From positions 1 to 64,000 of the forward strand of contig JAVZPJ010000001.1 of assembly GCA_038881635.1 (NCBI GenBank): a stretch of 64,000 nucleotides of DNA, read 5' to 3'. The notes under the pieces are model-generated. The model was not told the origin of the DNA. It saw only the letters and a program-made list of their open reading frames with translations, and did no database searches. Source of the stretch: Sulfolobales archaeon (GTDB taxonomy: Archaea > Thermoproteota > Thermoprotei_A > Sulfolobales > AG1). A program made the position numbers and the translations under genes. Of the stretch, positions 1 to 64,000 are shown piece by piece. How positions within the stretch are numbered: position 1 is the stretch's first letter; every line of letters starts with the position of its first letter.

Positions 1-1119
1 GACGCTATATCTTCTGTGAATACTCACGTGAGCAGATGGACTGCTGATAGTAATGGTGTTCTCACAGCAAGCTATCCAGGTGTTGGCGTGATAACTCCAG
101 CTCTATGGATACCTGTGATAGAACCTGGAGCATATGCTATAAAGCTCATCTTCTTCAATGGAAGCACATATGGTGCGACAATGGCTGGCTATGTATTTGT
201 CATCAACAACCTATCAAGAGTTGCAACAACGGAGCAGGTTTCAAGCATTGTAAGCTCTTCAACAGCAGCCATATTACAAGCTCTAAGCTCTCTAGATAAC
301 AAGCTATCAGCCTCCATAGCAGAGCTCTCAGGAAGATTAGATACATTAACATCGCTCCTTACCTCGCTTAACTCCAGCTTATCAACACAGATAAGCTCTC
401 TATCATCGCAGATAGCATCAGCGAGATCAGATATACTGAACTCCATCTCATCGGCAAGATCAGATATACTGAACTCTATAGCATCAGCGAGATCAGATAT
501 ACTGAACTCTATATCCTCTGTAGACGCTAAGGTATCAGCTCTTCAGACATCTGTAGCAGGATTATCTGATAAGATCGATAGCCTGACTACGACTATCAAC
601 AGTGTAGTAGCTACGCTAACCAACGTGACATCAGGACTTAACACAGTGTTATCACAGCTGAAGAGCTTAAGCGACCAGCTCACAGGAACACTGGCAACAC
701 TAACAACAACTGTGAGCGGTCTTTCAACGGCTGTCAATGATCTGAAGACATCCATAGCCACAGTCAGTAGCAAGATAGACACAGTAAATAGCAAGATAGA
801 CACACTATCAGGAACTCTGACAACCCTTTCAAACACCTTGAATACGGTTAATAGCAAGGTAGACACACTATCAGGAGCTGTATCAACTCTGTCAAACAAT
901 GTAAATACTGTTAGCAGCAAGGTTGACGCAGTGAGTAGCAAGATAGACACTGCTTCATCAAGTCTTAGCAGTGCTATATCAGATGTGAAGAGCAGTCTCT
1001 CATCACAGCTCGGAACAGCTTCAATAGTACTATACATAGCAGTAGTACTGGCACTACTATCATTCATATTCGCACTGCTATCCTATCTATCAGTGAGAAA
1101 GGCAACTATATCTAAATAA
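1..1119 (+). CDS. S-layer stalk-like coiled-coil membrane protein, C-terminal part (5' end outside window)
   Basis: The frame is open from base 1, so the GTG at 16 is probably internal and the gene starts upstream of the window. After a short beta-rich stretch (about residues 1-70) the protein is almost entirely Ser/Thr/Leu/Ile-rich coiled coil, with three copies of an 11-residue unit (SARSDILNSIx) followed by seven-residue VSSKIDT/VNSKIDT units. One hydrophobic helix (about residues 335-360) and a short basic tail close the protein, so it is probably anchored in the membrane with the coil outside. This matches the architecture of crenarchaeal S-layer anchors (SlaB, tetrabrachion). That is an inference from architecture; no sequence family was recognised. 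The next gene encodes a secreted glycosidase-like protein. Confidence 0.65.
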   Translation, partial: DAISSVNTHVSRWTADSNGVLTASYPGVGVITPALWIPVIEPGAYAIKLIFFNGSTYGATMAGYVFVINNLSRVATTEQVSSIVSSSTAAILQALSSLDNKLSASIAELSGRLDTLTSLLTSLNSSLSTQISSLSSQIASARSDILNSISSARSDILNSIASARSDILNSISSVDAKVSALQTSVAGLSDKIDSLTTTINSVVATLTNVTSGLNTVLSQLKSLSDQLTGTLATLTTTVSGLSTAVNDLKTSIATVSSKIDTVNSKIDTLSGTLTTLSNTLNTVNSKVDTLSGAVSTLSNNVNTVSSKVDAVSSKIDTASSSLSSAISDVKSSLSSQLGTASIVLYIAVVLALLSFIFALLSYLSVRKATISK

Positions 1120-1308
1120 GCGCGAGTAGAGATCGCATCAGATAATTTAAAAAATATATTTTTTATATTGTATCCATCTCACAAGCTTTTACTCTGAAAA
1201 CAAGATTTTTACATTAGAAGTCTTCAATAGCTTCTACATTTTATCATAATATTCTATCGGATGAAGATTTATAAGGGTATTATTTTCAAAATTTTTGAGT
1301 GTGACTAT

Positions 1309-3036
1309 ATGAAAGAGGTCTATACAATCCTTAGAAGAATAATAGTCCTAGCAGTATTTCTAATAATTCTAATACCTTCAACACTTAATGCCGAGAGCGT
1401 GAGCATAGTATACAGAAATCCTAGAGAGTTTTCCTCATACTGGTCTTTCGAACCTTTCAAACCACTACCACCTCGAGATGTGGAGCCTGTCGTGGTTAAG
1501 ATATTCGAGAACAGAGAGTTTGCGACCACAGGATATACTCCTATAAGTACTGTGATTGACATACCTCCGGGAAGCTATGGCAGAGCTATTCTCAATGTAA
1601 GTCTGAGACTTACAGATAGACAGTACGATAGAATACTCTGGATCTTTGCAAACGGCATTCCCATATGGTGGGGATCTACAGTGCAGAGACTCAACTCAAC
1701 AGCTGAAGCTGATGTCACTCTCTTCCTGAATCTCTTTAGAGGTCGTGTCAACTTCAGCATGGTTCTAGCCAACTGGGTTGTTCCAAATATTGCTCCAGGA
1801 GTATTCATTGTCAATGTAACCCTCTACCTCTACCCAGGTCCCACACCTAGATGGGTTCCAACAGATTACATACCATTATTTAGAGATCCTGATGGAAATT
1901 CACTCGCCGAATTCACCCCAGATAGAACTACTATAAACACCTCAGTATCACTTCCAGAGGGGAGCTACAGAGTTGCGGCATACCTCTTCACAAAACCTGG
2001 AAGACTTGATGAGTTCTTCTACGCCAACATACCATCGGTTAGAGACATACTAGTATACTATAATGAAAGGCTTTCAGGAGTTTTCCACGTGTTCCCAGTA
2101 ATATACACAGGAGGAATATTCCCACTATACTGGAGACCTATGACTTCTGTGAATACCCACTATACTAAAAGTCCTGAGATAATAGATCTCACACCAAATC
2201 TAGTAGACGGTTTGAATGCTAATCTAAGCCTTAGAATAGTAGGAGTGAAGGAGGCTAGCTACAGAGCATCAAGCCCTTACTTTAGTGTGATTATTGGAGG
2301 AGCTCTACTGGTGTGGAGAGATCCTAGTGTGAGAATATTCGGAGGTTCTCTGATATCTTCAGAAGCTTGGTATAATACTTCTAGAAGTATAATTGATGTA
2401 GGAGATAGATCTTATTACACTGAGGTTGCAAGATACAGAATATCATACACAGCAAGACTTAATACAAGTTCAGGTATTCTAAATATATCAACACTATCAA
2501 CAGGATACACAATCTCCACTATACTCTCAGGAAGTGATTTCACAAATCTAACACTTCTTCAGAGCTTTATAAACTACGCTACAAGCCCTGGATCTGGTTC
2601 TATAGAGAGATTTCTCGAGAGGCAGATAGGAACATGGTATATTGATCTGAGAAGCATTTATAAAGAGATCCTCGTATCTCCCACTAGAGAGATACCATAT
2701 GAAGAAGATCTTGTGGAGACAGATCTTATAACTGTCACCCAGACCACTATGATGAGATTTAGAGTTGGTGATGACTGCTATAGAGAGGATATAAGCGAGA
2801 GTGTATATGTTGAAGGAAGTTTCTCGGTAAGACTAAGAGTAATAGATCCTCATGGAGGTGCTGTGATCATAGGACTTTCATCAGCTCAATCAACAACGAG
2901 AAAAACTCTTGACGCTACAATACTCTATAATTTCCAGGGTTATAGAGAGAGATTTAACATCGTCACAGAAGCATCTCTGGCAAAGATCTTTGGAGACTTC
3001 AAAGAGTTCTATATCGAATACATGTTAGTTCCATAA
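1309..3036 (+). CDS. Secreted peptide-N-glycosidase A (PNGase A)-like protein
   Basis: The predicted protein has 575 residues. The ATG at 1309 is preferred over the ATG at 1261 because it puts a signal peptide right at the N-terminus (KEVYTILRR followed by a hydrophobic stretch ending LNAES). The region about residues 70-180 resembles the PNGase A family (Pfam PNGaseA): a beta sandwich with a YDRILWIFANGIPIWWGST-type motif and then a VTLFLNLF segment. Family members remove N-linked glycans from glycopeptides by cutting the GlcNAc-Asn bond. N-x-S/T sequons are common, as expected for an exported archaeal protein. It may act on the organism's own S-layer glycoproteins or on food glycoproteins; both are inference. 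Family assignment is from remembered motifs; catalytic residues were not checked. Confidence 0.6.
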   Translation: MKEVYTILRRIIVLAVFLIILIPSTLNAESVSIVYRNPREFSSYWSFEPFKPLPPRDVEPVVVKIFENREFATTGYTPISTVIDIPPGSYGRAILNVSLRLTDRQYDRILWIFANGIPIWWGSTVQRLNSTAEADVTLFLNLFRGRVNFSMVLANWVVPNIAPGVFIVNVTLYLYPGPTPRWVPTDYIPLFRDPDGNSLAEFTPDRTTINTSVSLPEGSYRVAAYLFTKPGRLDEFFYANIPSVRDILVYYNERLSGVFHVFPVIYTGGIFPLYWRPMTSVNTHYTKSPEIIDLTPNLVDGLNANLSLRIVGVKEASYRASSPYFSVIIGGALLVWRDPSVRIFGGSLISSEAWYNTSRSIIDVGDRSYYTEVARYRISYTARLNTSSGILNISTLSTGYTISTILSGSDFTNLTLLQSFINYATSPGSGSIERFLERQIGTWYIDLRSIYKEILVSPTREIPYEEDLVETDLITVTQTTMMRFRVGDDCYREDISESVYVEGSFSVRLRVIDPHGGAVIIGLSSAQSTTRKTLDATILYNFQGYRERFNIVTEASLAKIFGDFKEFYIEYMLVP

Positions 3037-3102
3037 AGACCTTCTTCTAAAGAGAATTTTTTTATCTCTCCTCCTAAAATAGGTTCTAGGTGCTATCTTT
3101 AG

Positions 3103-5565
3103 GTGGATAAGACCGGTCTACAACCACGTATTAAAGAGACTAGGTGGAGAATAGATCTTGAGGTAGAGATATTAAAAGAATGGGAGAGAGAAGGACTTTA
3201 TAATCATGAGATCTATGGAGATCCCGAGAAGATTATAGTTGTAGACACACCCCCACCATATCCTTCGGGTAGATGGCATGTAGGAGCTGCAGCACATTAT
3301 GCTCATATAGATATGATCGTGAGATATCTAAGAATGAAAGGCTTCAGAGTTCTAGCTCCATGGTATGCTGATAGGAATGGTCTTCCAGTAGAGATACTTG
3401 TTGAGAGAGTCAGAGGTGTTAATCCTCATGAGATGGCTCAAACACCTGAGGGTAGAGAGAGATTTCTAGAGATGTGTAGAGAGGAGCTTGATAAAATAGA
3501 AGGAGAGCTTGTGAACATATGGAGAAGACTTGGATGTTCTTTCGAGTACTGGAGGAGTGGAACTGATAGTCCTGAGTATAGAATGATTACTCAAACAACA
3601 TTTCTAGATCTCTTTAAGAGAGGATTGATCTATGAGGCTGAAAGACCTGTCTACTGGTGCCCCAGATGCAGAACAACATTAGCTGAAGCAGAGTTAGAAT
3701 ATACACCTCAGGATCTGAAGCTCTACTATATTAAAATAGAGATCTCAGACGGTTCAGAGAAGATTATAGCAACTACAAGACCAGAGCTTTTAGGTGCAAT
3801 GGTTGCTCTAGCATACAATCCTAAGGATGAGAGATATAAGGGCTTAGCAGGATTAAAAGGTGTTGTTCCCATATACAGGTATGAGGTTCCTATAATAGAA
3901 CTCGACGATGTAGATCCTAGTTTTGGAACAGGTTTCATGATGATATCAAGCTATGGAGATATAAGAGATGTTAGAGTTGTGAGAGAGCTAGGTCTCAAAC
4001 CAAGAGTTATAATAGACAAGAACGGTCTTATGAACGAGCTTGCAGGACCTTTGAAAGGTCTTTCAATTTCAGAGGCTAGAGATAAGATCGTGAGCATGCT
4101 CAGAGAAGAAGGTTATATAGTTAGAGAGGAGGTTCTAAGAGGAAGAGATATTCCAGTATGCTGGAGATGCAAGACTCCTATAGAGATAGTACATTCAAGA
4201 GAATTCTTCTTAAAGCAGTTAGAGTTTTCAAAGGATCTTCTAAAGATAATAGATATGATAGAATTCTACCCTAGCTTTCATAAGAAGAAGCTCGTGGAAT
4301 GGATACAGAGTCTTAGAATGGACTGGCCCATATCAAAGACCAGATACTACGCAACAGAAATACCTCTTTGGAGATGCAGCAGCTGCGGAGGTTATATAGC
4401 TCCAGAGCCGGGAAGATACTACAGACCTTGGAAAGAACCTCCTCCCGTTGATAGATGTCCTTATTGTGGAGCTTCTAGAGAGAAGATCTATGGAGAGAAT
4501 AGAGTTTTCGATACATGGTTTGATTCAAGTATTTCAGCACTTTACGCGAGTAAATGGCTTAGAGATAGAAAATTCTATGAGAAAGCATCTGAATTTATAA
4601 TAAGACCTCAGGGGTATGATATTATAAGAACATGGCTTTACTACTCTATACTAAGAATCTACCAGATCACAGGAAAACCAGCGTTCAAGGTTGTAAGAAT
4701 CAGCGGCATGGGCTTAGACGAGAAAGGTGAGGCTATGCATAAGAGCAAGGGTAATATAATAGATCCAGAGCCTATCATAGAAAAATACGGAGCTGATGCG
4801 ATAAGGTTCTGGGCAGCTTCATCGGCTAAGCTAGGTTATGACTACAGATACAATGAATCTATTATAAGAACAGGATCTCTATTTATCACAAAGATATTCA
4901 ATATAGCTAGATTTATATCATTCTTCGACAAACCCTCTAGAGATGAGGTGAGACTGAGAGAGATAGATAAAGCACTTCTAAAGAAGCTCAACAAGGTAAT
5001 AAGAGAGTGTGAAAACAGTTTTAGAGAGTATGATGTGTTTAATGCGATTCATAGTGTGTATAACTTCACGTGGGATATCTTTGCGAGCAACTACATAGAG
5101 ATGATCAAAGGTAGAGCTTATAACAATGATAAGAAGTATAGTCTAGAAGAACAGAAGGCTGCATGGTATGTTCTTCACGAGACATTATCGATAATACTAA
5201 GACTTCTAGCTCCTATAATGCCTTTCGTAACAGATTATCTCTGGAGAAGAATATATGGATCTAGGAGTATTCATCTAGAGAGATTTCCACAACCTATAGC
5301 AGATTATGATTCATTCAACGAAAAAACACTCGATCTAGCGGTTGAACTTAATAGCATACTATGGAAGTATAAGAAGAGATCTGGCGTGAAACTCTCACAG
5401 CCACTAGATAGAGTAGTTTACATAAGCGATCCAGAAGCTATAAGTATTGTAGAAGAGTTGAGAGATCTTCATAAGATAAAAGAGATCAGAATAGGAGAAC
5501 CTGAGAATCTCGAGAAATTTGAGAACTTAGGCAGAGGAGTTTTCATAGAGAGAAAAACTATATAA
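3103..5565 (+). CDS. valS: Valyl-tRNA synthetase
   Basis: Class I aminoacyl-tRNA synthetase of 820 residues that charges tRNA-Val. A HIGH-type motif (HVGA) follows TPPPYPSGRW near residue 50, and the KMSKS-type signature is MHKSKGN in LDEKGEAMHKSKGNIIDP. The editing (CP1) region carries zinc-binding Cys pairs (CPRC, CWRC, CSSC and CPYC). Phrases such as FDTWFDSSISALY and GADAIRFWAASSAKLG favour ValRS over IleRS or LeuRS. Translation starts at GTG 3103. The stop overlaps the end of the convergent envelope-protein gene by 8 bases. IleRS is the main alternative but is less likely because the GLPVE segment is preceded by DRN rather than DCH. Confidence 0.88.
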   Translation: MDKTGLQPRIKETRWRIDLEVEILKEWEREGLYNHEIYGDPEKIIVVDTPPPYPSGRWHVGAAAHYAHIDMIVRYLRMKGFRVLAPWYADRNGLPVEILVERVRGVNPHEMAQTPEGRERFLEMCREELDKIEGELVNIWRRLGCSFEYWRSGTDSPEYRMITQTTFLDLFKRGLIYEAERPVYWCPRCRTTLAEAELEYTPQDLKLYYIKIEISDGSEKIIATTRPELLGAMVALAYNPKDERYKGLAGLKGVVPIYRYEVPIIELDDVDPSFGTGFMMISSYGDIRDVRVVRELGLKPRVIIDKNGLMNELAGPLKGLSISEARDKIVSMLREEGYIVREEVLRGRDIPVCWRCKTPIEIVHSREFFLKQLEFSKDLLKIIDMIEFYPSFHKKKLVEWIQSLRMDWPISKTRYYATEIPLWRCSSCGGYIAPEPGRYYRPWKEPPPVDRCPYCGASREKIYGENRVFDTWFDSSISALYASKWLRDRKFYEKASEFIIRPQGYDIIRTWLYYSILRIYQITGKPAFKVVRISGMGLDEKGEAMHKSKGNIIDPEPIIEKYGADAIRFWAASSAKLGYDYRYNESIIRTGSLFITKIFNIARFISFFDKPSRDEVRLREIDKALLKKLNKVIRECENSFREYDVFNAIHSVYNFTWDIFASNYIEMIKGRAYNNDKKYSLEEQKAAWYVLHETLSIILRLLAPIMPFVTDYLWRRIYGSRSIHLERFPQPIADYDSFNEKTLDLAVELNSILWKYKKRSGVKLSQPLDRVVYISDPEAISIVEELRDLHKIKEIRIGEPENLEKFENLGRGVFIERKTI

Positions 5566-8500
5566 CCTCCTCCTCTAATCTCTTCAGAATAACTCTTCTC
5601 AGCCACATTCCTATAATGATTATAGCTATGATAACACCTATACCAATATACAGTAATGTGAATCTAGAAAGAAGTGTAAATATTGTAGGACTTAGCACTA
5701 TAAGCCTCTCCCCATCTTCATTAACACTGAGAGCAGTCTTACTAGGTATATATCCATTAGAATCCACAGAAACCTCATAAGAACCCGCCACAATCCTTAC
5801 ACTAGCGATTCCATCAATAGTGCTAACCTTATAAGAGAACGCTGGGTTCTCAAGATTCACAAGTTCTATAAACGCATTCTCAGGCTGATTAAGATCATTA
5901 ACAACTCTAAATGTCAACGTGTATAATCTTCTATAAAGCTCTATAGATGTGTTTAAGGGAGAATCCACTCTACCGAGATTCTTTCCCACGCTTTGATAGA
6001 GATCCTTATTCTCATCAGATGGATCTATTCTCAGACTCACATCATAACCCTTAGGAACCGATACCTCGAATACAGATCTGTTTACTATAAAAGTAGTGTA
6101 TGCTCTTCCTCCAACATAGATCATCACGTTAAGAGATCCTTTGATCGGTACTCCAAGCTGATCTACCAATTGTATCCCTATAGGTATTAGAATACTCTCT
6201 AGAGAAACTCTATATATATTAGTATCATTAACAAGATTTGAAGGATCTATTCTTATAGTAGTGTTAACATAATTAGTTGCATTAATTAGCACTATGAAGA
6301 ATCCGTAGGGTAGTGTGATCTCATAAACACCACGACTGAGAACACCTGAAAACTTCATATCTTCTCTTTCAATGCTGGATATCGTTATGAAACCTTCTAC
6401 AGGATCTCCGAACATATCTACAACCTCGAATCTAAACCTATAGAGAAGTCTGTCAATTCTCAGAGTAATAGAACTATCATCGGTAAAATTCATCGTAAAC
6501 TCCTGAGACTGGTAGATATTCAAACTAGCATCCGTAGGTCTTATCACAACCCTTAGAGATCCTGTTGGGATCCTGATACTCAGATTACTCGTATTAACAA
6601 CTCCTCTGAACATCTCTATACCATCTATATAGACCACAACATTTAATGGAGCTATGATCCTGCCCGATACAGGGTCTACAAGATTTATGTTTAAATTCTT
6701 CTTAACAGGTTCTACAGTGAATAAGATATAAGTAGAATTGATCGTTATCTCTCCATAAGTTGTGTTAAAATACTGAGCTTCAAGAGGTGATACCGTTATA
6801 GCATATCTATCATATGTGACATCATGAATAATAGCCTCACCAAGATCATCGGTCATAGCATTATATTCAGCGCCTGTTCTCATGTTCTTAAGATATATGA
6901 AAGCTTTACCAACATTCCTACCATATACATCTCTAAGAATCAGCTTTGTATCGAATGTAGTGGGTATGATACTTAGACTTCTATCCAGGTTTGCAAACAA
7001 CTCTATGTCAGCTGAAACAGGCATGTAGAATATAGAGTCAATGTTAATTCTGTAGAAGCCAGCTGGCAGTATATAATATCTCCCAGGTGTTATAGCGAAT
7101 CTCATGCCAGACCAGAAAGGTCCATTGAATATTATGCTCATATTAATAGCATCAGGATCTATCTGACTTCCATCAAGACCGTTCACAACATTCACTCTAG
7201 CAACATATGTTTTCGCGATAAGATCTCCGTATAAAATACCAGGGCTATCTACGATAATAGATCCGAGAGCTATTACATGGTCTCCGTAGAAGAGGTTTAC
7301 AGTGTAAACCCCTTTAGCCATGTATATGGGAAGAGGATTAGAAGTGAGAGGCAGCTTCATACTATAGTTAAATCCTGTGTTAATTATCTCTACAGACAAA
7401 CCCGAACCGGAAACCGATATAGGAGGTAGTGTGAACGTGGAATTATCAACTCTCACTCTTATAAATAGATCTATGGGAATAACGGGGGCGAGAAGAAAGA
7501 TTTTTTCACTAGATCTGTTGAAGTCTACCCCATTATAAACTTCTCTCCCAACCTGAGCACTCTCGAGAATGATCGAATATGTTGAATACGGAAGATAGAC
7601 AACACCTACAGAGCCGTTGACAGAAGCTCTAGCAATCTCAACACCTCCTTCGAAAAATCTTAGAACACCTGAAATCTCTATATACCTCTTTTCAGCAGAT
7701 TGAATCTCAGGTATGATACTTATGGTAAATCTATCTATAGGACATCTTAACATGATTCTCCTCGCGTCAAGCACCATAGCAGTTCTACTACCTACGAAGA
7801 CATTGTATGAGGAATCTCTTGAGATATAGGTATAGAGAAGAGTTGAATCTACCGGGTAACCTGAATACCCACCACTTCGAAGACATGGTATGAGTAGATT
7901 ATTAGATATCCTAAACAAATGTGATCTTCCATCTTCGGTAGATACTGAGAGTATATTATCAGATGAAAGACTTATATCTGTTATTAAACTGCTAAATACA
8001 TAAGAAGATGATGCAACATGCCTGGCAAGAGCCGGATCATATGAGAATAGATATAATCTTGAATCTAATGATACCAGGATCATAGAACCATCGCTTGATA
8101 CCATGGAATTCACGGTAGAGAGATCTGATATAGGTGTGTAGTATCTCACATAATCCTCTGAATCAACTCTAATGATCCTTAGATTACTATCATAATAACT
8201 AATGTATACACCATCTTCTGAGAACATCAGCGAGAGAAATCTATATGGATATATGCTCTCCATAACCTCATAGAAGAAGACTCTTTTTATATTAGAAGGA
8301 ATTATTAGTGTACTAAGTTTAGTTATATTATAAGGACTTCTAGATAGATCTATACTGATAAGAGATATGAAACTCCTAGGAGGCACTCTCTCAAACAACT
8401 CTGAAACACCGGCTCCACTTAACATTACAATTCTTATAGATCTAACCTCATCAGGATATCTAGGTCTCGTTAGAATTATAGAATCTAAGAATGTTTGATA

Positions 8501-9406
8501 CATAGGATGTGTTACTCTAAGCTCATAAATAGAACCATTAGGATCAAGTATAGGTACATCGAGTTCCACGCTTCCATTAACCGAGATCGCTTTATAATAT
8601 ATATCTCTATTACCCGTATACGTTAGAGTTATAATAGCATTATCAATAGGATTACCATTCTGATCTGTTATATTTATAATAAGCCTGATCTTGGGAGGTG
8701 TATAGATCATGAAGATCCTTGAGACATCATAGCTTATCAAACTACTGCTAACTCTTATAAGAGGTGATATATCTACGACAGAAGCAGGGTAGAAACCAGC
8801 TAAAGCGCTACTTTCTATAGGACCTATCTCAAGCCATCTGGGAGAGGCGTATTTATAAGCGTAAATAAAAAGACCATCGTAAGCTACTATATAATACTCT
8901 CCACCGATTCTACCTATGAAAACTTTTGATATAGGATATCTAGAAGCCTGGATATATGTGATCTGATCTAAATTAAGATCTATTACATCAATCTCGCCGA
9001 GCTCCGTACCCACTACAATAAATCTACCGCTACTATCACTTGAAGAAATATAAGTAGCTCTACCATGAATAATGTAATCTCTAAAAGAATATCCAGAGAG
9101 ATCTGATGAGAATCTAACCACTCTAATAACATCCCCAGAAGAACTTCTACCAGCTAGAACAAGAACCCTATTATCCATAGAAAGAACTTTGTAAACATCT
9201 AGATCTAGAGATGCCAGTCTTGCATAATACAAGTTGGACATACTCGTTTCCTCAGTACTAGTCTCAGCTCTGACTAACGCGAGATTCTGAAGATCTGAGT
9301 GTTCGCTAGTGAGGTAGAGATTTATAGGTAGTATGTATGCTAGGATAAAAACTATCATAATAACTCTTAAGAGAATTCTAAGAGTAGTTACTTCTCGAAC
9401 TCTCAA
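5558..9406 (-). CDS. Large membrane-anchored extracellular protein with propeller-like and repeated Ig/CnaB-like domains
   Basis: A 1282-residue protein beginning at TTG 9406. A hydrophobic helix near residues 11-28 serves as signal or anchor, and a second helix near 1245-1265 with a basic tail (RRVILKRLEEE) fixes the C-terminus in the membrane. Residues of about 60-600 contain WD/propeller-like repeats interrupted by a domain starting LIINITDQNGNPIDNA. The second half has at least five related beta modules, each opening with a phrase like ILRDVYGRNVGKAF, NLVDPVSGRIIAP, EVVDMFGDPVEG, QLVDQLGVPIKG or RVVNDLNQPEN, typical of carboxypeptidase-regulatory/CnaB-like folds. Many N-x-S/T sites suggest glycosylation outside the cell. 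No enzymatic motif was seen; a surface sensor or adhesion scaffold is possible. Confidence 0.7.
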   Translation of the reverse strand: MRVREVTTLRILLRVIMIVFILAYILPINLYLTSEHSDLQNLALVRAETSTEETSMSNLYYARLASLDLDVYKVLSMDNRVLVLAGRSSSGDVIRVVRFSSDLSGYSFRDYIIHGRATYISSSDSSGRFIVVGTELGEIDVIDLNLDQITYIQASRYPISKVFIGRIGGEYYIVAYDGLFIYAYKYASPRWLEIGPIESSALAGFYPASVVDISPLIRVSSSLISYDVSRIFMIYTPPKIRLIINITDQNGNPIDNAIITLTYTGNRDIYYKAISVNGSVELDVPILDPNGSIYELRVTHPMYQTFLDSIILTRPRYPDEVRSIRIVMLSGAGVSELFERVPPRSFISLISIDLSRSPYNITKLSTLIIPSNIKRVFFYEVMESIYPYRFLSLMFSEDGVYISYYDSNLRIIRVDSEDYVRYYTPISDLSTVNSMVSSDGSMILVSLDSRLYLFSYDPALARHVASSSYVFSSLITDISLSSDNILSVSTEDGRSHLFRISNNLLIPCLRSGGYSGYPVDSTLLYTYISRDSSYNVFVGSRTAMVLDARRIMLRCPIDRFTISIIPEIQSAEKRYIEISGVLRFFEGGVEIARASVNGSVGVVYLPYSTYSIILESAQVGREVYNGVDFNRSSEKIFLLAPVIPIDLFIRVRVDNSTFTLPPISVSGSGLSVEIINTGFNYSMKLPLTSNPLPIYMAKGVYTVNLFYGDHVIALGSIIVDSPGILYGDLIAKTYVARVNVVNGLDGSQIDPDAINMSIIFNGPFWSGMRFAITPGRYYILPAGFYRINIDSIFYMPVSADIELFANLDRSLSIIPTTFDTKLILRDVYGRNVGKAFIYLKNMRTGAEYNAMTDDLGEAIIHDVTYDRYAITVSPLEAQYFNTTYGEITINSTYILFTVEPVKKNLNINLVDPVSGRIIAPLNVVVYIDGIEMFRGVVNTSNLSIRIPTGSLRVVIRPTDASLNIYQSQEFTMNFTDDSSITLRIDRLLYRFRFEVVDMFGDPVEGFITISSIEREDMKFSGVLSRGVYEITLPYGFFIVLINATNYVNTTIRIDPSNLVNDTNIYRVSLESILIPIGIQLVDQLGVPIKGSLNVMIYVGGRAYTTFIVNRSVFEVSVPKGYDVSLRIDPSDENKDLYQSVGKNLGRVDSPLNTSIELYRRLYTLTFRVVNDLNQPENAFIELVNLENPAFSYKVSTIDGIASVRIVAGSYEVSVDSNGYIPSKTALSVNEDGERLIVLSPTIFTLLSRFTLLYIGIGVIIAIIIIGMWLRRVILKRLEEEVI

Positions 9407-9475
9407 GATCCCGCCATTAAAAAATCCTTTTGAGAGCTTTTATTATACTATTATATAGATCGTAGTAGACCATAT

Positions 9476-11047
9476 CTAGATATAATGAAGATGATCTCTG
9501 ATAACCTCATATTGTCTTGCAGTAGTCTCCTCAACCATGCTACCAAGATAAATCCTATCCCAAGGAAGATCTTCTCCGTATCTATATCCCTCGAAAACGT
9601 ATCTCGTATCAATCTCTCTGATTATTCTCATGAAATAACTAATCTTCCTCCCAGATCTACTCCACTCAGCTAATATTCTTCCCAGTGGTTTCGGAGATAA
9701 TGCTATAACAGCCTGGACTATACTCCATTCTATATCTAGAGGTCTTGTATCGATAAGCCCTCTCAATTCTCTACGGTAAACATCTAGGATCTTTCTAAGT
9801 CTTTCTCTATCGCTCATACCGATCCACTGGAAGACTGTTTTAGGCTTCGGGATCAGAGGATTGAGAGATAGAGATATTCTTTTATTTCTCTCACGCGCGT
9901 GTCTTGCTATTCTTCTGAGAGCTTCTATATTAGCTTTTACATCATCCTCCTTCTCCCATTTCACCCCATAGATCATATATATCTTGAGATCAAAACCTTT
10001 GTCAAGAATTTCTATAATTCTTCTCTCTAGAAGTTCTGAAGATTCTAAATACTTGAAGAAGCCCCTCCTAACTTTGAAGCTAAAACTTTCCGGAGCTATC
10101 GTCACTGTTCTCTGACCGAGTCTCTTGATAATCTCTAGTAAGTCTAATGAGAATAGATACAGATCATTCAATCTAATAGAAGGTATGGAAGCTATATAAC
10201 CCTCTCCAGCGAGATACTCAAGAAATCTAACTTGATTAACAGAGGATGGTGTTAGAAGAGAGTAAATCACAACTCTTCTACCGGATATAGTATATCTAGA
10301 TCCTTCTTCAAGAATTCTCTTGAGAGTCTCATAGCTTCTCTCTCTATAAGGTTGAGTAAGTCTACTTTCCATGCAGAAAGAACACCAGAACTTACAACCT
10401 CTACTGATCTCAAGCTTGAAACCTCTTCCAAACACAGGTTCAATCTCCATATTTTCTATCTGTCTTATTGGGTAGAATGATCTATCTAGATCCTGGACAT
10501 ATCTTCTGATAACTCTTTCCTCACTATATCCAGGCACATACACGTACTCCAATTTTGAAAGCTCTTCAAGAAATCTTTTCTTATTATCTACATACTCTAG
10601 TCTTAGATCTATTATCTTATCTAAAGTGTTCTCAGCCTCTCCTATCACGAAAGCATCTATAATATCCTCGAATGGTATTGGATTAGCCATGATACCAGGA
10701 CCTCCAGCTATTATAGGTGTCTCTCTCACATTTCTGAAGAGAGGGATTCCTCCAGCGTCTAAAATACTCAGCAGATTAACTATGTCGGGTTCGTAATGTA
10801 TGCTTGTTATATATAGATGAAAGTCTCTTAATGGTGAGCCGGTCTCAATACTCCTAGGATCAAATTCTCTACCTTGCAACCTCTCTGCATGAAACCTCTC
10901 TAGATAGACTTCATCTCTAGAATTAACCAGATGATATATGGTATCTGTTGCAAGACTTGATATCATTACTTGATAGAGGCTGGGGTATATAAATGCTATT
11001 CTAAGTCCTACTCTCATAGGGTTTTTCTTTACTATGTTTACCTCCAT
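9476..11047 (-). CDS. Radical SAM protein with N-terminal B12-binding-like domain
   Basis: 523 residues. The iron-sulfur motif Cys218-x3-Cys222-x2-Cys225 (in SRGCKFWCSFC) is the radical SAM CxxxCxxC signature. The first 150 residues resemble a cobalamin-binding Rossmann domain, including PIIAGGPGIMANP and FVIGEAENT, as in COG1032 proteins. Substrate unknown: relatives include methylthiotransferase-like and B12-dependent methyltransferase-like enzymes. It sits alone on the minus strand, divergent from the thiolase gene. Confidence 0.8.
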   Translation of the reverse strand: MEVNIVKKNPMRVGLRIAFIYPSLYQVMISSLATDTIYHLVNSRDEVYLERFHAERLQGREFDPRSIETGSPLRDFHLYITSIHYEPDIVNLLSILDAGGIPLFRNVRETPIIAGGPGIMANPIPFEDIIDAFVIGEAENTLDKIIDLRLEYVDNKKRFLEELSKLEYVYVPGYSEERVIRRYVQDLDRSFYPIRQIENMEIEPVFGRGFKLEISRGCKFWCSFCMESRLTQPYRERSYETLKRILEEGSRYTISGRRVVIYSLLTPSSVNQVRFLEYLAGEGYIASIPSIRLNDLYLFSLDLLEIIKRLGQRTVTIAPESFSFKVRRGFFKYLESSELLERRIIEILDKGFDLKIYMIYGVKWEKEDDVKANIEALRRIARHARERNKRISLSLNPLIPKPKTVFQWIGMSDRERLRKILDVYRRELRGLIDTRPLDIEWSIVQAVIALSPKPLGRILAEWSRSGRKISYFMRIIREIDTRYVFEGYRYGEDLPWDRIYLGSMVEETTARQYEVIRDHLHYI

Positions 11048-11149
11048 ACTCCTACAACTAGTAACAATATACTCCTCATCAGAAAAATATTTCTTCAGAT
11101 CTCTGGTTAATATCTTTCTAGAGCAGATCTACATGGGGGCTTTGTTCTC

Positions 11150-12352
11150 ATGATAGTTAGATTCAGGAATGTAGTTGTTCTAGAAGCTCTGAGAACACCT
11201 ATAGGCAGGTTTGGTAAGTCTCTGAAGGATCTTCATCCTTCAATTCTTGCGGCAGAACTCATTAAAGAAGCTTTAAAGAGACTAGATCTAAAACCTGAAG
11301 AATTAGACCTGGTAGCTCTAGGTAATGTTGTGAGATGCGGTTTAGGACAGCTTACAGCTAAGCAGGCTCTAATAAGGGCAGGACTGCCTCCTACTATTGA
11401 GACTATGAATATAGATATGGTATGCTCCTCAGGTATGGCATCTATAGAGATTGGAGCCTTGCACATATCTCACGGATCTGCAAGGATCGCTGTTGTAGGA
11501 GGTATGGAGAGCATGAGCTATACACCATTAATTCTCTCGAATAGATTCAGATGGGGTGTTCAACATCTTACGGGAAGAAGTATTGAGATCATAGATTCTA
11601 TGGTATACGACGGCTTATCAGATCCTTTCACAGGATATCACATGGGCAAGATAGCAGATCTATTTGCCAGAAGAAGAGGCTTCACAAGAGAAGAATTAGA
11701 TCTCATAGCATTTGAAAGCCATATGAGAGCTGCGAAAGCAAGAGATCATGGATTATTTAAAGATGAGATAATCCCCTTGAAAATATCTATCGAAGGTACT
11801 TCTATAGAACTTGCGAGTGATGAAGGTATTAGAGATGATACATCTCTGGAAAAGCTTTCTAAACTAAAACCAGTATTCACACCAGAAGGACCTCATACAG
11901 CTGGAAACTCTTCTCAGCTTAGCGACGGAGCTTCAATACTGATCCTAGCAGATGAGAACTATGCTAAGGAGAGAGGTTTCAAGGCTAAGGCCAGGATTCT
12001 CGGTTTCTCGGGAGTTGACACAGATCCCATGGATTTTCCAGGAGCTCCGATACCTGCTGTTCTTGAGCTTCTTAAAAGCTTCTCCCTGAGAGTATCAGAT
12101 ATAGATCTTTTTGAGAATAATGAGGCTTTCGCAGTGTCTACAGCTGTATTCACAAAAGATCTCGAGGTGTCCAGAGATAAACTCAATATATTCGGAGGAG
12201 CAATAGCTCTAGGTCATCCTATAGGTGCTACAGGAGCTAGGATAACTACCACGCTTATAAATGCTCTTAGGATTAGAAACCTCAGGTATGGAGTTGCATC
12301 ATTATGTCATGGACTTGGAGGTGCTACAGCTCTTCTAATAGAGAGGTTGTAG
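11150..12352 (+). CDS. Acetyl-CoA acetyltransferase (thiolase)
   Basis: 400 residues, starting at ATG 11150. The acyl-accepting Cys92 lies in MVCSSGMASIE, followed later by NEAFAV, the ALGHPIGATGAR signature and the second active-site Cys386 in LCHGLGGATAL. All catalytic elements of the thiolase I/II superfamily are present, so it should condense or cleave acetoacetyl-CoA type substrates in beta-oxidation or isoprenoid precursor supply. Unlike many archaeal thiolase loci, no HMG-CoA synthase or DUF35 partner lies beside it. The stop is 4 bases before the next start, so it is co-transcribed with the KaiC-like gene. Confidence 0.9.
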   Translation: MIVRFRNVVVLEALRTPIGRFGKSLKDLHPSILAAELIKEALKRLDLKPEELDLVALGNVVRCGLGQLTAKQALIRAGLPPTIETMNIDMVCSSGMASIEIGALHISHGSARIAVVGGMESMSYTPLILSNRFRWGVQHLTGRSIEIIDSMVYDGLSDPFTGYHMGKIADLFARRRGFTREELDLIAFESHMRAAKARDHGLFKDEIIPLKISIEGTSIELASDEGIRDDTSLEKLSKLKPVFTPEGPHTAGNSSQLSDGASILILADENYAKERGFKAKARILGFSGVDTDPMDFPGAPIPAVLELLKSFSLRVSDIDLFENNEAFAVSTAVFTKDLEVSRDKLNIFGGAIALGHPIGATGARITTTLINALRIRNLRYGVASLCHGLGGATALLIERL

Positions 12353-12356
12353 GTAT

Positions 12357-13091
12357 ATGATGTCATTCGAATCATTATTTGGACTTGCCAGTCTAGATAG
12401 TTGTATTAAAACCTCTTCTAGAAATCACTTGGTTTTCATAGTAGGATCCTCTGGATCTGGTAAATCTCTTCTAATTAAGAACTCCGTGGCAGTTCATCTG
12501 AGAAGCGGTAGAGGTGCTATAGCTGTTTTACTAGATGAAGACATGGAATCTTTTCTAGACGGGCTTACTCAGATCATTCCTTCTAAAATAGTTCTAGAAG
12601 CTCTTAGCAGTAGAAAACTGAGAATAGTAGATACATTATCATCTAGAGGAGGATATACTACGATGAAGAAAGAAGAGTGGGATCTAAGAACCGCTAATCC
12701 TTCTAATCCTACGAGCATAGTAGATGTTGTGAGAATAATGCTTGAAGAAATGAGATCCTCTAATATTGAAACAGTTGTCATCATAGATTCTCTAAATGAA
12801 ATATTTACATCAAGCGATCCTGTTAGAACGGCTGAGTTCGTTAAAACAGTTAAATCTCTCTTCACAAGATTCTTCAAAGTACTAACACTCATAACACTAC
12901 ACACAGATTCGGAAGCTATAGCAAACTGGTTCAGCGACTACACCTATCTCGCAGATGGATTAATAATTATGGGAGTAGCAGAGGATCCCAGAGGTGGCTC
13001 ATATAGATTCTTCCAAGTGAGAAAATTCAGAGGCACAGAACATTGTACTGAAAGAATTGTATATAGAGTTGAATCAGGAAGAATCATGTGA
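12357..13091 (+). CDS. KaiC/RecA-superfamily ATPase
   Basis: 244 residues. The Walker A motif is GSSGSGKS (Lys36) and the Walker B strand is VVIIDSLNE (Asp144), the layout of KaiC/RadA-like single-domain ATPases. The start is ATG 12357 or the adjacent ATG 12360. It follows the thiolase stop by 4 bases, so the two are translationally coupled, but I see no functional link. Single-KaiC proteins of this size are common in archaea and mostly uncharacterised. Confidence 0.75.
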   Translation: MMSFESLFGLASLDSCIKTSSRNHLVFIVGSSGSGKSLLIKNSVAVHLRSGRGAIAVLLDEDMESFLDGLTQIIPSKIVLEALSSRKLRIVDTLSSRGGYTTMKKEEWDLRTANPSNPTSIVDVVRIMLEEMRSSNIETVVIIDSLNEIFTSSDPVRTAEFVKTVKSLFTRFFKVLTLITLHTDSEAIANWFSDYTYLADGLIIMGVAEDPRGGSYRFFQVRKFRGTEHCTERIVYRVESGRIM

Positions 13092-13096
13092 AGACT

Positions 13097-13456
13097 CTAG
13101 ATAACGCATTCTTGAGCTTGGTATATGAATTTTTCATCACTTGTTCCATAGATCTCAGGCTCTATATTGGGATCTCCTTCAGAATTCTTCTCTAAGATAT
13201 TCTTTATAAACCATTCTACTGGTGGAGGGTTGTATTTTTTATAAATTCTCTTATCTATCTTGATATAAACACTTCTACTACTAAAATCATAGAGATCTTC
13301 TAGAAGACTGAATACAGGTACCGCAACCACTTTCTTCTCATATTCAAGTCTTAGAATTCTACTAGCCTCAATAGCATTTCTAAGAGTTTGATAGAAGATC
13401 TCATTCGTAGATCCCATGATCTCTATCATGACCTCGTGAGAACCTATATCATTCAA
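13097..13456 (-). CDS. Hypothetical protein
   Basis: A 119-residue protein with no family that I recognise. It is soluble, mixed alpha/beta in character and ends in QECVI. It is convergent with the KaiC-like gene (5-base gap) and lies 78 bases beyond the stop of the DUF131 gene on the same strand, so it could be the last gene of the AMMECR1-DUF131 transcript. Codon use is like its neighbours. Confidence 0.55.
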   Translation of the reverse strand: MNDIGSHEVMIEIMGSTNEIFYQTLRNAIEASRILRLEYEKKVVAVPVFSLLEDLYDFSSRSVYIKIDKRIYKKYNPPPVEWFIKNILEKNSEGDPNIEPEIYGTSDEKFIYQAQECVI

Positions 13457-13534
13457 AATACTACAACCTCTAACTCTGGGGCTGGTCTAAAGAGCTTAAA
13501 AAACTATCCTATCAAGATCATAAATCTCTGATAG

Positions 13535-13765
13535 CTATATTAAGACTAGAAAGATGAAGAGAACAAGTATAGCGAGAATAACCATAGACAACACAATAAA
13601 AATCCTACCAGATCCCTTAATTATGATGGGTATAGGACCTATCAGGATAACTCCAAAAGCCTTACTCCTACTTTTATCAGGCTTGTACGAGAGTAGAAAT
13701 AGGGCTACTCCTAGAGCTACTAGTAGTAATCCTGCTATAATGATTGTTAAAGCTAGTATCTCTAT
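13535..13765 (-). CDS. DUF131-family small membrane protein with apparent AUA start
   Basis: Reading the minus strand gives 76 codons with two hydrophobic helices around a central VILIGPIPIIIKGSG segment, the hallmark of the archaeal DUF131 (TIGR00304) small membrane proteins. In-frame TAG lies immediately upstream of the first codon, and no ATG, GTG or TTG occurs until codon 58, which would delete both the first helix and the signature. The only sensible start is therefore ATA at 13765-13763, placed 6 bases after a Shine-Dalgarno AGGTGG at 13777-13772. It follows the AMMECR1 stop by 29 bases. An overlapping plus-strand frame (13554-13769) is rejected as a shadow. Function unknown. Confidence 0.7.
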   Translation of the reverse strand: MEILALTIIIAGLLLVALGVALFLLSYKPDKSRSKAFGVILIGPIPIIIKGSGRIFIVLSMVILAILVLFIFLVLI

Positions 13766-13794
13766 CTAAGACCACCTAGTAGAGCTTCTCATAA

Positions 13795-14487
13795 TTATAC
13801 ATTGATAGCGCCACATTTATCCATATATTCTTTCACAAGATCTCTCATTATAACTCTTCCTCTAGGAGTTTCTTCTATATAGATCCTTCCTGGAATCCTA
13901 TAGATCTCTGTATCCTCATCAAGCCAGCAAGAAGGCTCAAGCCCAGCTTTTATACATGTCTCCGCGAGAAAAGTCTCCACATCCCAACAATAATCAACTG
14001 GAACCTGAGGAAGCAGTATTCCACTGAATAGCTTCTTAACCATATAAAGACCGTCTCTGCCTATAGTTACTTCTTCAAGTGGTTTTCTCACTCTCTCAGG
14101 CATGCCCAGTATGGATATTTCTACAACTATTTCTTCTAACTCGGATTTCTCAACAGGATCAAATCTAGGGTCTTTGAATGCGGATGATATCGCAGATTCT
14201 ATCACAGCTCTCCATAAAGGCATGTGGGGAAGCACAAATCCTATACATCCTCTCAGCTCTCTTACTCCTCCTGAGATCTTCTCTAGAGTTATGAATACAG
14301 CGCTATTCTTCTTCAGAACAGGATATTTCTCTATAGTATCAGGAGGTTCTGAAGGAGTCTCCTCATGATCTAGATAGTACTCTATAGCATTTCTAGCCAT
14401 AATAATTAAAATTTTCGCAATTTCTTCATCTATATCCTCCGGCTTGACCATATTCTCGGCATTATATCTTCCTATAAAAATACTCAT
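13795..14487 (-). CDS. AMMECR1 domain protein
   Basis: 230 residues matching the AMMECR1/TIGR00296 family, with the conserved LRGCIGFVLPHMPLW motif and then AFKDPRFDPVEKSELEE. Members occur in archaea, bacteria and humans; archaeal members are often linked to MEMO-like or radical SAM genes, but the reaction is not settled. The start is ATG 14487; the internal ATG at codon 13 is an alternative. It is upstream of, and probably co-transcribed with, the DUF131 gene. Confidence 0.85.
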   Translation of the reverse strand: MSIFIGRYNAENMVKPEDIDEEIAKILIIMARNAIEYYLDHEETPSEPPDTIEKYPVLKKNSAVFITLEKISGGVRELRGCIGFVLPHMPLWRAVIESAISSAFKDPRFDPVEKSELEEIVVEISILGMPERVRKPLEEVTIGRDGLYMVKKLFSGILLPQVPVDYCWDVETFLAETCIKAGLEPSCWLDEDTEIYRIPGRIYIEETPRGRVIMRDLVKEYMDKCGAINV

Positions 14488-14584
14488 ATATCATCCATAT
14501 AGAAAGAATTACAGTGGTAGCTAAAAACCATTCATACGATTCTCACAAGCTCTAGCTTATAAGCTGTTCTGATAATATTAATAG

Positions 14585-16480
14585 ATGGCATTAGAAAGAA
14601 CTCTTAGAAATAGATCTTCAGACGTGATATCAGAGATTAGAAAGCTTAGATACTCATTAGAATTCCTAAGAGAACTTATTCTAGCTAGCAGAGGATTTAT
14701 AAAGTCTGATATTATAATAGAAGGAACCAGAATCGTTAACACAGCCTCTGGGGAGATCTTAGAAAACGTCTCTATAGCACTGTACAGAGGTTTTATAATA
14801 AGAATCATAAGTAAGAAGGATTATAGCATGTATAAAGGAGATAATACTATAATTCTCGATGGTAGAGATCTATATGCGATCCCAGGATTTATAGATGCTC
14901 ATGTTCACATAGAATCAAGCCTTCTATCTCCTGAGGAATTTTCCAAACTAGCTATAGCACACGGTACAACTTTAGTTGTTGCAGATCCTCATGAAATAGT
15001 CAATGTAGGAGGTGTAGAGGCTTTGAAACACTATTTCAGACTTTCAACAAGCACTCCTCTAAAGATCTTGCTTCAAGTACCCAGCTGTGTTCCTCCTGTA
15101 GATCCCTCTCTTGAGATAGATTCTCCAGGTGCTGTTCTGAGTGAAAAAGATCTAGAAGATCTGATCTCTGATCATATGTTCCACAGTCTTGGAGAATACA
15201 TGGACTATTACTCTGTTATAAATGCATCAGATAGATCCATTAGATCTATAGCGAGCACCCATAGAGCAGGAAAAATTATCTATGGACACATACCTTCATC
15301 TGATGAAGAAATTTTAGACCCTTACATAGTTACTGGAATATCCTCATGCCATGAATCAACATACTATGAAGAAGCTTTAGAGAAACTTAGAAGAGGAATG
15401 TATGTTATGATTAGAGAAGGTTCTTCATGGAGAGATCTAGATTTAGCAGTAGATCTCTATAGAAAAGGTATAAGTCTTAATAGAGTTATCCTCGTCTCAG
15501 ACGATATAAGTATAGTAGATCTCTATGAGAAAGGTTATATGGATTACATCGCAAGAGAATCTATAGAGAGAGGGATAGATCCTATTAATGTTTTCAAGAT
15601 GATCACATTAAATCCCGCAACATATCTTAGAATAGATGATCTCTTCGGATTAATAGCTCCAGGAAGAGTTGCAGATATAGTGCTTCTTAGAAACCTAGAG
15701 AAGGTATATATAGATACTGTCATAGTAGATGGTAAGATACTATTCAGAAGAGGTATTTTAAACCTTCAAGAAGATTCAGAAGATCGTATCAGCACATCAT
15801 GTAATACCATGTGCAGAAAGATAGGAGAAGGAGTTTCAAAAATCACATCAAGCGATCTCATTATAAGAACCAATGCGAGAAGAGGACATGCCAGAGTAAA
15901 TGTGATCAAGGTCATAACCGGGAAAACTGTGACTCTAAAAGAGGAAGAGATACTACCTATAGAAGAGAACTTCATAAGAGCAGATCCTAGCAGAGACATA
16001 CTACATGTAGCAGTCATAGATAGATATAGAGATGAAAAAATCGTGGGAAGAGGATTTGTAAAAGGTCTGGGAATAAAGAGAGGAGCTCTAGCTCAGACCA
16101 TAGCACATGATACTCATAACATAATAGTAGTAGGATCAGATCCCGGCGATATGTTCGCAGCAGTGAGAGAGATAGTAAAATCTGGTGGTGGTATGATTCT
16201 CGTTGTAGATGGAGAAGTAGTAGCAAGGGTAGATCTCGAAGGATATGGACTCTTCTCTACATCAAACTATGAGAATGTATACAGGAAGATGAAGAATCTA
16301 GAGAAAAAACTTATATCATTAGGAGCTGCTGAGGAGAGGATCTACATGACACTATCTCTAATCCCGCTACCTGTAATCCCTGAGATAAGACTCACTCCAA
16401 GAGGTTTAGTTGATGTTAGAAGTCTCAGATTAATAGATGTGGTTGCAGAGATCCTTCCTAAAACAGGTGATATTAGCTAG
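14585..16480 (+). CDS. ade: Adenine deaminase
   Basis: 631-residue amidohydrolase that converts adenine to hypoxanthine and ammonia. The metal-binding motif is GFIDAHVHIESS with His106 and His108; it continues with ADPHEIVNVGG and a C-terminal adenine-deaminase domain containing IAHDTHNIIVVG and VKSGGGM. The start is ATG 14585, about 22 bases after a TATA-like AGCTTATAAGC (14553-14562), so the mRNA is nearly leaderless. It belongs with the MTA phosphorylase and phosphoribosyltransferase-like genes in purine salvage. The N-terminal extension (residues 1-38) is helical. Confidence 0.93.
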   Translation: MALERTLRNRSSDVISEIRKLRYSLEFLRELILASRGFIKSDIIIEGTRIVNTASGEILENVSIALYRGFIIRIISKKDYSMYKGDNTIILDGRDLYAIPGFIDAHVHIESSLLSPEEFSKLAIAHGTTLVVADPHEIVNVGGVEALKHYFRLSTSTPLKILLQVPSCVPPVDPSLEIDSPGAVLSEKDLEDLISDHMFHSLGEYMDYYSVINASDRSIRSIASTHRAGKIIYGHIPSSDEEILDPYIVTGISSCHESTYYEEALEKLRRGMYVMIREGSSWRDLDLAVDLYRKGISLNRVILVSDDISIVDLYEKGYMDYIARESIERGIDPINVFKMITLNPATYLRIDDLFGLIAPGRVADIVLLRNLEKVYIDTVIVDGKILFRRGILNLQEDSEDRISTSCNTMCRKIGEGVSKITSSDLIIRTNARRGHARVNVIKVITGKTVTLKEEEILPIEENFIRADPSRDILHVAVIDRYRDEKIVGRGFVKGLGIKRGALAQTIAHDTHNIIVVGSDPGDMFAAVREIVKSGGGMILVVDGEVVARVDLEGYGLFSTSNYENVYRKMKNLEKKLISLGAAEERIYMTLSLIPLPVIPEIRLTPRGLVDVRSLRLIDVVAEILPKTGDIS

Positions 16481-16599
16481 ATATCTAACCTTAATAGTAT
16501 GAGTAGGTTCTCTTTATTTACTCTAGAGATTCGTAGAGAAATCAAGTTTTATAGCACTATAAAACCCGGGTTCAAGAAAGTAAGGAGAAATTAATCTTA

Positions 16600-17526
16600 C
16601 TACGAGAGCACTGCTAAACCATATATTATATCTCTCTCAGTTATAATCCCTTTAATCTCCCCCTCTGAGAGCACAAGAAAGTAGTCTATATCTTCGCTGA
16701 GCATTCTCTCTGAAGCTTCTCCTATATCTCTATCATCTGATATAATGCTAGCCTCTTTCATCACAAGATCTACTGGAAGCTGGCAGAACTCATCATATGA
16801 GCCTTTTGTTAGATATCTGAAAACATCGTGAGATCCTATGAAATAAACTATATCGATAGCTCTCACAATACCTGCGATGCTTCCATCACTCCTTACAACA
16901 GGAAATCTTCTGACATTTAATATATTCATCTCTCTAATAACATCACAGAGCTTATCACCGTACCTCACAAAAGCTATGTTCTCGGTCATCACATCTCTAA
17001 CTTTAATACCTGTTATCTTTTCTCTAAGATATCTTATCAAGTCTCTCTCTGTTATTAATCCAATAAGGTTTTGATCCTTGTCTAGGACAACTACATAACC
17101 ACCCTCGCTTAAGACTATTGTCTCCAGAACTTCTCTAAGATCAGAGTCTTCTCCCACGGATGGAAAATCTCTTCTTGAGATAGACCTCGCAGTTTCTCTA
17201 TTGAGTGTCTCTATGAAAAATCCTCTGTGTTTGATCTCTATGAGAGTGCTGAAAGATCCTCCTAGAAGAGATATGAATTCTCTTAATGACACTACAGAAT
17301 CAACTTTTCTACCTATTTTTATCAGAGGGATCACTGTAGATCTATCCTGATAAGCTATTTCAAAAGCTTTTAGAATACTTATGTTAGGTGAGTAAATATT
17401 TTTAACAGGCTTTGATATAAGCCTCGCATAACCAGGTTTCCTAGAAAGTCTCTGACTAAAGTTAGGAGTTCCATCACTTCTGAGCCATCTAAATCTATCA
17501 TAAATCCTCTGAACTCTGTGCAACAT
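16600..17526 (-). CDS. Four-CBS-domain protein (second gene of pair)
   Basis: 308 residues. Repeated GLITERDLIRYL, GIVRAIDIVYFI and GIITERDIIYGL phrases mark CBS domains; I count four, the first two being more divergent. An N-terminal basic stretch (HRVQRIYDRFRWLRSDG) precedes them. CBS pairs bind adenosyl ligands such as AMP, ATP, MTA or AdoMet and regulate partner proteins. The ATG at 17526 follows an AGGTGA Shine-Dalgarno that overlaps the upstream gene's AGG-TGA end, so the pair is one transcript. Confidence 0.85.
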   Translation of the reverse strand: MLHRVQRIYDRFRWLRSDGTPNFSQRLSRKPGYARLISKPVKNIYSPNISILKAFEIAYQDRSTVIPLIKIGRKVDSVVSLREFISLLGGSFSTLIEIKHRGFFIETLNRETARSISRRDFPSVGEDSDLREVLETIVLSEGGYVVVLDKDQNLIGLITERDLIRYLREKITGIKVRDVMTENIAFVRYGDKLCDVIREMNILNVRRFPVVRSDGSIAGIVRAIDIVYFIGSHDVFRYLTKGSYDEFCQLPVDLVMKEASIISDDRDIGEASERMLSEDIDYFLVLSEGEIKGIITERDIIYGLAVLS

Positions 17527-17529
17527 ATA

Positions 17530-18336
17530 TCACCTGAGAATCCTTATGATCTCTCTCACTATATCAGATCTATCTATAATACCTTTTAAAATACCTTTCT
17601 CATCAACAACAGGAACTCTACCTATGTTTCTTTTGATGAGAATCTCAGCTACATCTAGAACCCTATCATTCTCTCTAACAGTTATAGGAGGTCTGCTCAT
17701 TAGAGTAGAAACCTTAGGACCTTTTCTAGGTCCTCTCTCACTTTGAAATGCTATGGATGTTCTAAGCAGATCATGCTGTGTTACCATGCCTACTACAACA
17801 CCTTTTTCATCCACAACTGGAAAACCTGAGAACCTGAATTTGATCATATTCTTCCAAACTGTTGAAACATAGGTATTAGGAGTCAGGTAGATAGGTTTTT
17901 TACTCATGATATCAATAGCCTTAACCTCTTTAAGTATGCTGATAATCTCTGAATCTCTTATCATCTTTTCTATAAAGAATTCAAATCCGAACACTCCTTT
18001 ATAGATCATCTCACTCCTAGAATCAGCTACAGGTATATACCATATATCATTATCAAGCATTCTAATAACAAGATCCAGCGTGTTATCACCGTGAAAACCT
18101 ACTAGCTGAGGCTCTACCATGAGATCTCTTACGAGAAGATTAGATCTAGATGATGCAATAGCAAGAATATTCTCACGCCATAAAACTCCTGAGATCCTGC
18201 CATTACTCTCGACTACAACCAGAATTCTGAGACCTAGCTCTCTCATAAGAGCTCTAGCTTTAGTAGCAATCTCATCTTTAAATATGTAGGGATTTCTTCT
18301 CGTGAAATTTTCAATAGAAGAGATTTTGCTTTGCAT
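17530..18336 (-). CDS. Four-CBS-domain protein (first gene of pair)
   Basis: 268 residues made of CBS motifs: VAIASSRSNLLVRDLM, VGMVTQHDLLRTS and GIIDRSDIVREI. It is the first gene of a two-gene minus-strand operon, divergent from another four-CBS gene across 105 bases. No catalytic domain is attached, so ligand sensing with a separate partner is likely. The adenine deaminase and MTA phosphorylase genes nearby make a purine-type ligand plausible, but this is inference. Confidence 0.85.
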   Translation of the reverse strand: MQSKISSIENFTRRNPYIFKDEIATKARALMRELGLRILVVVESNGRISGVLWRENILAIASSRSNLLVRDLMVEPQLVGFHGDNTLDLVIRMLDNDIWYIPVADSRSEMIYKGVFGFEFFIEKMIRDSEIISILKEVKAIDIMSKKPIYLTPNTYVSTVWKNMIKFRFSGFPVVDEKGVVVGMVTQHDLLRTSIAFQSERGPRKGPKVSTLMSRPPITVRENDRVLDVAEILIKRNIGRVPVVDEKGILKGIIDRSDIVREIIRILR

Positions 18337-18441
18337 AAGGAGTTAAGACCATAATAATAATTGCTTATCAAATTATTATTTTTGAGGATTGAAGCATAGA
18401 ATATATATGGCTGAATTGAATATAGTCTAGAGAGGATTTTC

Positions 18442-19293
18442 ATGGTTTCTAAAGTTGAGAGGTATATGAGCTCACCTGTTATATCTGTTTATGCCTCGGA
18501 TAATGTTGCTAGAGCTAGAAATCTTATGTTGAGACATAAGATAAGCAGGCTCGTAGTTATAGATAGCTCTGGGAAGCCTGTGGGGATTATCTCTAGATCT
18601 GATATAATAAGATTCTTTCTTAACAAGAAGAAAGCGGTTAGACCTCTCGAAGAGGTTCTAGTTGAAGAGATCATGAGCAAACCTCTTATAACTATACCAC
18701 CATCAGCTTCTCTGAAGAAAGCTTCAGAGATCATGTTGAAGAAAAATATAAGCAGTCTTCCTGTGGTGTCAGTGGAAAAAGGCTTGATAGGAATTCTCAC
18801 AGCAACAGATCTTGTAAGAGCATTTAGAGATCTGGGTTCCGGCAAAGCTAGAGTTCTAGATTATATGAGAAGAGATCCTCTGAGAGTATCTCGAGGACAC
18901 TCGATATTCTACGTAATAGAATTAATGAAAGCAGATCCCGATAGAAAGATCATTGTAGTAGAAGATCAGAAACCTATAGGAATTATAACAGAGAGTGATC
19001 TAGCATTTATAGAGCCTAGATCTATTTCAGAGTCTCGAGAAAGCTATATAAAGAAAAAAGGATATACAGCTAGAGGCTTCATTGGTGTTGTAAGAGATTA
19101 TATAATACCAACAGCAGAGGATCTCATGACGCCAAATCCTATCACAATAACCGAGGAAGAAGATCTGAGTAAAGCTTCTGATACTATGGTTAGAAATAAG
19201 ATAAGCTCTCTACCAGTAGTTGATTCTGGTGGGAATCTAACTGGATTGATCTCGAAGAGAGGAGTTCTGAAAGCAATTATAGATCTTCTTTAG
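18442..19293 (+). CDS. Four-CBS-domain protein
   Basis: 283 residues containing four CBS domains, with clear units ending GIISRSDIIRFF, GILTATDLVRAF, GIITESDLAFIE and GLISKRGVLKAI. Each unit opens with a phrase like YMSSPVISV, IMSKPLITI, YMRRDPLRV or LMTPNPITI. ATG 18442 lies 8 bases after AGAGAGG and downstream of a TATA-like GAATATATATGG (18398-18409). Its 3' end overlaps the convergent gene by 4 bases. Together with the two divergent genes it makes a three-gene CBS cluster. Confidence 0.87.
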   Translation: MVSKVERYMSSPVISVYASDNVARARNLMLRHKISRLVVIDSSGKPVGIISRSDIIRFFLNKKKAVRPLEEVLVEEIMSKPLITIPPSASLKKASEIMLKKNISSLPVVSVEKGLIGILTATDLVRAFRDLGSGKARVLDYMRRDPLRVSRGHSIFYVIELMKADPDRKIIVVEDQKPIGIITESDLAFIEPRSISESRESYIKKKGYTARGFIGVVRDYIIPTAEDLMTPNPITITEEEDLSKASDTMVRNKISSLPVVDSGGNLTGLISKRGVLKAIIDLL

Positions 19294-20234
19294 ATCTGAA
19301 TTTTCATAAGATGTTTAAGAAATTGAAGTAGAATTCCAAAATATATTGGTGATATAAGAGGATCTGTTTTTAAAACTACTTCATGAAAACTCTGCTTGTT
19401 AAAAAGAATCTTCTTTCTAATCTCCGATATCATCTGCTGTTCGATCTCGCTATAGAATAAGATCATATGAGAATCACCTCTTATAATAACAGGTCTATCA
19501 TAATCCGCTATGGATATCTCAGAATTTAAGCTATTCTGCACATACATTGTGATAAGCTCTTCACCTACAATCATAGAAGAAGGTGTTAAAATCACATCTA
19601 CTCTAGAGAAGGGTTTTAGTAAAATCTCTCTTATTCCGATCAGATCTTTCTCATATCTTCTACACAGATCTTTTGCCACATCTCTTAAATTCATGATCTC
19701 GTTATAAAGTCTCGAGATCCTTGGAGAGGACCTATCTCTTCTTAAGGCTTCAAGACCTGAGTAGAGTAATAGGATGCTTGCTTCTAGTGAAAAGAATTCT
19801 TCATCTACAGATAAGCTATCGAAAGAGTCTCCTGTGTAGCTCCTGATCTCATTTAAATCTCCTGATGATATGATCACACCTCTGTGACCTGTTAGCTTAA
19901 GTGGTGGCAGACTTCTCATGAGTCTATTAAACCCCTCCCTAGAAGATATGATGATCAGATCAGGTTCTCTACCTTCATTGTAGGGTGCTATATATAGCGA
20001 GTAGCTCTCCAACCTGTTCAAGCACACGCTTCTACCTATGGACAGGCTTCTTAGTAGAAGATATAAAGATAGTGCCGGGCTACTTCTATAATCAGCATAT
20101 AATATGTAAAGCTCTTTCGATGAATCTCTGATTCTCTCGGAGATTATCCTACTATCTAATTTAATTCTCCCAGCGATTCTCTCAATAAACTCATTCACAT
20201 GCTCAACAGTATCGCAAACACTATTCTTACTCAT
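19290..20234 (-). CDS. Hypothetical protein, possibly SIS-like Rossmann fold
   Basis: 314 residues. Segments such as ELYILYADYRSSPALSLYLLLRS, DLIIISSREGF and GVIISSGDLNEI alternate beta strands and helices in a way resembling sugar-isomerase (SIS) domains, but I see no diagnostic catalytic or sugar-binding motif. A second alpha/beta half follows (VDVILTPSSMIVGEE). The gene is probably independent, lying 31 bases upstream (transcriptionally) of nothing on its own strand except the CBS convergent end. Function unknown. Confidence 0.55.
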   Translation of the reverse strand: MSKNSVCDTVEHVNEFIERIAGRIKLDSRIISERIRDSSKELYILYADYRSSPALSLYLLLRSLSIGRSVCLNRLESYSLYIAPYNEGREPDLIIISSREGFNRLMRSLPPLKLTGHRGVIISSGDLNEIRSYTGDSFDSLSVDEEFFSLEASILLLYSGLEALRRDRSSPRISRLYNEIMNLRDVAKDLCRRYEKDLIGIREILLKPFSRVDVILTPSSMIVGEELITMYVQNSLNSEISIADYDRPVIIRGDSHMILFYSEIEQQMISEIRKKILFNKQSFHEVVLKTDPLISPIYFGILLQFLKHLMKIQI

Positions 20235-20265
20235 TATAGTACTCTAACCTCGCTCTTGTAGTAAT

Positions 20266-21093
20266 CTATATTAGAGCTACCTCGTGAGCTCTACAGCATG
20301 AGCACTTATCGTGAGGAGGTTCCTTGGCTAGTCTAGGTATTACTCTCTCTAGAATCTTTCTAGCCTTAGAAACGTTCTCGGACATAACTCTCGAAACCTC
20401 TTCAGCTGTCACAGGCTTTTCAGCCCACACATCGTAATCTGTGACAAGAGCTAGTGTTGCATAGCATAGCTCAGCCTCGCATGCCAAGCTTACCTCAGGT
20501 ACTAGAGTCATTCCAATTATATCAGCTTTGAAGACATCCCTCCAAACTCTCGACTCAGCTTTAGTGCTGAATCTAGGACCTTCAATACATATGTAGGTAC
20601 CTCTCTCATGTATTCTGAAACCTAGCTCTACACCAGCTTTATAAAGATTCTCTCTAAGATACTCACAGAAAGGTGTAGCCATAGAAACATGAGCTACCAC
20701 AGGTCCTTCAAAGAATGTATTCTTTCTATAACCCTTAGTCATATCAATAAATTGATCTGGAACCACCAGATCTCCAGGCATGTAATCCTCCCTAAGACTT
20801 CCAACAGCACTCACCGCTATAACGAATCTCGCACCTAGATACTTTAGAGCCCATATGTTGGCTCTGTAGTTAACCATGTGAGGAGGTATTCTATGTCCTC
20901 TGCCATGTCTAGGTATGAAGCCTACCTTCCTACCTTCAAGCTCTCCTACTATGACATGATCACTAGGCTCTCCGTAGGGTGTGTACACCTTGTATTCTCT
21001 AATATTTCTAAGAATTCCCGGATCGTAGAGTCCTGAGCCTCCGATTATTCCAATCTCTATTTCCGTAGGAGGTTTCACAAGAATCTTACCCAC
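20266..21093 (-). CDS. mtnP: S-methyl-5'-thioadenosine phosphorylase
   Basis: 275 residues of the purine nucleoside phosphorylase family (MTAP branch). The phosphate-binding start [11 protein letters not shown], then [30 protein letters not shown], the [14 protein letters not shown] segment and [18 protein letters not shown] with TDYDVW are all present. It splits methylthioadenosine into adenine and methylthioribose-1-phosphate, recycling the by-product of polyamine synthesis; adenine can then go to the adenine deaminase encoded nearby. Start is GTG 21093. Cysteines near the C-terminus (CSCCRAHE) fit the CXC-stabilised crenarchaeal enzymes. Confidence 0.92.
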
Positions 21094-21186
21094 CCAAGAA
21101 TATTCTTAGAGATATTATTTTTAAAGTGATTGAAGATTCTTGTGAGAATGTGATCTTTTTTTAACATTCTTTAATTAAAGCTTTAA

Positions 21187-22002
21187 TTAGAGAATTAAAG
21201 AGATCTTATTGAGAATAGATTTTTCAAGGCATTCAATCCTGGAATCCACTTTATCTATGTTATCACATATCACGGTATTAATCTCAAATTCTTTAGAGAG
21301 ATTAGTAAGCCATCTAATCCTAGTCTCTTGATCTGGATTCAATTTTCTGAAAGAAATCTCAGGCTCATAATTCTCTTTACAAGAGATCACCGATATGACA
21401 GCTTTCTCTCCATCTTCAACACCTAGAAGTTTTAAAGCCTTTCTAATATCTCTAGAACCTCCTAATCTGAGAAGAAGTTCTATACTAGCGTTCTTCGCTA
21501 TGTTAGTACCAGTCTTAAAAGCTCTGATAACCTTCGCAACTGAGAATAATAGGATCCTCTCAGTAGGAACTTTATCAGGATTAAAAATCTGAAAATAAAA
21601 TCCTTCTCCCAATCCTTCTAACTCCTTCCAGAACTCTTTAGACCAAGCCTCCACCATATAATAGTATACTCTGCATCTTCTCTCAAGATCTAAAAACATG
21701 ACCACAAGATCCTCAAGACCACCTGCAGAACCTCCGTGGCTGACAGGCATTATTGTAACGATATCTCCATCTCTAAGCTCTTGATCCAATCCCTGGATCT
21801 GATAGTCAACCTCATTTACAAAAACAAGATACCCTGGCCTAGGACTTCCATCATTATTAACAGCTCTCGAAAACTCTCTTCTACTACTCAGGATCTCTAG
21901 AAGAAGCTTTCTCAAAGATATTCTCTCATTGAATGTATAACTCTCTTCACGACCTAGAATAAGAGCTAGAGAACCTAGAAACCTGACTTTGATCCTGATC
22001 AT
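21187..22002 (-). CDS. Ubiquitin-like (MoaD/Urm1-type) domain fused to KEOPS subunit Cgi121
   Basis: 271 residues in one uninterrupted frame. Residues 1-91 are a MoaD/ThiS/Urm1 beta-grasp domain (IKVRFLGSLALILG at the start, FVNEVDYQ, LRDGDIVTIMPVSHGG), ending in diglycine 90-91 with a second GG at 94-95. Residues of about 97-271 match Cgi121, the KEOPS component that binds Bud32 and the tRNA 3' end: KTGTNIAKNASIELLLRLGGSRDIRKALKLLG is the family signature (given here in two parts, residues 163-175 and 176-194). KEOPS makes the t6A modification of tRNA. It starts at ATG 22002, 2 bases after the DUF2175 stop, in an operon with ribosomal protein S17e. Whether the two domains stay joined or are cut at the diglycine is unknown. 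Confidence 0.8.
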   Translation of the reverse strand: MIRIKVRFLGSLALILGREESYTFNERISLRKLLLEILSSRREFSRAVNNDGSPRPGYLVFVNEVDYQIQGLDQELRDGDIVTIMPVSHGGSAGGLEDLVVMFLDLERRCRVYYYMVEAWSKEFWKELEGLGEGFYFQIFNPDKVPTERILLFSVAKVIRAFKTGTNIAKNASIELLLRLGGSRDIRKALKLLGVEDGEKAVISVISCKENYEPEISFRKLNPDQETRIRWLTNLSKEFEINTVICDNIDKVDSRIECLEKSILNKISLIL

Positions 22003-22004
22003 TC

Positions 22005-22334
22005 CTAGGCAGCTTCCTTTAGATACTTGGATAAACCACTACTAAGTTGTGCCGAGTATTTCTCTAATTCTTTTCTAACTCCTATGAGCAGATTTTTAAT
22101 CTCCTGATCCGAGGCTTTAGCCTCGGCATCTTTAAGCCTTATTATCGAGTAAGTGATAACCTCGTTTGCATCTAGTAGAGCTGTTAAATCTCTATTGACA
22201 TTCTCGAGGTTTCTTGTAAGTTTTTCTACAACACATTCGAAATGTGCGAATCCTATATCTCTTATAAATAGAAATCTCTGACCTTCAATAACTGTTTCAC
22301 CGCATAATCCACATTTCCAAGTTTTATACTTCAA
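22005..22334 (-). CDS. Small zinc-binding protein, DUF2175-like
   Basis: 109 residues. Cys8-x2-Cys11 and His31-x2-Cys34 form a likely zinc site, followed by a long helical part (residues 38-105). The N-terminal pattern (WKCGLCGETVIEGQRF) looks like the crenarchaeal DUF2175 family; that is from memory and not certain. Its ATG overlaps the S17e stop by 4 bases, so it is translated with the ribosomal gene, and its stop nearly touches the Ubl-Cgi121 start, which suggests a role in translation or tRNA biology. Confidence 0.7.
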   Translation of the reverse strand: MKYKTWKCGLCGETVIEGQRFLFIRDIGFAHFECVVEKLTRNLENVNRDLTALLDANEVITYSIIRLKDAEAKASDQEIKNLLIGVRKELEKYSAQLSSGLSKYLKEAA

Positions 22335-22588
22335 GTTGTCACATCCCCCTTTGTTTCCTCAGTCATAGTTTCTAAGCTTGTTTCTGCACTTTGTTTCTCT
22401 CTCTCTTTAATCTTCAGAAGATGTGTTATATATCCTGCGATCTGATTTCTAACCTTCTTACTTCTGGTAGTTATAAGCTGTGCTACTAACTTTTTATTGT
22501 ACTCAAAATCAGGCTTAAATAGATCTGGATATGATTCAAGTAGCTTTCTGGCTGTTGATTTAATATACTTTGTTCTTACATTCCCCAA
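22331..22588 (-). CDS. rps17e: Ribosomal protein S17e
   Basis: 85 residues with the S17e signature: GNVRTKYIKSTARKLLESYP, then TRSKKVRNQIAGYITHLLK. It is a component of the small ribosomal subunit shared by archaea and eukaryotes. Translation starts at TTG 22588 after a GAGGT-type Shine-Dalgarno. The C-terminal 20 residues are an acidic/Thr-rich tail. It leads a compact operon S17e - DUF2175 - Ubl/Cgi121 transcribed divergently from the thermosome gene. Confidence 0.92.
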   Translation of the reverse strand: MGNVRTKYIKSTARKLLESYPDLFKPDFEYNKKLVAQLITTRSKKVRNQIAGYITHLLKIKEREKQSAETSLETMTEETKGDVTT

Positions 22589-22694
22589 TCCGGCTACCTC
22601 CCTATATTCTCAGAGAGTATATTGGTTATAAAGCCTATTAAGATATTCATAACTATATGTGTTAGATCCTGTGATCCCTGGCGAGAGCTCTGAT

Positions 22695-22712
22695 GTGAAA
22701 AAGCTTATATAG
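22695..22712 (+). promoter_or_regulatory. Thermosome promoter (BRE/TATA box)
   Basis: Purine-rich GTGAAA followed by AAGCTTATATAG (22701-22712) is a strong BRE/TATA pair. It sits about 32-43 bases before the thermosome ATG (22744), placing transcription start near 22735 with a very short leader. Confidence 0.6.
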
Positions 22713-22743
22713 AACCTCAACTAATTGAGTTTGGGGTACACGA

Positions 22744-24402
22744 ATGGCTCAGACAGGTTATATTGAACCTACAGGAATTCCCGTGATAATACTAAAGGAG
22801 GGTAGTAGCAGAACAACAGGAAGAGACGCCCTAAGAGTTAATATGATGGCTGCCATAGCGGTAGCTGAAATGCTTAGAACAACCTACGGTCCTAGAGGCA
22901 TGGATAAAATGCTTGTAGACTCTCTAGGAGATATAACCATAACAAACGATGGAGCAACAATACTCGATAAAATGGATCTACAGCATCCAGCAGCTAAGAT
23001 GCTGGTTCAGATCGCTAAAGGTCAGGATGAAGAAGTTGGAGACGGTACTAAGACTGCTGTAATATTCGCCGGTGAACTACTTAAACAAAGCGAGGAACTC
23101 CTTCTCAAAGAAATCCATCCTACAACAATTATATCAGGCTATAAGAAAGCTCTTGAGATAGCTACGGAATACCTATACAAGATAGCTGAGTCAGTAGATA
23201 TATCTGATAGAAATACTCTCAGAGATATCGCTAGAACAGCTCTTACAAGCAAAGCAGTTCACGGAGCTAGAGATTATATTGCCGATATATCTGTTGAAGC
23301 TGTTCTAACAGTTGCCGAGAATAGAGATGGCAGATGGTATGTGGATCTCGACAATGTTCAGATAGTTAAGAAACACGGAGGATCTATACTAGATACAAAA
23401 CTCGTGAAAGGAGTTATACTAGACAAAGAAGTTGTACATCCTGCAATGCCTAGAAGAGTGACTAACGCAAGAATAGCTCTTCTAGATGCTCCATTAGAAA
23501 TCGAGAAACCCGAGATCGATGCAGAGATTAGAATAAACGATCCAACTTACATGAGGAAGTTCTTAGAGGAAGAAGAGAATATATTAGGCAAGTATGTTGA
23601 TAAGATTGCTTCTGTTGGTGCTAATGTTGTTATATGTCAGAAAGGTATTGACGACGTAGCACAACACTTCCTAGCTAAGAAAGGTATAATGGCTGTTAGA
23701 AGAGTGAAGAGAAGCGATATGGAGAAGCTAGAAAGAGCAACAGGCGGAAGAATAGTGAGTAATATTGATGATCTCACAGAAAACGACTTAGGATATGCAG
23801 AACTCGTAGAAGAGAGAAAGGTTGGCGAGGATAAGATGGTATTCATAGAAGGCACTAAGAATCCAAAGAGTGTATCAATACTAGTGAGAGGAGGTCTTGA
23901 GAGACTTGTCGACGAAACAGAGAGAACCTTAAGAGACTCTATGAGCTCTGTAGCAGATGTTCTCAGAGATAGTAGAGTAGTATATGGAGGAGGAGCTACA
24001 GAAATAGAGCTTGCATTGTATCTCAGAGAATACTCTACTAAAGTAGGAGGAAAAGAAGCTCTAGCAATAGAAGCATTTGCAAAAGCTTTAGAAGGTCTTG
24101 CAATAACTCTTCTAGAGAATGCTGGAATGGATCCTGTAGAGTATATAATGAAACTCAGAGCAGGTCATAGAGAGGGTCAGAGATGGCTTGGAGTAGATGT
24201 TCTCAGAAGTACTCTAAGTGATATGAAGACTTTAAGAGTAATAGAACCTGTAGTAGTAAAAGCTAACGCTCTAAAAGCAGGCACCGAGGCCGCAACACTT
24301 ATACTGAGAATCGATGACATGATCGCTGCAGCAAGAACTAAGACCACCGAAGAGAAGAAGAAGGAAGAGAAGAAAGAAGAAGAAGAGAAAGAGAAAGACT
24401 AA
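22744..24402 (+). CDS. Thermosome (group II chaperonin) subunit
   Basis: 552-residue archaeal chaperonin of the TCP-1/CCT family that forms a double-ring ATP-driven folding machine. Visible motifs: [25 protein letters not shown], the ATP-site [44 protein letters not shown] and [11 protein letters not shown]. The C-terminus is a charged [10 protein letters not shown] tail instead of the GGM repeats of some subunits. Other thermosome paralogs usually exist in crenarchaea and would be elsewhere. The promoter upstream is strong and the gene is monocistronic. Confidence 0.96.
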
Positions 24403-24576
24403 GGGTAGCATAGAGATTTAAATATTTGAACTAAAAACTCTCTTAAGACTTCCTGAATCTTTTTCTTTTAATTTTCCCACATCTAGTCATCTCACATTTT
24501 CTTCATCTAACGTAATCGCTTCTGGTTTCATATAGTGTTATAAGGTGTAGAAGCGCGTTAAAAGACTAGTGGTGAG
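24403..24576. other. Intergenic region downstream of thermosome
   Basis: AT-rich, with T-runs around 24459-24475 that could end thermosome transcription. No other feature is visible before the TnpB-like remnant. Confidence 0.4.
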
Positions 24577-24744
24577 ATGCTGAAGTGCATTAGGTGCGGA
24601 CCCACAGGAGATAGAGGTGTAATTACATGCGTCAACCTATTCCTAAGGATACTCAATAAGAGTTTGAGAGTGCTATTGAAAGCCTTCGAGAAACTAAGAG
24701 CTCTGAAAAGAGTTTTTCGCTATCTCTCAAGATTTCTCAGGTAG
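24577..24744 (+). pseudogene. TnpB (IS200/IS605) C-terminal remnant
   Basis: A 55-codon frame (ATG 24577 after GGTGA) whose start reads LKCIRCGPTGDRG then VITCVNLFLRIL. This strongly recalls the C-terminal zinc-ribbon/RuvC-III end of IS605 TnpB proteins (C-x2-CG-x-x-x-DRD-x-x-x-x-x-N), but the DRD aspartate is Gly (DRG) and the rest of TnpB is missing. Its end overlaps the convergent ABC permease gene. A decayed transposon end is most likely; a small real protein is possible. Confidence 0.5.
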
Positions 24745-25505
24745 AAGTATCCTCCTAGTACTAGTGCTATTATAAGCCATACCCCGAGAAGCATTAGTAT
24801 TTGGTATGTGGAGAATGCTGAGGGTGATATTCCCAGGATCTCTCTATAGAGAGATACTGTTAGAGATATAGGATTTAGTATTGCCACAGTATATAGAGGT
24901 TCCGGAAATCTCGTTTTTATCAAAGGATCTGGATAAAATACATTCGATATAAAGAATAGAATGAAATAAGAAAAGCTTCTTAATGTTGCTTGCATATCAA
25001 AGTTTTTCGTTGATGTAGAGATAGCTATCGAAAGGCTTGACATCGTAGATGCTAAGAGAGCTGAGGCTAAGATCATCTCAGCAAGGTTGAGAGGTTCTGG
25101 TATTTTGATTAGTATTATAGTTAGAATCATAAAAGGAGTCTGATATATCAAACCTCTTACAGTTCCTGATAGAATTCTTCCAATTGCAAGTTCATATCTT
25201 GATATGGGTAGTGAGAGGAGATATTGAGTGTATTCTCTCCTCACCTCTACCCCGACCTCTCTACCTATAGAGAATGCTGAGGCGAAAGAAGCTATGGCGG
25301 TGATACCTGGAGCCATGAATATGAAGTAGTCAGGTATCAGATCTCTTCTAACCATGTTATTAAATACAAGTGCGAAAATAAATAGATCTGCTAAATTCAT
25401 TGTCACCAGCCCTGCAAGCCACCATCTGTACTTCCAAAATCTATTCAGATCTCTATCTATCACTATATAAAGAGATCTGGGATTAAGCATGCGAATCACC
25501 TCCAT
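24720..25505 (-). CDS. ABC-2 type transporter permease (second)
   Basis: 261 residues with six predicted membrane helices and the ABC-2 family layout (AISTSTKNFDMQATL, then FISNVFYPDP). Its start overlaps the end of the preceding permease by 10 bases, so the pair is translationally coupled and probably forms a heterodimeric export channel. Substrate unknown; such exporters move drugs, lipids or polysaccharides. Confidence 0.85.
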   Translation of the reverse strand: MEVIRMLNPRSLYIVIDRDLNRFWKYRWWLAGLVTMNLADLFIFALVFNNMVRRDLIPDYFIFMAPGITAIASFASAFSIGREVGVEVRREYTQYLLSLPISRYELAIGRILSGTVRGLIYQTPFMILTIILIKIPEPLNLAEMILASALLASTMSSLSIAISTSTKNFDMQATLRSFSYFILFFISNVFYPDPLIKTRFPEPLYTVAILNPISLTVSLYREILGISPSAFSTYQILMLLGVWLIIALVLGGYFYLRNLER

Positions 25506-26299
25506 CCTCCTCCTTCAACTCTTCTCTCTATATATAAGCTGCTGAGAACACCTACAGAAACAGCGAAACCTAGTAGAAAGAATCCTAATCTAGCGGGATC
25601 CTGAAGTATCATCTTTCCAAGCTCTTGAGGATAGAAGATCCATCTCAGAAGATCCGCTAGATAGGATAGAGGATTTGAAGAAGCTATATAGTAGTATGGT
25701 AAAATAGACAAAAGTACTATAGCTGGATAGAATATAGTGCTAAGCCTAGCAAGCAGAGAATCCAGAATACCGAAAGTTATATCAGTTCTATCTCCTGACT
25801 TTAGTAGGAATACTAGAGAGATAGATAGACCTACTATCCCTACGGAGAATATTAAAGCTGATAGCATTGCCAGAGATATAGAATATAGATCCATAGTACC
25901 TAGAAGAATTAATACTATAACTAGCATAGGTATTGTAAGAATAAATGAAGCGAGACTTCCACCAATAATTCTACCAATAGCCAGAACTCTTCTTCTTATT
26001 GGTAGGGCTAGCATATACTCTATCATACCCTCCTCAAATTCCTGTGCAATCTCATACCCTCTAAACATAGAAATGGAAAAGAGTATAGAGGTATAAGCAC
26101 CCAGAAGATAAAAATGATAATATGTGATCTGGGAACCAAATCTATAGCTTACCACAGCAGCTATAAGATATGCAAAGAATCCTACCTGAACGGTGAACCA
26201 TGCAACCCTCATTAATATGAAGATCTTGTATCTTAGAATCTTTCTAAGATCATATATTATAAGAAGATAGAGCATCCTAAGATCTTCTTTCCAACTCAT
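25496..26299 (-). CDS. ABC-2 type transporter permease (first)
   Basis: 267 residues with about six hydrophobic helices. The AQEFEEGMIEYMLALPIRRR stretch before helix three is typical of ABC-2 membrane proteins, where it contacts the ATPase. It follows the ATPase gene by 6 bases and overlaps the next permease. Confidence 0.85.
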   Translation of the reverse strand: MSWKEDLRMLYLLIIYDLRKILRYKIFILMRVAWFTVQVGFFAYLIAAVVSYRFGSQITYYHFYLLGAYTSILFSISMFRGYEIAQEFEEGMIEYMLALPIRRRVLAIGRIIGGSLASFILTIPMLVIVLILLGTMDLYSISLAMLSALIFSVGIVGLSISLVFLLKSGDRTDITFGILDSLLARLSTIFYPAIVLLSILPYYYIASSNPLSYLADLLRWIFYPQELGKMILQDPARLGFFLLGFAVSVGVLSSLYIERRVEGGGWR

Positions 26300-26305
26300 A
26301 TACCT

Positions 26306-27304
26306 TCAACTCTCTAGCTTGGCACCCGTGAAGAATAGAAATACATCATCTAGACTAGGTTCTTTCATCGTGATCATTCTAACCTTAACACCTAAAGATG
26401 TTAATATATCAAGTGCTCTAGCTATCTTCTCCTCGCCCTGGTTAACATAGATCCTGATTATCTTATCTACCACGTCTACCTTATATGCATCTAATCTCTC
26501 TGCAAGCATGCTTTCTAAAGTACTTCTCGGAGGAGTTTCCAGCTGTATCTCTATGATATCTCCTCCAGGTATTTTGTCCTTTAGCTCTTTTGGCGTTCCC
26601 AGCCCCTTCAGCTCTCCCTTATATATTATCCCTATTCTTTCTGAAAGTATTTCAGCTTCATACATCTCATTAGTAGCAACTATCACTGTAGATCCTTCTC
26701 TGGCAAGATCTCTTATAGCATTCCAGACATAGTGCTTAGCTATAACATCTAACTGTGCCGTAGGCTCATCGAATATCGCTACTCTGGGTTTTTGAATCAG
26801 AACTTTAGCAACCTCAACCTTCTTCCTATTACCACCACTGAGCTCTGATATCATCTTATTCCTATGCTCCCAGAGATCTAGTCTTTCCATTACATCTCTA
26901 ACAATAGCTTTAGCATCTGAACTGCTATACCCTATAACTCTTGCATGCCACATAAGTATCTCTATAGGTTTATCGATCCAGAGAGCTTTAGGTTCTTGAA
27001 AGGCTATTCCAACGAATCTTCTAACCTCATCACTTTCTCTAGAAACACTTTTGCCGTAAACAATTACATCTCCCTCAGAAGGTTTATAAACTGTTGCAAT
27101 GGTGAGAAGCGTCGTAGATTTTCCAGAACCGTTCGGACCTAGAAGTCCGAATATCTCTCTATCATATATATCTAGATTAAGCCTGTTAACAGCTACAACC
27201 TTTCCAAATCTCTTAGTAAGATTGACAATCCTAACAGCTATATCTCTCTTCAATTCCACGATACCAAAGATAAAAATTTTCACGTCGTTAATAAGTTCAA
27301 ACAC
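26306..27304 (-). CDS. ABC transporter ATP-binding protein
   Basis: 332 residues as drawn. Walker A is GPNGSGKSTT, the signature is LSGGNRKKVEVAKVL and Walker B is RVAIFDEPTAQLD; a C-terminal domain of about 80 residues follows, as in ABC-2 drug/lipid exporters. The GTG at 27304 gives an unusual leader (FELINDVKIFIFGI); the GTG at 27259 (codon 16), about 20 bases after an AT-rich box, fits the family better and may be the true start. It is the first gene of a three-gene exporter operon. Confidence 0.9.
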   Translation of the reverse strand: MFELINDVKIFIFGIVELKRDIAVRIVNLTKRFGKVVAVNRLNLDIYDREIFGLLGPNGSGKSTTLLTIATVYKPSEGDVIVYGKSVSRESDEVRRFVGIAFQEPKALWIDKPIEILMWHARVIGYSSSDAKAIVRDVMERLDLWEHRNKMISELSGGNRKKVEVAKVLIQKPRVAIFDEPTAQLDVIAKHYVWNAIRDLAREGSTVIVATNEMYEAEILSERIGIIYKGELKGLGTPKELKDKIPGGDIIEIQLETPPRSTLESMLAERLDAYKVDVVDKIIRIYVNQGEEKIARALDILTSLGVKVRMITMKEPSLDDVFLFFTGAKLES

Positions 27305-27448
27305 CTATTAACGGAATATCGTGTCAGACCTCGCACCCTTTCTTCACTGATCTGATCATAACCCACTCATCATCCTCTACATATTATCTGCAACCCAGCA
27401 TATAATCATTGATAAGGCTTCTGACGCATAATATATTTTGAAGATATA

Positions 27449-28405
27449 ATGAGATACAATGATATAAGAGAAAGGCTCTTTATAGAGGTCTCTGTTTTAC
27501 TAGCATCAGGACTATCTATAGAAGCATCGGTCCACAAACCTGGAACAACCAGTCCTCTTAAACCGGGTAAAGACATGTATCATCATGGATTCATAATAGC
27601 ATCATCCATGATCTCTCACGCTATACAAATTCTTATGGAGAGAGCTTACCAGAGTAGCAGATGTACTGACATAGGGGAGGGTGTGAAACTTCTCTACGAA
27701 TATGGTGAGAGAATACATGGTATGGGTAATCTACATCTGGGTTTCAGCATTCTTATAACACCCATAGCACTAGGTTTTGTTAATATGTATAGAAGATATG
27801 AGAATGAAGATCTAGAATCTTTGAAAGAAGCCTTGAAAAATATAGATCCTCTGATCAATGAATCATATGATTATCTAAGAGTTTGCGGAAAGATCTCTAG
27901 AGCTAAACCTGTTCTAGAGATCATCAAAAGAATCTCTAGAGATAAGATTGCAATTCACTCAGGACCTACTCCAGATGTATTTAATGAGGATGGCGAGGAA
28001 AGCATATGGAATCTTATAGTACATGGTAGGAAGGTAGATCTAATTCTTCTAGAACTATACGAGAAATATAGAAGAACAAGTATGATCTCGAAAGAACTTA
28101 AAGAAACTCTAGATAAGGATCTTTATAAAAAGATCTTCAATTTATTTATCGATCTCTCAAGCTCCTACATAGATACGCATATAGCTCGAAGGAAAAGTTT
28201 TCTGAGAGCATTCATCTACAGAGATTCAATAACCTATTGTATCTCTCTAGAGAATGAGGAGAAAAAAGATACATGCATCAAAGCTTTAGATCAGATCCTT
28301 AGAGAAAGAAATATAAACCCTGGCTCCATAGCTGATATTATTGCAACGGCTATCTCACTAAGTAATCTAGCTAAACATATCACACATGACCCTGCTAATA
28401 GCTGA
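27449..28405 (+). CDS. CitG/MdcB-family protein (triphosphoribosyl-dephospho-CoA synthase-like)
   Basis: 318 residues. The N-terminal EASVHKPGTTSPLKPGKDMYHH and later GMGNLHLGFSILITPIALG match the all-helical CitG/MdcB family, which in bacteria joins ATP and dephospho-CoA for citrate or malonate lyase prosthetic groups. No citrate lyase or malonate decarboxylase genes are nearby, so the archaeal role is probably different. ATG 27449 lies about 12 bases after ATAATATATTTT (27426-27437), a TATA-like box; this close spacing suggests a leaderless or nearly leaderless mRNA. Confidence 0.75.
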   Translation: MRYNDIRERLFIEVSVLLASGLSIEASVHKPGTTSPLKPGKDMYHHGFIIASSMISHAIQILMERAYQSSRCTDIGEGVKLLYEYGERIHGMGNLHLGFSILITPIALGFVNMYRRYENEDLESLKEALKNIDPLINESYDYLRVCGKISRAKPVLEIIKRISRDKIAIHSGPTPDVFNEDGEESIWNLIVHGRKVDLILLELYEKYRRTSMISKELKETLDKDLYKKIFNLFIDLSSSYIDTHIARRKSFLRAFIYRDSITYCISLENEEKKDTCIKALDQILRERNINPGSIADIIATAISLSNLAKHITHDPANS

Positions 28406-28676
28406 AAGCTCATACTCTAAAACTAGATAGAGCATCAGATAACAATCGATCTCAGCAAATAGTTTAGAAAGATTTGAAGGCAATAGCTCTGAGAAGAGAT
28501 CAAGATATACACCACCTATCAAATGCTCCTAATGCAAGACCTTAGATTAAAGTTTTTATTAGAATCTTTTAAATCATGGTTATGTTGTTGCAGAAGATCA
28601 TAATTAGAGATGTAAACTATTCTATACTCCTCATAAAGATCTTATGCGTAGTCTCGTAGAGAGAAGTAGAGGAAGA
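28406..28676. other. Intergenic region, convergent
   Basis: Non-coding, between convergent genes. A 27-codon plus-strand frame beginning at 28577 after an AT-rich box was seen but has no recognisable family. No RNA gene recognised. Confidence 0.4.
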
Positions 28677-29387
28677 TCACTCAGGCAGGTGAACCATTAC
28701 GTGAACCTTATCGATAGAGAATCTTCTGACAATCTCCATCCAATCGCTTCCCACTGCTACTATTGAAAACACACCTCTTGGAACAGCTCTTGCTTCTTTA
28801 ATTATGTTGATGAGCGACGCCAGAGTTCTTCCACTTCTCAAAAGATCATCTACTATGAGTATTTTCGAATTTTTAGGAATGAGATCTTTCGGAACATATA
28901 TCGAGGTTAGAACAGGTGGATCTCTTAAAAGATATGTTTCCTCATAGAACTCTTCATGACCTAATTCTTTCCTTCTCTTAGCAACTATCATATTTATGTC
29001 AAATAGCGCCGATAGAACAGTTGCAAGAGGTATTCCATCGATCTCTACCGTTGCCACAGCATCAATATCTGAGTTTCTAAAGTAGTAGTACGCCTCGTAA
29101 GCGGCTAGTCTAACAAGATCCTTGTTATATACCAGATCGAATATGTTCACAATATTTCTACCAATCAGCCTTATATGTCTAGATATGATACTTCTTAAAA
29201 CTCCATTCTCTACCAATGATGATAAGATCTTCTCAGCTCTTTCATGACTTGGTCTCATATTGTTAGAGATATATCTCCACAGAACTGGAGGGGGTAAACC
29301 CGTGTACTTGTAGAGATCCTTATACTTCATATATCTCTTAACTATAATTAGAATCTCTCTTGCCACATCTCTTAAATCTCTCATCAT
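28677..29387 (-). CDS. Phosphoribosyltransferase-fold regulator with N-terminal helix-turn-helix-like domain
   Basis: 236 residues. A helical N-terminus (about 1-75; KYTGLPPPVLWRYISNNMRP suggests helix-turn-helix) precedes a type I phosphoribosyltransferase domain whose PRPP loop is ILIVDDLLRSGRTLASL. The overall plan resembles GfcR/PurR-type orotate-phosphoribosyltransferase-like regulators rather than a salvage enzyme, but enzymatic activity is not excluded. Its start overlaps the upstream CBS gene stop by 4 bases. Confidence 0.75.
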   Translation of the reverse strand: MMRDLRDVAREILIIVKRYMKYKDLYKYTGLPPPVLWRYISNNMRPSHERAEKILSSLVENGVLRSIISRHIRLIGRNIVNIFDLVYNKDLVRLAAYEAYYYFRNSDIDAVATVEIDGIPLATVLSALFDINMIVAKRRKELGHEEFYEETYLLRDPPVLTSIYVPKDLIPKNSKILIVDDLLRSGRTLASLINIIKEARAVPRGVFSIVAVGSDWMEIVRRFSIDKVHVMVHLPE

Positions 29388-29845
29388 GTTCTCCGAACTC
29401 TCCTGCCTAATCTAATCTTCTTCTGTTCTCTCATAGATGCTGTATATATTTCAAGGATCTCAAAGATCTCCGGACCTAATGCTATTATATCATACTCAGC
29501 AATGATTCCAACAAGTTTCTTCTCTTTATTAACCACAGGTATATGCCTCTTACCATGTCTTATCATTAACTCTACGATCTCCGATATAGGTGTGCTCTCC
29601 TCAACATATATAACGGGTTTACTCATAATATCGCTAGCAGTAACAAGATTCGGATCCTTACCTAACGCAACAACTTTCGAGATTATATCATGACTTGTTA
29701 TTATACCTATAATATCTCCTCTGCTATTCACCACTACTACGGAACCTATTTTAAGGTCTGACATGATCTTTGCTATATCAACTACTGTGGTATCTGGATC
29801 TACGGTAATAGGGTTTGGAGTCATCACATCACTTGCCACGATCAT
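29384..29845 (-). CDS. CBS domain-pair protein
   Basis: 153 residues with two CBS domains (DVMTPNPITVDPDTTV and IGIITSHDIISK; then DIMSKPVIYVEE and VGIIAEYDIIAL) and a basic C-terminal tail (KKIRLGRRVRR). It overlaps the PRT-like regulator by 4 bases, implying that the two products act together, perhaps as an adenylate-sensing module for the regulator. Confidence 0.88.
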   Translation of the reverse strand: MIVASDVMTPNPITVDPDTTVVDIAKIMSDLKIGSVVVVNSRGDIIGIITSHDIISKVVALGKDPNLVTASDIMSKPVIYVEESTPISEIVELMIRHGKRHIPVVNKEKKLVGIIAEYDIIALGPEIFEILEIYTASMREQKKIRLGRRVRRT

Positions 29846-30179
29846 CTCTATTCCTTACCCAATATATTTAGGTAGAACTCTTTAAAATAAAAAATGAAAA
29901 TCTGCTTAACCCTTCTAATGATCTCCTCATAAATGGTTGAACTCTGGCATGGTATGATAGGTAGAGATCGACCATAGATTTTCTACATAATCTGCAGATG
30001 AGAATAGAACTGAGAAGATCTGTTTGTGCTTGAACAAGATAGAGGTATGGAACAACAATGTTCTATCCATATGTGAAAAGACGAGAAAATATAAACATCT
30101 CATATATTCATCGGATGCTATGTGAAGACTCCGGGATCTCTATAATTTATTTATATAAACTGTTTTCAGGCATTTATTA
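29846..30179. other. Divergent intergenic region (334 bases)
   Basis: Contains the promoters of the CBS/PRT operon (left) and fumarase (right; TATA-like TTTATTTATATAAAC near 30148-30162). I saw no ORF or convincing RNA gene. A stretch at about 29997-30040 has weak C/D-box-like words (GATGAG, CTGA), but the spacing is wrong. Confidence 0.5.
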
Positions 30180-31085
30180 GTGGTGTTAGTATTGAGTTCT
30201 ATAGAATCTATTATCAGGGATACTGCTATTAAGCTTCTAGAGAAGGCAGCAACAGATCTTCCTGAAGATGTTGAGAAAGCCATTAGAAATGCCTATGAGA
30301 GAGAGGTTAATCCTATGGCTAAATCTATGTTGAAATCTATTATAGATAATATCCATGTAGCTCGCAAATGGAAATATGCTGTATGTCAGGATACTGGGAT
30401 AGTTATATTCTATGTGAAAGCAGACCCAACCTATCCTCTCTTAGGGAGGATCCCAAGCCTTCTCAGAGAAGCAACCATAAAAGCTACTGACATGATACCT
30501 CTAAGACCTAATGCTGTAGATCCTTTTACAGGCAGGAATAGTGGAGACAACACGGGAAGATACATACCATGGATTGAATGGGATCTTGTTGAAGGACTTG
30601 GATATCTAGAGATAACAGCAGTACTTAAAGGAGGAGGATCTGAGGCTCCTTCTATAGCCAGAACCTTGACACCAGCCGAAGGTGTTAAAGGCTTGGTTAA
30701 GACTGTTCTCGAAACTATCTATGAGAATGGTGCCAAACCATGTCCGCCGGTAGTTGTAGGTGTAGGGATCGGTCCTACAGCAGATATAGCAATGAACCTA
30801 GCTAAGAAAGCTATTTTCTTAAGACCTCTAGGAGTTAGAAGTGATGATCCTAATGCTGCAAAACTCGAAGAACTACTCCTAGAAGCCATAAATAAGATGG
30901 GTCTGGGAACACATGGGGTGGGCGGTGTTGTCACAGCTTTAGATGTTCACGTTGAATACGCTTATAGACATGTTGCTACATATAGTGTAGGAGTTATGGT
31001 AAGCTGCTGGGCTCTTAGAAGAGCTTCAGCAAGAATCTATCCTAATGGAAAGGTTGAATACCTGACACATAGGGAGGTGTCATGA
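30180..31085 (+). CDS. Fumarate hydratase class I, alpha subunit
   Basis: 301 residues; GTG 30180 (GTG 30183 and TTG 30192 are alternatives). The phrase CQDTGIVIFYVK carries a cluster-ligating Cys, and VVGVGIGPTADIAMNLAKKAIFLRP and THGVGGVVTALDVHVEYAYRHVA are conserved in the N-terminal domain of the oxygen-sensitive 4Fe-4S fumarases. It hydrates fumarate to malate together with the beta subunit encoded immediately downstream. The related tartrate dehydratase family is an alternative. Confidence 0.9.
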   Translation: MVLVLSSIESIIRDTAIKLLEKAATDLPEDVEKAIRNAYEREVNPMAKSMLKSIIDNIHVARKWKYAVCQDTGIVIFYVKADPTYPLLGRIPSLLREATIKATDMIPLRPNAVDPFTGRNSGDNTGRYIPWIEWDLVEGLGYLEITAVLKGGGSEAPSIARTLTPAEGVKGLVKTVLETIYENGAKPCPPVVVGVGIGPTADIAMNLAKKAIFLRPLGVRSDDPNAAKLEELLLEAINKMGLGTHGVGGVVTALDVHVEYAYRHVATYSVGVMVSCWALRRASARIYPNGKVEYLTHREVS

Positions 31086-31088
31086 ATA

Positions 31089-31700
31089 ATGGCAGAGTAT
31101 AGACTTAGAACACCTCTTGAGGAAGAGATTATAAGAGCTCTAGATATAGGAGATATCATATGGCTCTCTGGAGTTATAGTTACTGCAAGAGATGCAGCTC
31201 ATAAGAGAGCTTTAGAATTCTTCTCTAGAGGTGAAAAACTTCCAGTAGATCTGAAAGGTCTTGCAGTATACCATATGGGGCCTGTTGCTAGGAGAACCGA
31301 GAGAGGATGGGAGATCATATCTGCTGGGCCTACCACAAGCACTAGAATGGAAGCATATGAAGCAGAGTTTATAGAGAGAACAGGAATCAGAATGATCATT
31401 GGTAAGGGAGGTATGGGTGCTAAGACTGCTGAAGCTTGTAAAAAGTATGGAGCTGTATACGTCATATATCCTGGAGGAGTTGCCGCTCTAGCTGCAAAGG
31501 CTATAAAGAGAGTTATTGATGTACACTGGCTAGACCTAGGAATTCCAGATGCTATGTGGGTTCTCGAAGTAGAAGACTTCGGCCCCCTCACTGTGATAAT
31601 AGATTCTAAAGGAAATAACTTCTACGATAGAATCTATGCAAGTGTAAGAGAGAGACTTGATAGGGAGATATATCCAGAGATCTTCTCTAAACTAAAATGA
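31089..31700 (+). CDS. Fumarate hydratase class I, beta subunit
   Basis: 203 residues, the C-terminal-type fumarase domain. GPVARRTERGWEIISAGPTTSTRM, IGKGGMG and YPGGVAALAAKAIKRVIDVHWLDLGIPDAMWVLEVEDFGPL (quoted in pieces) match the family. It begins 3 bases after the alpha subunit stop (separated by an AT-TA linker), so the two are co-translated. Confidence 0.9.
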   Translation: MAEYRLRTPLEEEIIRALDIGDIIWLSGVIVTARDAAHKRALEFFSRGEKLPVDLKGLAVYHMGPVARRTERGWEIISAGPTTSTRMEAYEAEFIERTGIRMIIGKGGMGAKTAEACKKYGAVYVIYPGGVAALAAKAIKRVIDVHWLDLGIPDAMWVLEVEDFGPLTVIIDSKGNNFYDRIYASVRERLDREIYPEIFSKLK

Positions 31701-31920
31701 TACCCAACACCTCATCTCTAAAAACCCTCAAATGATATAGAATTTTTTTCTACGTCATAGCTTCAAGCTTCTCTAAGCATATGTGATCTTTTGAAATTCT
31801 CTGCGCAATCAAGATAGAAAGGAAACAACATATTTTGATTAAGCTTGATTGAAAACCGGTATCCGCTGAAGCCGGAGAAATTAAATTATCATGTGAGTAT
31901 CAAATTATCTAGGTGGAATT
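31701..31920. other. Intergenic region, no feature recognised
   Basis: 220 bases between fumarase and amidase genes. A T-run at about 31745 may terminate the fumarase transcript. A CCGG...CCGG stretch near 31857-31876 is too short to call a structure. Confidence 0.4.
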
Positions 31921-33168
31921 TTGGGAGGAGCAGATCTTGTGAGGCATGCTCTTTCGCTGAAGAGATTAAATGAAGAGATAAACGCTATAGTCACATGGAA
32001 TGAAAGAGTGTTAGAGGAAGTAGAGCTTCTGGAGTCTAGAGAGATTCCTTCATATCCTATAGCAGTCAAAGATATCATAGATGTAAGAGGTCTAAGAGTG
32101 ACTATGGGATCAAAGGTTTTTATAGATAGGATATCTAGTAGAGATGCAGAGGTTGTAAGAAGAATAAGAGAGTCTGGAGGAGTAGTAATAGGCATGGCAA
32201 ACACCCATGAATTCGCATCCGGAGTCACAACGACCTCATCTGTTTTCGGACCCACTAGAAATCCTCGAGATAAGATGAGGATAGCAGGTGGGAGCTCTGG
32301 AGGATCTGCAGCAGCCGTTGCTGCAGGCATAGTTCCCGTCGCTCTGGGAACTGATACAGCAGGATCTGTGAGAATACCAGCATCATTAACAGGTGTTTAC
32401 GGAATTAAACCAACTTATGGAGCTATAAGTCTTGATGGGGTGTTTCCATTAGCACCTTCTCTTGATACTGTAGGCATACTAGCTAAGGATCTATTCTGGC
32501 TGGAGAGAGTTTTTAGAGTAGTAGTAGAATATGAAAGCCTTACCAAGATGAGAAGATACCAGAGAGAAGTTCATGAAGCTAAAAGAATCAAATTCGGAGT
32601 TCCTAAGTGGTTTAGAGCTAGTGATGAGGTCTATGATAAATTCATGAGTCGAATTTCGTCTCTTAATTACGTGGAGATCGAAATGCCCGATACAGAGAAG
32701 AGAATCCTTAGATACTTTCCAGCAGTGAGACTTTCAGAGGGTTCATATATTCATTTAAAATATAGAGATAAATGGGATCTATATTTTCCAGATGTTAGAA
32801 GACTTGTTATGAAAGGGCTTAGTATATCGGCTCATGAATATATTGAGGCTGTGAACGCGAGGAGTGAGATGTACAGAGAATTTAGAAGCGTAATGAAGAA
32901 ACATGGTATAGATGCACTCATACTACCTACAACGCCTGTGCCAGCTCCTCTTATAGAAGATGTGATAGGAGTAGAGGATAGTAGTATAAGAGATATCCTA
33001 GCATCGATAAATGTCACGTATCCTTCATTCCTAGGTCTTCCAGCTATTTCAATACCATCTATAGAGATCTCTCATCTTCCTGTGGGGATAGAGATTTTCA
33101 GCGATCGATTTAGAGATCTGTTTCTCATAAGCTTGGCCAGAGCTCTGAAGGAAGAGAAGATCCTATAA
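31921..33168 (+). CDS. Amidase (amidase-signature family)
   Basis: 415 residues. The Ser-Ser-Lys catalytic region is intact: Lys in YPIAVKDIIDVRG, then AGGSSGGSAAAVAAG and GTDTAGSVRIPASLTGVYGIKPTYG. The enzyme hydrolyses a carboxamide; GatA of the tRNA amidotransferase shares this fold, but no GatB/C partner is present. Start is uncertain: TTG 31921 (4 bases after AGGTGG) or GTG 31939 (after GGGAGGAGC). Confidence 0.88.
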   Translation: MGGADLVRHALSLKRLNEEINAIVTWNERVLEEVELLESREIPSYPIAVKDIIDVRGLRVTMGSKVFIDRISSRDAEVVRRIRESGGVVIGMANTHEFASGVTTTSSVFGPTRNPRDKMRIAGGSSGGSAAAVAAGIVPVALGTDTAGSVRIPASLTGVYGIKPTYGAISLDGVFPLAPSLDTVGILAKDLFWLERVFRVVVEYESLTKMRRYQREVHEAKRIKFGVPKWFRASDEVYDKFMSRISSLNYVEIEMPDTEKRILRYFPAVRLSEGSYIHLKYRDKWDLYFPDVRRLVMKGLSISAHEYIEAVNARSEMYREFRSVMKKHGIDALILPTTPVPAPLIEDVIGVEDSSIRDILASINVTYPSFLGLPAISIPSIEISHLPVGIEIFSDRFRDLFLISLARALKEEKIL

Positions 33169-34278
33169 TTTTTCTCTCTTCTTTCTAAAGTAAAGCCTGT
33201 TTATCATCTGAAGAATTGATGATGCTATAACAAGAACTACTAATGCTATCAATGCTTCTCCTAGAAAACCGCTTTCGATAATTCTTCTAACAAGTATATC
33301 GGTCGGTTCTGTAGGAGGTGTTCCTGATAGGATGATTCCGAGATCTCTTAAGAGCAATGATATGTATGCTACTGCAGTTAACGCCATGAAATACTTCCAT
33401 GCGCTGAAAGATCTCTTAAACACTCTATTTAATCCCTCGCCTATCAGAGGTAAGGATATGCCGAGAGCGTAGATCCATACCAAAGTATTTAGGATGACAC
33501 CGATTAAAGAATAAATACTTGCACCCTCATAGATCTTTGATGATGCTATGATATATGTAAGTCCTACAGCTATGAGAATCACTACAGCACTGCTTATCGA
33601 AGATATAACCCTCGCAGGATTTTTCTTCCAAGAACTCAGTACAAGCTCTTCAATATTAAAACCTCTATAGATCATCATAAGCGCTAGTATTAGTAGTGAC
33701 ACAAGAACCCCTTGAATGAGTAGGTTGTATAAAGCGAGTATTGAGAAAGCTAGAAGTATGACTCCTGGATATCCGATCAGAATTTTAGCTAGTCTAGGCT
33801 CTTCTAAAACCTTTCTAAAATATCTCCATAGCAGAATGTATGTAGCTTCAACACTTCTAACCTGTTCTACAACAACTCTCTCTATGTACTCCACAGGTAT
33901 CATAGACTGAATAAGTGGATACACCTTCTCATCCTCGCCCCCATCAGATACTATTATAGCTGAATCATACACACCCTCTTCTAAAACCTTTCTCATCTGA
34001 AGTTTCACGTTCTGAAAAGCTTCTAATCCTCCTTTCTCACTTCCTGACACAACAACTATCTCGGGTTCATAACCTTTATCGATTAAATCTCTATAGATCT
34101 TCAATCCAGCAAATAAAGCATTAAGATCAGAATCTTGAGGCTTTCTAAGTCCAAACTCTTCAGCTATCCTTATAACTCTTTCGAATCCCACAACCGGGGT
34201 TTTTACTCCTACCTTGCCTATATCATTGTCATAGTCTATGATTACTATCAGAATCCTGTTTCCCACCACTTTCTTCAT
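33163..34278 (-). CDS. DUF373-family membrane protein
   Basis: About 371 residues from ATG 34278 (an upstream ATG at 34317 would lengthen the overlap with the previous gene). The soluble N-terminal part (ILIVIIDYDNDIGKVG, VVSGSEKGG, SAIIVSDGGEDEKVYP) matches archaeal DUF373, followed by 6-7 membrane helices. The gene overlaps the end of the coiled-coil gene by about 50 bases in another frame and the amidase end by 6 bases (convergent). Function unknown. Confidence 0.82.
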   Translation of the reverse strand: MKKVVGNRILIVIIDYDNDIGKVGVKTPVVGFERVIRIAEEFGLRKPQDSDLNALFAGLKIYRDLIDKGYEPEIVVVSGSEKGGLEAFQNVKLQMRKVLEEGVYDSAIIVSDGGEDEKVYPLIQSMIPVEYIERVVVEQVRSVEATYILLWRYFRKVLEEPRLAKILIGYPGVILLAFSILALYNLLIQGVLVSLLILALMMIYRGFNIEELVLSSWKKNPARVISSISSAVVILIAVGLTYIIASSKIYEGASIYSLIGVILNTLVWIYALGISLPLIGEGLNRVFKRSFSAWKYFMALTAVAYISLLLRDLGIILSGTPPTEPTDILVRRIIESGFLGEALIALVVLVIASSILQMINRLYFRKKREKL

Positions 34279-35155
34279 ATGCTTCGTCAACCCCGTAGAG
34301 TGCTTGTAGCTCTTCAAATGTCAGCCTACCACCACTCATTAATTTCTCCTCAGCCTGCTTCTTTATTCTGTCAAGAATCTCTTTCTCCCTAGATCTGTTT
34401 CTACTCTCTCTAAGCTCTCTCAATCTCTTGTTGATCTCAGAGATCTTGTTTCTAAGATCTCTTCTCTTATTATTAAGATCATCTAACTTACTTCTTTTCT
34501 CACTACTTAGAGTACTGATTTCATTTATTCTTCTACTAAGCTCAGAGATTCTATTTCTAATCTCACTCTCTCTAGCCTTGACACTGTTTAAAGATCCTAT
34601 GACCTCTGAGAAAGCTTTTTGAATATCTGCTAACTCCATTCTCTTGCTGATAATCTCTGCTCTCATCTCTCTGATCTCATTCTGAGTCTTCCTAGCCTTA
34701 GAAATTCTTTCTAGCAGATCCTCTAATCTAGCTATTTCTTTAATAAGTCTTTCTTCCTCCTCAACATCTACCTGTCCTGTCATAATCTTCCACTCGATCT
34801 TCTCAATCTTCTCTCTTAAAGCCCTAGGAGATGTTTTAAGAAGCTCATTAAGTTCGGGTATCACTCCTCTCATCTTATCAAGTCTGCTTAAAATCTCTTT
34901 AAGAGCTTCTCTCGATTTCTCTCTCTTACTTCTAAGTTCTCTAATCCTCTCTATAAACTGGTTCTTCACTTCTTTCAAGGATTTAAGTTCTTCTCTCAGA
35001 GATCTCAGCTCTTCCACGAGCTTTACCTTTTCTTCTCTAAGTTTTCTAAGTTCTTCTATGACGACACCTACTTCCTCCTCGATCTTTTTAAGCTCCTCAT
35101 AGTATTCTGATCTCGTTCTCAGAAGATCACTTTCAGAAAGGTTTTCAACACTCAA
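34229..35155 (-). CDS. Archaeal coiled-coil protein, COG1340-like
   Basis: 308 residues, nearly all charged coiled coil (long runs of E/K/R/L heptads; SELSRRINEISTLSSEKRSK and KEILDRIKKQAEEK). The C-terminus carries SGGRLTFEELQALYG, seen in the uncharacterised archaeal COG1340 proteins. It shares an overlap with DUF373 gene, a pairing I consider functionally suggestive. A role as scaffold is a guess. Confidence 0.7.
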   Translation of the reverse strand: MSVENLSESDLLRTRSEYYEELKKIEEEVGVVIEELRKLREEKVKLVEELRSLREELKSLKEVKNQFIERIRELRSKREKSREALKEILSRLDKMRGVIPELNELLKTSPRALREKIEKIEWKIMTGQVDVEEEERLIKEIARLEDLLERISKARKTQNEIREMRAEIISKRMELADIQKAFSEVIGSLNSVKARESEIRNRISELSRRINEISTLSSEKRSKLDDLNNKRRDLRNKISEINKRLRELRESRNRSREKEILDRIKKQAEEKLMSGGRLTFEELQALYGVDEAYEESGGKQDSDSNHRL

Positions 35156-35200
35156 TATGTAGCACTCATATGAGAAATTTGTTAGAAGCCTAATAATAGG

Positions 35201-35869
35201 TTAGTAAGGATCCATATAAAGTTTTCCAACAGCTTCATATATTTCAATAAGATCTTCTGGTGAAAGTTCTATGACACGACCCGAATCAACATTTAATACG
35301 AAAAGCTTCTGTACCAAGGATCTTTCTATAAGCTCATAATCTATAGGAGGATTTCTATAGTACTTATCTACCAGAGATTTAAGCTCCTTAAGAATTGTGG
35401 GGGCTCTCTCCTTAGGCTTTTTAAGTAAGATCTTTGGTATTGGAGGAAGATAGTATGTGGGAAACGCAAGTATAAATACATCAGCTAGAGCACTATAGCG
35501 AGCTATCTTACTAGTAAGCCTCGCCTTAAGATATTGAAGTGGTTCATGAGAATACTCAGCAGGAACAAATCCTGTCTCGATCTCTACAACAGTTCTAGCA
35601 CCTTTATATCCTACCACATCTGCAACAAGATCGGCGTCTAGCTTTATCTCAATATCAACATTCTCAAAACCTGATTCAACGAGGTATCTTGCTACAGCCA
35701 ACTCCATCATAGAGTGGTTAAGAGATAAAGCTCTGATCTTATTAAGTTCAACAAGCTTATCTATGAATGATATGAGTATTCTATAACTTTTCTCTGATGA
35801 AGATGATATCTTATTCACATAACCTACCAATGCGGTGTATATATCATCAGCATCTATTTTTCTCCACAC
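35201..35869 (-). CDS. Conserved hypothetical protein, possible PD-(D/E)xK nuclease fold
   Basis: 222 residues. The segment MMELAVARYLVESGF, DADLVADVVGYKG and RTVVEIETG has the helix - Asp - E-x-E spacing of PD-(D/E)xK nuclease-like domains. A helical C-terminal half follows (ILLKKPKERAPTILKELKSLVDKYY). The fold assignment is inference. It is the third gene of a run with two ribbon-helix-helix-like genes (42-base gap). Confidence 0.55.
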   Translation of the reverse strand: MWRKIDADDIYTALVGYVNKISSSSEKSYRILISFIDKLVELNKIRALSLNHSMMELAVARYLVESGFENVDIEIKLDADLVADVVGYKGARTVVEIETGFVPAEYSHEPLQYLKARLTSKIARYSALADVFILAFPTYYLPPIPKILLKKPKERAPTILKELKSLVDKYYRNPPIDYELIERSLVQKLFVLNVDSGRVIELSPEDLIEIYEAVGKLYMDPY

Positions 35870-35910
35870 CTTAATATTATAGTATCTTACAGAAAGATAT
35901 TATACATCGA

Positions 35911-36429
35911 TCAGCTCTTCCCTGTAGCACTAGGATTTATTATAGCAATTTGATCAGTTTCTGAAACATCTAGATCTCCTCCTCGAGCTATGCCTATTAT
36001 GAGTTCTGCTATAACTCTTCTTATACCATTTGACTTTATTATTATAATGCTACTACCTCTAGATATTATTAGATCTGATGATCCTCCGAATCTTTCAATA
36101 AATGATCTAATATCCAAAAACATCTCTTTGAGAACTCTACCAACTCTTTCACCATATTCTCTAGCCCTTTTTAAATCTTCTTCATCAAACTTCTTATCAG
36201 ATAGGATATCTTGTGGTATATAGATGAATCTGAATGAAGAAAGAATCATGCTATCCCTAGCCTCCTCCAAGATTCTAGGAGCATACAGACCTTGTTTCTC
36301 GAGATCAATAGCTGAGCTTAATAGCTTCCTAAGATACTCCGATAAGGTCATACCTCTGCTCTTTGCAATAGCTTTTATATCCTCAGCAAGCTTTCTATCA
36401 ATAGCAATATTCTTCCTAACCTTATCCAA
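35911..36429 (-). CDS. Ribbon-helix-helix-like DNA-binding protein
   Basis: 172 residues. Residues 3-45 (KVRKNIAIDRKLAEDIKAI then SRGMTLSEYLRKLLSSAI) are a ribbon-helix-helix pattern. The rest is a conserved domain ending in ISRGSSIIIIKSNGIRRVIAE and a tail ending PSATGKS. It overlaps the upstream gene stop by 8 bases, and the upstream protein has the same layout, so the two are probably diverged paralogs acting as a pair. Confidence 0.65.
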   Translation of the reverse strand: MDKVRKNIAIDRKLAEDIKAIAKSRGMTLSEYLRKLLSSAIDLEKQGLYAPRILEEARDSMILSSFRFIYIPQDILSDKKFDEEDLKRAREYGERVGRVLKEMFLDIRSFIERFGGSSDLIISRGSSIIIIKSNGIRRVIAELIIGIARGGDLDVSETDQIAIINPSATGKS

Positions 36430-37000
36430 GTTTGACCACCATTGATAGAACGCCTTTTCTTATATCTCTTGAAATTATGATAGCATCAAGTGATTTCACA
36501 ACCCCCTCTACAACTGATTCAGCTAGCTCTAGAACCTTCCCTTCGTGAGAAGGTGTTGATACAATGATCTTGTAGGTGTTCTTTTCACTAGAGTTCGGAA
36601 TCACATCTACTTTAAAATCGGGAAGCCATACTCTAAGGATTCTCGATAGAACCTCCAGAGTTTCTCCTCTCTTCACCTTAGCTAGCAGAGCTAGCCATGA
36701 AGCGGTTTTTCTAAGCTCTTCTTTAAGAATCTCTAAATCTTCTTCACTTAGTTTATCTATAAACTTATACACAAAAGATTGGGGGAGTGCAACTCCTCCT
36801 ACTCTCCTAAGATCTTCTATAAGATCTAGGTCGTATATCACGTTCAGAAGATGAGGATTTGTTCTAGAAACCTCTATAAAAGAGCTTAAGATCTTTTCAA
36901 TAAGCTCTCTAAAAGGAATTCCAAGTCTGCCTGAGAGTTCTACCACTTCTCTAATTATGTTTTCAGATATGGGAACTAATCTTCTAGTAGGAGAGGACAA
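36422..37000 (-). CDS. Ribbon-helix-helix-like protein, paralog of its neighbour
   Basis: 192 residues. The N-terminus (RRLVPISENIIREVVELSGR, then FRELIEKILSSFI) has the same strand-helix-helix pattern as the next gene, and the C-terminal domain (KIIVSTPSHEGKVLELAES, AIIISRDIRKGVLSMVVK) parallels its C-terminus. First gene of the run ending with the nuclease-like protein, divergent from hutU. It could regulate hutU, but no operator was identified. Confidence 0.6.
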   Translation of the reverse strand: MSSPTRRLVPISENIIREVVELSGRLGIPFRELIEKILSSFIEVSRTNPHLLNVIYDLDLIEDLRRVGGVALPQSFVYKFIDKLSEEDLEILKEELRKTASWLALLAKVKRGETLEVLSRILRVWLPDFKVDVIPNSSEKNTYKIIVSTPSHEGKVLELAESVVEGVVKSLDAIIISRDIRKGVLSMVVKLG

Positions 37001-37107
37001 GCATATCCCAGACTATTTACCATAAGAATTATATATAAATCAAGAGTTTCCAATCAAGGATCAGCTAATTTAAGTATTGATAAGCTAATAATACCCTGGG
37101 GAGTTTC

Positions 37108-38811
37108 TTGAGCTCTTATAGACCTATTCAAAAACTCATAGAGAAAGGATTCTATGATCCTTCTACTAGGACTGTGAAAGCTATCATTGGAAAAGAGATG
37201 TACACAGAATCTCGAGACTGGCAGATTGAAGGAGCTCTAAGAATGCTTTTCCACGTTCTAGATCCCGACGTAGCTAAGGATCCTAAGAATCTTATAGTCT
37301 ATGGTGGGACTGGTAGAGCTTGTAGAAGTTGGGAAGCTTTCGAAGCAATAGTAGACACCCTACTTACCATGGGTAGTGATGATACACTTGTTATTCAGAG
37401 TGGAAAGCCTGTTGCAGTATTTAGAACACATAGAATGGCGCCTAGAATTGTGATGGCTAATGCTCTGATAGTTCCTAAATGGGCTGATTGGGATTACTTC
37501 AGAGAACTTGAATCAAGAGGACTCACAATGTTCGCCCAGATGACCGCAGGATGCTGGGCTTACATAGGTACTCAGGGAATTCTTCAGGGTACTTATGAGA
37601 CTTTTGCATTTGCAGCAGAGAAACATTTTGGCGGAAGTCTCGAGGGGAGGCTGGTTCTAACAGCAGGTCTCGGTGAGATGGGCGGTGCTCAGCCTCTTGC
37701 GGTTAAGATGAACGGCGGTGTGGCCATAGTTGTTGAGGTTGATAAGAGAATGATTGAGAGGAGGATTAGATTTGGATATCTAGATACATGGACTGACAGT
37801 CTTGATAAAGCCTTAGATCTCGCGAGAAGATACATGGAGAGAGGAGAAGGCTACTCCATAGGACTTCTAGGTAATGCATCTGATATCTACTGGAAACTCT
37901 ACAAAGAAGGTTTTAAACCTGATGTGGTGACAGATCAGACTCCTGCACATGATCCTTTGAGCTACATACCTTCAGGCTTTGACGTTGAAGAGGCTGCAAG
38001 ACTGAGAGAAAGAGATCCGGAAAAGTATAAAAGATTAAGTCTTGAAAGCATGAGAAGACAGGTTGAAGCTATGGTAGGCTTCCAGAAGAGAGGTTCTATA
38101 GTGTTCGAGTATGGTAATAATATAAGAAAGATGGCTTACGAAGCAGGCTTCAAAGAGGCGTTTTCTTTCCCAGGATTCGTTCAAGCTTATATAAGACCTA
38201 TGTTTGAGGAGGGTAGAGGTCCGTTTAGATGGGCTTCTCTAACAGGAGATCCCAAGGATATAGAGGTTCTAGATGATGAGGTTTCATCAATGTTCAGAGA
38301 AAATAGAAGACTTGTAAGATGGATCGAGAATGCCAGAAGATTTGTAAAATTCCAAGGACTTCCTTCAAGAGTTGTGTGGCTAGGCTACGGTGAGAGATCT
38401 AGATTCGGTCTCAGAATCAATGAACTCGTAAGAAGAGGTGTTATAGGACCTATATGGATTGGCAGAGACCATCTTGATGCAGGTTCAGTAGCATCACCAT
38501 ATAGAGAAACCGAAGGTATGAAAGACGGTTCCGATGCAATAGCGGACTGGCCCATCTTAAATGCTCTTCTGAACGCAGCAGCAGGCGCTACATGGGTTTG
38601 TGTTCATCATGGCGGTGGTGTTGGTATAGGTTATAGTATTCACGCAGGGTTTGGACTTGTTCTTGACGGAGAGAGAGAAAGTGATCTGAGAGCTGAGAGA
38701 ATGCTTACAACAGATCCAGGGCTTGGTGTAGTGAGGCATGCTGATGCAGGTTATGAAACTTCTATAAGGATTATTAAGGAGAAAGGAATCAGAGCTCCCA
38801 TGATCAAATAG
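37108..38811 (+). CDS. hutU: Urocanate hydratase
   Basis: 567 residues, close to the usual 550-560. Converts urocanate to imidazolone propionate using tightly bound NAD. Conserved blocks include [67 protein letters not shown] and [22 protein letters not shown] 37108 is used, 8 bases after GGGGAG. The next gene (hutI) is 59 bases downstream on the same strand. Confidence 0.96.
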
Positions 38812-38870
38812 AGAAATAATATCAGAGATAGAACCCGAGCTAGGATTCTATGTAGATCGGTGCTTTTATA

Positions 38871-40103
38871 TTGCATGAAAAAGTAGACATAATGATAGTT
38901 AACGCTTCAGAAATCCTAACTCTTCCAAACATAGTTAGAGGACGTGCTAGAGAAAAAGATCTAGGATTGATATATGATGGAGTTATTGCCATCAAGAATG
39001 GTATGATTGAATTCGTAGGAGAGAGTAAAGATCTTTCGAGGTATACTCCTAAGAGAGTTATAGATGCAGAAGGAGGTATAGTGACTCCTGGACTTATAGA
39101 TTCTCACACGCATCTCGTGTATTATGGTTCTAGAGAAGATGAATTCGAGGAGATGCTTCTGGGAGGATCTTATGAGGAGATATTGAGTAGAGGTGGTGGG
39201 ATTGCGAGAACTATGAGAGAAACCTCAAAAGCTTCTATAAGAGATCTTGTTAACCATAGTATTAGAAGAATCAAATCTATTATAAGATCTGGTGTGACAA
39301 CGATCGAGATAAAAAGTGGATACGGCTTAGATCTCGAGTCAGAGATTAGAATTCTAGACTCTATAGAAATCCTGAGATCTATTGGAATAGTTGATGTGAT
39401 ACCAACACTGCTGGCTCACATACAGCCTCCCGGAATGAGAAGAGAGGAGTTCATAAGGATCTTTGTAGAACATCTTCTTAGAGAAGCTAAAATCAGGAGC
39501 TTTCCCTTTGTAGATGTGTTCTGCGATAGAGGAGGTTTTAATCCTGATGAGAGTAGATTCATTCTATCCAGAGCCAGAGATGCAGGATTTGGAATAAGAA
39601 TTCACGCAGATGAGCTTTCATATATTGGATGTAGCGATCTAGGGGTCGATCTAAATGCTTCCTCTATAGATCATCTTAATCACACTCCACAGATTATTCT
39701 GAGAGAAATTGCCAGAAGAGATATTACAGCAACTCTCACACCTACAACAGCCTTGTATATTGCCAGGAAAAAACCTGATGTAGATACTCTGCTCAGAGAG
39801 AATGCTATAATCTCTATAGCAACAGATCATTCTCCTGCGCTTATGAACTCAGATATTATCCAAACTCTCAGCTTAGGAGCTTTATACTTGGGGATTCCAC
39901 CAGCGAATCTCATAGCTAGTGTTACGGTGAATGCAGCATATAGTCTAGGTCTTAGGTTTAAGGGCTCTATAAAACCTGGTTTCATAGCAGACCTAGTCAT
40001 ATGGAGTATTAGAAGCTATAGATATATAGGCTATAGCATGAGCAGAGATAGTGTCAAGACTGTTATTAGAAGAGGAGATATAGTATACTCCTCTGAAGAC
40101 TAG
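38871..40103 (+). CDS. hutI: Imidazolonepropionase
   Basis: 410-residue amidohydrolase that opens imidazolone propionate to N-formimidoyl-glutamate. Metal ligands His79 and His81 lie in LIDSHTHLVYYGSREDEFEEM; EIKSGYGLDLESEIRIL, HADELSYIG and ATDHSPALM are further family motifs. Start TTG 38871 is the best available; ATG 38892 would shorten it by 7 residues. It is adjacent to hutU and to a formimidoylglutamase-type gene. Confidence 0.94.
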   Translation: MHEKVDIMIVNASEILTLPNIVRGRAREKDLGLIYDGVIAIKNGMIEFVGESKDLSRYTPKRVIDAEGGIVTPGLIDSHTHLVYYGSREDEFEEMLLGGSYEEILSRGGGIARTMRETSKASIRDLVNHSIRRIKSIIRSGVTTIEIKSGYGLDLESEIRILDSIEILRSIGIVDVIPTLLAHIQPPGMRREEFIRIFVEHLLREAKIRSFPFVDVFCDRGGFNPDESRFILSRARDAGFGIRIHADELSYIGCSDLGVDLNASSIDHLNHTPQIILREIARRDITATLTPTTALYIARKKPDVDTLLRENAIISIATDHSPALMNSDIIQTLSLGALYLGIPPANLIASVTVNAAYSLGLRFKGSIKPGFIADLVIWSIRSYRYIGYSMSRDSVKTVIRRGDIVYSSED

Positions 40104-40144
40104 AAACTAGTAGCTTGTTAAGAATCATAATCAGAAGCTCTATA

Positions 40145-41083
40145 CTAGGAGGTTATGAGAGATGTTAATATTCTATACACTACATAGGCTATGTTTCTAG
40201 AACATATCTCATTAACATCTTTATCGGGAACTACTTCTACTACATCAAATCCAAGGATTCTTATATTATATTCAGCAAGCCTCTTTATAATCTTCTCTAG
40301 AATTTCTACAAGTTCTCTCAGGTAAAGCCCGTCGGGAGATACAGCGTTAACTCCCGGACATTGGGAGGGGTCTATAGAATCTGCATCTATACTTATATAG
40401 ATCCCGCTCCCCTTCATTGTTTTCAAGATCTCTTCTATAATCTCGTCAGATCTTCTTTTAACATCCTCGATACCTATTATGGAGACACCCTTCTCTCTAG
40501 CGTAGTCAATCATATAATAGGGGTTGGAGTGGTCTTTATATCCTACTACAAATACCTTGAATCTTTCTCCGAATTCTTCTAGTAGATCTCTGAGGTAAGT
40601 TCCAGAAGATCTTCCCTCAGAAAGTTTTCTAAGATCCAGGTGTGAGTCGAAAACAATTAAACCTGCTCTCGAATATTTCTCTAGAAGAATCTTCATGCTA
40701 ACTCTGGTGAGAGAGTGATCTCCTCCCAATATTATGAAGTTCCTACAATTCTCAGAGACTCTCTTTACCACTCTCGCAAGTCTTTCTTCGCTTATCTTCT
40801 GATCTCCAGGAGCGATCTTTACATCTCCTAGGTCGCATAAGCAGAGGTTCTTATGAGGATTAAAGTTCAACCCGTATAGATGTCTTCGAATATAGAGCGG
40901 AGCATATCTAGCTCCGGGTGTGCCAGCTGTATTCCAATCCCATGGGTATCCTACTATACAGATACACTCACTATTACACCTCCTAGGATCTCTTATTACG
41001 AGATCTCTCACTCTATAGTCTTTAGGATCTCTTACTAGAATAGAGCCTGGTTCTACCAGAACCTCTGTTAAATCTTCGATCAT
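40145..41083 (-). CDS. hutG: Arginase-family hydrolase, probable formimidoylglutamase (HutG)
   Basis: 312 residues of the ureohydrolase family with the binuclear metal motifs GGDHS, DSHLD (Ser instead of the common Ala) and SIDADSIDPSQCPG. Members are arginase, agmatinase, proclavaminate amidinohydrolase and HutG. Being wedged between hutI and hutH strongly suggests the last histidine-degradation step (formimidoyl-glutamate to glutamate plus formamide), but agmatinase is a real alternative since an arginine/AdoMet decarboxylase-family gene occurs in this window. It is on the opposite strand to the other hut genes. Confidence 0.8.
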   Translation of the reverse strand: MIEDLTEVLVEPGSILVRDPKDYRVRDLVIRDPRRCNSECICIVGYPWDWNTAGTPGARYAPLYIRRHLYGLNFNPHKNLCLCDLGDVKIAPGDQKISEERLARVVKRVSENCRNFIILGGDHSLTRVSMKILLEKYSRAGLIVFDSHLDLRKLSEGRSSGTYLRDLLEEFGERFKVFVVGYKDHSNPYYMIDYAREKGVSIIGIEDVKRRSDEIIEEILKTMKGSGIYISIDADSIDPSQCPGVNAVSPDGLYLRELVEILEKIIKRLAEYNIRILGFDVVEVVPDKDVNEICSRNIAYVVYRILTSLITS

Positions 41084-41235
41084 ATGTCTTATGACACCCA
41101 GATCTATAATGCTAACTCCAGGGATATTATGCTAGTATTCAGCGTATTCAAACCTTCTCACACCATAAGAGACAGACCTACAGTTGTAAACCTCTTTTAA
41201 TTCTTGCTATTCTTTTTAGATATGGAGTGATTTTA

Positions 41236-42741
41236 TTGCGTGAACCGATTCTAATAGATGTAAGTAGAGATCTAACATGTAGAGATATTTATGAGATCTC
41301 TACTTCTAGAGATCTTTACAAGATTTTTCTGCCCGAGGAAAAAGAGAGAGAGTTGAAAACTATTAGAGAGAATTTCAATAGATACATAAATTCAGGAGGT
41401 TCTTGCTATGGTATTACATCAGGATTAGGTGGGCAAGTGGTTCATAGGATCTCTGATGCTCAGGACCCTATAAAGTTGATCAGGCAGCATGCTGTTGGAG
41501 TCGGAGATCTTCTTCCAAGAGAATTCGTTAGAGGAGCTATGATCATATTAGCCAGACAGCTAAGCTTAGGATACTCAGCTGTGAGTCCCGAGGTGATTTC
41601 TCTTATAGTAGAAATGCTCAACAAAGGAATAACACCTCTCATTCCCAAATACGGATCTCTAGGTGCTAGTGGTGATCTGGCTCCGATGTCTTATATAGCT
41701 CTAGCTATATATGGTGAAGGTTTGGTTGAAGATAGTAGAGGTAGAAAAGGTTTCTCAAGAGATCTCTTCAGAGAGGAAGGATTAGAACCTTTAAAACCTG
41801 ATACTAGAGATGTTCTGAGTATTATGAATAACACTGCTATGAGCAGCTCTATAGCAGCTCACACCATAGCCACAGCCGAGATTCTCCTCATGTCTCTCAT
41901 CATAGCTTCGTCTATATCTGTAGAGGCTATGGCAACACCTAAGGAGCATTTTTCTGATAAGCTGGTTAATGCTAAGAAGCATAGAGGTTCTAGTATTATA
42001 TCTAGGATAATTAGAGAGATCCTTATAGATTCATCTGCTGAATCCTCTGAAGTGCTTCAAGATAGGTATAGCTTTAGAACGATACCGCAAGTTCTTGGAG
42101 GATTCTATGATGCTCTAGAATTCTCTAGAACACTCGTTGAGAGAGAGATCAATTCTTCATCTGATAACCCTCTATTTATAGACGGTAGATGTGTAAGTGG
42201 AGGCAACTTCTATGGGAGTTATATAACGATATCTATGGAAACGCTTGTGCAATCTGTCATACAGCCTTTAATACAATCTGATAGAAGGATCTTCAGCATT
42301 CTAGATCCTTCTCTGAACAGAGGGTTACCACCATTCTTAACGACAAGAAGTGATGTAGGTCTTATGATATCTCAGTACACGACAGCTGCTTTGCTGAACA
42401 GAATCTCCACACTAGCATACCCCTCATCAGCATTTAGTGCTCCTACATCAGCATCTCAGGAGGATCATGTTAGCAATTCATATAACTCGGCTCTTAAAGC
42501 TTACGAGATAATAGATCTAGGGTTCTACATAGCTTCTATAGAATATCTTGTCTCAAGCTATGCTCTAACATATAGAAAGTGGTATGATAAAACCAGTTCT
42601 AAGGTAAGATACTACGTAGAACAGATCAAGGATCTTTTCGATGTATTATATGAAAAACCTCTGGATCAAGCGATAAAAGTAGCAAGAGATAGACTGTTTA
42701 AAATAGCCTATAAAGAAGCCAGAGCTAATAATATAATCTAG
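41236..42741 (+). CDS. hutH: Histidine ammonia-lyase
   Basis: About 501 residues from TTG 41236, chosen because GGAGTGA (41224-41230) sits 5 bases before it; GTG 41227 is the alternative. The MIO-forming Ala-Ser-Gly is in GSLGASGDLAPMSYIALAIYGEG, and YGITSGLGG, SSDNPLFIDG, GNFYGSYI and SASQEDHVS are present. It deaminates histidine to urocanate, the first step of the pathway. The 3' end overlaps the convergent acylphosphatase gene by 4 bases. Confidence 0.95.
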   Translation: MREPILIDVSRDLTCRDIYEISTSRDLYKIFLPEEKERELKTIRENFNRYINSGGSCYGITSGLGGQVVHRISDAQDPIKLIRQHAVGVGDLLPREFVRGAMIILARQLSLGYSAVSPEVISLIVEMLNKGITPLIPKYGSLGASGDLAPMSYIALAIYGEGLVEDSRGRKGFSRDLFREEGLEPLKPDTRDVLSIMNNTAMSSSIAAHTIATAEILLMSLIIASSISVEAMATPKEHFSDKLVNAKKHRGSSIISRIIREILIDSSAESSEVLQDRYSFRTIPQVLGGFYDALEFSRTLVEREINSSSDNPLFIDGRCVSGGNFYGSYITISMETLVQSVIQPLIQSDRRIFSILDPSLNRGLPPFLTTRSDVGLMISQYTTAALLNRISTLAYPSSAFSAPTSASQEDHVSNSYNSALKAYEIIDLGFYIASIEYLVSSYALTYRKWYDKTSSKVRYYVEQIKDLFDVLYEKPLDQAIKVARDRLFKIAYKEARANNII

Positions 42742-43034
42742 AAGGCTATGGAAAATTCTTTAAACTCACCTCTATACTCCTCCCACGATACTGATATATC
42801 CTCGACAACAGCTTCAGGAGGACCTTCTCTCGCAAGTTCTATAACCTTTTCAAGATCTGTTTTAGGACCTTCGGCAACTATAAGCACAGAGCCTTCGGGC
42901 TCGTTCTTCACAAACCCTGTAACTCTTAATCTTCTCACATTCCTATAGATCCAATATCTAAATCCTACTCTCTGAACTATTCCTCTAACTCTAATAATAA
43001 CTCTCTTCAGATCCTCTTGAGAACTGGAACTCAT
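42738..43034 (-). CDS. acyP: Acylphosphatase
   Basis: 98 residues. GIVQRVGFRYWIYR (Arg26) and GFVKNEPEGSV (Asn44) carry the catalytic Arg and Asn. It hydrolyses carboxyl-phosphate bonds such as acetyl phosphate or carbamoyl phosphate. A single-domain enzyme, opposite to hutH. Confidence 0.92.
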   Translation of the reverse strand: MSSSSQEDLKRVIIRVRGIVQRVGFRYWIYRNVRRLRVTGFVKNEPEGSVLIVAEGPKTDLEKVIELAREGPPEAVVEDISVSWEEYRGEFKEFSIAF

Positions 43035-43114
43035 ATATTAAGTTCACCAAAAGTTACATGGTTATCTAAATTAAAAATTTTCCATTCCCTAATAATATAT
43101 CTTCGGGTGAAAAG

Positions 43115-43477
43115 ATTAAAAACGAAGAGTTTAAACAAGTTATAGTTGTAAGAGTGGATCTCATGATGAGCGTTGGCAAGCTGGCAGCCCAGGTAGCTCA
43201 TGCTTCAGTAGATGCTGTTTTAAAAAGCTTCGAGAAGAGGAGAGAATGGTTGGATAGGTGGATCGAGAGTGGTATGAAGAAAGTTGTTGTAAAGGTTAGT
43301 AGCGAGAGTGAGTTAACTGAGATCTATAGAAAATGCGAAGCTCTAGAGATCCCCTGTTCAATCATAAGAGATGCAGGCAGAACAGAGATAGAGCCGGGAA
43401 CCCTAACAGCTGTCGGTGTAGGTCCCGCCCCTTCTAGAATTGTTGATAAGGTGACGGGAGGATTACCTCTTCTATAG
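43115..43477 (+). CDS. pth2: Peptidyl-tRNA hydrolase (Pth2) with apparent AUU start
   Basis: Releases peptides from peptidyl-tRNA. The core VDLMMSVGKLAAQVAHASVDAV and VGVGPAPSRIVDKVTGGLPL is the Pth2 family. The first ATG/GTG/TTG in frame is GTG 43154, which would remove the conserved first strand (KQVIVVRVDL). The frame is open back to a TAA at 43067, and the only start giving the right length is ATT 43115, 4 bases after the Shine-Dalgarno GGGTGA (43105-43110). This gives 120 residues, the normal family length. Confidence 0.82.
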   Translation: MKNEEFKQVIVVRVDLMMSVGKLAAQVAHASVDAVLKSFEKRREWLDRWIESGMKKVVVKVSSESELTEIYRKCEALEIPCSIIRDAGRTEIEPGTLTAVGVGPAPSRIVDKVTGGLPLL

Positions 43478-43505
43478 ATCTATAGATCTCTGAATACACC
43501 TCTTT

Positions 43506-44774
43506 GTGAGAGAGATGGTTAACAGATCTGTTAGATGTGTGGAATCTAGTCTGAAAGAAGATCTTTTTCTTAAAATCGAATGCTATGAAACAGGGTTCAG
43601 AGGCTTAGAAGCGATAGGTAGACTCAATTCTTCAAATTTCAAAGTCTTTGAAGTATCTAGAATACATGGAACTGCCGGTGAAGTATATCTACCATCAGAA
43701 GATTTCTACAGATATCCTATGTATCCTCCATCTTCTTCCTATTCTTCTCTTCATATATATATTTTGAAGAAGAAGGATCTCGATACATTCCAAGCTTTAA
43801 GAAGAGTTAAGAGAATCACAAAAGCTGAGAGAGTATTCTATCTAGGTCTTAAGGATAAGTCTGCTGAGACATTTCAATTCATAGCTCTCGACAAAGTAGG
43901 AAAATTCATGCCATACTACTATTCAAAAGATCTCGAATTATACTTTATAGGTTTAGATTCGAGAAGAAGATTTAAGAGAGATATCCTCGCTGGAAACTGT
44001 TTTCTAGTAGATCTCTCTGAGATCATAGAAGAACCTGGGGGAAGAGCTGGAGAGGTCTTAGAAATTCTGAGCACTATCAAAGATATAGGTTTCATACCAA
44101 ACTACTACTCCTATCAGAGGTTTGGATTGAGAAGAATGATAACTCACCTAGTAGGAAGATACATTATCAGAGGAGATCTGGAGAGAGCGATGGAGAAAAT
44201 AATATGCTACCCTCAGGATACCTGTGATACTAGAGAGAAATGTAAAGAGATACTAGAGTCTAGACATAGATGGATGTGGATCGAGAAGATCATTTGCAGA
44301 GATCTTGAGAGAGAACCTATAGAGAGGATCTTCTCAAAGATCCCCAGGAGAATTAATCTACTCTTCGTAGAAGCATATCTCTCTTACTTATTCAATTCAT
44401 ATCTGTCAAAGAGATGGAAGCTACACGGCCTGAGTTTTCATAGATTAGAGAATGAAGTAGAATGTCTAAACCCTCTTAGCGGGATCAAGACTCCTTGTAT
44501 ATCTATAAAACTTGATAAGAAAGGCGCCGACCTTAGAAGTATCAATAAATATATATTCTATGAAGTTTCAGAAGAACTTCAAGAAAAATTAAGATATGAG
44601 GTGATCAGGAAATTAACCGGTTTAAAAAGAATTGTTATAAAAAGATCTCTTGTATGCCCTCTATCCCTTATAGAGGTCGATGGATTGAAGATTAAATTCT
44701 GTCTTGACAGAGGATGCTATGCTACAAATCTACTGAGAGAGTTATTTAAAGAAAACATATCAAAAATACTCTAG
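43506..44774 (+). CDS. truD: tRNA pseudouridine synthase TruD
   Basis: 422 residues of the TruD/Pus7 family. Catalytic Asp117 lies in YLGLKDKSAET, and the later IPNYYSYQRFGLRR and YRDL-like insertions fit the family. It makes pseudouridine-13 in tRNA. Start GTG 43506 lies 28 bases after pth2, likely one transcript. Some C-terminal Cys residues (CYATNLLREL) are unusual but not diagnostic. Confidence 0.9.
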   Translation: MREMVNRSVRCVESSLKEDLFLKIECYETGFRGLEAIGRLNSSNFKVFEVSRIHGTAGEVYLPSEDFYRYPMYPPSSSYSSLHIYILKKKDLDTFQALRRVKRITKAERVFYLGLKDKSAETFQFIALDKVGKFMPYYYSKDLELYFIGLDSRRRFKRDILAGNCFLVDLSEIIEEPGGRAGEVLEILSTIKDIGFIPNYYSYQRFGLRRMITHLVGRYIIRGDLERAMEKIICYPQDTCDTREKCKEILESRHRWMWIEKIICRDLEREPIERIFSKIPRRINLLFVEAYLSYLFNSYLSKRWKLHGLSFHRLENEVECLNPLSGIKTPCISIKLDKKGADLRSINKYIFYEVSEELQEKLRYEVIRKLTGLKRIVIKRSLVCPLSLIEVDGLKIKFCLDRGCYATNLLRELFKENISKIL

Positions 44775-44776
44775 AT

Positions 44777-45295
44777 CTACTCTATTCTTATCTTTACACT
44801 CTCTCCGCTTATTACCTCAACTATCTTCTCTATATTCTCTATTGGAAGAGTTATATACCTGAGATCAGTTCTAGGGATTCTCACTATATGCTGCTGAGAT
44901 CCGTCTGGAACCCATACTATGTTAACACCAAGTATTCTGGCAGGGAATATGAGTTGTGATATGAGAGATTTCACATCTTTCTTATTGCTAGGCGAGATCA
45001 CTCTAACTCTCATATTAAGCTTATCGCTTAAAACCTTTGAAAGCCTCTGGAGAATCCTTTGATCTGCCTTATGCGAGAATTCACCTACTATAACTATATT
45101 ATCTGAAAATCTGTAGGCTTTCACGTATGTGAAGTCTGATAGAATATTTTTAAACTCGGCATCATTCTCAACATCTATCATAGCTCTCATGAGATCTATT
45201 TCAAACTCCTCAACCATCCCGATCTCAACAAGCCTTCTACATCTAGGGCAAAGCACACCGGTTTTAACACATATATAGTCTAGAGGTATTTTCAC
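44777..45295 (-). CDS. Zinc-finger/KH-like RNA-binding protein (NusA-like)
   Basis: 172 residues. The N-terminal ICVKTGVLCPRCRRLVEIG has a CPRC motif, and the central and C-terminal parts (VIVGEFSHKADQRI, FPARILGVNIVWVPDGSQQHIVRIP) look KH-like as in archaeal NusA-related proteins. That family link is from memory. Convergent with truD (2-base gap). Confidence 0.55.
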   Translation of the reverse strand: MKIPLDYICVKTGVLCPRCRRLVEIGMVEEFEIDLMRAMIDVENDAEFKNILSDFTYVKAYRFSDNIVIVGEFSHKADQRILQRLSKVLSDKLNMRVRVISPSNKKDVKSLISQLIFPARILGVNIVWVPDGSQQHIVRIPRTDLRYITLPIENIEKIVEVISGESVKIRIE

Positions 45296-45464
45296 CTATT
45301 GATCCCTCACCGAGTAGAGACTACATCACCATACTACAGTATATCTTGTAAACACTTATATATTATAGAATTCCACTATAGAACATAGAGTAGAATCTCT
45401 CCGGTCGTAAGTTTTATGATATTTCGAGAGATCTTGAAAAGATTCTAACTTGATTCAAATTATT

Positions 45465-46490
45465 TTAACTCTCAGAAAATTTGACAGTATAGTAGACTGT
45501 GAAGAAAGCGTGTAACAGTAATCCTATGTATCCTAGTAATCCTGTGAAGAATCTAGGTCTCTCTACAAGCTTATAGCTTCTTAGCTGGAGAAATACTATC
45601 GCCATTACTATAGATATTAGGTAGAATAAAGCTATAGATATAAATCCTGCCACTGAGAGAATTATCATGATCACATTATAAAGTAAGAATGATAACCACA
45701 TATAAAGATCAGGGGGGTATCTATATTTTATCATTCTGCTACACTCTACTAAACCCTTAACTCTAGCTCTCTGCCATTTAATAACATCTCTAAAGCTATC
45801 CGGGATCGATACATACACAATAGCATTACTGGCATGCTCATACGTTATTTTACTTCTGAAGTTCTTATACAGATAGTAAGAGAATATATAATCTTCACTT
45901 CTCGTGCAAGGCGGGTATACAAAGAATCTATAGACTTCTATATCCTCACACTTATTATTCCCCGGCGCATGCCTATCTCCAACGCCGATGGGAAAGAGCT
46001 GGTGATATGTATGATACCAGAAGAAAATATGAGACCATATACTTGTATTTCTTACTATGCTCTCTCCCGAAACTATAACAACCTGATTTTTTCTAAGACT
46101 CTTTATCTTCTCAAATCTCTCTAGAATCTCTCTCACATAGTTTCTATCGTATATGTTTTCAGAATCTCCCCATATAACTACTCTATAGCCTTCTCTCATT
46201 AGTTTCTCTATGATCTCTCTTCTAGCAGGTCCTGTACCCCCCTTAATACTTTGTTCTATGAAGAACATGCAATCCCTACCTCTACTTATAAGGTTGAAGA
46301 CCTCTCTAGAGCGATCTCTGCTACCTCCGTCAACAACATATATATCAAAGCATTCACAAGGAGGACAACTCTGATCTATTAGACTTTCAAGAGCTCTCCT
46401 AAGACCTTCAGCATTATCCTTGTTAAGTATTACTACAGCGATCTTGCCTAAGCTCTCACGTATCTGCTTATTCTCATAAGAATCTTTCAT
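45465..46490 (-). CDS. Family 2 glycosyltransferase with C-terminal membrane helices
   Basis: 341 residues. The GT-A nucleotide-sugar site is AVVILNKDNAEGLRRALES and DIYVVDGGSRDRS, with a DSEN metal site further on; two or three membrane helices follow (residues about 265-335). Probably adds sugars to lipids or S-layer/pilin proteins on the cytoplasmic side of the membrane. It lies alone between convergent and divergent genes. Confidence 0.82.
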   Translation of the reverse strand: MKDSYENKQIRESLGKIAVVILNKDNAEGLRRALESLIDQSCPPCECFDIYVVDGGSRDRSREVFNLISRGRDCMFFIEQSIKGGTGPARREIIEKLMREGYRVVIWGDSENIYDRNYVREILERFEKIKSLRKNQVVIVSGESIVRNTSIWSHIFFWYHTYHQLFPIGVGDRHAPGNNKCEDIEVYRFFVYPPCTRSEDYIFSYYLYKNFRSKITYEHASNAIVYVSIPDSFRDVIKWQRARVKGLVECSRMIKYRYPPDLYMWLSFLLYNVIMIILSVAGFISIALFYLISIVMAIVFLQLRSYKLVERPRFFTGLLGYIGLLLHAFFTVYYTVKFSES

Positions 46491-46653
46491 ATGATCACAT
46501 CCTAAACATTATTAAATAATACATAGGTATAATATTCGCGGTATCATTAGAACTCCTCTTTAATTCACAATAGATAAACCTCTATAGAATTATCTCACAG
46601 ATCATATCTGACAGAATATAAGGCTTTATCATAGTTATTTATTGGGTGAGAGG

Positions 46654-47049
46654 TTGAGCATAACATATGCTGAGCTTGGCGAGCTGAAGGAGGGAAGCTT
46701 TATAGTTATAGATGGAGAGCCTTGTAGAATTGTTGAGATTACAAAGGCTAAGACAGGTAAACATGGTTCTGCTAAAGCTCACGTAGTAGCTATATCAATA
46801 CTCTCGGGAACTAGGAAAACTCTTGTAGCACCTGTTGATACAAGAGTTGAAGTACCTATAATAGATAAGAGAACAGGTCATGTGATAGCTATAACAGGAA
46901 ATAGTGTTCAGATAATGGATTCTGAGACTTATGAAACTTTTGATGTTCCAATGCCTTCTGACAAGGATCTTGCTCAGAGGATCAGTGTTGGAAGAGATGT
47001 TGAGTATTGGGTTGTGATGGGCAACAGAATAATTACCTCTGTGAGGTAA
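46654..47049 (+). CDS. eif5a: Translation initiation factor aIF5A
   Basis: 131 residues from TTG 46654. The hypusine site is Lys36 in KTGKHGSAK, and [22 protein letters not shown] matches the family from the first residues, so the upstream TTG 46642 is rejected; GGGTGAGAGG precedes 46654 directly. aIF5A stimulates peptide bond formation at difficult sequences and needs spermidine-derived hypusine. It is 22 bases upstream of the SRP54 gene. Confidence 0.94.
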
Positions 47050-47071
47050 TATTTTTCTAGTGGTATTATAA

Positions 47072-48445
47072 ATGAAAGGATTAGAAGGGTTAAAAGATCT
47101 TGTAGTGAGATTTCTCAAAGGATCAGATACCTACGAGAGATCTGTAGATAACTTCGTAAGAGAACTTCAGAAAACACTTATATCAGCTGATGTGAATATA
47201 AAAGTAGTATATGATCTATCTAAGAAGATAAGAGAAGAAGCTCTGTCAACAACACCGCCGCCGGGAGTTACGAGAAGAGATTGGTTTATAAAAGTAGTAT
47301 ATGATAATCTGGTTTCTATATTTGGCGGAGATACTCTTCCTAATGTCACGCCACATAAACAACCTTATATAATAATGATGATCGGTGTTCAAGGTTCTGG
47401 AAAGACCACCACATGCGGTAAAATCGCTAATTACTATAAAAAACTCGGGTTTAGACCTTGTCTAATTGCCGCCGACACCTATAGAGCTGGAGCTTATGAG
47501 CAGTTGAAACAGATAGGGGATAGGATAAATGTGAAGGTTTATAGAGAGGAGAATTCTAATGATCCTGTCGAGATAGCTAGGAAAGGTGTTATGAAAGCTA
47601 TAGAGGATAGATGTAACATAATAATCATAGATACAGCGGGAAGACATGGTTATGGAGAGGAGAAGGCTTTATTAGATGAGATGGAAGCTATAGCCAAGGT
47701 TGTTAATCCTGATGAAATAATGCTTGTGATAGATGCTTACATAGGACAGAAAGCATATGATCTCGCTAAGAGATTTCATGAGAGAACTCCTATAGGCTCT
47801 ATAGTGGTTACGAAGGTTGATGGAAGCGGTAGAGGTGGAGGAGCTTTATCAGCTGTTATAGCCACGGGAGCTAAGATAAAGTTTATAGGTACAGGAGAAG
47901 GGATCGATGATCTCGAGGTTTTCAATCCTAGAAGATTTATAGGTAGAATACTAGGTTTAGGAGATATAGAAGGTTTAATAGATAAACTCAGATCTATTGA
48001 GGAGAGTGAAAAGCTTGAGAAGAGAATGAAGAAGATAATTAGCAAAGGAGAGATCTCAATACCTGATCTCTATCATCAGCTGAGAAATATAATGAGGCTA
48101 GGACCTCTATCAAAGATTCTTCAGATGATTCCTGGAATTTCAATGTTCACGTTAAATGAAGATGAGGTGAAGCTTAGTGAGAAGACTATGAGAAAATGGC
48201 TTCATATAATAGATTCAATGACGGAAAAAGAAGTTAGAGATCCCGGGTTATTAAATAGATCTAGGATGAGAAGAATCGCTATAGGATCTGGAACTAGCTT
48301 TGAAGATGTAAAACAGCTGGTGACATACTATAATAACATCAATAAAATGCTCAAGAATATCAAGAGAAGAGGAGGTCCTCAGCTAATGAGAAAAATAATG
48401 GAACTAGATCAATCTAATCTTCCTTTTGAAAAATCCGAAAAATAG
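47072..48445 (+). CDS. srp54: Signal recognition particle protein SRP54
   Basis: 457 residues. N domain (1-90), G domain with GVQGSGKTT (Lys111), DTYRAGAYEQLK, DTAGRHG and TKVDG motifs, and a C-terminal Met-rich M domain (about 300-457; LSKILQMIPGISM). It is a GTPase that binds signal sequences and 7S RNA and targets proteins to the membrane. It follows aIF5A in one transcript. Confidence 0.96.
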   Translation: MKGLEGLKDLVVRFLKGSDTYERSVDNFVRELQKTLISADVNIKVVYDLSKKIREEALSTTPPPGVTRRDWFIKVVYDNLVSIFGGDTLPNVTPHKQPYIIMMIGVQGSGKTTTCGKIANYYKKLGFRPCLIAADTYRAGAYEQLKQIGDRINVKVYREENSNDPVEIARKGVMKAIEDRCNIIIIDTAGRHGYGEEKALLDEMEAIAKVVNPDEIMLVIDAYIGQKAYDLAKRFHERTPIGSIVVTKVDGSGRGGGALSAVIATGAKIKFIGTGEGIDDLEVFNPRRFIGRILGLGDIEGLIDKLRSIEESEKLEKRMKKIISKGEISIPDLYHQLRNIMRLGPLSKILQMIPGISMFTLNEDEVKLSEKTMRKWLHIIDSMTEKEVRDPGLLNRSRMRRIAIGSGTSFEDVKQLVTYYNNINKMLKNIKRRGGPQLMRKIMELDQSNLPFEKSEK

Positions 48446-48496
48446 ATTATAGCAAGACTTTACTTTTCTTTAATCTCTAGAGTCAAATATCTCAGG

Positions 48497-49465
48497 GTGA
48501 GCTCTATAAAACCCTCCGGAAGAACCTTTCTTCGAGGAAATCTCGCTAAGCCAGCTATATTGATCCACGGAGGAGCTGGAAGCTGGAATGTAGATCTTCA
48601 AACTCGTGAAAGAATAATAAGATTTCTCAGAGATCTGGCTAAAGATTCCTACGATAAACTTGAGCAGGATTTCAGCGCGTTGGATGCTGTAGAATATGCA
48701 GTGGCGAAACTAGAAGATTCAGGGATCTTTAATGCTGGTTATGGTAGCGCGCTAAATATAAAAGGATTTGCTGAGATGGATGCAGGAATAATGGATGGAT
48801 CTACCATGAAAGCTGGGGCGGTAGCTATGGTTAGAAATGTAAAGAATCCTGTTAAGATAGCTAGAAAGATCTTATCAGAAACAGATCATGTTCTCCTAGG
48901 AGGACTCTATGATGAAGATTTAATCAGAATTTTAGGAATAGAGAGATCAGAGGATAATCCTGAGATCAGAAGAAGATATAGAGAGATCATATCCTCAGGA
49001 AATTTCCCACAATACTACAGAAGAAACATAGAACTGATAAAAAGAATAAGACCTACAATCTCAGATACCGTAGGAGCAGTAGCGTTAGACCGCAAAGGAG
49101 GACTTGCAGCAGCTACAAGTACCGGAGGTATATGGCTTAAGCTTCCAGGAAGAATTGGAGATTCACCAATACCAGGCGCTGGATTCTATGCAGATAGAGA
49201 GATAGCATGCTCAGCAACAGGTGTTGGAGAGGCTATCATGAGTGTATCTCTCTGCAGAAGTATAGCTCTGCATAATCGCTATCTCAGAGATCTAGGCAGA
49301 GCTGTTGAAGAGAGCTTTGACGAGTTAGAAAGATTCTTTGGATCAGATACAGCCGGTGTTATAGTGCTAGAAGTATCTGGCGATTATGTGATCTGTTATA
49401 ATACGAGAGGTATGGCTAGAGGATTTATGGCAAGTTCTTTGAAAGATCCTGTGGCGGATCTCTGA
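48497..49465 (+). CDS. Ntn-type L-asparaginase/isoaspartyl peptidase
   Basis: 322 residues starting at GTG 48497. It opens with AILIHGGAGSWN; the self-cleaving nucleophile is Thr191 in ISDTVGAVALDRKGGLAAATSTGG. It hydrolyses asparagine or isoaspartyl dipeptides after autocleavage. Fits with the S9 peptidase, amidase and hut genes as part of amino-acid use. 52 bases after SRP54. Confidence 0.9.
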   Translation: MSSIKPSGRTFLRGNLAKPAILIHGGAGSWNVDLQTRERIIRFLRDLAKDSYDKLEQDFSALDAVEYAVAKLEDSGIFNAGYGSALNIKGFAEMDAGIMDGSTMKAGAVAMVRNVKNPVKIARKILSETDHVLLGGLYDEDLIRILGIERSEDNPEIRRRYREIISSGNFPQYYRRNIELIKRIRPTISDTVGAVALDRKGGLAAATSTGGIWLKLPGRIGDSPIPGAGFYADREIACSATGVGEAIMSVSLCRSIALHNRYLRDLGRAVEESFDELERFFGSDTAGVIVLEVSGDYVICYNTRGMARGFMASSLKDPVADL

Positions 49466-49503
49466 AATTCTGAAATAATAATTTTTCAATTTAAAGGCTT
49501 ATG

Positions 49504-51336
49504 CTATATATTCACATAGAATGAGATCATTATAATTTGTATGATTAGAGATATTATTAGAAGTATGAATCCATGTTTAAAGCCTTCTCCAAGGCTTAAC
49601 TCAGAGATCTTACCTGCTACTAAACCCATGATCCAGGAATTTACAGAGATACCTATGCTGAGAAGGATGATAAAATTATAGAGCGCCGAGGGATCTATCT
49701 TCGTTTGAACACCTCCGGTAGAGATAGGTGCTTGTAAAAGCATTGTCAGGAATAGTATTGAGGATATTGATAGAAGAACTGCCGCTATGTAAGGCATTAT
49801 AACATAGGATCTTAAAGAACCTCTCAGCCTGCTCTCCAGCTCAGAAAGAGATCTGGAGAATTTAGCTAGAGAATACATTACATCGGGGCTGCCTCCTCCA
49901 ACATTTATAGAATCAATTAAGAATCTAAACATTATTCTTACAAATCTACTTTTTATCTCACTAAGACTAGATCTAATGGCTGTAGATACGTCCATTCCAA
50001 TACTTAGAGCAATACCAATCCTTCTTACTATAGGAGTTAGAGATCCATAATCTCTTCTCATCGCCTGAATAATAGCTCTCTCAGGTGAAAGACCCGTTCT
50101 TCTAGCTTCGCTCACATCTTCGAGGAAGTATGTGGTCTTCTCATTAATACCTTTCGCTTCACGAGTTTCTCTTCTATAGTAGTACCATACAACTCCTGAG
50201 AGGACTATAAGAGGTATTGTTGCCGAGGTTATAACACCTAAGGCGGATACCTTGTTGATAACACCATAGAGATATAGATAACCGTTAGTGAGTATTAGAA
50301 GTATAAGACCTGAGACCACGCCCAAGATAGAGCCTATGATTACACCATCAAAAGTTTTTCTTAAAATCACCACCTGTTTTGGCTGTGAGTAGTGTACTAT
50401 GAAGATGGTTATTACAGACATTAGAGGAAGGAATATGAAGAGATATGCTCCGATAAGCATATTGCTTATACCACCTTGAACACCTAGAATCTGAAGTCCT
50501 CCAGCTGATACAAATAAAACGAAAAGTGATAATGTTAATACCACAGCCAATATCATATAGATCTCTATGATCAAACCCATTCTTTCTATTATAGATTTAA
50601 TTCTCTCACTAAACTTCGTAAAAAGATCATCGGCTTTAGATTCGAGATAAGATGTAAGATCACCTCCTATTCTCAGTACAGTCACATAACCCATCAAGAG
50701 ATCCTTAAAGAGAGGACTTGGAGTTTCTGCCGCTAGATTCTCTAGAGCTGTTATAGGATCTCTTCCAAATACTTTGACCTCTCTAAGGAATAGCCTAGCT
50801 TCTCTTCTTAAACCCTCGAAAAGCTTGATCTCTGAAAATCTCTCTAAAACCTTAGGTAGAGATATGTTACCCCTAGACATTATAGCTGCATATGATACGA
50901 AGAAAGGTAGTTCTGCTTCTAGAGTATTTCTTCGAGATGAGATTCTAGCTATTGGATAGAGAAGAGATAGAGAGAATACTAGAACAGGCGTGAATACGCC
51001 TGCAAGAATAAATATCAGCATGATCATTGGCGTGTTAATATAGATCATGACACCCACGAGAATGATGGAAATTCCTATAATTATCGAGGCTATGAGCATT
51101 GTTGCTACTCTTGCTGAGTATATCAATGGATGAATTGGTATACCTGCAGATCTTATAACTCTATCAAGATCAAATGTTTTTCTAATTCTCTCTGCCAAGC
51201 CTGAGAATAAAACAAGCGAGAGCACATCTATTATGGTTATAGTAATGGTAGAGCTTCCACTTAAAACTCTTCTATCTTTAACAACCTTCCTTCTTCTCTT
51301 CCGTGGAATAATTCTTCTCAGACTATCTCTTAACAT
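49504..51336 (-). CDS. TadC-like type IV pilus/secretion membrane protein (two-lobe)
   Basis: 610 residues. It is two fused TadC/FlaJ-type cores: each has a phrase around AYIMSRGNISLPKVLERF or RRTGLSPERAIIQAM, and clusters of membrane helices separate them. It should form the inner-membrane platform worked by the ATPase encoded 10 bases upstream. Double TadC proteins are typical of crenarchaeal pili and archaella-related systems. No prepilin gene is visible next to it. Confidence 0.85.
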   Translation of the reverse strand: MLRDSLRRIIPRKRRRKVVKDRRVLSGSSTITITIIDVLSLVLFSGLAERIRKTFDLDRVIRSAGIPIHPLIYSARVATMLIASIIIGISIILVGVMIYINTPMIMLIFILAGVFTPVLVFSLSLLYPIARISSRRNTLEAELPFFVSYAAIMSRGNISLPKVLERFSEIKLFEGLRREARLFLREVKVFGRDPITALENLAAETPSPLFKDLLMGYVTVLRIGGDLTSYLESKADDLFTKFSERIKSIIERMGLIIEIYMILAVVLTLSLFVLFVSAGGLQILGVQGGISNMLIGAYLFIFLPLMSVITIFIVHYSQPKQVVILRKTFDGVIIGSILGVVSGLILLILTNGYLYLYGVINKVSALGVITSATIPLIVLSGVVWYYYRRETREAKGINEKTTYFLEDVSEARRTGLSPERAIIQAMRRDYGSLTPIVRRIGIALSIGMDVSTAIRSSLSEIKSRFVRIMFRFLIDSINVGGGSPDVMYSLAKFSRSLSELESRLRGSLRSYVIMPYIAAVLLSISSILFLTMLLQAPISTGGVQTKIDPSALYNFIILLSIGISVNSWIMGLVAGKISELSLGEGFKHGFILLIISLIIQIIMISFYVNI

Positions 51337-51346
51337 TGTATACCTC

Positions 51347-53032
51347 CTAGAATATATCTTCTTCTAGATCTATCTTCATGCTCTTGAGATCTTCTCTCAC
51401 GGTATTAAGGATCTTATCTCTATCTAAGTGATACATAGATATATATCTAGCTATCTCTCTATAATTTCTCACACCTCGTCTATTGAGCCAGACCATGATA
51501 GCTGCTCTATCCATGATCTCTTCTAGAAGATCATCAGGAGAACGTTCTTCTAATTTCGATAACCTTGATATCATAACACTCTTGCTGAGCTCTGCAATTA
51601 TCTCATCCCGAGAAGGACTCCAGTAGAATATCTTTACATAGCTTCCATCCTTATCCAGCTCCCATACATCGGTAACCCTTCTAACACTTCTAGGTCTACC
51701 ATCTTCTCTCACCGAAACTCTTCTCACCGCTAACACGCTGTTTATCAATGGTATATAGCTCTCGGGTATGTTCATTGGAGGGCTTTTCAATCTTTTGATC
51801 ATGGAATCAATATCTTCAGCGTGGATAGTGGTCACACCACCATGACCAGTAGCTATAGCCTGAAAGAGAACATATGCCTCTTCACCTCTCACCTCACCTA
51901 CAGCTATTATATCAGGTCTATATCTTAGCGATACCCTGACCAAGTCGAAGAGAGTTATCTCTCCAGCTCTGCTCTCTCCAGCAGCATAGCTAGGTCTTGA
52001 AACTAGCTGAACCCAGTTCTCTATAGGGAGTCTTAGCTCCGGTGTGTCTTCTATGGTGACAACCTTATATGTTGGTTTTACTAGATTGAGAACGCTGTTT
52101 ATTAGGGTTGTTTTTCCCGCTCCTGTAACTCCTAGAACCATAATAGGTGATTTCCTGTCGATCAAAAACCAGAGATATCCTGCTAGAAGTGGTGTTAGTG
52201 TTTTAAATGATATGAGATCTATTATTGTTATGGGATCTTCTCTAAACTTTCTTATAGTAAATGTAGAGCCGTGTGTTGATACCTCCTTCATATACGTTGC
52301 AGCAATTCTATGACCTTCTGGTAGTATTGAATCTAGTATCGGGTGCGCTACAGATATATGCTTCCCAGATTTGTGAGCGAGCTTCATAACAAACTTATCG
52401 AGACTATCATGAGATCTAAACCATAGATTTGTAGGTATAGATTCATACTTACGATGCCACACGTATACAGGGTATCCTACTCCATTACACGATATATCTT
52501 CTATGAAAGGATCTCTAATCAAAGGATCTAGAACATCATATCCTAGGACATTTCTCTCAACATAGTAAAGTATCTTTGACCAGCTAACTGAGGGAGTTGT
52601 GCCAAGTCTCACTCTAAAGAGATCTATAGCTTGCCGAGCCTTATGAGATATATAGTCTACAGGGTTCACATCAGGTGAGATCTCTCCGACACTCCAGATC
52701 ATATAATCTAATATTCTTGAGAAAATCTTTTTCTCCAGATCTGTGAGAGAAACCTCATCTATTTTATATATGATCTCTTTAGTATCCTCCTTCTCAACTA
52801 TAACTATATGAGCCCATGGGTCGTGTACAGGATATCGATCCAAGATCCTGCCCTTAACATTCTCGTAATGAACCTCGATCATTCCATAGTACTCAGGTGC
52901 TGAAACACCACTTCTTATATTAAATACTCCACCTAGCTTCCTATCCAGATCCTCAATATTACTCTCCTCAGTTTCAAAACTCTTCTTTCTAATTCTAAAA
53001 CTTTTAATCAAGCCTTTCATACTCTTCAACAT
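51347..53032 (-). CDS. TadA/FlaI-type secretion ATPase
   Basis: 561 residues. Walker A GVTGAGKTTL (Lys307), the Asp box and Walker B IIAVGEVRGEEAYVLFQAIATGHGG and TTIHAED are all intact. N-terminal about 150 residues are the pilus-specific domain. It powers assembly of a type IV pilus-like surface filament with the downstream membrane protein. Confidence 0.93.
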   Translation of the reverse strand: MLKSMKGLIKSFRIRKKSFETEESNIEDLDRKLGGVFNIRSGVSAPEYYGMIEVHYENVKGRILDRYPVHDPWAHIVIVEKEDTKEIIYKIDEVSLTDLEKKIFSRILDYMIWSVGEISPDVNPVDYISHKARQAIDLFRVRLGTTPSVSWSKILYYVERNVLGYDVLDPLIRDPFIEDISCNGVGYPVYVWHRKYESIPTNLWFRSHDSLDKFVMKLAHKSGKHISVAHPILDSILPEGHRIAATYMKEVSTHGSTFTIRKFREDPITIIDLISFKTLTPLLAGYLWFLIDRKSPIMVLGVTGAGKTTLINSVLNLVKPTYKVVTIEDTPELRLPIENWVQLVSRPSYAAGESRAGEITLFDLVRVSLRYRPDIIAVGEVRGEEAYVLFQAIATGHGGVTTIHAEDIDSMIKRLKSPPMNIPESYIPLINSVLAVRRVSVREDGRPRSVRRVTDVWELDKDGSYVKIFYWSPSRDEIIAELSKSVMISRLSKLEERSPDDLLEEIMDRAAIMVWLNRRGVRNYREIARYISMYHLDRDKILNTVREDLKSMKIDLEEDIF

Positions 53033-53113
53033 AGTATTACTATCTAAAAATATTCTTGATAACTTAATATTTAATACTCTCTAGCGCATGAAACACACTT
53101 GCATATTAGATGA

Positions 53114-53189
53114 TGGCGCCGGAGGGAGGATTCGAACCTCCGACCACCGGGTTAACAGCCCGGCGCTCTACCAGCTGAGCTACTCCGGC
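53114..53189 (-). tRNA. tRNA-Asn (GTT), CCA encoded
   Basis: The reverse complement folds as a normal tRNA: 7-bp acceptor GCCGGAG/CTCCGGC, D arm AGCTCAGCTGGTAGAGC, anticodon arm CCGGG-CTGTTAA-CCCGG with anticodon GTT (Asn), T arm GGAGG-TTCGAAT-CCTCC, discriminator G and encoded CCA (53114-53116). No intron. A TATA-like AAATTTATAACCC lies upstream on the minus strand. Confidence 0.95.
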
Positions 53190-53233
53190 CCGTTACCTTA
53201 CTACTAGAGTGGAGGGTTATAAATTTTTACAAT

Positions 53234-53270
53234 TCTAAAGCCTCGCTCTTTAGAGCGGGGAGGAGGTCAG
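53234..53270 (+). mobile_element. IS200/IS605-like right-end hairpin (orphan)
   Basis: CCTCGCTCT and AGAGCGGGG (53241-53249 and 53252-53260) form a stem-loop followed by AGGAGGTCAG. Archaeal IS605-family elements commonly end in such a hairpin (also the omega-RNA 3' end) followed by GGGGAGGAGGTCA. No transposase or TnpB is adjacent, so it would be an orphan end. A transcription terminator is the alternative. Confidence 0.5.
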
Positions 53271-53313
53271 AAGCCTATGTGGTCATATTAAAAGCTTAAA
53301 TATCTATTACATT

Positions 53314-53339
53314 GTTACATGTAACGGTGATTACATGTC
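53314..53339 (+). promoter_or_regulatory. Palindromic operator GTTACATGTAAC plus half-repeat
   Basis: A perfect 12-base palindrome, GTTACATGTAAC, at 53314-53325, followed by a second TTACATGT (53331-53338) that overlaps the ATG 53335. It is just downstream of a TATA-like TTAAATATC (53296-53304) at the expected transcription start. Suits autorepression by the ribbon-helix-helix protein encoded next. Confidence 0.6.
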
Positions 53340-54057
53340 ATCTGAAGAGTTTAATAAGAGAATTAATGATATATTTGAGAAAGCTGAGAAGAGGTTGAAA
53401 GAGATCTATGATAATGTAGAGAGAAAATTAGAGGTGGGGCCTTGGAGAGATGTTCTGAGATTCTGGAGGCATGAAATAAGATCTCTTGTAAGAGATCTGA
53501 GAAGATCTCTTGAAGAAGTTAGAGATGATATAGAGAGAGCGAATCTTAGTAGAGAAGAGGTTGAGAAGATAGGAGTATATATGAGAGATAGAGTTGAAGC
53601 ATTCATAGATCGCATGAATGAAATAATAGATGAACTTGAGAGTAAATTAGAGGAGAAGAGGGTCTTCCCCCATCACATGTGGATGGGGTTAAGAAGAATA
53701 CCTGACATAGTCATCGCATCTATAGGAACCACAATAAGAAGTCTTGATAAAATGATAAGAGATCTTAGTGAGGAGATAGCGAAAGTTGCAAGCACACCTA
53801 TAAAGACCTATGAAACTGAGGTAGTATCTTCTGTAAGAGTTAGATCTGAGGATCTAAAGATCATAGATCAACTCGTTGAAGGAGGTGTTTTCAAGAGTAG
53901 AAGTGAAGCAGTTTCTTATTTCACTAGAAGAGGTCTTGAATGCAGCCGTGAATGGATTGAAAAAGCGCTAGAACAAATCAAGAGAATTAAAGAGATCCAG
54001 GATTCTATAAAGAGAGAACTTGAAAAAGAGAAAGATAATGGTGAAAAGCTAAAATAA
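53335..54057 (+). CDS. Coiled-coil protein with C-terminal ribbon-helix-helix domain, probable autorepressor
   Basis: 240 residues. The N-terminal 150 residues are a charged helical coiled coil; residues about 165-205 (VSSVRVRSEDLKIIDQLVE and FKSRSEAVSYFTRRGLE) form a ribbon-helix-helix DNA-binding motif, and the C-terminus is again helical. Start ATG 53335 follows GGTGA at 53326-53330. The palindrome over its promoter supports self-regulation. Its targets are unknown. Confidence 0.75.
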   Translation: MSSEEFNKRINDIFEKAEKRLKEIYDNVERKLEVGPWRDVLRFWRHEIRSLVRDLRRSLEEVRDDIERANLSREEVEKIGVYMRDRVEAFIDRMNEIIDELESKLEEKRVFPHHMWMGLRRIPDIVIASIGTTIRSLDKMIRDLSEEIAKVASTPIKTYETEVVSSVRVRSEDLKIIDQLVEGGVFKSRSEAVSYFTRRGLECSREWIEKALEQIKRIKEIQDSIKRELEKEKDNGEKLK

Positions 54058-54128
54058 CTAGAGAATATAATAAGGATATAAAGAGAACTCTAAAAGGAGT
54101 CATGTGATTAGAAGAGTTTGATATATCT

Positions 54129-54752
54129 ATGATCCCTTTGGAAGCATGGGAGGATCTTAAGAGAAAATTTTATGAGAGAATGATCAGAGATCGATATATA
54201 GGATATCTAGATCCAGGGATCGAAGAGATTCTTATAAAGATATTTAGATTGCGAGAAGCTTTTCCAACAAGTTCATGCAGTGGTAGAATAACTGCTATAG
54301 ATTCTATATACCCTTGGATCAGAAAAGATTCTTATGTGTTCTTTAAGAAACACGGTGAGATAACATTAGAAGAAATGAGATCTATAATTAAAACTCCAGC
54401 TGTGAATTCTATATGGGTTGTAGTTTCAGGACCTATAATACATGTGAACACGTATACACTATCTGAAGCTGTTAGAATACTTAGAACAGCTAGAGATGCA
54501 GGGTTCAAGCATAGTGGTATTCTCTCGAGAAGTAAGAGAGGATACATAGTAGAGATCCTATCTGGAATCAGATTAGATACTCTGGTAAAGACTCGAGATA
54601 AGATCCTCTTAAGAGAAGAAGATATACCATTGATAGTAGAGACTATAAACAAAGCTTATAGAATGGGTAGAGAGAGAATAAAAAGACTTGAGAAAGCTTT
54701 AGATAAACTATTAGAAGATGAGAACAGGGAAGAAGCTTTTAATAGTTCTTAG
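54129..54752 (+). CDS. taw3: tRNA wybutosine N-methyltransferase Taw3
   Basis: 207 residues matching Taw3/TYW3, which methylates the wyosine precursor at position 37 of tRNA-Phe. Motifs: AFPTSSCSGRITAID, WVVVSGPIIHVNT and AGFKHSGILS. The N-terminal WEDLKRKFYERM segment agrees with the family, so ATG 54129 is adequate. Confidence 0.9.
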   Translation: MIPLEAWEDLKRKFYERMIRDRYIGYLDPGIEEILIKIFRLREAFPTSSCSGRITAIDSIYPWIRKDSYVFFKKHGEITLEEMRSIIKTPAVNSIWVVVSGPIIHVNTYTLSEAVRILRTARDAGFKHSGILSRSKRGYIVEILSGIRLDTLVKTRDKILLREEDIPLIVETINKAYRMGRERIKRLEKALDKLLEDENREEAFNSS

Positions 54753-54775
54753 GAATATCTATTAAAGATGATTTC

Positions 54776-54904
54776 ATGGGTAGAACTAGAAGATCTCGTA
54801 AGAATATAAGAACAAATAAAACTCATAGAGAGTATGAGAGTGAATGTATAGATGCACATTGTGTTCTAGAATATGTGATTCCTCAAAGCAACCTGGATCT
54901 GTAG
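54776..54904 (+). CDS. Hypothetical small basic protein
   Basis: 42 codons, ATG 54776 to TAG. Very basic N-terminus (GRTRRSRKNIRTNKTHR) then Cys and His-Cys (CIDAHC). No family recognised. It lies between Taw3 and the TopoVI operon in an otherwise empty 248 bases. May be real, may be chance. Confidence 0.25.
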   Translation: MGRTRRSRKNIRTNKTHREYESECIDAHCVLEYVIPQSNLDL

Positions 54905-55000
54905 ATCTTCAAAAAGAAAACCTTTTAAGCATATCTATACATAAACTATTAAGGCATTATACTCCACAGCTAATAATAAAGTGAGAATAGAGGTGGTATT

Positions 55001-56590
55001 GTGAGCATAACAACAGCAGAGAAGTATAGAGCTATATCTCCTTCAGAATTCTTCTATAGAAATAAAGAGATCGCTGGATTTTCCAATCCCGCAAAAGCAT
55101 TATATCAAGCTGTCAGAGAACTTGTTGAAAACTCTCTAGATGCAACAGACACACATGGTATTCTTCCTAACATAAAGGTGATATTAGATCCTGAAGAATC
55201 TTTAGGAGAAGATGTTTTTATACTCACAGTGGAGGATAATGGAATAGGAATTCCTCCCAGCCATATACCTCAAGCTTTTGGAAGAGTTTTATATAGTAGC
55301 AAGTATGTTCTGAAACAGACTCGAGGAATGTTTGGTCTAGGTGCTAAAATGGTTGTTTTATACAGTCAAATAACATTAGGAAAACCTGTTGAGGTTATTA
55401 GCAGTGTAAGAGGATCTGATTCGATATATTATTATAAGCTTATGATCGATATAAAGAATAATGAGCCTATAATTCTAGAAGAAGCTTTATACCCTAATGA
55501 GAGCATGTGGCATGGAACTATTGTGAAGGTATATATTAAAGGAGATTGGATCAGATCTAAAAATAAGATTATAGAGTATATAAGAAGAACAGCTATCGTG
55601 ACACCATATGCACAGATAGTATTCAAAGATCCAGAGGGTGGTATACATTTCTTTAGAAGACTTACAGATAAGATGCCGAAACCTCCTCGAGAAGTTAAAC
55701 CTCATCCTAGAGGTGTTGACGTTGAAATGCTTAGAGATCTAGTTCAGAGATCTAGAGCTAGACGTCTCAAAGATTTTCTAATGGAAGAACTCGATAACGT
55801 AGGAGAGAAGACAGCTGAAGGAATTATAAAGCTTGCTGGGCTCAGAGCTAATCAATCTGTGAAGAAAATGAACCTAGAAGATCTTAAGAAACTTGCGGAT
55901 GCTCTCAATAGATATGAAAATATTAGAAGACCTTCATCAGAACATCTATCACCTATAGGAGAAGAACTGATCAAGATAGGTTTGGAAAATATGTATAAGC
56001 CCGAGTTTGTTGATGCTATAACGAGAAAGCCTATAGCTTTTGAAGGGCATTCTATGATAGTTGAAATCGGTATAGCCTTTGGAGGAGATATTCCAGAAGC
56101 ACCATTCCCAGAAGAGATCCTTCTTCTCAGATATGCTAACAAGATACCCCTTCTATATGATGAGACCAGTGATGTATCTTTTAAAGTAGTTTCACAGATT
56201 GACTGGAAGAACTACGAGATCGAATTTCCTGCAAGACTTGCAGTCTTAACACATATCTGTAGCACTAAGATTCCTTATAAGGGGGTTGGTAAGGAGAGCG
56301 TTGCAGATGTGCCCGAGATAGAAAAGGAGATAGAGAACGGTGTTAAAGAGCTTGCAAGAAGACTTAGAACCTATATTAATAGAAGAAAGAAATTAGAAGA
56401 GGAGCTTAAAAAAGCGTATACTTTTCTGAAATATATTCCAGAAGTGGCTAGAAGCCTAAGCGTGTTCTACGAAGATAAGAGAGAAAACAGATATAATGAG
56501 CTGAAGGATATGCTGTATAAGATGCTTAAAGAAAGAGTTTCCATAAAGGATCTCAAGAGCGTAGATGAGGTAATTCTCTCTATTGAGTAG
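55001..56590 (+). CDS. top6B: DNA topoisomerase VI subunit B
   Basis: 529 residues. GHKL ATPase motifs: ALYQAVRELVENSLDATD, VEDNGIGIP and TRGMFGLGAKMVVLYS, then the H2TH and transducer domains. With subunit A it relaxes and decatenates DNA. Starts at GTG 55001 after GAGGTGG; subunit A follows 11 bases later. Confidence 0.95.
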   Translation: MSITTAEKYRAISPSEFFYRNKEIAGFSNPAKALYQAVRELVENSLDATDTHGILPNIKVILDPEESLGEDVFILTVEDNGIGIPPSHIPQAFGRVLYSSKYVLKQTRGMFGLGAKMVVLYSQITLGKPVEVISSVRGSDSIYYYKLMIDIKNNEPIILEEALYPNESMWHGTIVKVYIKGDWIRSKNKIIEYIRRTAIVTPYAQIVFKDPEGGIHFFRRLTDKMPKPPREVKPHPRGVDVEMLRDLVQRSRARRLKDFLMEELDNVGEKTAEGIIKLAGLRANQSVKKMNLEDLKKLADALNRYENIRRPSSEHLSPIGEELIKIGLENMYKPEFVDAITRKPIAFEGHSMIVEIGIAFGGDIPEAPFPEEILLLRYANKIPLLYDETSDVSFKVVSQIDWKNYEIEFPARLAVLTHICSTKIPYKGVGKESVADVPEIEKEIENGVKELARRLRTYINRRKKLEEELKKAYTFLKYIPEVARSLSVFYEDKRENRYNELKDMLYKMLKERVSIKDLKSVDEVILSIE

Positions 56591-56601
56591 GGTGAGACTT
56601 C

Positions 56602-57768
56602 TTGACATCCTATACTTCGAAAGTAGATCTAGAGGCTAGGAAGAGGATCAGCGAAATCCTGAGAAAAAGGTTTCTAGAGATCGCTGAAAAGATCGAGAGA
56701 GGAGAAGAACCTGAAATGCTTATCCCGAAGAGAACTCTCTCAAACACTATATATGATCCGAAGAGAAAATTACTTCTGCTAGGAGATGAAAAATTCTCGA
56801 GAAAGTTTTTCGATCTTAATGAGGCTAGAAAGTTCATGCAAACAACTCTAATGGCATCAATAATATATGAGTCTCTGATCAATAACGAGTATCCTACGAT
56901 AAGAGATCTCTATTATAGAGGTAAACACACTATAAGATACAAGATCCATGATAAGAGAATTGAAGAAGAGAATACATGGGATGAGCAGAAAGAAAGCGAT
57001 TCGGTTCTGAGAGATATAGAAGTATACACTAATCTCCTTAGAGAAGATATGCTAATACTATCCAAGGAGAAGGGTAAAGTAGTTGGTAATATGAGGATCA
57101 AAAGCGGAGATGATGTTATAGATCTAAGTAAGATGGGCCATGGAGCCTACGCCATAGAACCTACGCCAGATCTCATAGATTTCATAGATGTAGACGCTGA
57201 ATACGTGCTTGTAGTAGAGAAAGATGCTGTATTCCAGCAACTTCATAGAGCAGGTTTTTGGAAGAAATATAAGGCGATACTTATAACTAGCGCCGGACAG
57301 CCTGATAGAGCTACTAGAAGGTTTGTTAGAAGGCTTAACGAAGAGTTGAAGCTTCCAGTATATATAATAACAGATTCAGATCCCTACGGATGGTATATAT
57401 ATAGCGTGTTTAAAATAGGATCCATAACTCTCTCATATGAAAGCGAGAGACTGGCAACACCCAATGCAATATTTCTGGGAGTTTCAATGACCGATATATT
57501 TGGAGATCCTTCTAAGGGTAAGAAGCCTTATCTTACCGAGAGCGAGAGGAAGAACTATATTATAAAAGCTAAAGAGAGAGATCTTAAGAGAGCTAAAGAA
57601 CTTAAGAATTATAAATGGTTTAACACTAAAGAATGGTTGAAAGAGATTCAGATCTTTGAAGAGAAGAAATCAAAACTAGAGATCGAAGCCTTAACTAGTA
57701 AGGGTATGCAGTTCCTTATGGATGTATATATCCCAACGAAGATTAATACAAAAGATTGGATCACCTGA
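56602..57768 (+). CDS. top6A: DNA topoisomerase VI subunit A
   Basis: 388 residues, Spo11-like. The cleaving Tyr is in PTIRDLYYRGKHTIR (Tyr104/105), and the Toprim segment is VLVVEKDAVFQ with DSDPYGWYIY. It cuts DNA in the TopoVI heterotetramer. Starts TTG 56602 after GGGTGA. Confidence 0.95.
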   Translation: MTSYTSKVDLEARKRISEILRKRFLEIAEKIERGEEPEMLIPKRTLSNTIYDPKRKLLLLGDEKFSRKFFDLNEARKFMQTTLMASIIYESLINNEYPTIRDLYYRGKHTIRYKIHDKRIEEENTWDEQKESDSVLRDIEVYTNLLREDMLILSKEKGKVVGNMRIKSGDDVIDLSKMGHGAYAIEPTPDLIDFIDVDAEYVLVVEKDAVFQQLHRAGFWKKYKAILITSAGQPDRATRRFVRRLNEELKLPVYIITDSDPYGWYIYSVFKIGSITLSYESERLATPNAIFLGVSMTDIFGDPSKGKKPYLTESERKNYIIKAKERDLKRAKELKNYKWFNTKEWLKEIQIFEEKKSKLEIEALTSKGMQFLMDVYIPTKINTKDWIT

Positions 57769-57949
57769 GCCTCATAAGCATAAGAGGATTCCTTCAGATC
57801 AGACCTATCTATATATACCTTATACTGTAAGATGCCAGACCATAATCCTTTAGATCCTATGATAATCATCTTCATATTTGAAAGGCTCGATCATAATATT
57901 ATTTTTACTTTATTAGTTCTCAACACCTATTAATGAACCGGGATCTTGA

Positions 57950-59653
57950 ATGAGCTTAGAAATAGGCGAACTCGCTGAAATGCTAGCCACGATCAAGTCT
58001 GTTTTTAATCTGAGTGGAAGTCCTTCAGAGAATCTTCTTGCATTTAATTGGAATAGAGATGGTAAGTGGGATGTGTATATATATGATCTTAGTTTAGAGA
58101 GAATCGAGAAGATAACCTCAGGGCCTGACTCCTATCTAGAGCCTTCCTTCTCTAATAGGAGAAGATTAATAGCTTATCTAAAGGATAGAGAAGGTGACGA
58201 AATGTATCAAGTTATACTGAGAGATCTTGAAAGCGGTGAAGAGCAGGATCTAACTAGAGATCCTTCTCATTACCATTTTAATCCAAGATTCGATCCTAGA
58301 GATGAGATGATAGCATTTACTTCGAATAGAGGTGGGAGACCTTCTCAACTGTTTTTATGGAGAGATCATGAGATTCTTGAGTTGACAAGATGGAATGAGC
58401 CTATATTCAATTTTAACTGGGTTAGTGAGAGAGAGATCGTTTACATAAGAGGAATATATGACACAGAGCTGAGGCTTATCGATGTAGAGAATCTCTCGGA
58501 TGAGCTTTTGCTAAAATTCGAAGGATCTGAGATCTATCTAGGCGATGTAAATAGATCTAGAAAGAAAATATTATTTACATCTAATAAGAATGGATATCTA
58601 GACATAGGAGAGTACGATCTTGATGAGAGAACCTGGAAGTGGATTTATAGAAGCAATAGTGAGAAATACAGCCCTAGATATTATTTCGATGATATACTTT
58701 TTATAGAGTTCACTGATGGAAGGAATATACTCAAGAAGATTCGTAGAGAAGAGATAGAGATTCTAGCAACCGGAGTTGTTGAATTCGAGGTGTTCAGAGG
58801 TGGCATAGCTTATGTTAGGAGCACCTCTGACGAGCCTAGCTCTCTCTATGTGAATAATAAGCTTGTGATAGATAATACACCAGGAGGTTTAAAGGGTAGG
58901 CTGGTGAAAGCCTATTCAGACTACTATACGACCTATGATGGGAGAAGAATTCATGCAATGATATACAAACCCGATAACTGGAATAAAACTGCTGTGGTTC
59001 ATGTGCACGGAGGACCCGATGCACATTCAATGGATTCCTGGAATCCTATCTCACAGCTTCTAGCTTTAAACGGTTTCATGGTGATCCAGCCTAACTACAG
59101 AGGTAGCACAGGTTTCGGGAGAGAGTTTCAGCATCTTAATGATAGAGATCTTGGAGGAGGAGATCTTCAGGATGTAATCCACGCCGCTAAATATGCCAAA
59201 GATCTTGGGGCTGAGAAGATAGTTATTATAGGTGCATCATATGGAGGATATCTAACAGCTCTGGCTCTCGTGAAAGCTCCAGAGATATGGGATGCGGGGG
59301 TTGCTATAGTAGGCTTCTATAACTGGTATACAGAGTATGAGAACGAAGCTGACTATCTTAAGAGCTATGATTCTATCAAAATGGATCCAAAGCTTTTTAG
59401 AGAGAGATCACCTATATTCTTTGTAGAGAATATAAGAGCACCAGTTCTATTCATACATGGCGAAAAAGATCCTAGATGTCCTGTAGAGGAAGTTTATCAG
59501 ATGATAGAAGTGTTAAACAAGTTAGGGAAAAAAGTAGAGCATCTGATCTTCCCAGACGAAGGACATGGTGTTAGAAAAGATGAGAATAGGATTAAGATGT
59601 ATAAAAGAATCATAGAATTCTTAAATAAATATCTCACTGGTAGAGTCGAATGA
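57950..59653 (+). CDS. S9-family prolyl oligopeptidase-type peptidase (acylaminoacyl-peptidase-like)
   Basis: 567 residues, with an N-terminal beta-propeller (residues about 1-315) and a C-terminal alpha/beta hydrolase. Catalytic triad: Ser430 (GASYGGY), Asp507 (HGEKDPRCP) and His539 (PDEGHG). No signal peptide, so probably intracellular peptide degradation. Its stop overlaps the next gene by 4 bases. Confidence 0.92.
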   Translation: MSLEIGELAEMLATIKSVFNLSGSPSENLLAFNWNRDGKWDVYIYDLSLERIEKITSGPDSYLEPSFSNRRRLIAYLKDREGDEMYQVILRDLESGEEQDLTRDPSHYHFNPRFDPRDEMIAFTSNRGGRPSQLFLWRDHEILELTRWNEPIFNFNWVSEREIVYIRGIYDTELRLIDVENLSDELLLKFEGSEIYLGDVNRSRKKILFTSNKNGYLDIGEYDLDERTWKWIYRSNSEKYSPRYYFDDILFIEFTDGRNILKKIRREEIEILATGVVEFEVFRGGIAYVRSTSDEPSSLYVNNKLVIDNTPGGLKGRLVKAYSDYYTTYDGRRIHAMIYKPDNWNKTAVVHVHGGPDAHSMDSWNPISQLLALNGFMVIQPNYRGSTGFGREFQHLNDRDLGGGDLQDVIHAAKYAKDLGAEKIVIIGASYGGYLTALALVKAPEIWDAGVAIVGFYNWYTEYENEADYLKSYDSIKMDPKLFRERSPIFFVENIRAPVLFIHGEKDPRCPVEEVYQMIEVLNKLGKKVEHLIFPDEGHGVRKDENRIKMYKRIIEFLNKYLTGRVE

Positions 59654-60003
59654 GCTCCAAGAAAAGGATCGAAATAGGAGAATTACAAGGATATCCTTAT
59701 GTAGAGTGCGATACTAGTACGGGTATCAACCTCTTAAACAAGATCAGCGAGAGACTAGGATATGTATCAGAAGATCTCAGAGATTCAATTAGGATCTTAA
59801 GCAACTATGATGACTTCTACTCGTATATGAAGAAAAAAGGTAAAGAATTTATAGTACCTAGTAAGAGAGAAAGTGATTTCATAAGAGGAAGAGTTGTAAT
59901 AGATAAGATCAAATTATTAGAAGGAAGAAGAGCTGTAATAGTATTCGATAGAAGAATAAATAGAAGTCTTATAGAGAACGTAGTTTATGAATTTCTATCT
60001 TGA
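59650..60003 (+). CDS. Hypothetical protein
   Basis: 117 residues, ATG overlapping the S9 peptidase TGA (ATGA), so it is translated with it. Short mixed alpha/beta with a SNYDDFYSYMKKKGKEF region; no family recognised. The 3' end overlaps the convergent flavoprotein gene by 9 bases. Confidence 0.6.
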   Translation: MSSKKRIEIGELQGYPYVECDTSTGINLLNKISERLGYVSEDLRDSIRILSNYDDFYSYMKKKGKEFIVPSKRESDFIRGRVVIDKIKLLEGRRAVIVFDRRINRSLIENVVYEFLS

Positions 60004-61116
60004 GATTATCCTCCTAAGAACCGATGAATGATAATCATAGTCTATGTAGAGAGTTCTCCCCAGGTATCTTACAACATATTTTCTTAGAATATTTTCTACG
60101 CCTAATCTTTCAGCTATTTTTGTCGCCATTCTCTGAAAATAAAGCTCTGACAGGATTCCTTTCATATTATTCTCATAAGATTCTCTAAATCTATCTATAT
60201 CCCTATCTATAGAATTTCTAATTGATAGAGCTTGATATAGAGAGGTATACAATCCACCACCTGTGAAAGGCTTTGTAAGTCCTGCAGCATCTCCTGCTAT
60301 AATATATCTTTTCATGATATTTCTCTTGATAAAACTTCTAACTATAATTCCTCCATAGAGAGATGCAGCTCTCGCCTCCTCTACTACTCCGATTTTTTTC
60401 AGTCTATAGAGAAAGTATCTGAAGAAAATACTAGTACTAGTTTTAAGGCTGAATCCAGCTCCTGCTATAGCTCTCTTCTCTGATACAGGGACGATCCATC
60501 CAAAGAATCCTGGGAAGAGTTTGTCATCTATGAATACCAAGATCTCATCTATATCTGCCATATCATATCTCTTAATCGGGGCAAGCCCTTGAATTCCTAA
60601 TAAAAGATCTCTCTTCTCGTTTCCTATGATCTTCTTAGATATGATTCCATTCACTCCATCCGATATTATAGCTACATGATTTTTCAAGCATCTTCTAAAT
60701 AAGGTATTCTTTCTATCAATAACTAAGCAGATCTCGTTATTCTCTCCTTCTTCTAAACTTAAAATCTTTGATCCTAGCTCTACCCTAGATCCTCTGTCTA
60801 TAGCTTCTTTTAATAACATTCTCTCCAGATTAATTCTATCAAGTCTATAAATCCTATCAGTAAATCTTAGATTTAAAATCTCACTGCCGTTAAGATCTAG
60901 AACCTTAATTCCTTTATAGATGTTCATGATATTTTCTACGGCTATGGAGCCCAGGATCTTCACGAATCTACTGCTTACTATACCAGTACAGTGAGGAGGG
61001 TATCCTACTATGTTATGCTCCTCGAATAATAAAGAATCTTCTATCATATATGCATTTGCAAGGCCGGCGAACCCTCCGCCAATGATTACAAATCCTTCTA
61101 TATCTTCTGGCTTCAT
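59995..61116 (-). CDS. Geranylgeranyl reductase-family FAD flavoprotein
   Basis: 373 residues. Rossmann motif IIGGGFAGLANAY and the family signature YIIAGDAAGLTKPFTGGGLYTSL, with HCTGIVS in the substrate region. Archaeal relatives saturate the isoprenoid chains of membrane lipids. The substrate here (lipid or quinone side chain) is not decided by the sequence. Confidence 0.8.
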   Translation of the reverse strand: MKPEDIEGFVIIGGGFAGLANAYMIEDSLLFEEHNIVGYPPHCTGIVSSRFVKILGSIAVENIMNIYKGIKVLDLNGSEILNLRFTDRIYRLDRINLERMLLKEAIDRGSRVELGSKILSLEEGENNEICLVIDRKNTLFRRCLKNHVAIISDGVNGIISKKIIGNEKRDLLLGIQGLAPIKRYDMADIDEILVFIDDKLFPGFFGWIVPVSEKRAIAGAGFSLKTSTSIFFRYFLYRLKKIGVVEEARAASLYGGIIVRSFIKRNIMKRYIIAGDAAGLTKPFTGGGLYTSLYQALSIRNSIDRDIDRFRESYENNMKGILSELYFQRMATKIAERLGVENILRKYVVRYLGRTLYIDYDYHSSVLRRIISR

Positions 61117-61501
61117 CTTCCCTCAGTATTAGATCTCTTGACATTATTTAACTATTCGCAGACATCATCTGAAGACCTGTTCTAATGTGGAGAGATCTCT
61201 CATCTATTCCTCTACTAACTAGAGTGCAGAATGTAAAGAAAGTATGAACATGCATCATGCTAAAGCCTTTGCTGAAGCTAGCAAAGAGAGTAACAGAAGG
61301 AAGTCTATTCTTAGGAGTTTAAAAAAGAATATTGATCCTGAAACTACGCTGTGTAGAGAAGTTAAGCTGAGAGTGGGAGTATCTAGAGAGAATAGAAAGG
61401 TATAGGGGGTGGAATAACCTGTATAAGAGCTGAACCCTGTACTTCCTGGTGTATTAAAGATATATTTCTCTATTAAATTCTCATCTAGTAGCTGAGATAC
61501 G
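61117..61501. other. Intergenic region (385 bases) with a doubtful 53-codon ORF
   Basis: Divergent promoters for the flavoprotein (TATA-like TTAAATAATG on the minus strand) and MTHFR genes. The plus-strand frame 61244-61405 (53 codons, basic, no known family) and a minus-strand frame overlapping it are both doubtful; I favour neither. No RNA gene recognised. Confidence 0.4.
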
Positions 61502-62617
61502 ATGAGTTGCCCGAAAAGAATGCTTAACGGGCCTTGTGGAGGGTATAATGGGGTATTTTGCGAAGATTCCAGTATAGAATGTGTTTGGATCAAGGCTTTT
61601 AATAATCTTAAGATCTATGGGAGAGAAAAAGATATGTTTAGGCTTAAACTTGATTCATTTTTCATGATAAGAGATCACAGACCTTCTATCAGAAGTCTGA
61701 GAGATTTCTTGAGATCCAGAGGATTCAAGTATTTCCTTATATATGAATATGTTCCTAGAAGAGATCTTAGTACAGAAAAATTGAGAGAAGATCTTGAGAA
61801 GATATATAGGGTCTATGAGGGTGTGGATTTCGTAGATAATCCTGGTGGGAGGCCTCTTCAGAGTTCTATAGCTCTTGCTAGTATTGCTAAAACTTTATTT
61901 CCAGATAAGCATGTGGGCTTCCAGATCACTGGAAGAGATCATACTAGAGATATGATAGCAACATATATTATAACAGCATTAAGCTTTGGAATAGATTCGA
62001 TTATAGCAACAACAGGGGATCTAAAGTTAGGAGTTCAGAGTAAAAGTGTTTGGGATCTTGATTCTCCAAGAATAATATATCTAGCGAAGCTGATAAACGA
62101 TCTCGGGAGAGACCATATGAGAAGAAGAGTCTACACAGGAACTAACAAGATATTTATAGGAGCTTCTGTAAACCCATATCTAAACCCTCTAGAGCCTGAG
62201 ATTTATAAGATCTCTGTTAAGAGAGATGCTGGTGCTGATTTTTTTGTCACACAACCTATATACGACGTAGATATTCTCAGAGTATTCCTATCGGGAATTA
62301 GAAGACTGCTTTTAATAGATCCAAGAGAAATTGATATAGTAATAGGATTAGGAAGTATAAGTAGTAAAGAAATCGCGAGATTCCTCTTCGAGAGATCTCA
62401 CGTAAAAATACCTCAAGGTATTAGAGAAGCTCTCGAAAATGAGAATAAAGAAGCTTTGGAAGAAGAGAACATAAGATTTGTGAGAAATCTTACCAGAAAT
62501 ATCATTAGAGAATATCCTGAGAATCCTCCGATCTTCTATATATCAACGTTCGGAGAGGTGGATCTAGGAGTTAAAATTGGAGAGCTTGTAAGAGATGAAA
62601 TAAGAACCATAATATGA
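61502..62617 (+). CDS. Methylenetetrahydrofolate reductase-like protein with N-terminal MTHFR_C-type zinc domain
   Basis: 371 residues. The first 35 residues (CPKRMLNGPCGGYNGVFCE with Cys3, Cys12, Cys20, Cys27) are an MTHFR_C (MetV-like) cysteine domain; the remainder is the MetF TIM barrel (EYVPRRDLSTEK, QITGRDHTRDM, FFVTQPIYDVD). It should reduce methylene- to methyl-tetrahydropterin, probably with ferredoxin-type or flavin electrons. The fusion order (zinc domain first) is noteworthy. Confidence 0.8.
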   Translation: MSCPKRMLNGPCGGYNGVFCEDSSIECVWIKAFNNLKIYGREKDMFRLKLDSFFMIRDHRPSIRSLRDFLRSRGFKYFLIYEYVPRRDLSTEKLREDLEKIYRVYEGVDFVDNPGGRPLQSSIALASIAKTLFPDKHVGFQITGRDHTRDMIATYIITALSFGIDSIIATTGDLKLGVQSKSVWDLDSPRIIYLAKLINDLGRDHMRRRVYTGTNKIFIGASVNPYLNPLEPEIYKISVKRDAGADFFVTQPIYDVDILRVFLSGIRRLLLIDPREIDIVIGLGSISSKEIARFLFERSHVKIPQGIREALENENKEALEEENIRFVRNLTRNIIREYPENPPIFYISTFGEVDLGVKIGELVRDEIRTII

Positions 62618-62624
62618 TAAAGGA

Positions 62625-62694
62625 GGAGCCTGACCCGGAGCCGATGAGAACCAAGTATAATCCTCATCGGGGGGTGGGGTCCGGATCAGGCTCC
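62625..62694. other. Long structured hairpin with G-rich/C-rich bulge
   Basis: Outer stem 62625-62633/62686-62694 (9 bp), one mismatch, 5 bp (62635-62639/62680-62684), an asymmetric bulge of 1 base against 9 (62671-62679, GGGGTGGGG on plus), then 8 bp (62641-62648/62663-62670) and a 14-base loop. It lies in the convergent gap, downstream of both the MTHFR and AdoMet decarboxylase genes. Could be a terminator, an ncRNA or a 3' regulatory element. Confidence 0.6.
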
Positions 62695-62820
62695 ATTATA
62701 TTATATTGTGATAGAGGGGTTAAAACTATTTATCCTTTAATCCTGTGTAGGAGTTTAAAAGCTGATTTGAATATTGAATGAGGATTAAAAAGTGATCTAA
62801 AATATGAATCTAGATATTAA

Positions 62821-63225
62821 TTAGATCAGACTTCTATCGGCGAAGCCTTTTTCCACCTTTGATGCTTTTAAGGCTGAGACTATGTACTCGAAGGCTTTCT
62901 CAGGATCTGTATGCTCTCCGCAGGAGTATACATCTACTGTAGCAAAACTATACTCAGGCCATGTATGTATTGAAATATGACTTTCTAGAATAATACCCAC
63001 TATAGACACTCCCAAGCCTATCTTCCACGCTTTAACATCCAAGAGCTTCATCCCGCCTACTTCAGCTGCCTTTCTTACAACTCTCTCAAGATACCCTAGA
63101 TCTGAAAGGAGTTGAGGATCGCATCCATAGAGATTCCCATAGACCTGTCTTCCAACGACTCTTGGAGATTTCTTCTCTACTAACATAGACTCTGAAAATC
63201 TTTCGTTCTTCAGAATCCGAATCAC
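62821..63225 (-). CDS. S-adenosylmethionine decarboxylase-family proenzyme (AdoMetDC or arginine decarboxylase)
   Basis: Pyruvoyl enzyme of about 120-140 residues; the self-cleavage site is [11 protein letters not shown] (Ser forms the pyruvoyl), then [10 protein letters not shown]. Product is decarboxylated AdoMet or agmatine; crenarchaeal arginine decarboxylase evolved from this family, so substrate is uncertain. Start is unclear: GTG 63246 lies within the Shine-Dalgarno GGAGGTGA itself, so GTG 63225 or ATG 63186 (before [17 protein letters not shown]) is more likely; I draw 63225. A TATA-like box lies at about 63268-63290. Confidence 0.85.
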
Positions 63226-63246
63226 CAGACCCCACCCCCCAATCAC

Positions 63247-63581
63247 CTCCTTCTACATATAGATATCATTAAAAAATTTTTAAGTTTAACCCCCTGTCTC
63301 TCGCGTAGGCTTCTTCAACCTTTGATAATAGTGACTTTCTATATAAATCTTCATAGGATCAGAAGATCTCACGCTCAAAATCTTGAAGTCTCAGCAAAAG
63401 AATTTATCGAAAGATCTCCGGGATCTACAATTATTTATTCTCTGATTCATTAATTTTTCAGATTTTTTACAATAGATGTAGCTCCGAAAATATCTTTCAA
63501 AACCCGATCCTTGCATATGGAGAGAGTTGATTCCGTTAATAGCTTATAAATCTACTCAAGCTAAAATCATAGGAGATAATA
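63247..63581. other. Divergent intergenic region
   Basis: Contains the minus-strand AT-rich promoter of the decarboxylase gene (CTTAAAAATTTTTTAATG) and a plus-strand TATA-like GCTTATAAAT (63542-63551). No ORF or RNA gene recognised. Confidence 0.5.
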
Positions 63582-64000
63582 TTGGTAGATCTACATAGTA
63601 TAGTAGGTGATCTAAGAAATAGAATCGATGAAGTAGAAGTTTCTAGACTGAGAAGATCTGATGCCCAGGTTCTCAGCTTATTTAAAGAAGCTATCTCATT
63701 ATTACATGATGTGACATCCAAGGCTGGATGTCTTCTTAACCATTCTAATGTGAAGAATGTAGGAGCTATATGTAGTAGAAAATGGATTGCATCGATAGCT
63801 GATCAGAAGATCTACTCAGTCACAAAACTTACTAGAGGAATAGGATTTTCAATAGATCTGGTAGAGAGAAGTGTGAAGATATTCAATAGAGGCTATCTAA
63901 TGATATTTGGCAGAGATAGAATCATTGTTGTCACACCTGTGAGAGAGCTGGAGATAAATCTAAGGAATCTAGAAGGTGTTTCGGAGCATCTTCCACTCAT
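63582..64000 (+). CDS. Hypothetical protein, 5' part (continues past window)
   Basis: 139 codons to the window edge, from TTG 63582 after AGGAGA (63571-63576). It starts helical (HSIVGDLRNRIDEVEVS) and then has a mixed alpha/beta region (YLMIFGRDRIIVVTPVRELE). No family recognised. Confidence 0.65.
   Translation, partial: MVDLHSIVGDLRNRIDEVEVSRLRRSDAQVLSLFKEAISLLHDVTSKAGCLLNHSNVKNVGAICSRKWIASIADQKIYSVTKLTRGIGFSIDLVERSVKIFNRGYLMIFGRDRIIVVTPVRELEINLRNLEGVSEHLPL

Follow-up and report, generated by a model that had tools for sequence, protein, structure and literature searches.

A single gene of a Sulfolobales archaeon encodes a Urm1-type ubiquitin-like (Ubl) domain joined through an internal diglycine to Cgi121, a subunit of the KEOPS complex. 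This fusion, which lies within the 64,000-nucleotide stretch of DNA analyzed here (hereafter, the window), is real and well supported. Sequence comparisons and the analogy with JAMM-cleaved MoaD–MoaE fusions lead us to favor, with modest confidence, a linear precursor that would be cut after Gly91. The architecture itself is already known: a Ubl–Cgi121 fusion has been reported in Thaumarchaea, also beside S17 (Makarova & Koonin, 2010; PMC2948915), and fusions occur in further lineages of the phylum, so the original prediction, which knew of no described case, does not hold on this point. The window's fusion looks like an independent case, and what is new is the evidence on processing and the repeated origin of the fusion.

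A two-domain gene in the S17e operon

The fusion gene occupies positions 21187..22002 of the minus strand, starts with ATG, encodes 271 amino acids, and ends with a stop codon at 21187–21189. Its first 91 residues (21730..22002, minus strand) constitute a Urm1-type beta-grasp domain: Pfam Urm1 matches residues 4–91 above its curated cut-off (E = 4e-6 with the entire protein as query, 3e-7 with the domain alone), the NCBIfam model Urm1_like matches with a score below its cut-off, and sequence profiles retrieve yeast Urm1 (PDB 2pko, 8e-12) and Sulfolobus Urm1 (4wwm, 1e-11). The remainder, a linker plus Cgi121 (residues 92–271; 21190..21729, minus strand), contains a conserved core (residues 123–267; 21202..21636, minus strand) recognized by PF08617 (CGI-121) over residues 135–267 at 33.7 bits (cut-off 25) and by NF011465 (NCBIfam Cgi121) over residues 123–224 at 61 bits (cut-off 40); its profile matches in the PDB are archaeal Cgi121 (8unk/2k8y) and human Cgi121. 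In an AlphaFold2 model built from 9 sequences (mean pLDDT 75), the beta-grasp domain is confident (block pLDDT about 71–96, residues 1–80) and the Cgi121-like domain is folded apart from it, and Foldseek leads from this model to Urm1 and human Cgi121/KEOPS. The uninterrupted frame, the beta-grasp domain, and the full Cgi121 behind it, as described in the original prediction, are confirmed. No second Cgi121 was found in the window genome, where the fusion is the sole Cgi121 match. Homologues were sought in an order-wide sample of 197 genomes and a phylum sample of 300; against genome contigs, the window protein as a single query returned 0 loci and an alignment of fused homologues returned 11.

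The operon reads S17e, DUF2175, Urm1-Cgi121, with a methylthioadenosine phosphorylase gene downstream. Its first gene encodes ribosomal protein S17e (22331..22588, minus strand; Pfam/NCBIfam), whose presence in the operon had been correctly noted, and the second a small DUF2175 protein (22005..22334, minus strand; Pfam) that is separated from the fusion by 2 nt and is also found in a relative of the same genus (G005). A thermosome subunit, recognized from its translation (22744..24402, plus strand), is the divergent neighbor. S17e-urm1-cgi121 is a conserved operon across the order, with S17e placed immediately or one gene ahead of urm1, cgi121 following, and a divergent thermosome gene being usual; S17e-urm1-cgi121 itself extends to several other families of the phylum. 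The S17/thermosome neighborhood of Sulfolobales Urm1 has been described previously (Makarova & Koonin, 2010; PMC2948915). The same paper lists Cgi121 as absent in Sulfolobales and Desulfurococcales, whereas our searches recovered it from many members of the order to which the window belongs. Farther from the fusion, an open reading frame of 314 amino acids downstream of the phosphorylase (19290–20234) has no convincing Pfam or NCBIfam match, and three adjacent genes at 16600–19293 (two minus, one plus) have CBS-domain-like translations.

The diglycine junction

The Ubl domain ends in PVSHGG, and the two parts of the protein meet at Gly91–Ser92; the HGG is present, but internal in the chain. 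As originally claimed, the translation contains a diglycine at residues 90–91 and again at 94–95. His89-Gly90-Gly91 (21730..21738, minus strand), with the predicted cleavage site after Gly91, is invariant in fused homologues; the second diglycine (21718..21723, minus strand) is not conserved in their alignment. The low-confidence stretch of the AlphaFold2 model (pLDDT <50) covers exactly residues 89–94, and this HGGSAG segment is predicted to be flexible. Across three lineages, every one of the 36 fused Urm1 domains retains the internal HGG (16 from family f13, nine from f2, and 11 Urm1–phosphoribosyltransferase fusions from f5), in each of which only 16–20% of Urm1 columns are invariant, and the residues directly after the diglycine are variable. 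A Ubl end that stays buried would have no evident need for HGG, and its unchanging presence inside the chain favors release over a permanent tag.

The chief rival reading is that KEOPS carries the Ubl domain as a permanent arm. The fusion would stay uncut, and Urm1 would dock sulfur-relay or proteasome factors, or regulate the binding of Cgi121 to tRNA or to Bud32. The recurrence of the fusion in several lineages would be expected if tethering were useful, and Cgi121 is a complete, separate fold in the AlphaFold2 model; nevertheless, an uncut arm leaves the constant internal His-Gly-Gly unexplained, and the same invariance is seen when Urm1 is joined to an unrelated phosphoribosyltransferase, which makes this a rather unlikely, if serious, contender. 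It is quite improbable that the gene instead gives rise to two products by translation, namely the full-length chain and a free Cgi121 initiated internally at GTG (V100) or ATG (Met102; 21697..21699, minus strand) as a relic of the separate gene. These in-frame codons do lie 24–30 nt past the diglycine codons, and Cgi121 of relatives starts at or just past the corresponding codons, but the site is not conserved in other fusions, with none within 90 nt in genomes G136 or G441, and the diglycine end of Urm1 would stay unreleased.

Other extensions of Urm1 are found in the same operon. In nearly all f5 genomes, the Urm1 frame runs on past its terminal HGG into a phosphoribosyltransferase (PF00156), within the S17e operon (loci L024, L027, L028, L032, L034, and L140–L146), and in f4 urm1 and cgi121 lie far apart, apparently with an unfused copy of this phosphoribosyltransferase gene between them. 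Two stand-alone Urm1 proteins carry four-residue tails with a second diglycine, HGGVFGG at L138 (G121) and HGGMLGG at L139 (G168). Open reading frames downstream of the f5 Urm1/phosphoribosyltransferase (L138:1452-1907 and L146:1189-1683) resemble strongly diverged Cgi121 and have no Pfam match; if they truly are Cgi121, the gene would be present in f5 after all.

Fused and split genes among relatives

Among the genomes read, urm1 and cgi121 are fused in the window genome, nine f2 genomes, one f38 genome, and 16 f13 genomes; G249, likewise of f13, has them split. The genes are separate, abutting or overlapping, in G005, which belongs to the window's genus, and in G001, G002, and G004, which belong to its family. 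A tree of Urm1+Cgi121 places the window as sister to the split G005 (support 100/99) and far from f13, and the fused or split label changes at least six times on this tree. Judged from these sequences, the simplest reading would be that the genes fused independently three or four times or more, with repeated loss as an alternative. The split state of the same-genus relative and the separation of fused clades on the tree make the window fusion look like an origin separate from the others, and the tree does not support common ancestry with the Thaumarchaeal fusion. The f13 genomes, which fit the published description of the Thaumarchaeal Ubl–Cgi121, share with the window a Ubl N-terminal to Cgi121, an HGG junction, and an adjacent S17e, but seem to represent a different fusion event, the window's nearest relative being split.

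The separate genes can be very tightly packed. In 15 split genomes (f1, f2, f3, and f11), the ATG of cgi121 lies inside the CAT-GGN-GGN that encodes the His-Gly-Gly of urm1, in the +1 frame (loci L006, L059, L068, L069, L071, L073, L074, L080, L084, L086, L088, L091, L094, L112, and L113), and in others cgi121 begins at the urm1 stop codon or a few bases later. With an overlap this tight, in-frame fusions are easily reached. That an assembly or sequencing indel has joined two frames in an organism whose real genes are separate and overlapping is very improbable, for although the window sequence comes from one genome only and its closest relatives (G005, G001, G002, and G004) are split, in differing relative frames, there is no homopolymer at the junction, the diglycine is intact, the linker from about residue 96 aligns with homologous Cgi121 N-termini, neither alternative frame yields a Urm1 ending at the diglycine, and the architecture recurs in other genomes, single-contig or complete ones included. 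Its recurrence likewise led us to reject a chance fusion.

Two further arrangements were noted among the split genomes. Stop-codon readthrough was considered for f3 and f19, where an in-frame stop separates Urm1 from Cgi121, and was set aside, with an ordinary start lying just downstream in most. In G005 (L003) and G001 (L005/L008), Cgi121 is encoded in the −1 frame with respect to Urm1, with no ATG, GTG, or TTG before its core; an A7 run occurs in the junction region of G005, and inspection by eye found no convincing slippery heptamer at the G005 and G001 junctions. Frameshifting, an unusual start codon, or an indel in the metagenome-assembled genome (MAG) could each account for this arrangement, a MAG indel being as likely as a programmed frameshift.

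JAMM proteases and proposed precursor processing

The window genome encodes a single JAMM protease (C6:29184-29489) with an intact E + HxHx7Sx2D motif (HTH, S..D), whose best NCBIfam match is the (haloarchaeal) desampylase, below the cut-off of that model. It also encodes a single E1-like enzyme of the ThiF/MoeB type (349 amino acids), a single PP-loop tRNA thiolase closest to NcsA/TtuA, and Bud32 (C1:142526-143116; TIGR03724, above cut-off). Four Ubl matches were counted in this genome and three were read, among which HGG occurs in the fusion only; the other two have AOR and MoaE genes as neighbors and look MoaD-type, with C termini that read GG-I and GG-VF. With residues after the diglycine, these two (L134, G000:C9; L189, G000:C13) would also need trimming and are possible alternative substrates of the JAMM protease.

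The distribution of JAMM was compared with the Urm1 ending in 104 genomes of the order, JAMM being called where a match exceeds the Pfam cut-off. It is present in 52 of the 56 genomes in which Urm1 carries a tail or fusion and in 8 of the 48 in which it ends exactly in GG; by class, it accompanies 10/10 Urm1–Cgi121 fusions, 29/32 Urm1–phosphoribosyltransferase fusions (most of them assigned by open-frame length only), and 13/14 short tails. Counted by genus, the contrast is 16/16 versus 2/24. The very low Fisher p values for this association count related genomes repeatedly and hence are not to be taken at face value; of six independent pairs on the Urm1 tree, about four agree and none disagrees (median p 0.125), which falls short of significance once relatedness is corrected for. 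Outside the order, JAMM is also found with exact-GG Urm1 (7/7 in f19, and in f36), and since it is common there, its presence in the fused f13 and f38 genomes is uninformative. The pattern is suggestive, and its best reading may be that only lineages whose Urm1 requires no trimming can afford to lose JAMM.

Characterized systems offer both parallels and differences. Sulfolobus Urm1 (4wwm), known from work on urmylation in S. acidocaldarius and S. islandicus (PMC4569737, PMC12625751), shares with the window the Urm1-type domain, the HGG, and the S17e operon, but is a free protein, whereas the Urm1 C terminus of the window is buried in the fusion. In the f11 genomes read, which resemble Sulfolobaceae, Urm1 ends exactly in GG and no JAMM over the Pfam cut-off was found. 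In M. tuberculosis, MoaX requires cleavage between Gly82 and Ser83 (PMC4326299), the D. radiodurans JAMM cuts a MoaD–MoaE fusion, a step needed for its activity (PMC8832034), and Caldiarchaeum CsJAMM cleaves SAMP precursors (PMC6043591). Like the window fusion, MoaX and MoaD–MoaE join a Ubl through an internal diglycine to a partner, and serine follows the diglycine in both MoaX and the window fusion; their partner, however, is MoaE of molybdopterin synthase and cleavage at the diglycine is needed or shown, whereas here the partner is a KEOPS subunit and the cleavage is putative.

From these comparisons we infer that the chain is cut, which protease cuts it, and what becomes of each product. 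The fusion would have been born by in-frame joining of tightly packed neighbors in an old S17e-urm1-cgi121 operon, and would fix a 1:1 supply of Urm1 and Cgi121. Its gene would yield a single-chain precursor, which the JAMM protease would cut after Gly91, freeing both parts. Released Urm1, with a free Gly-Gly end, would be adenylated by the single MoeB/ThiF-type E1 and then carry sulfur to the NcsA/TtuA-type tRNA thiolase, act as a protein modifier, or do both, while released Cgi121 would join Bud32 in KEOPS for t6A. Such a linear precursor cut by a JAMM-type protease was among the possibilities first raised, next to a built-in KEOPS tag and a connection of tRNA thiolation with t6A, and the invariant HGG and the JAMM pattern support it, short of proof.

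Eukaryotic ubiquitin–ribosomal protein precursors are linear Ubl precursors with a translation-related partner. The window fusion would share with them the principle of making a Ubl as part of a longer chain, but its partner is Cgi121, with S17e adjacent and unfused. We tentatively suggest that a sulfur-carrier/modifier Ubl repeatedly and independently fused to operon neighbors (Cgi121 or phosphoribosyltransferase) and released by JAMM, with exact-GG lineages free to lose the protease, could be the archaeal counterpart of these precursors. If so, precursor processing, beyond de-conjugation, would be a reason that archaeal JAMMs are kept.

A link between Ubls and the t6A machinery was proposed in 2010 from one fusion family (PMC2948915), and no direct test of it was found in the open-access literature searched. 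Independent fusions that leave the predicted cut site unaltered, together with a JAMM distribution that fits, now give a testable question, namely, whether JAMM cuts the fusion. The same evidence suggests that archaea may make Ubls as fused precursors, much like eukaryotic ubiquitin.
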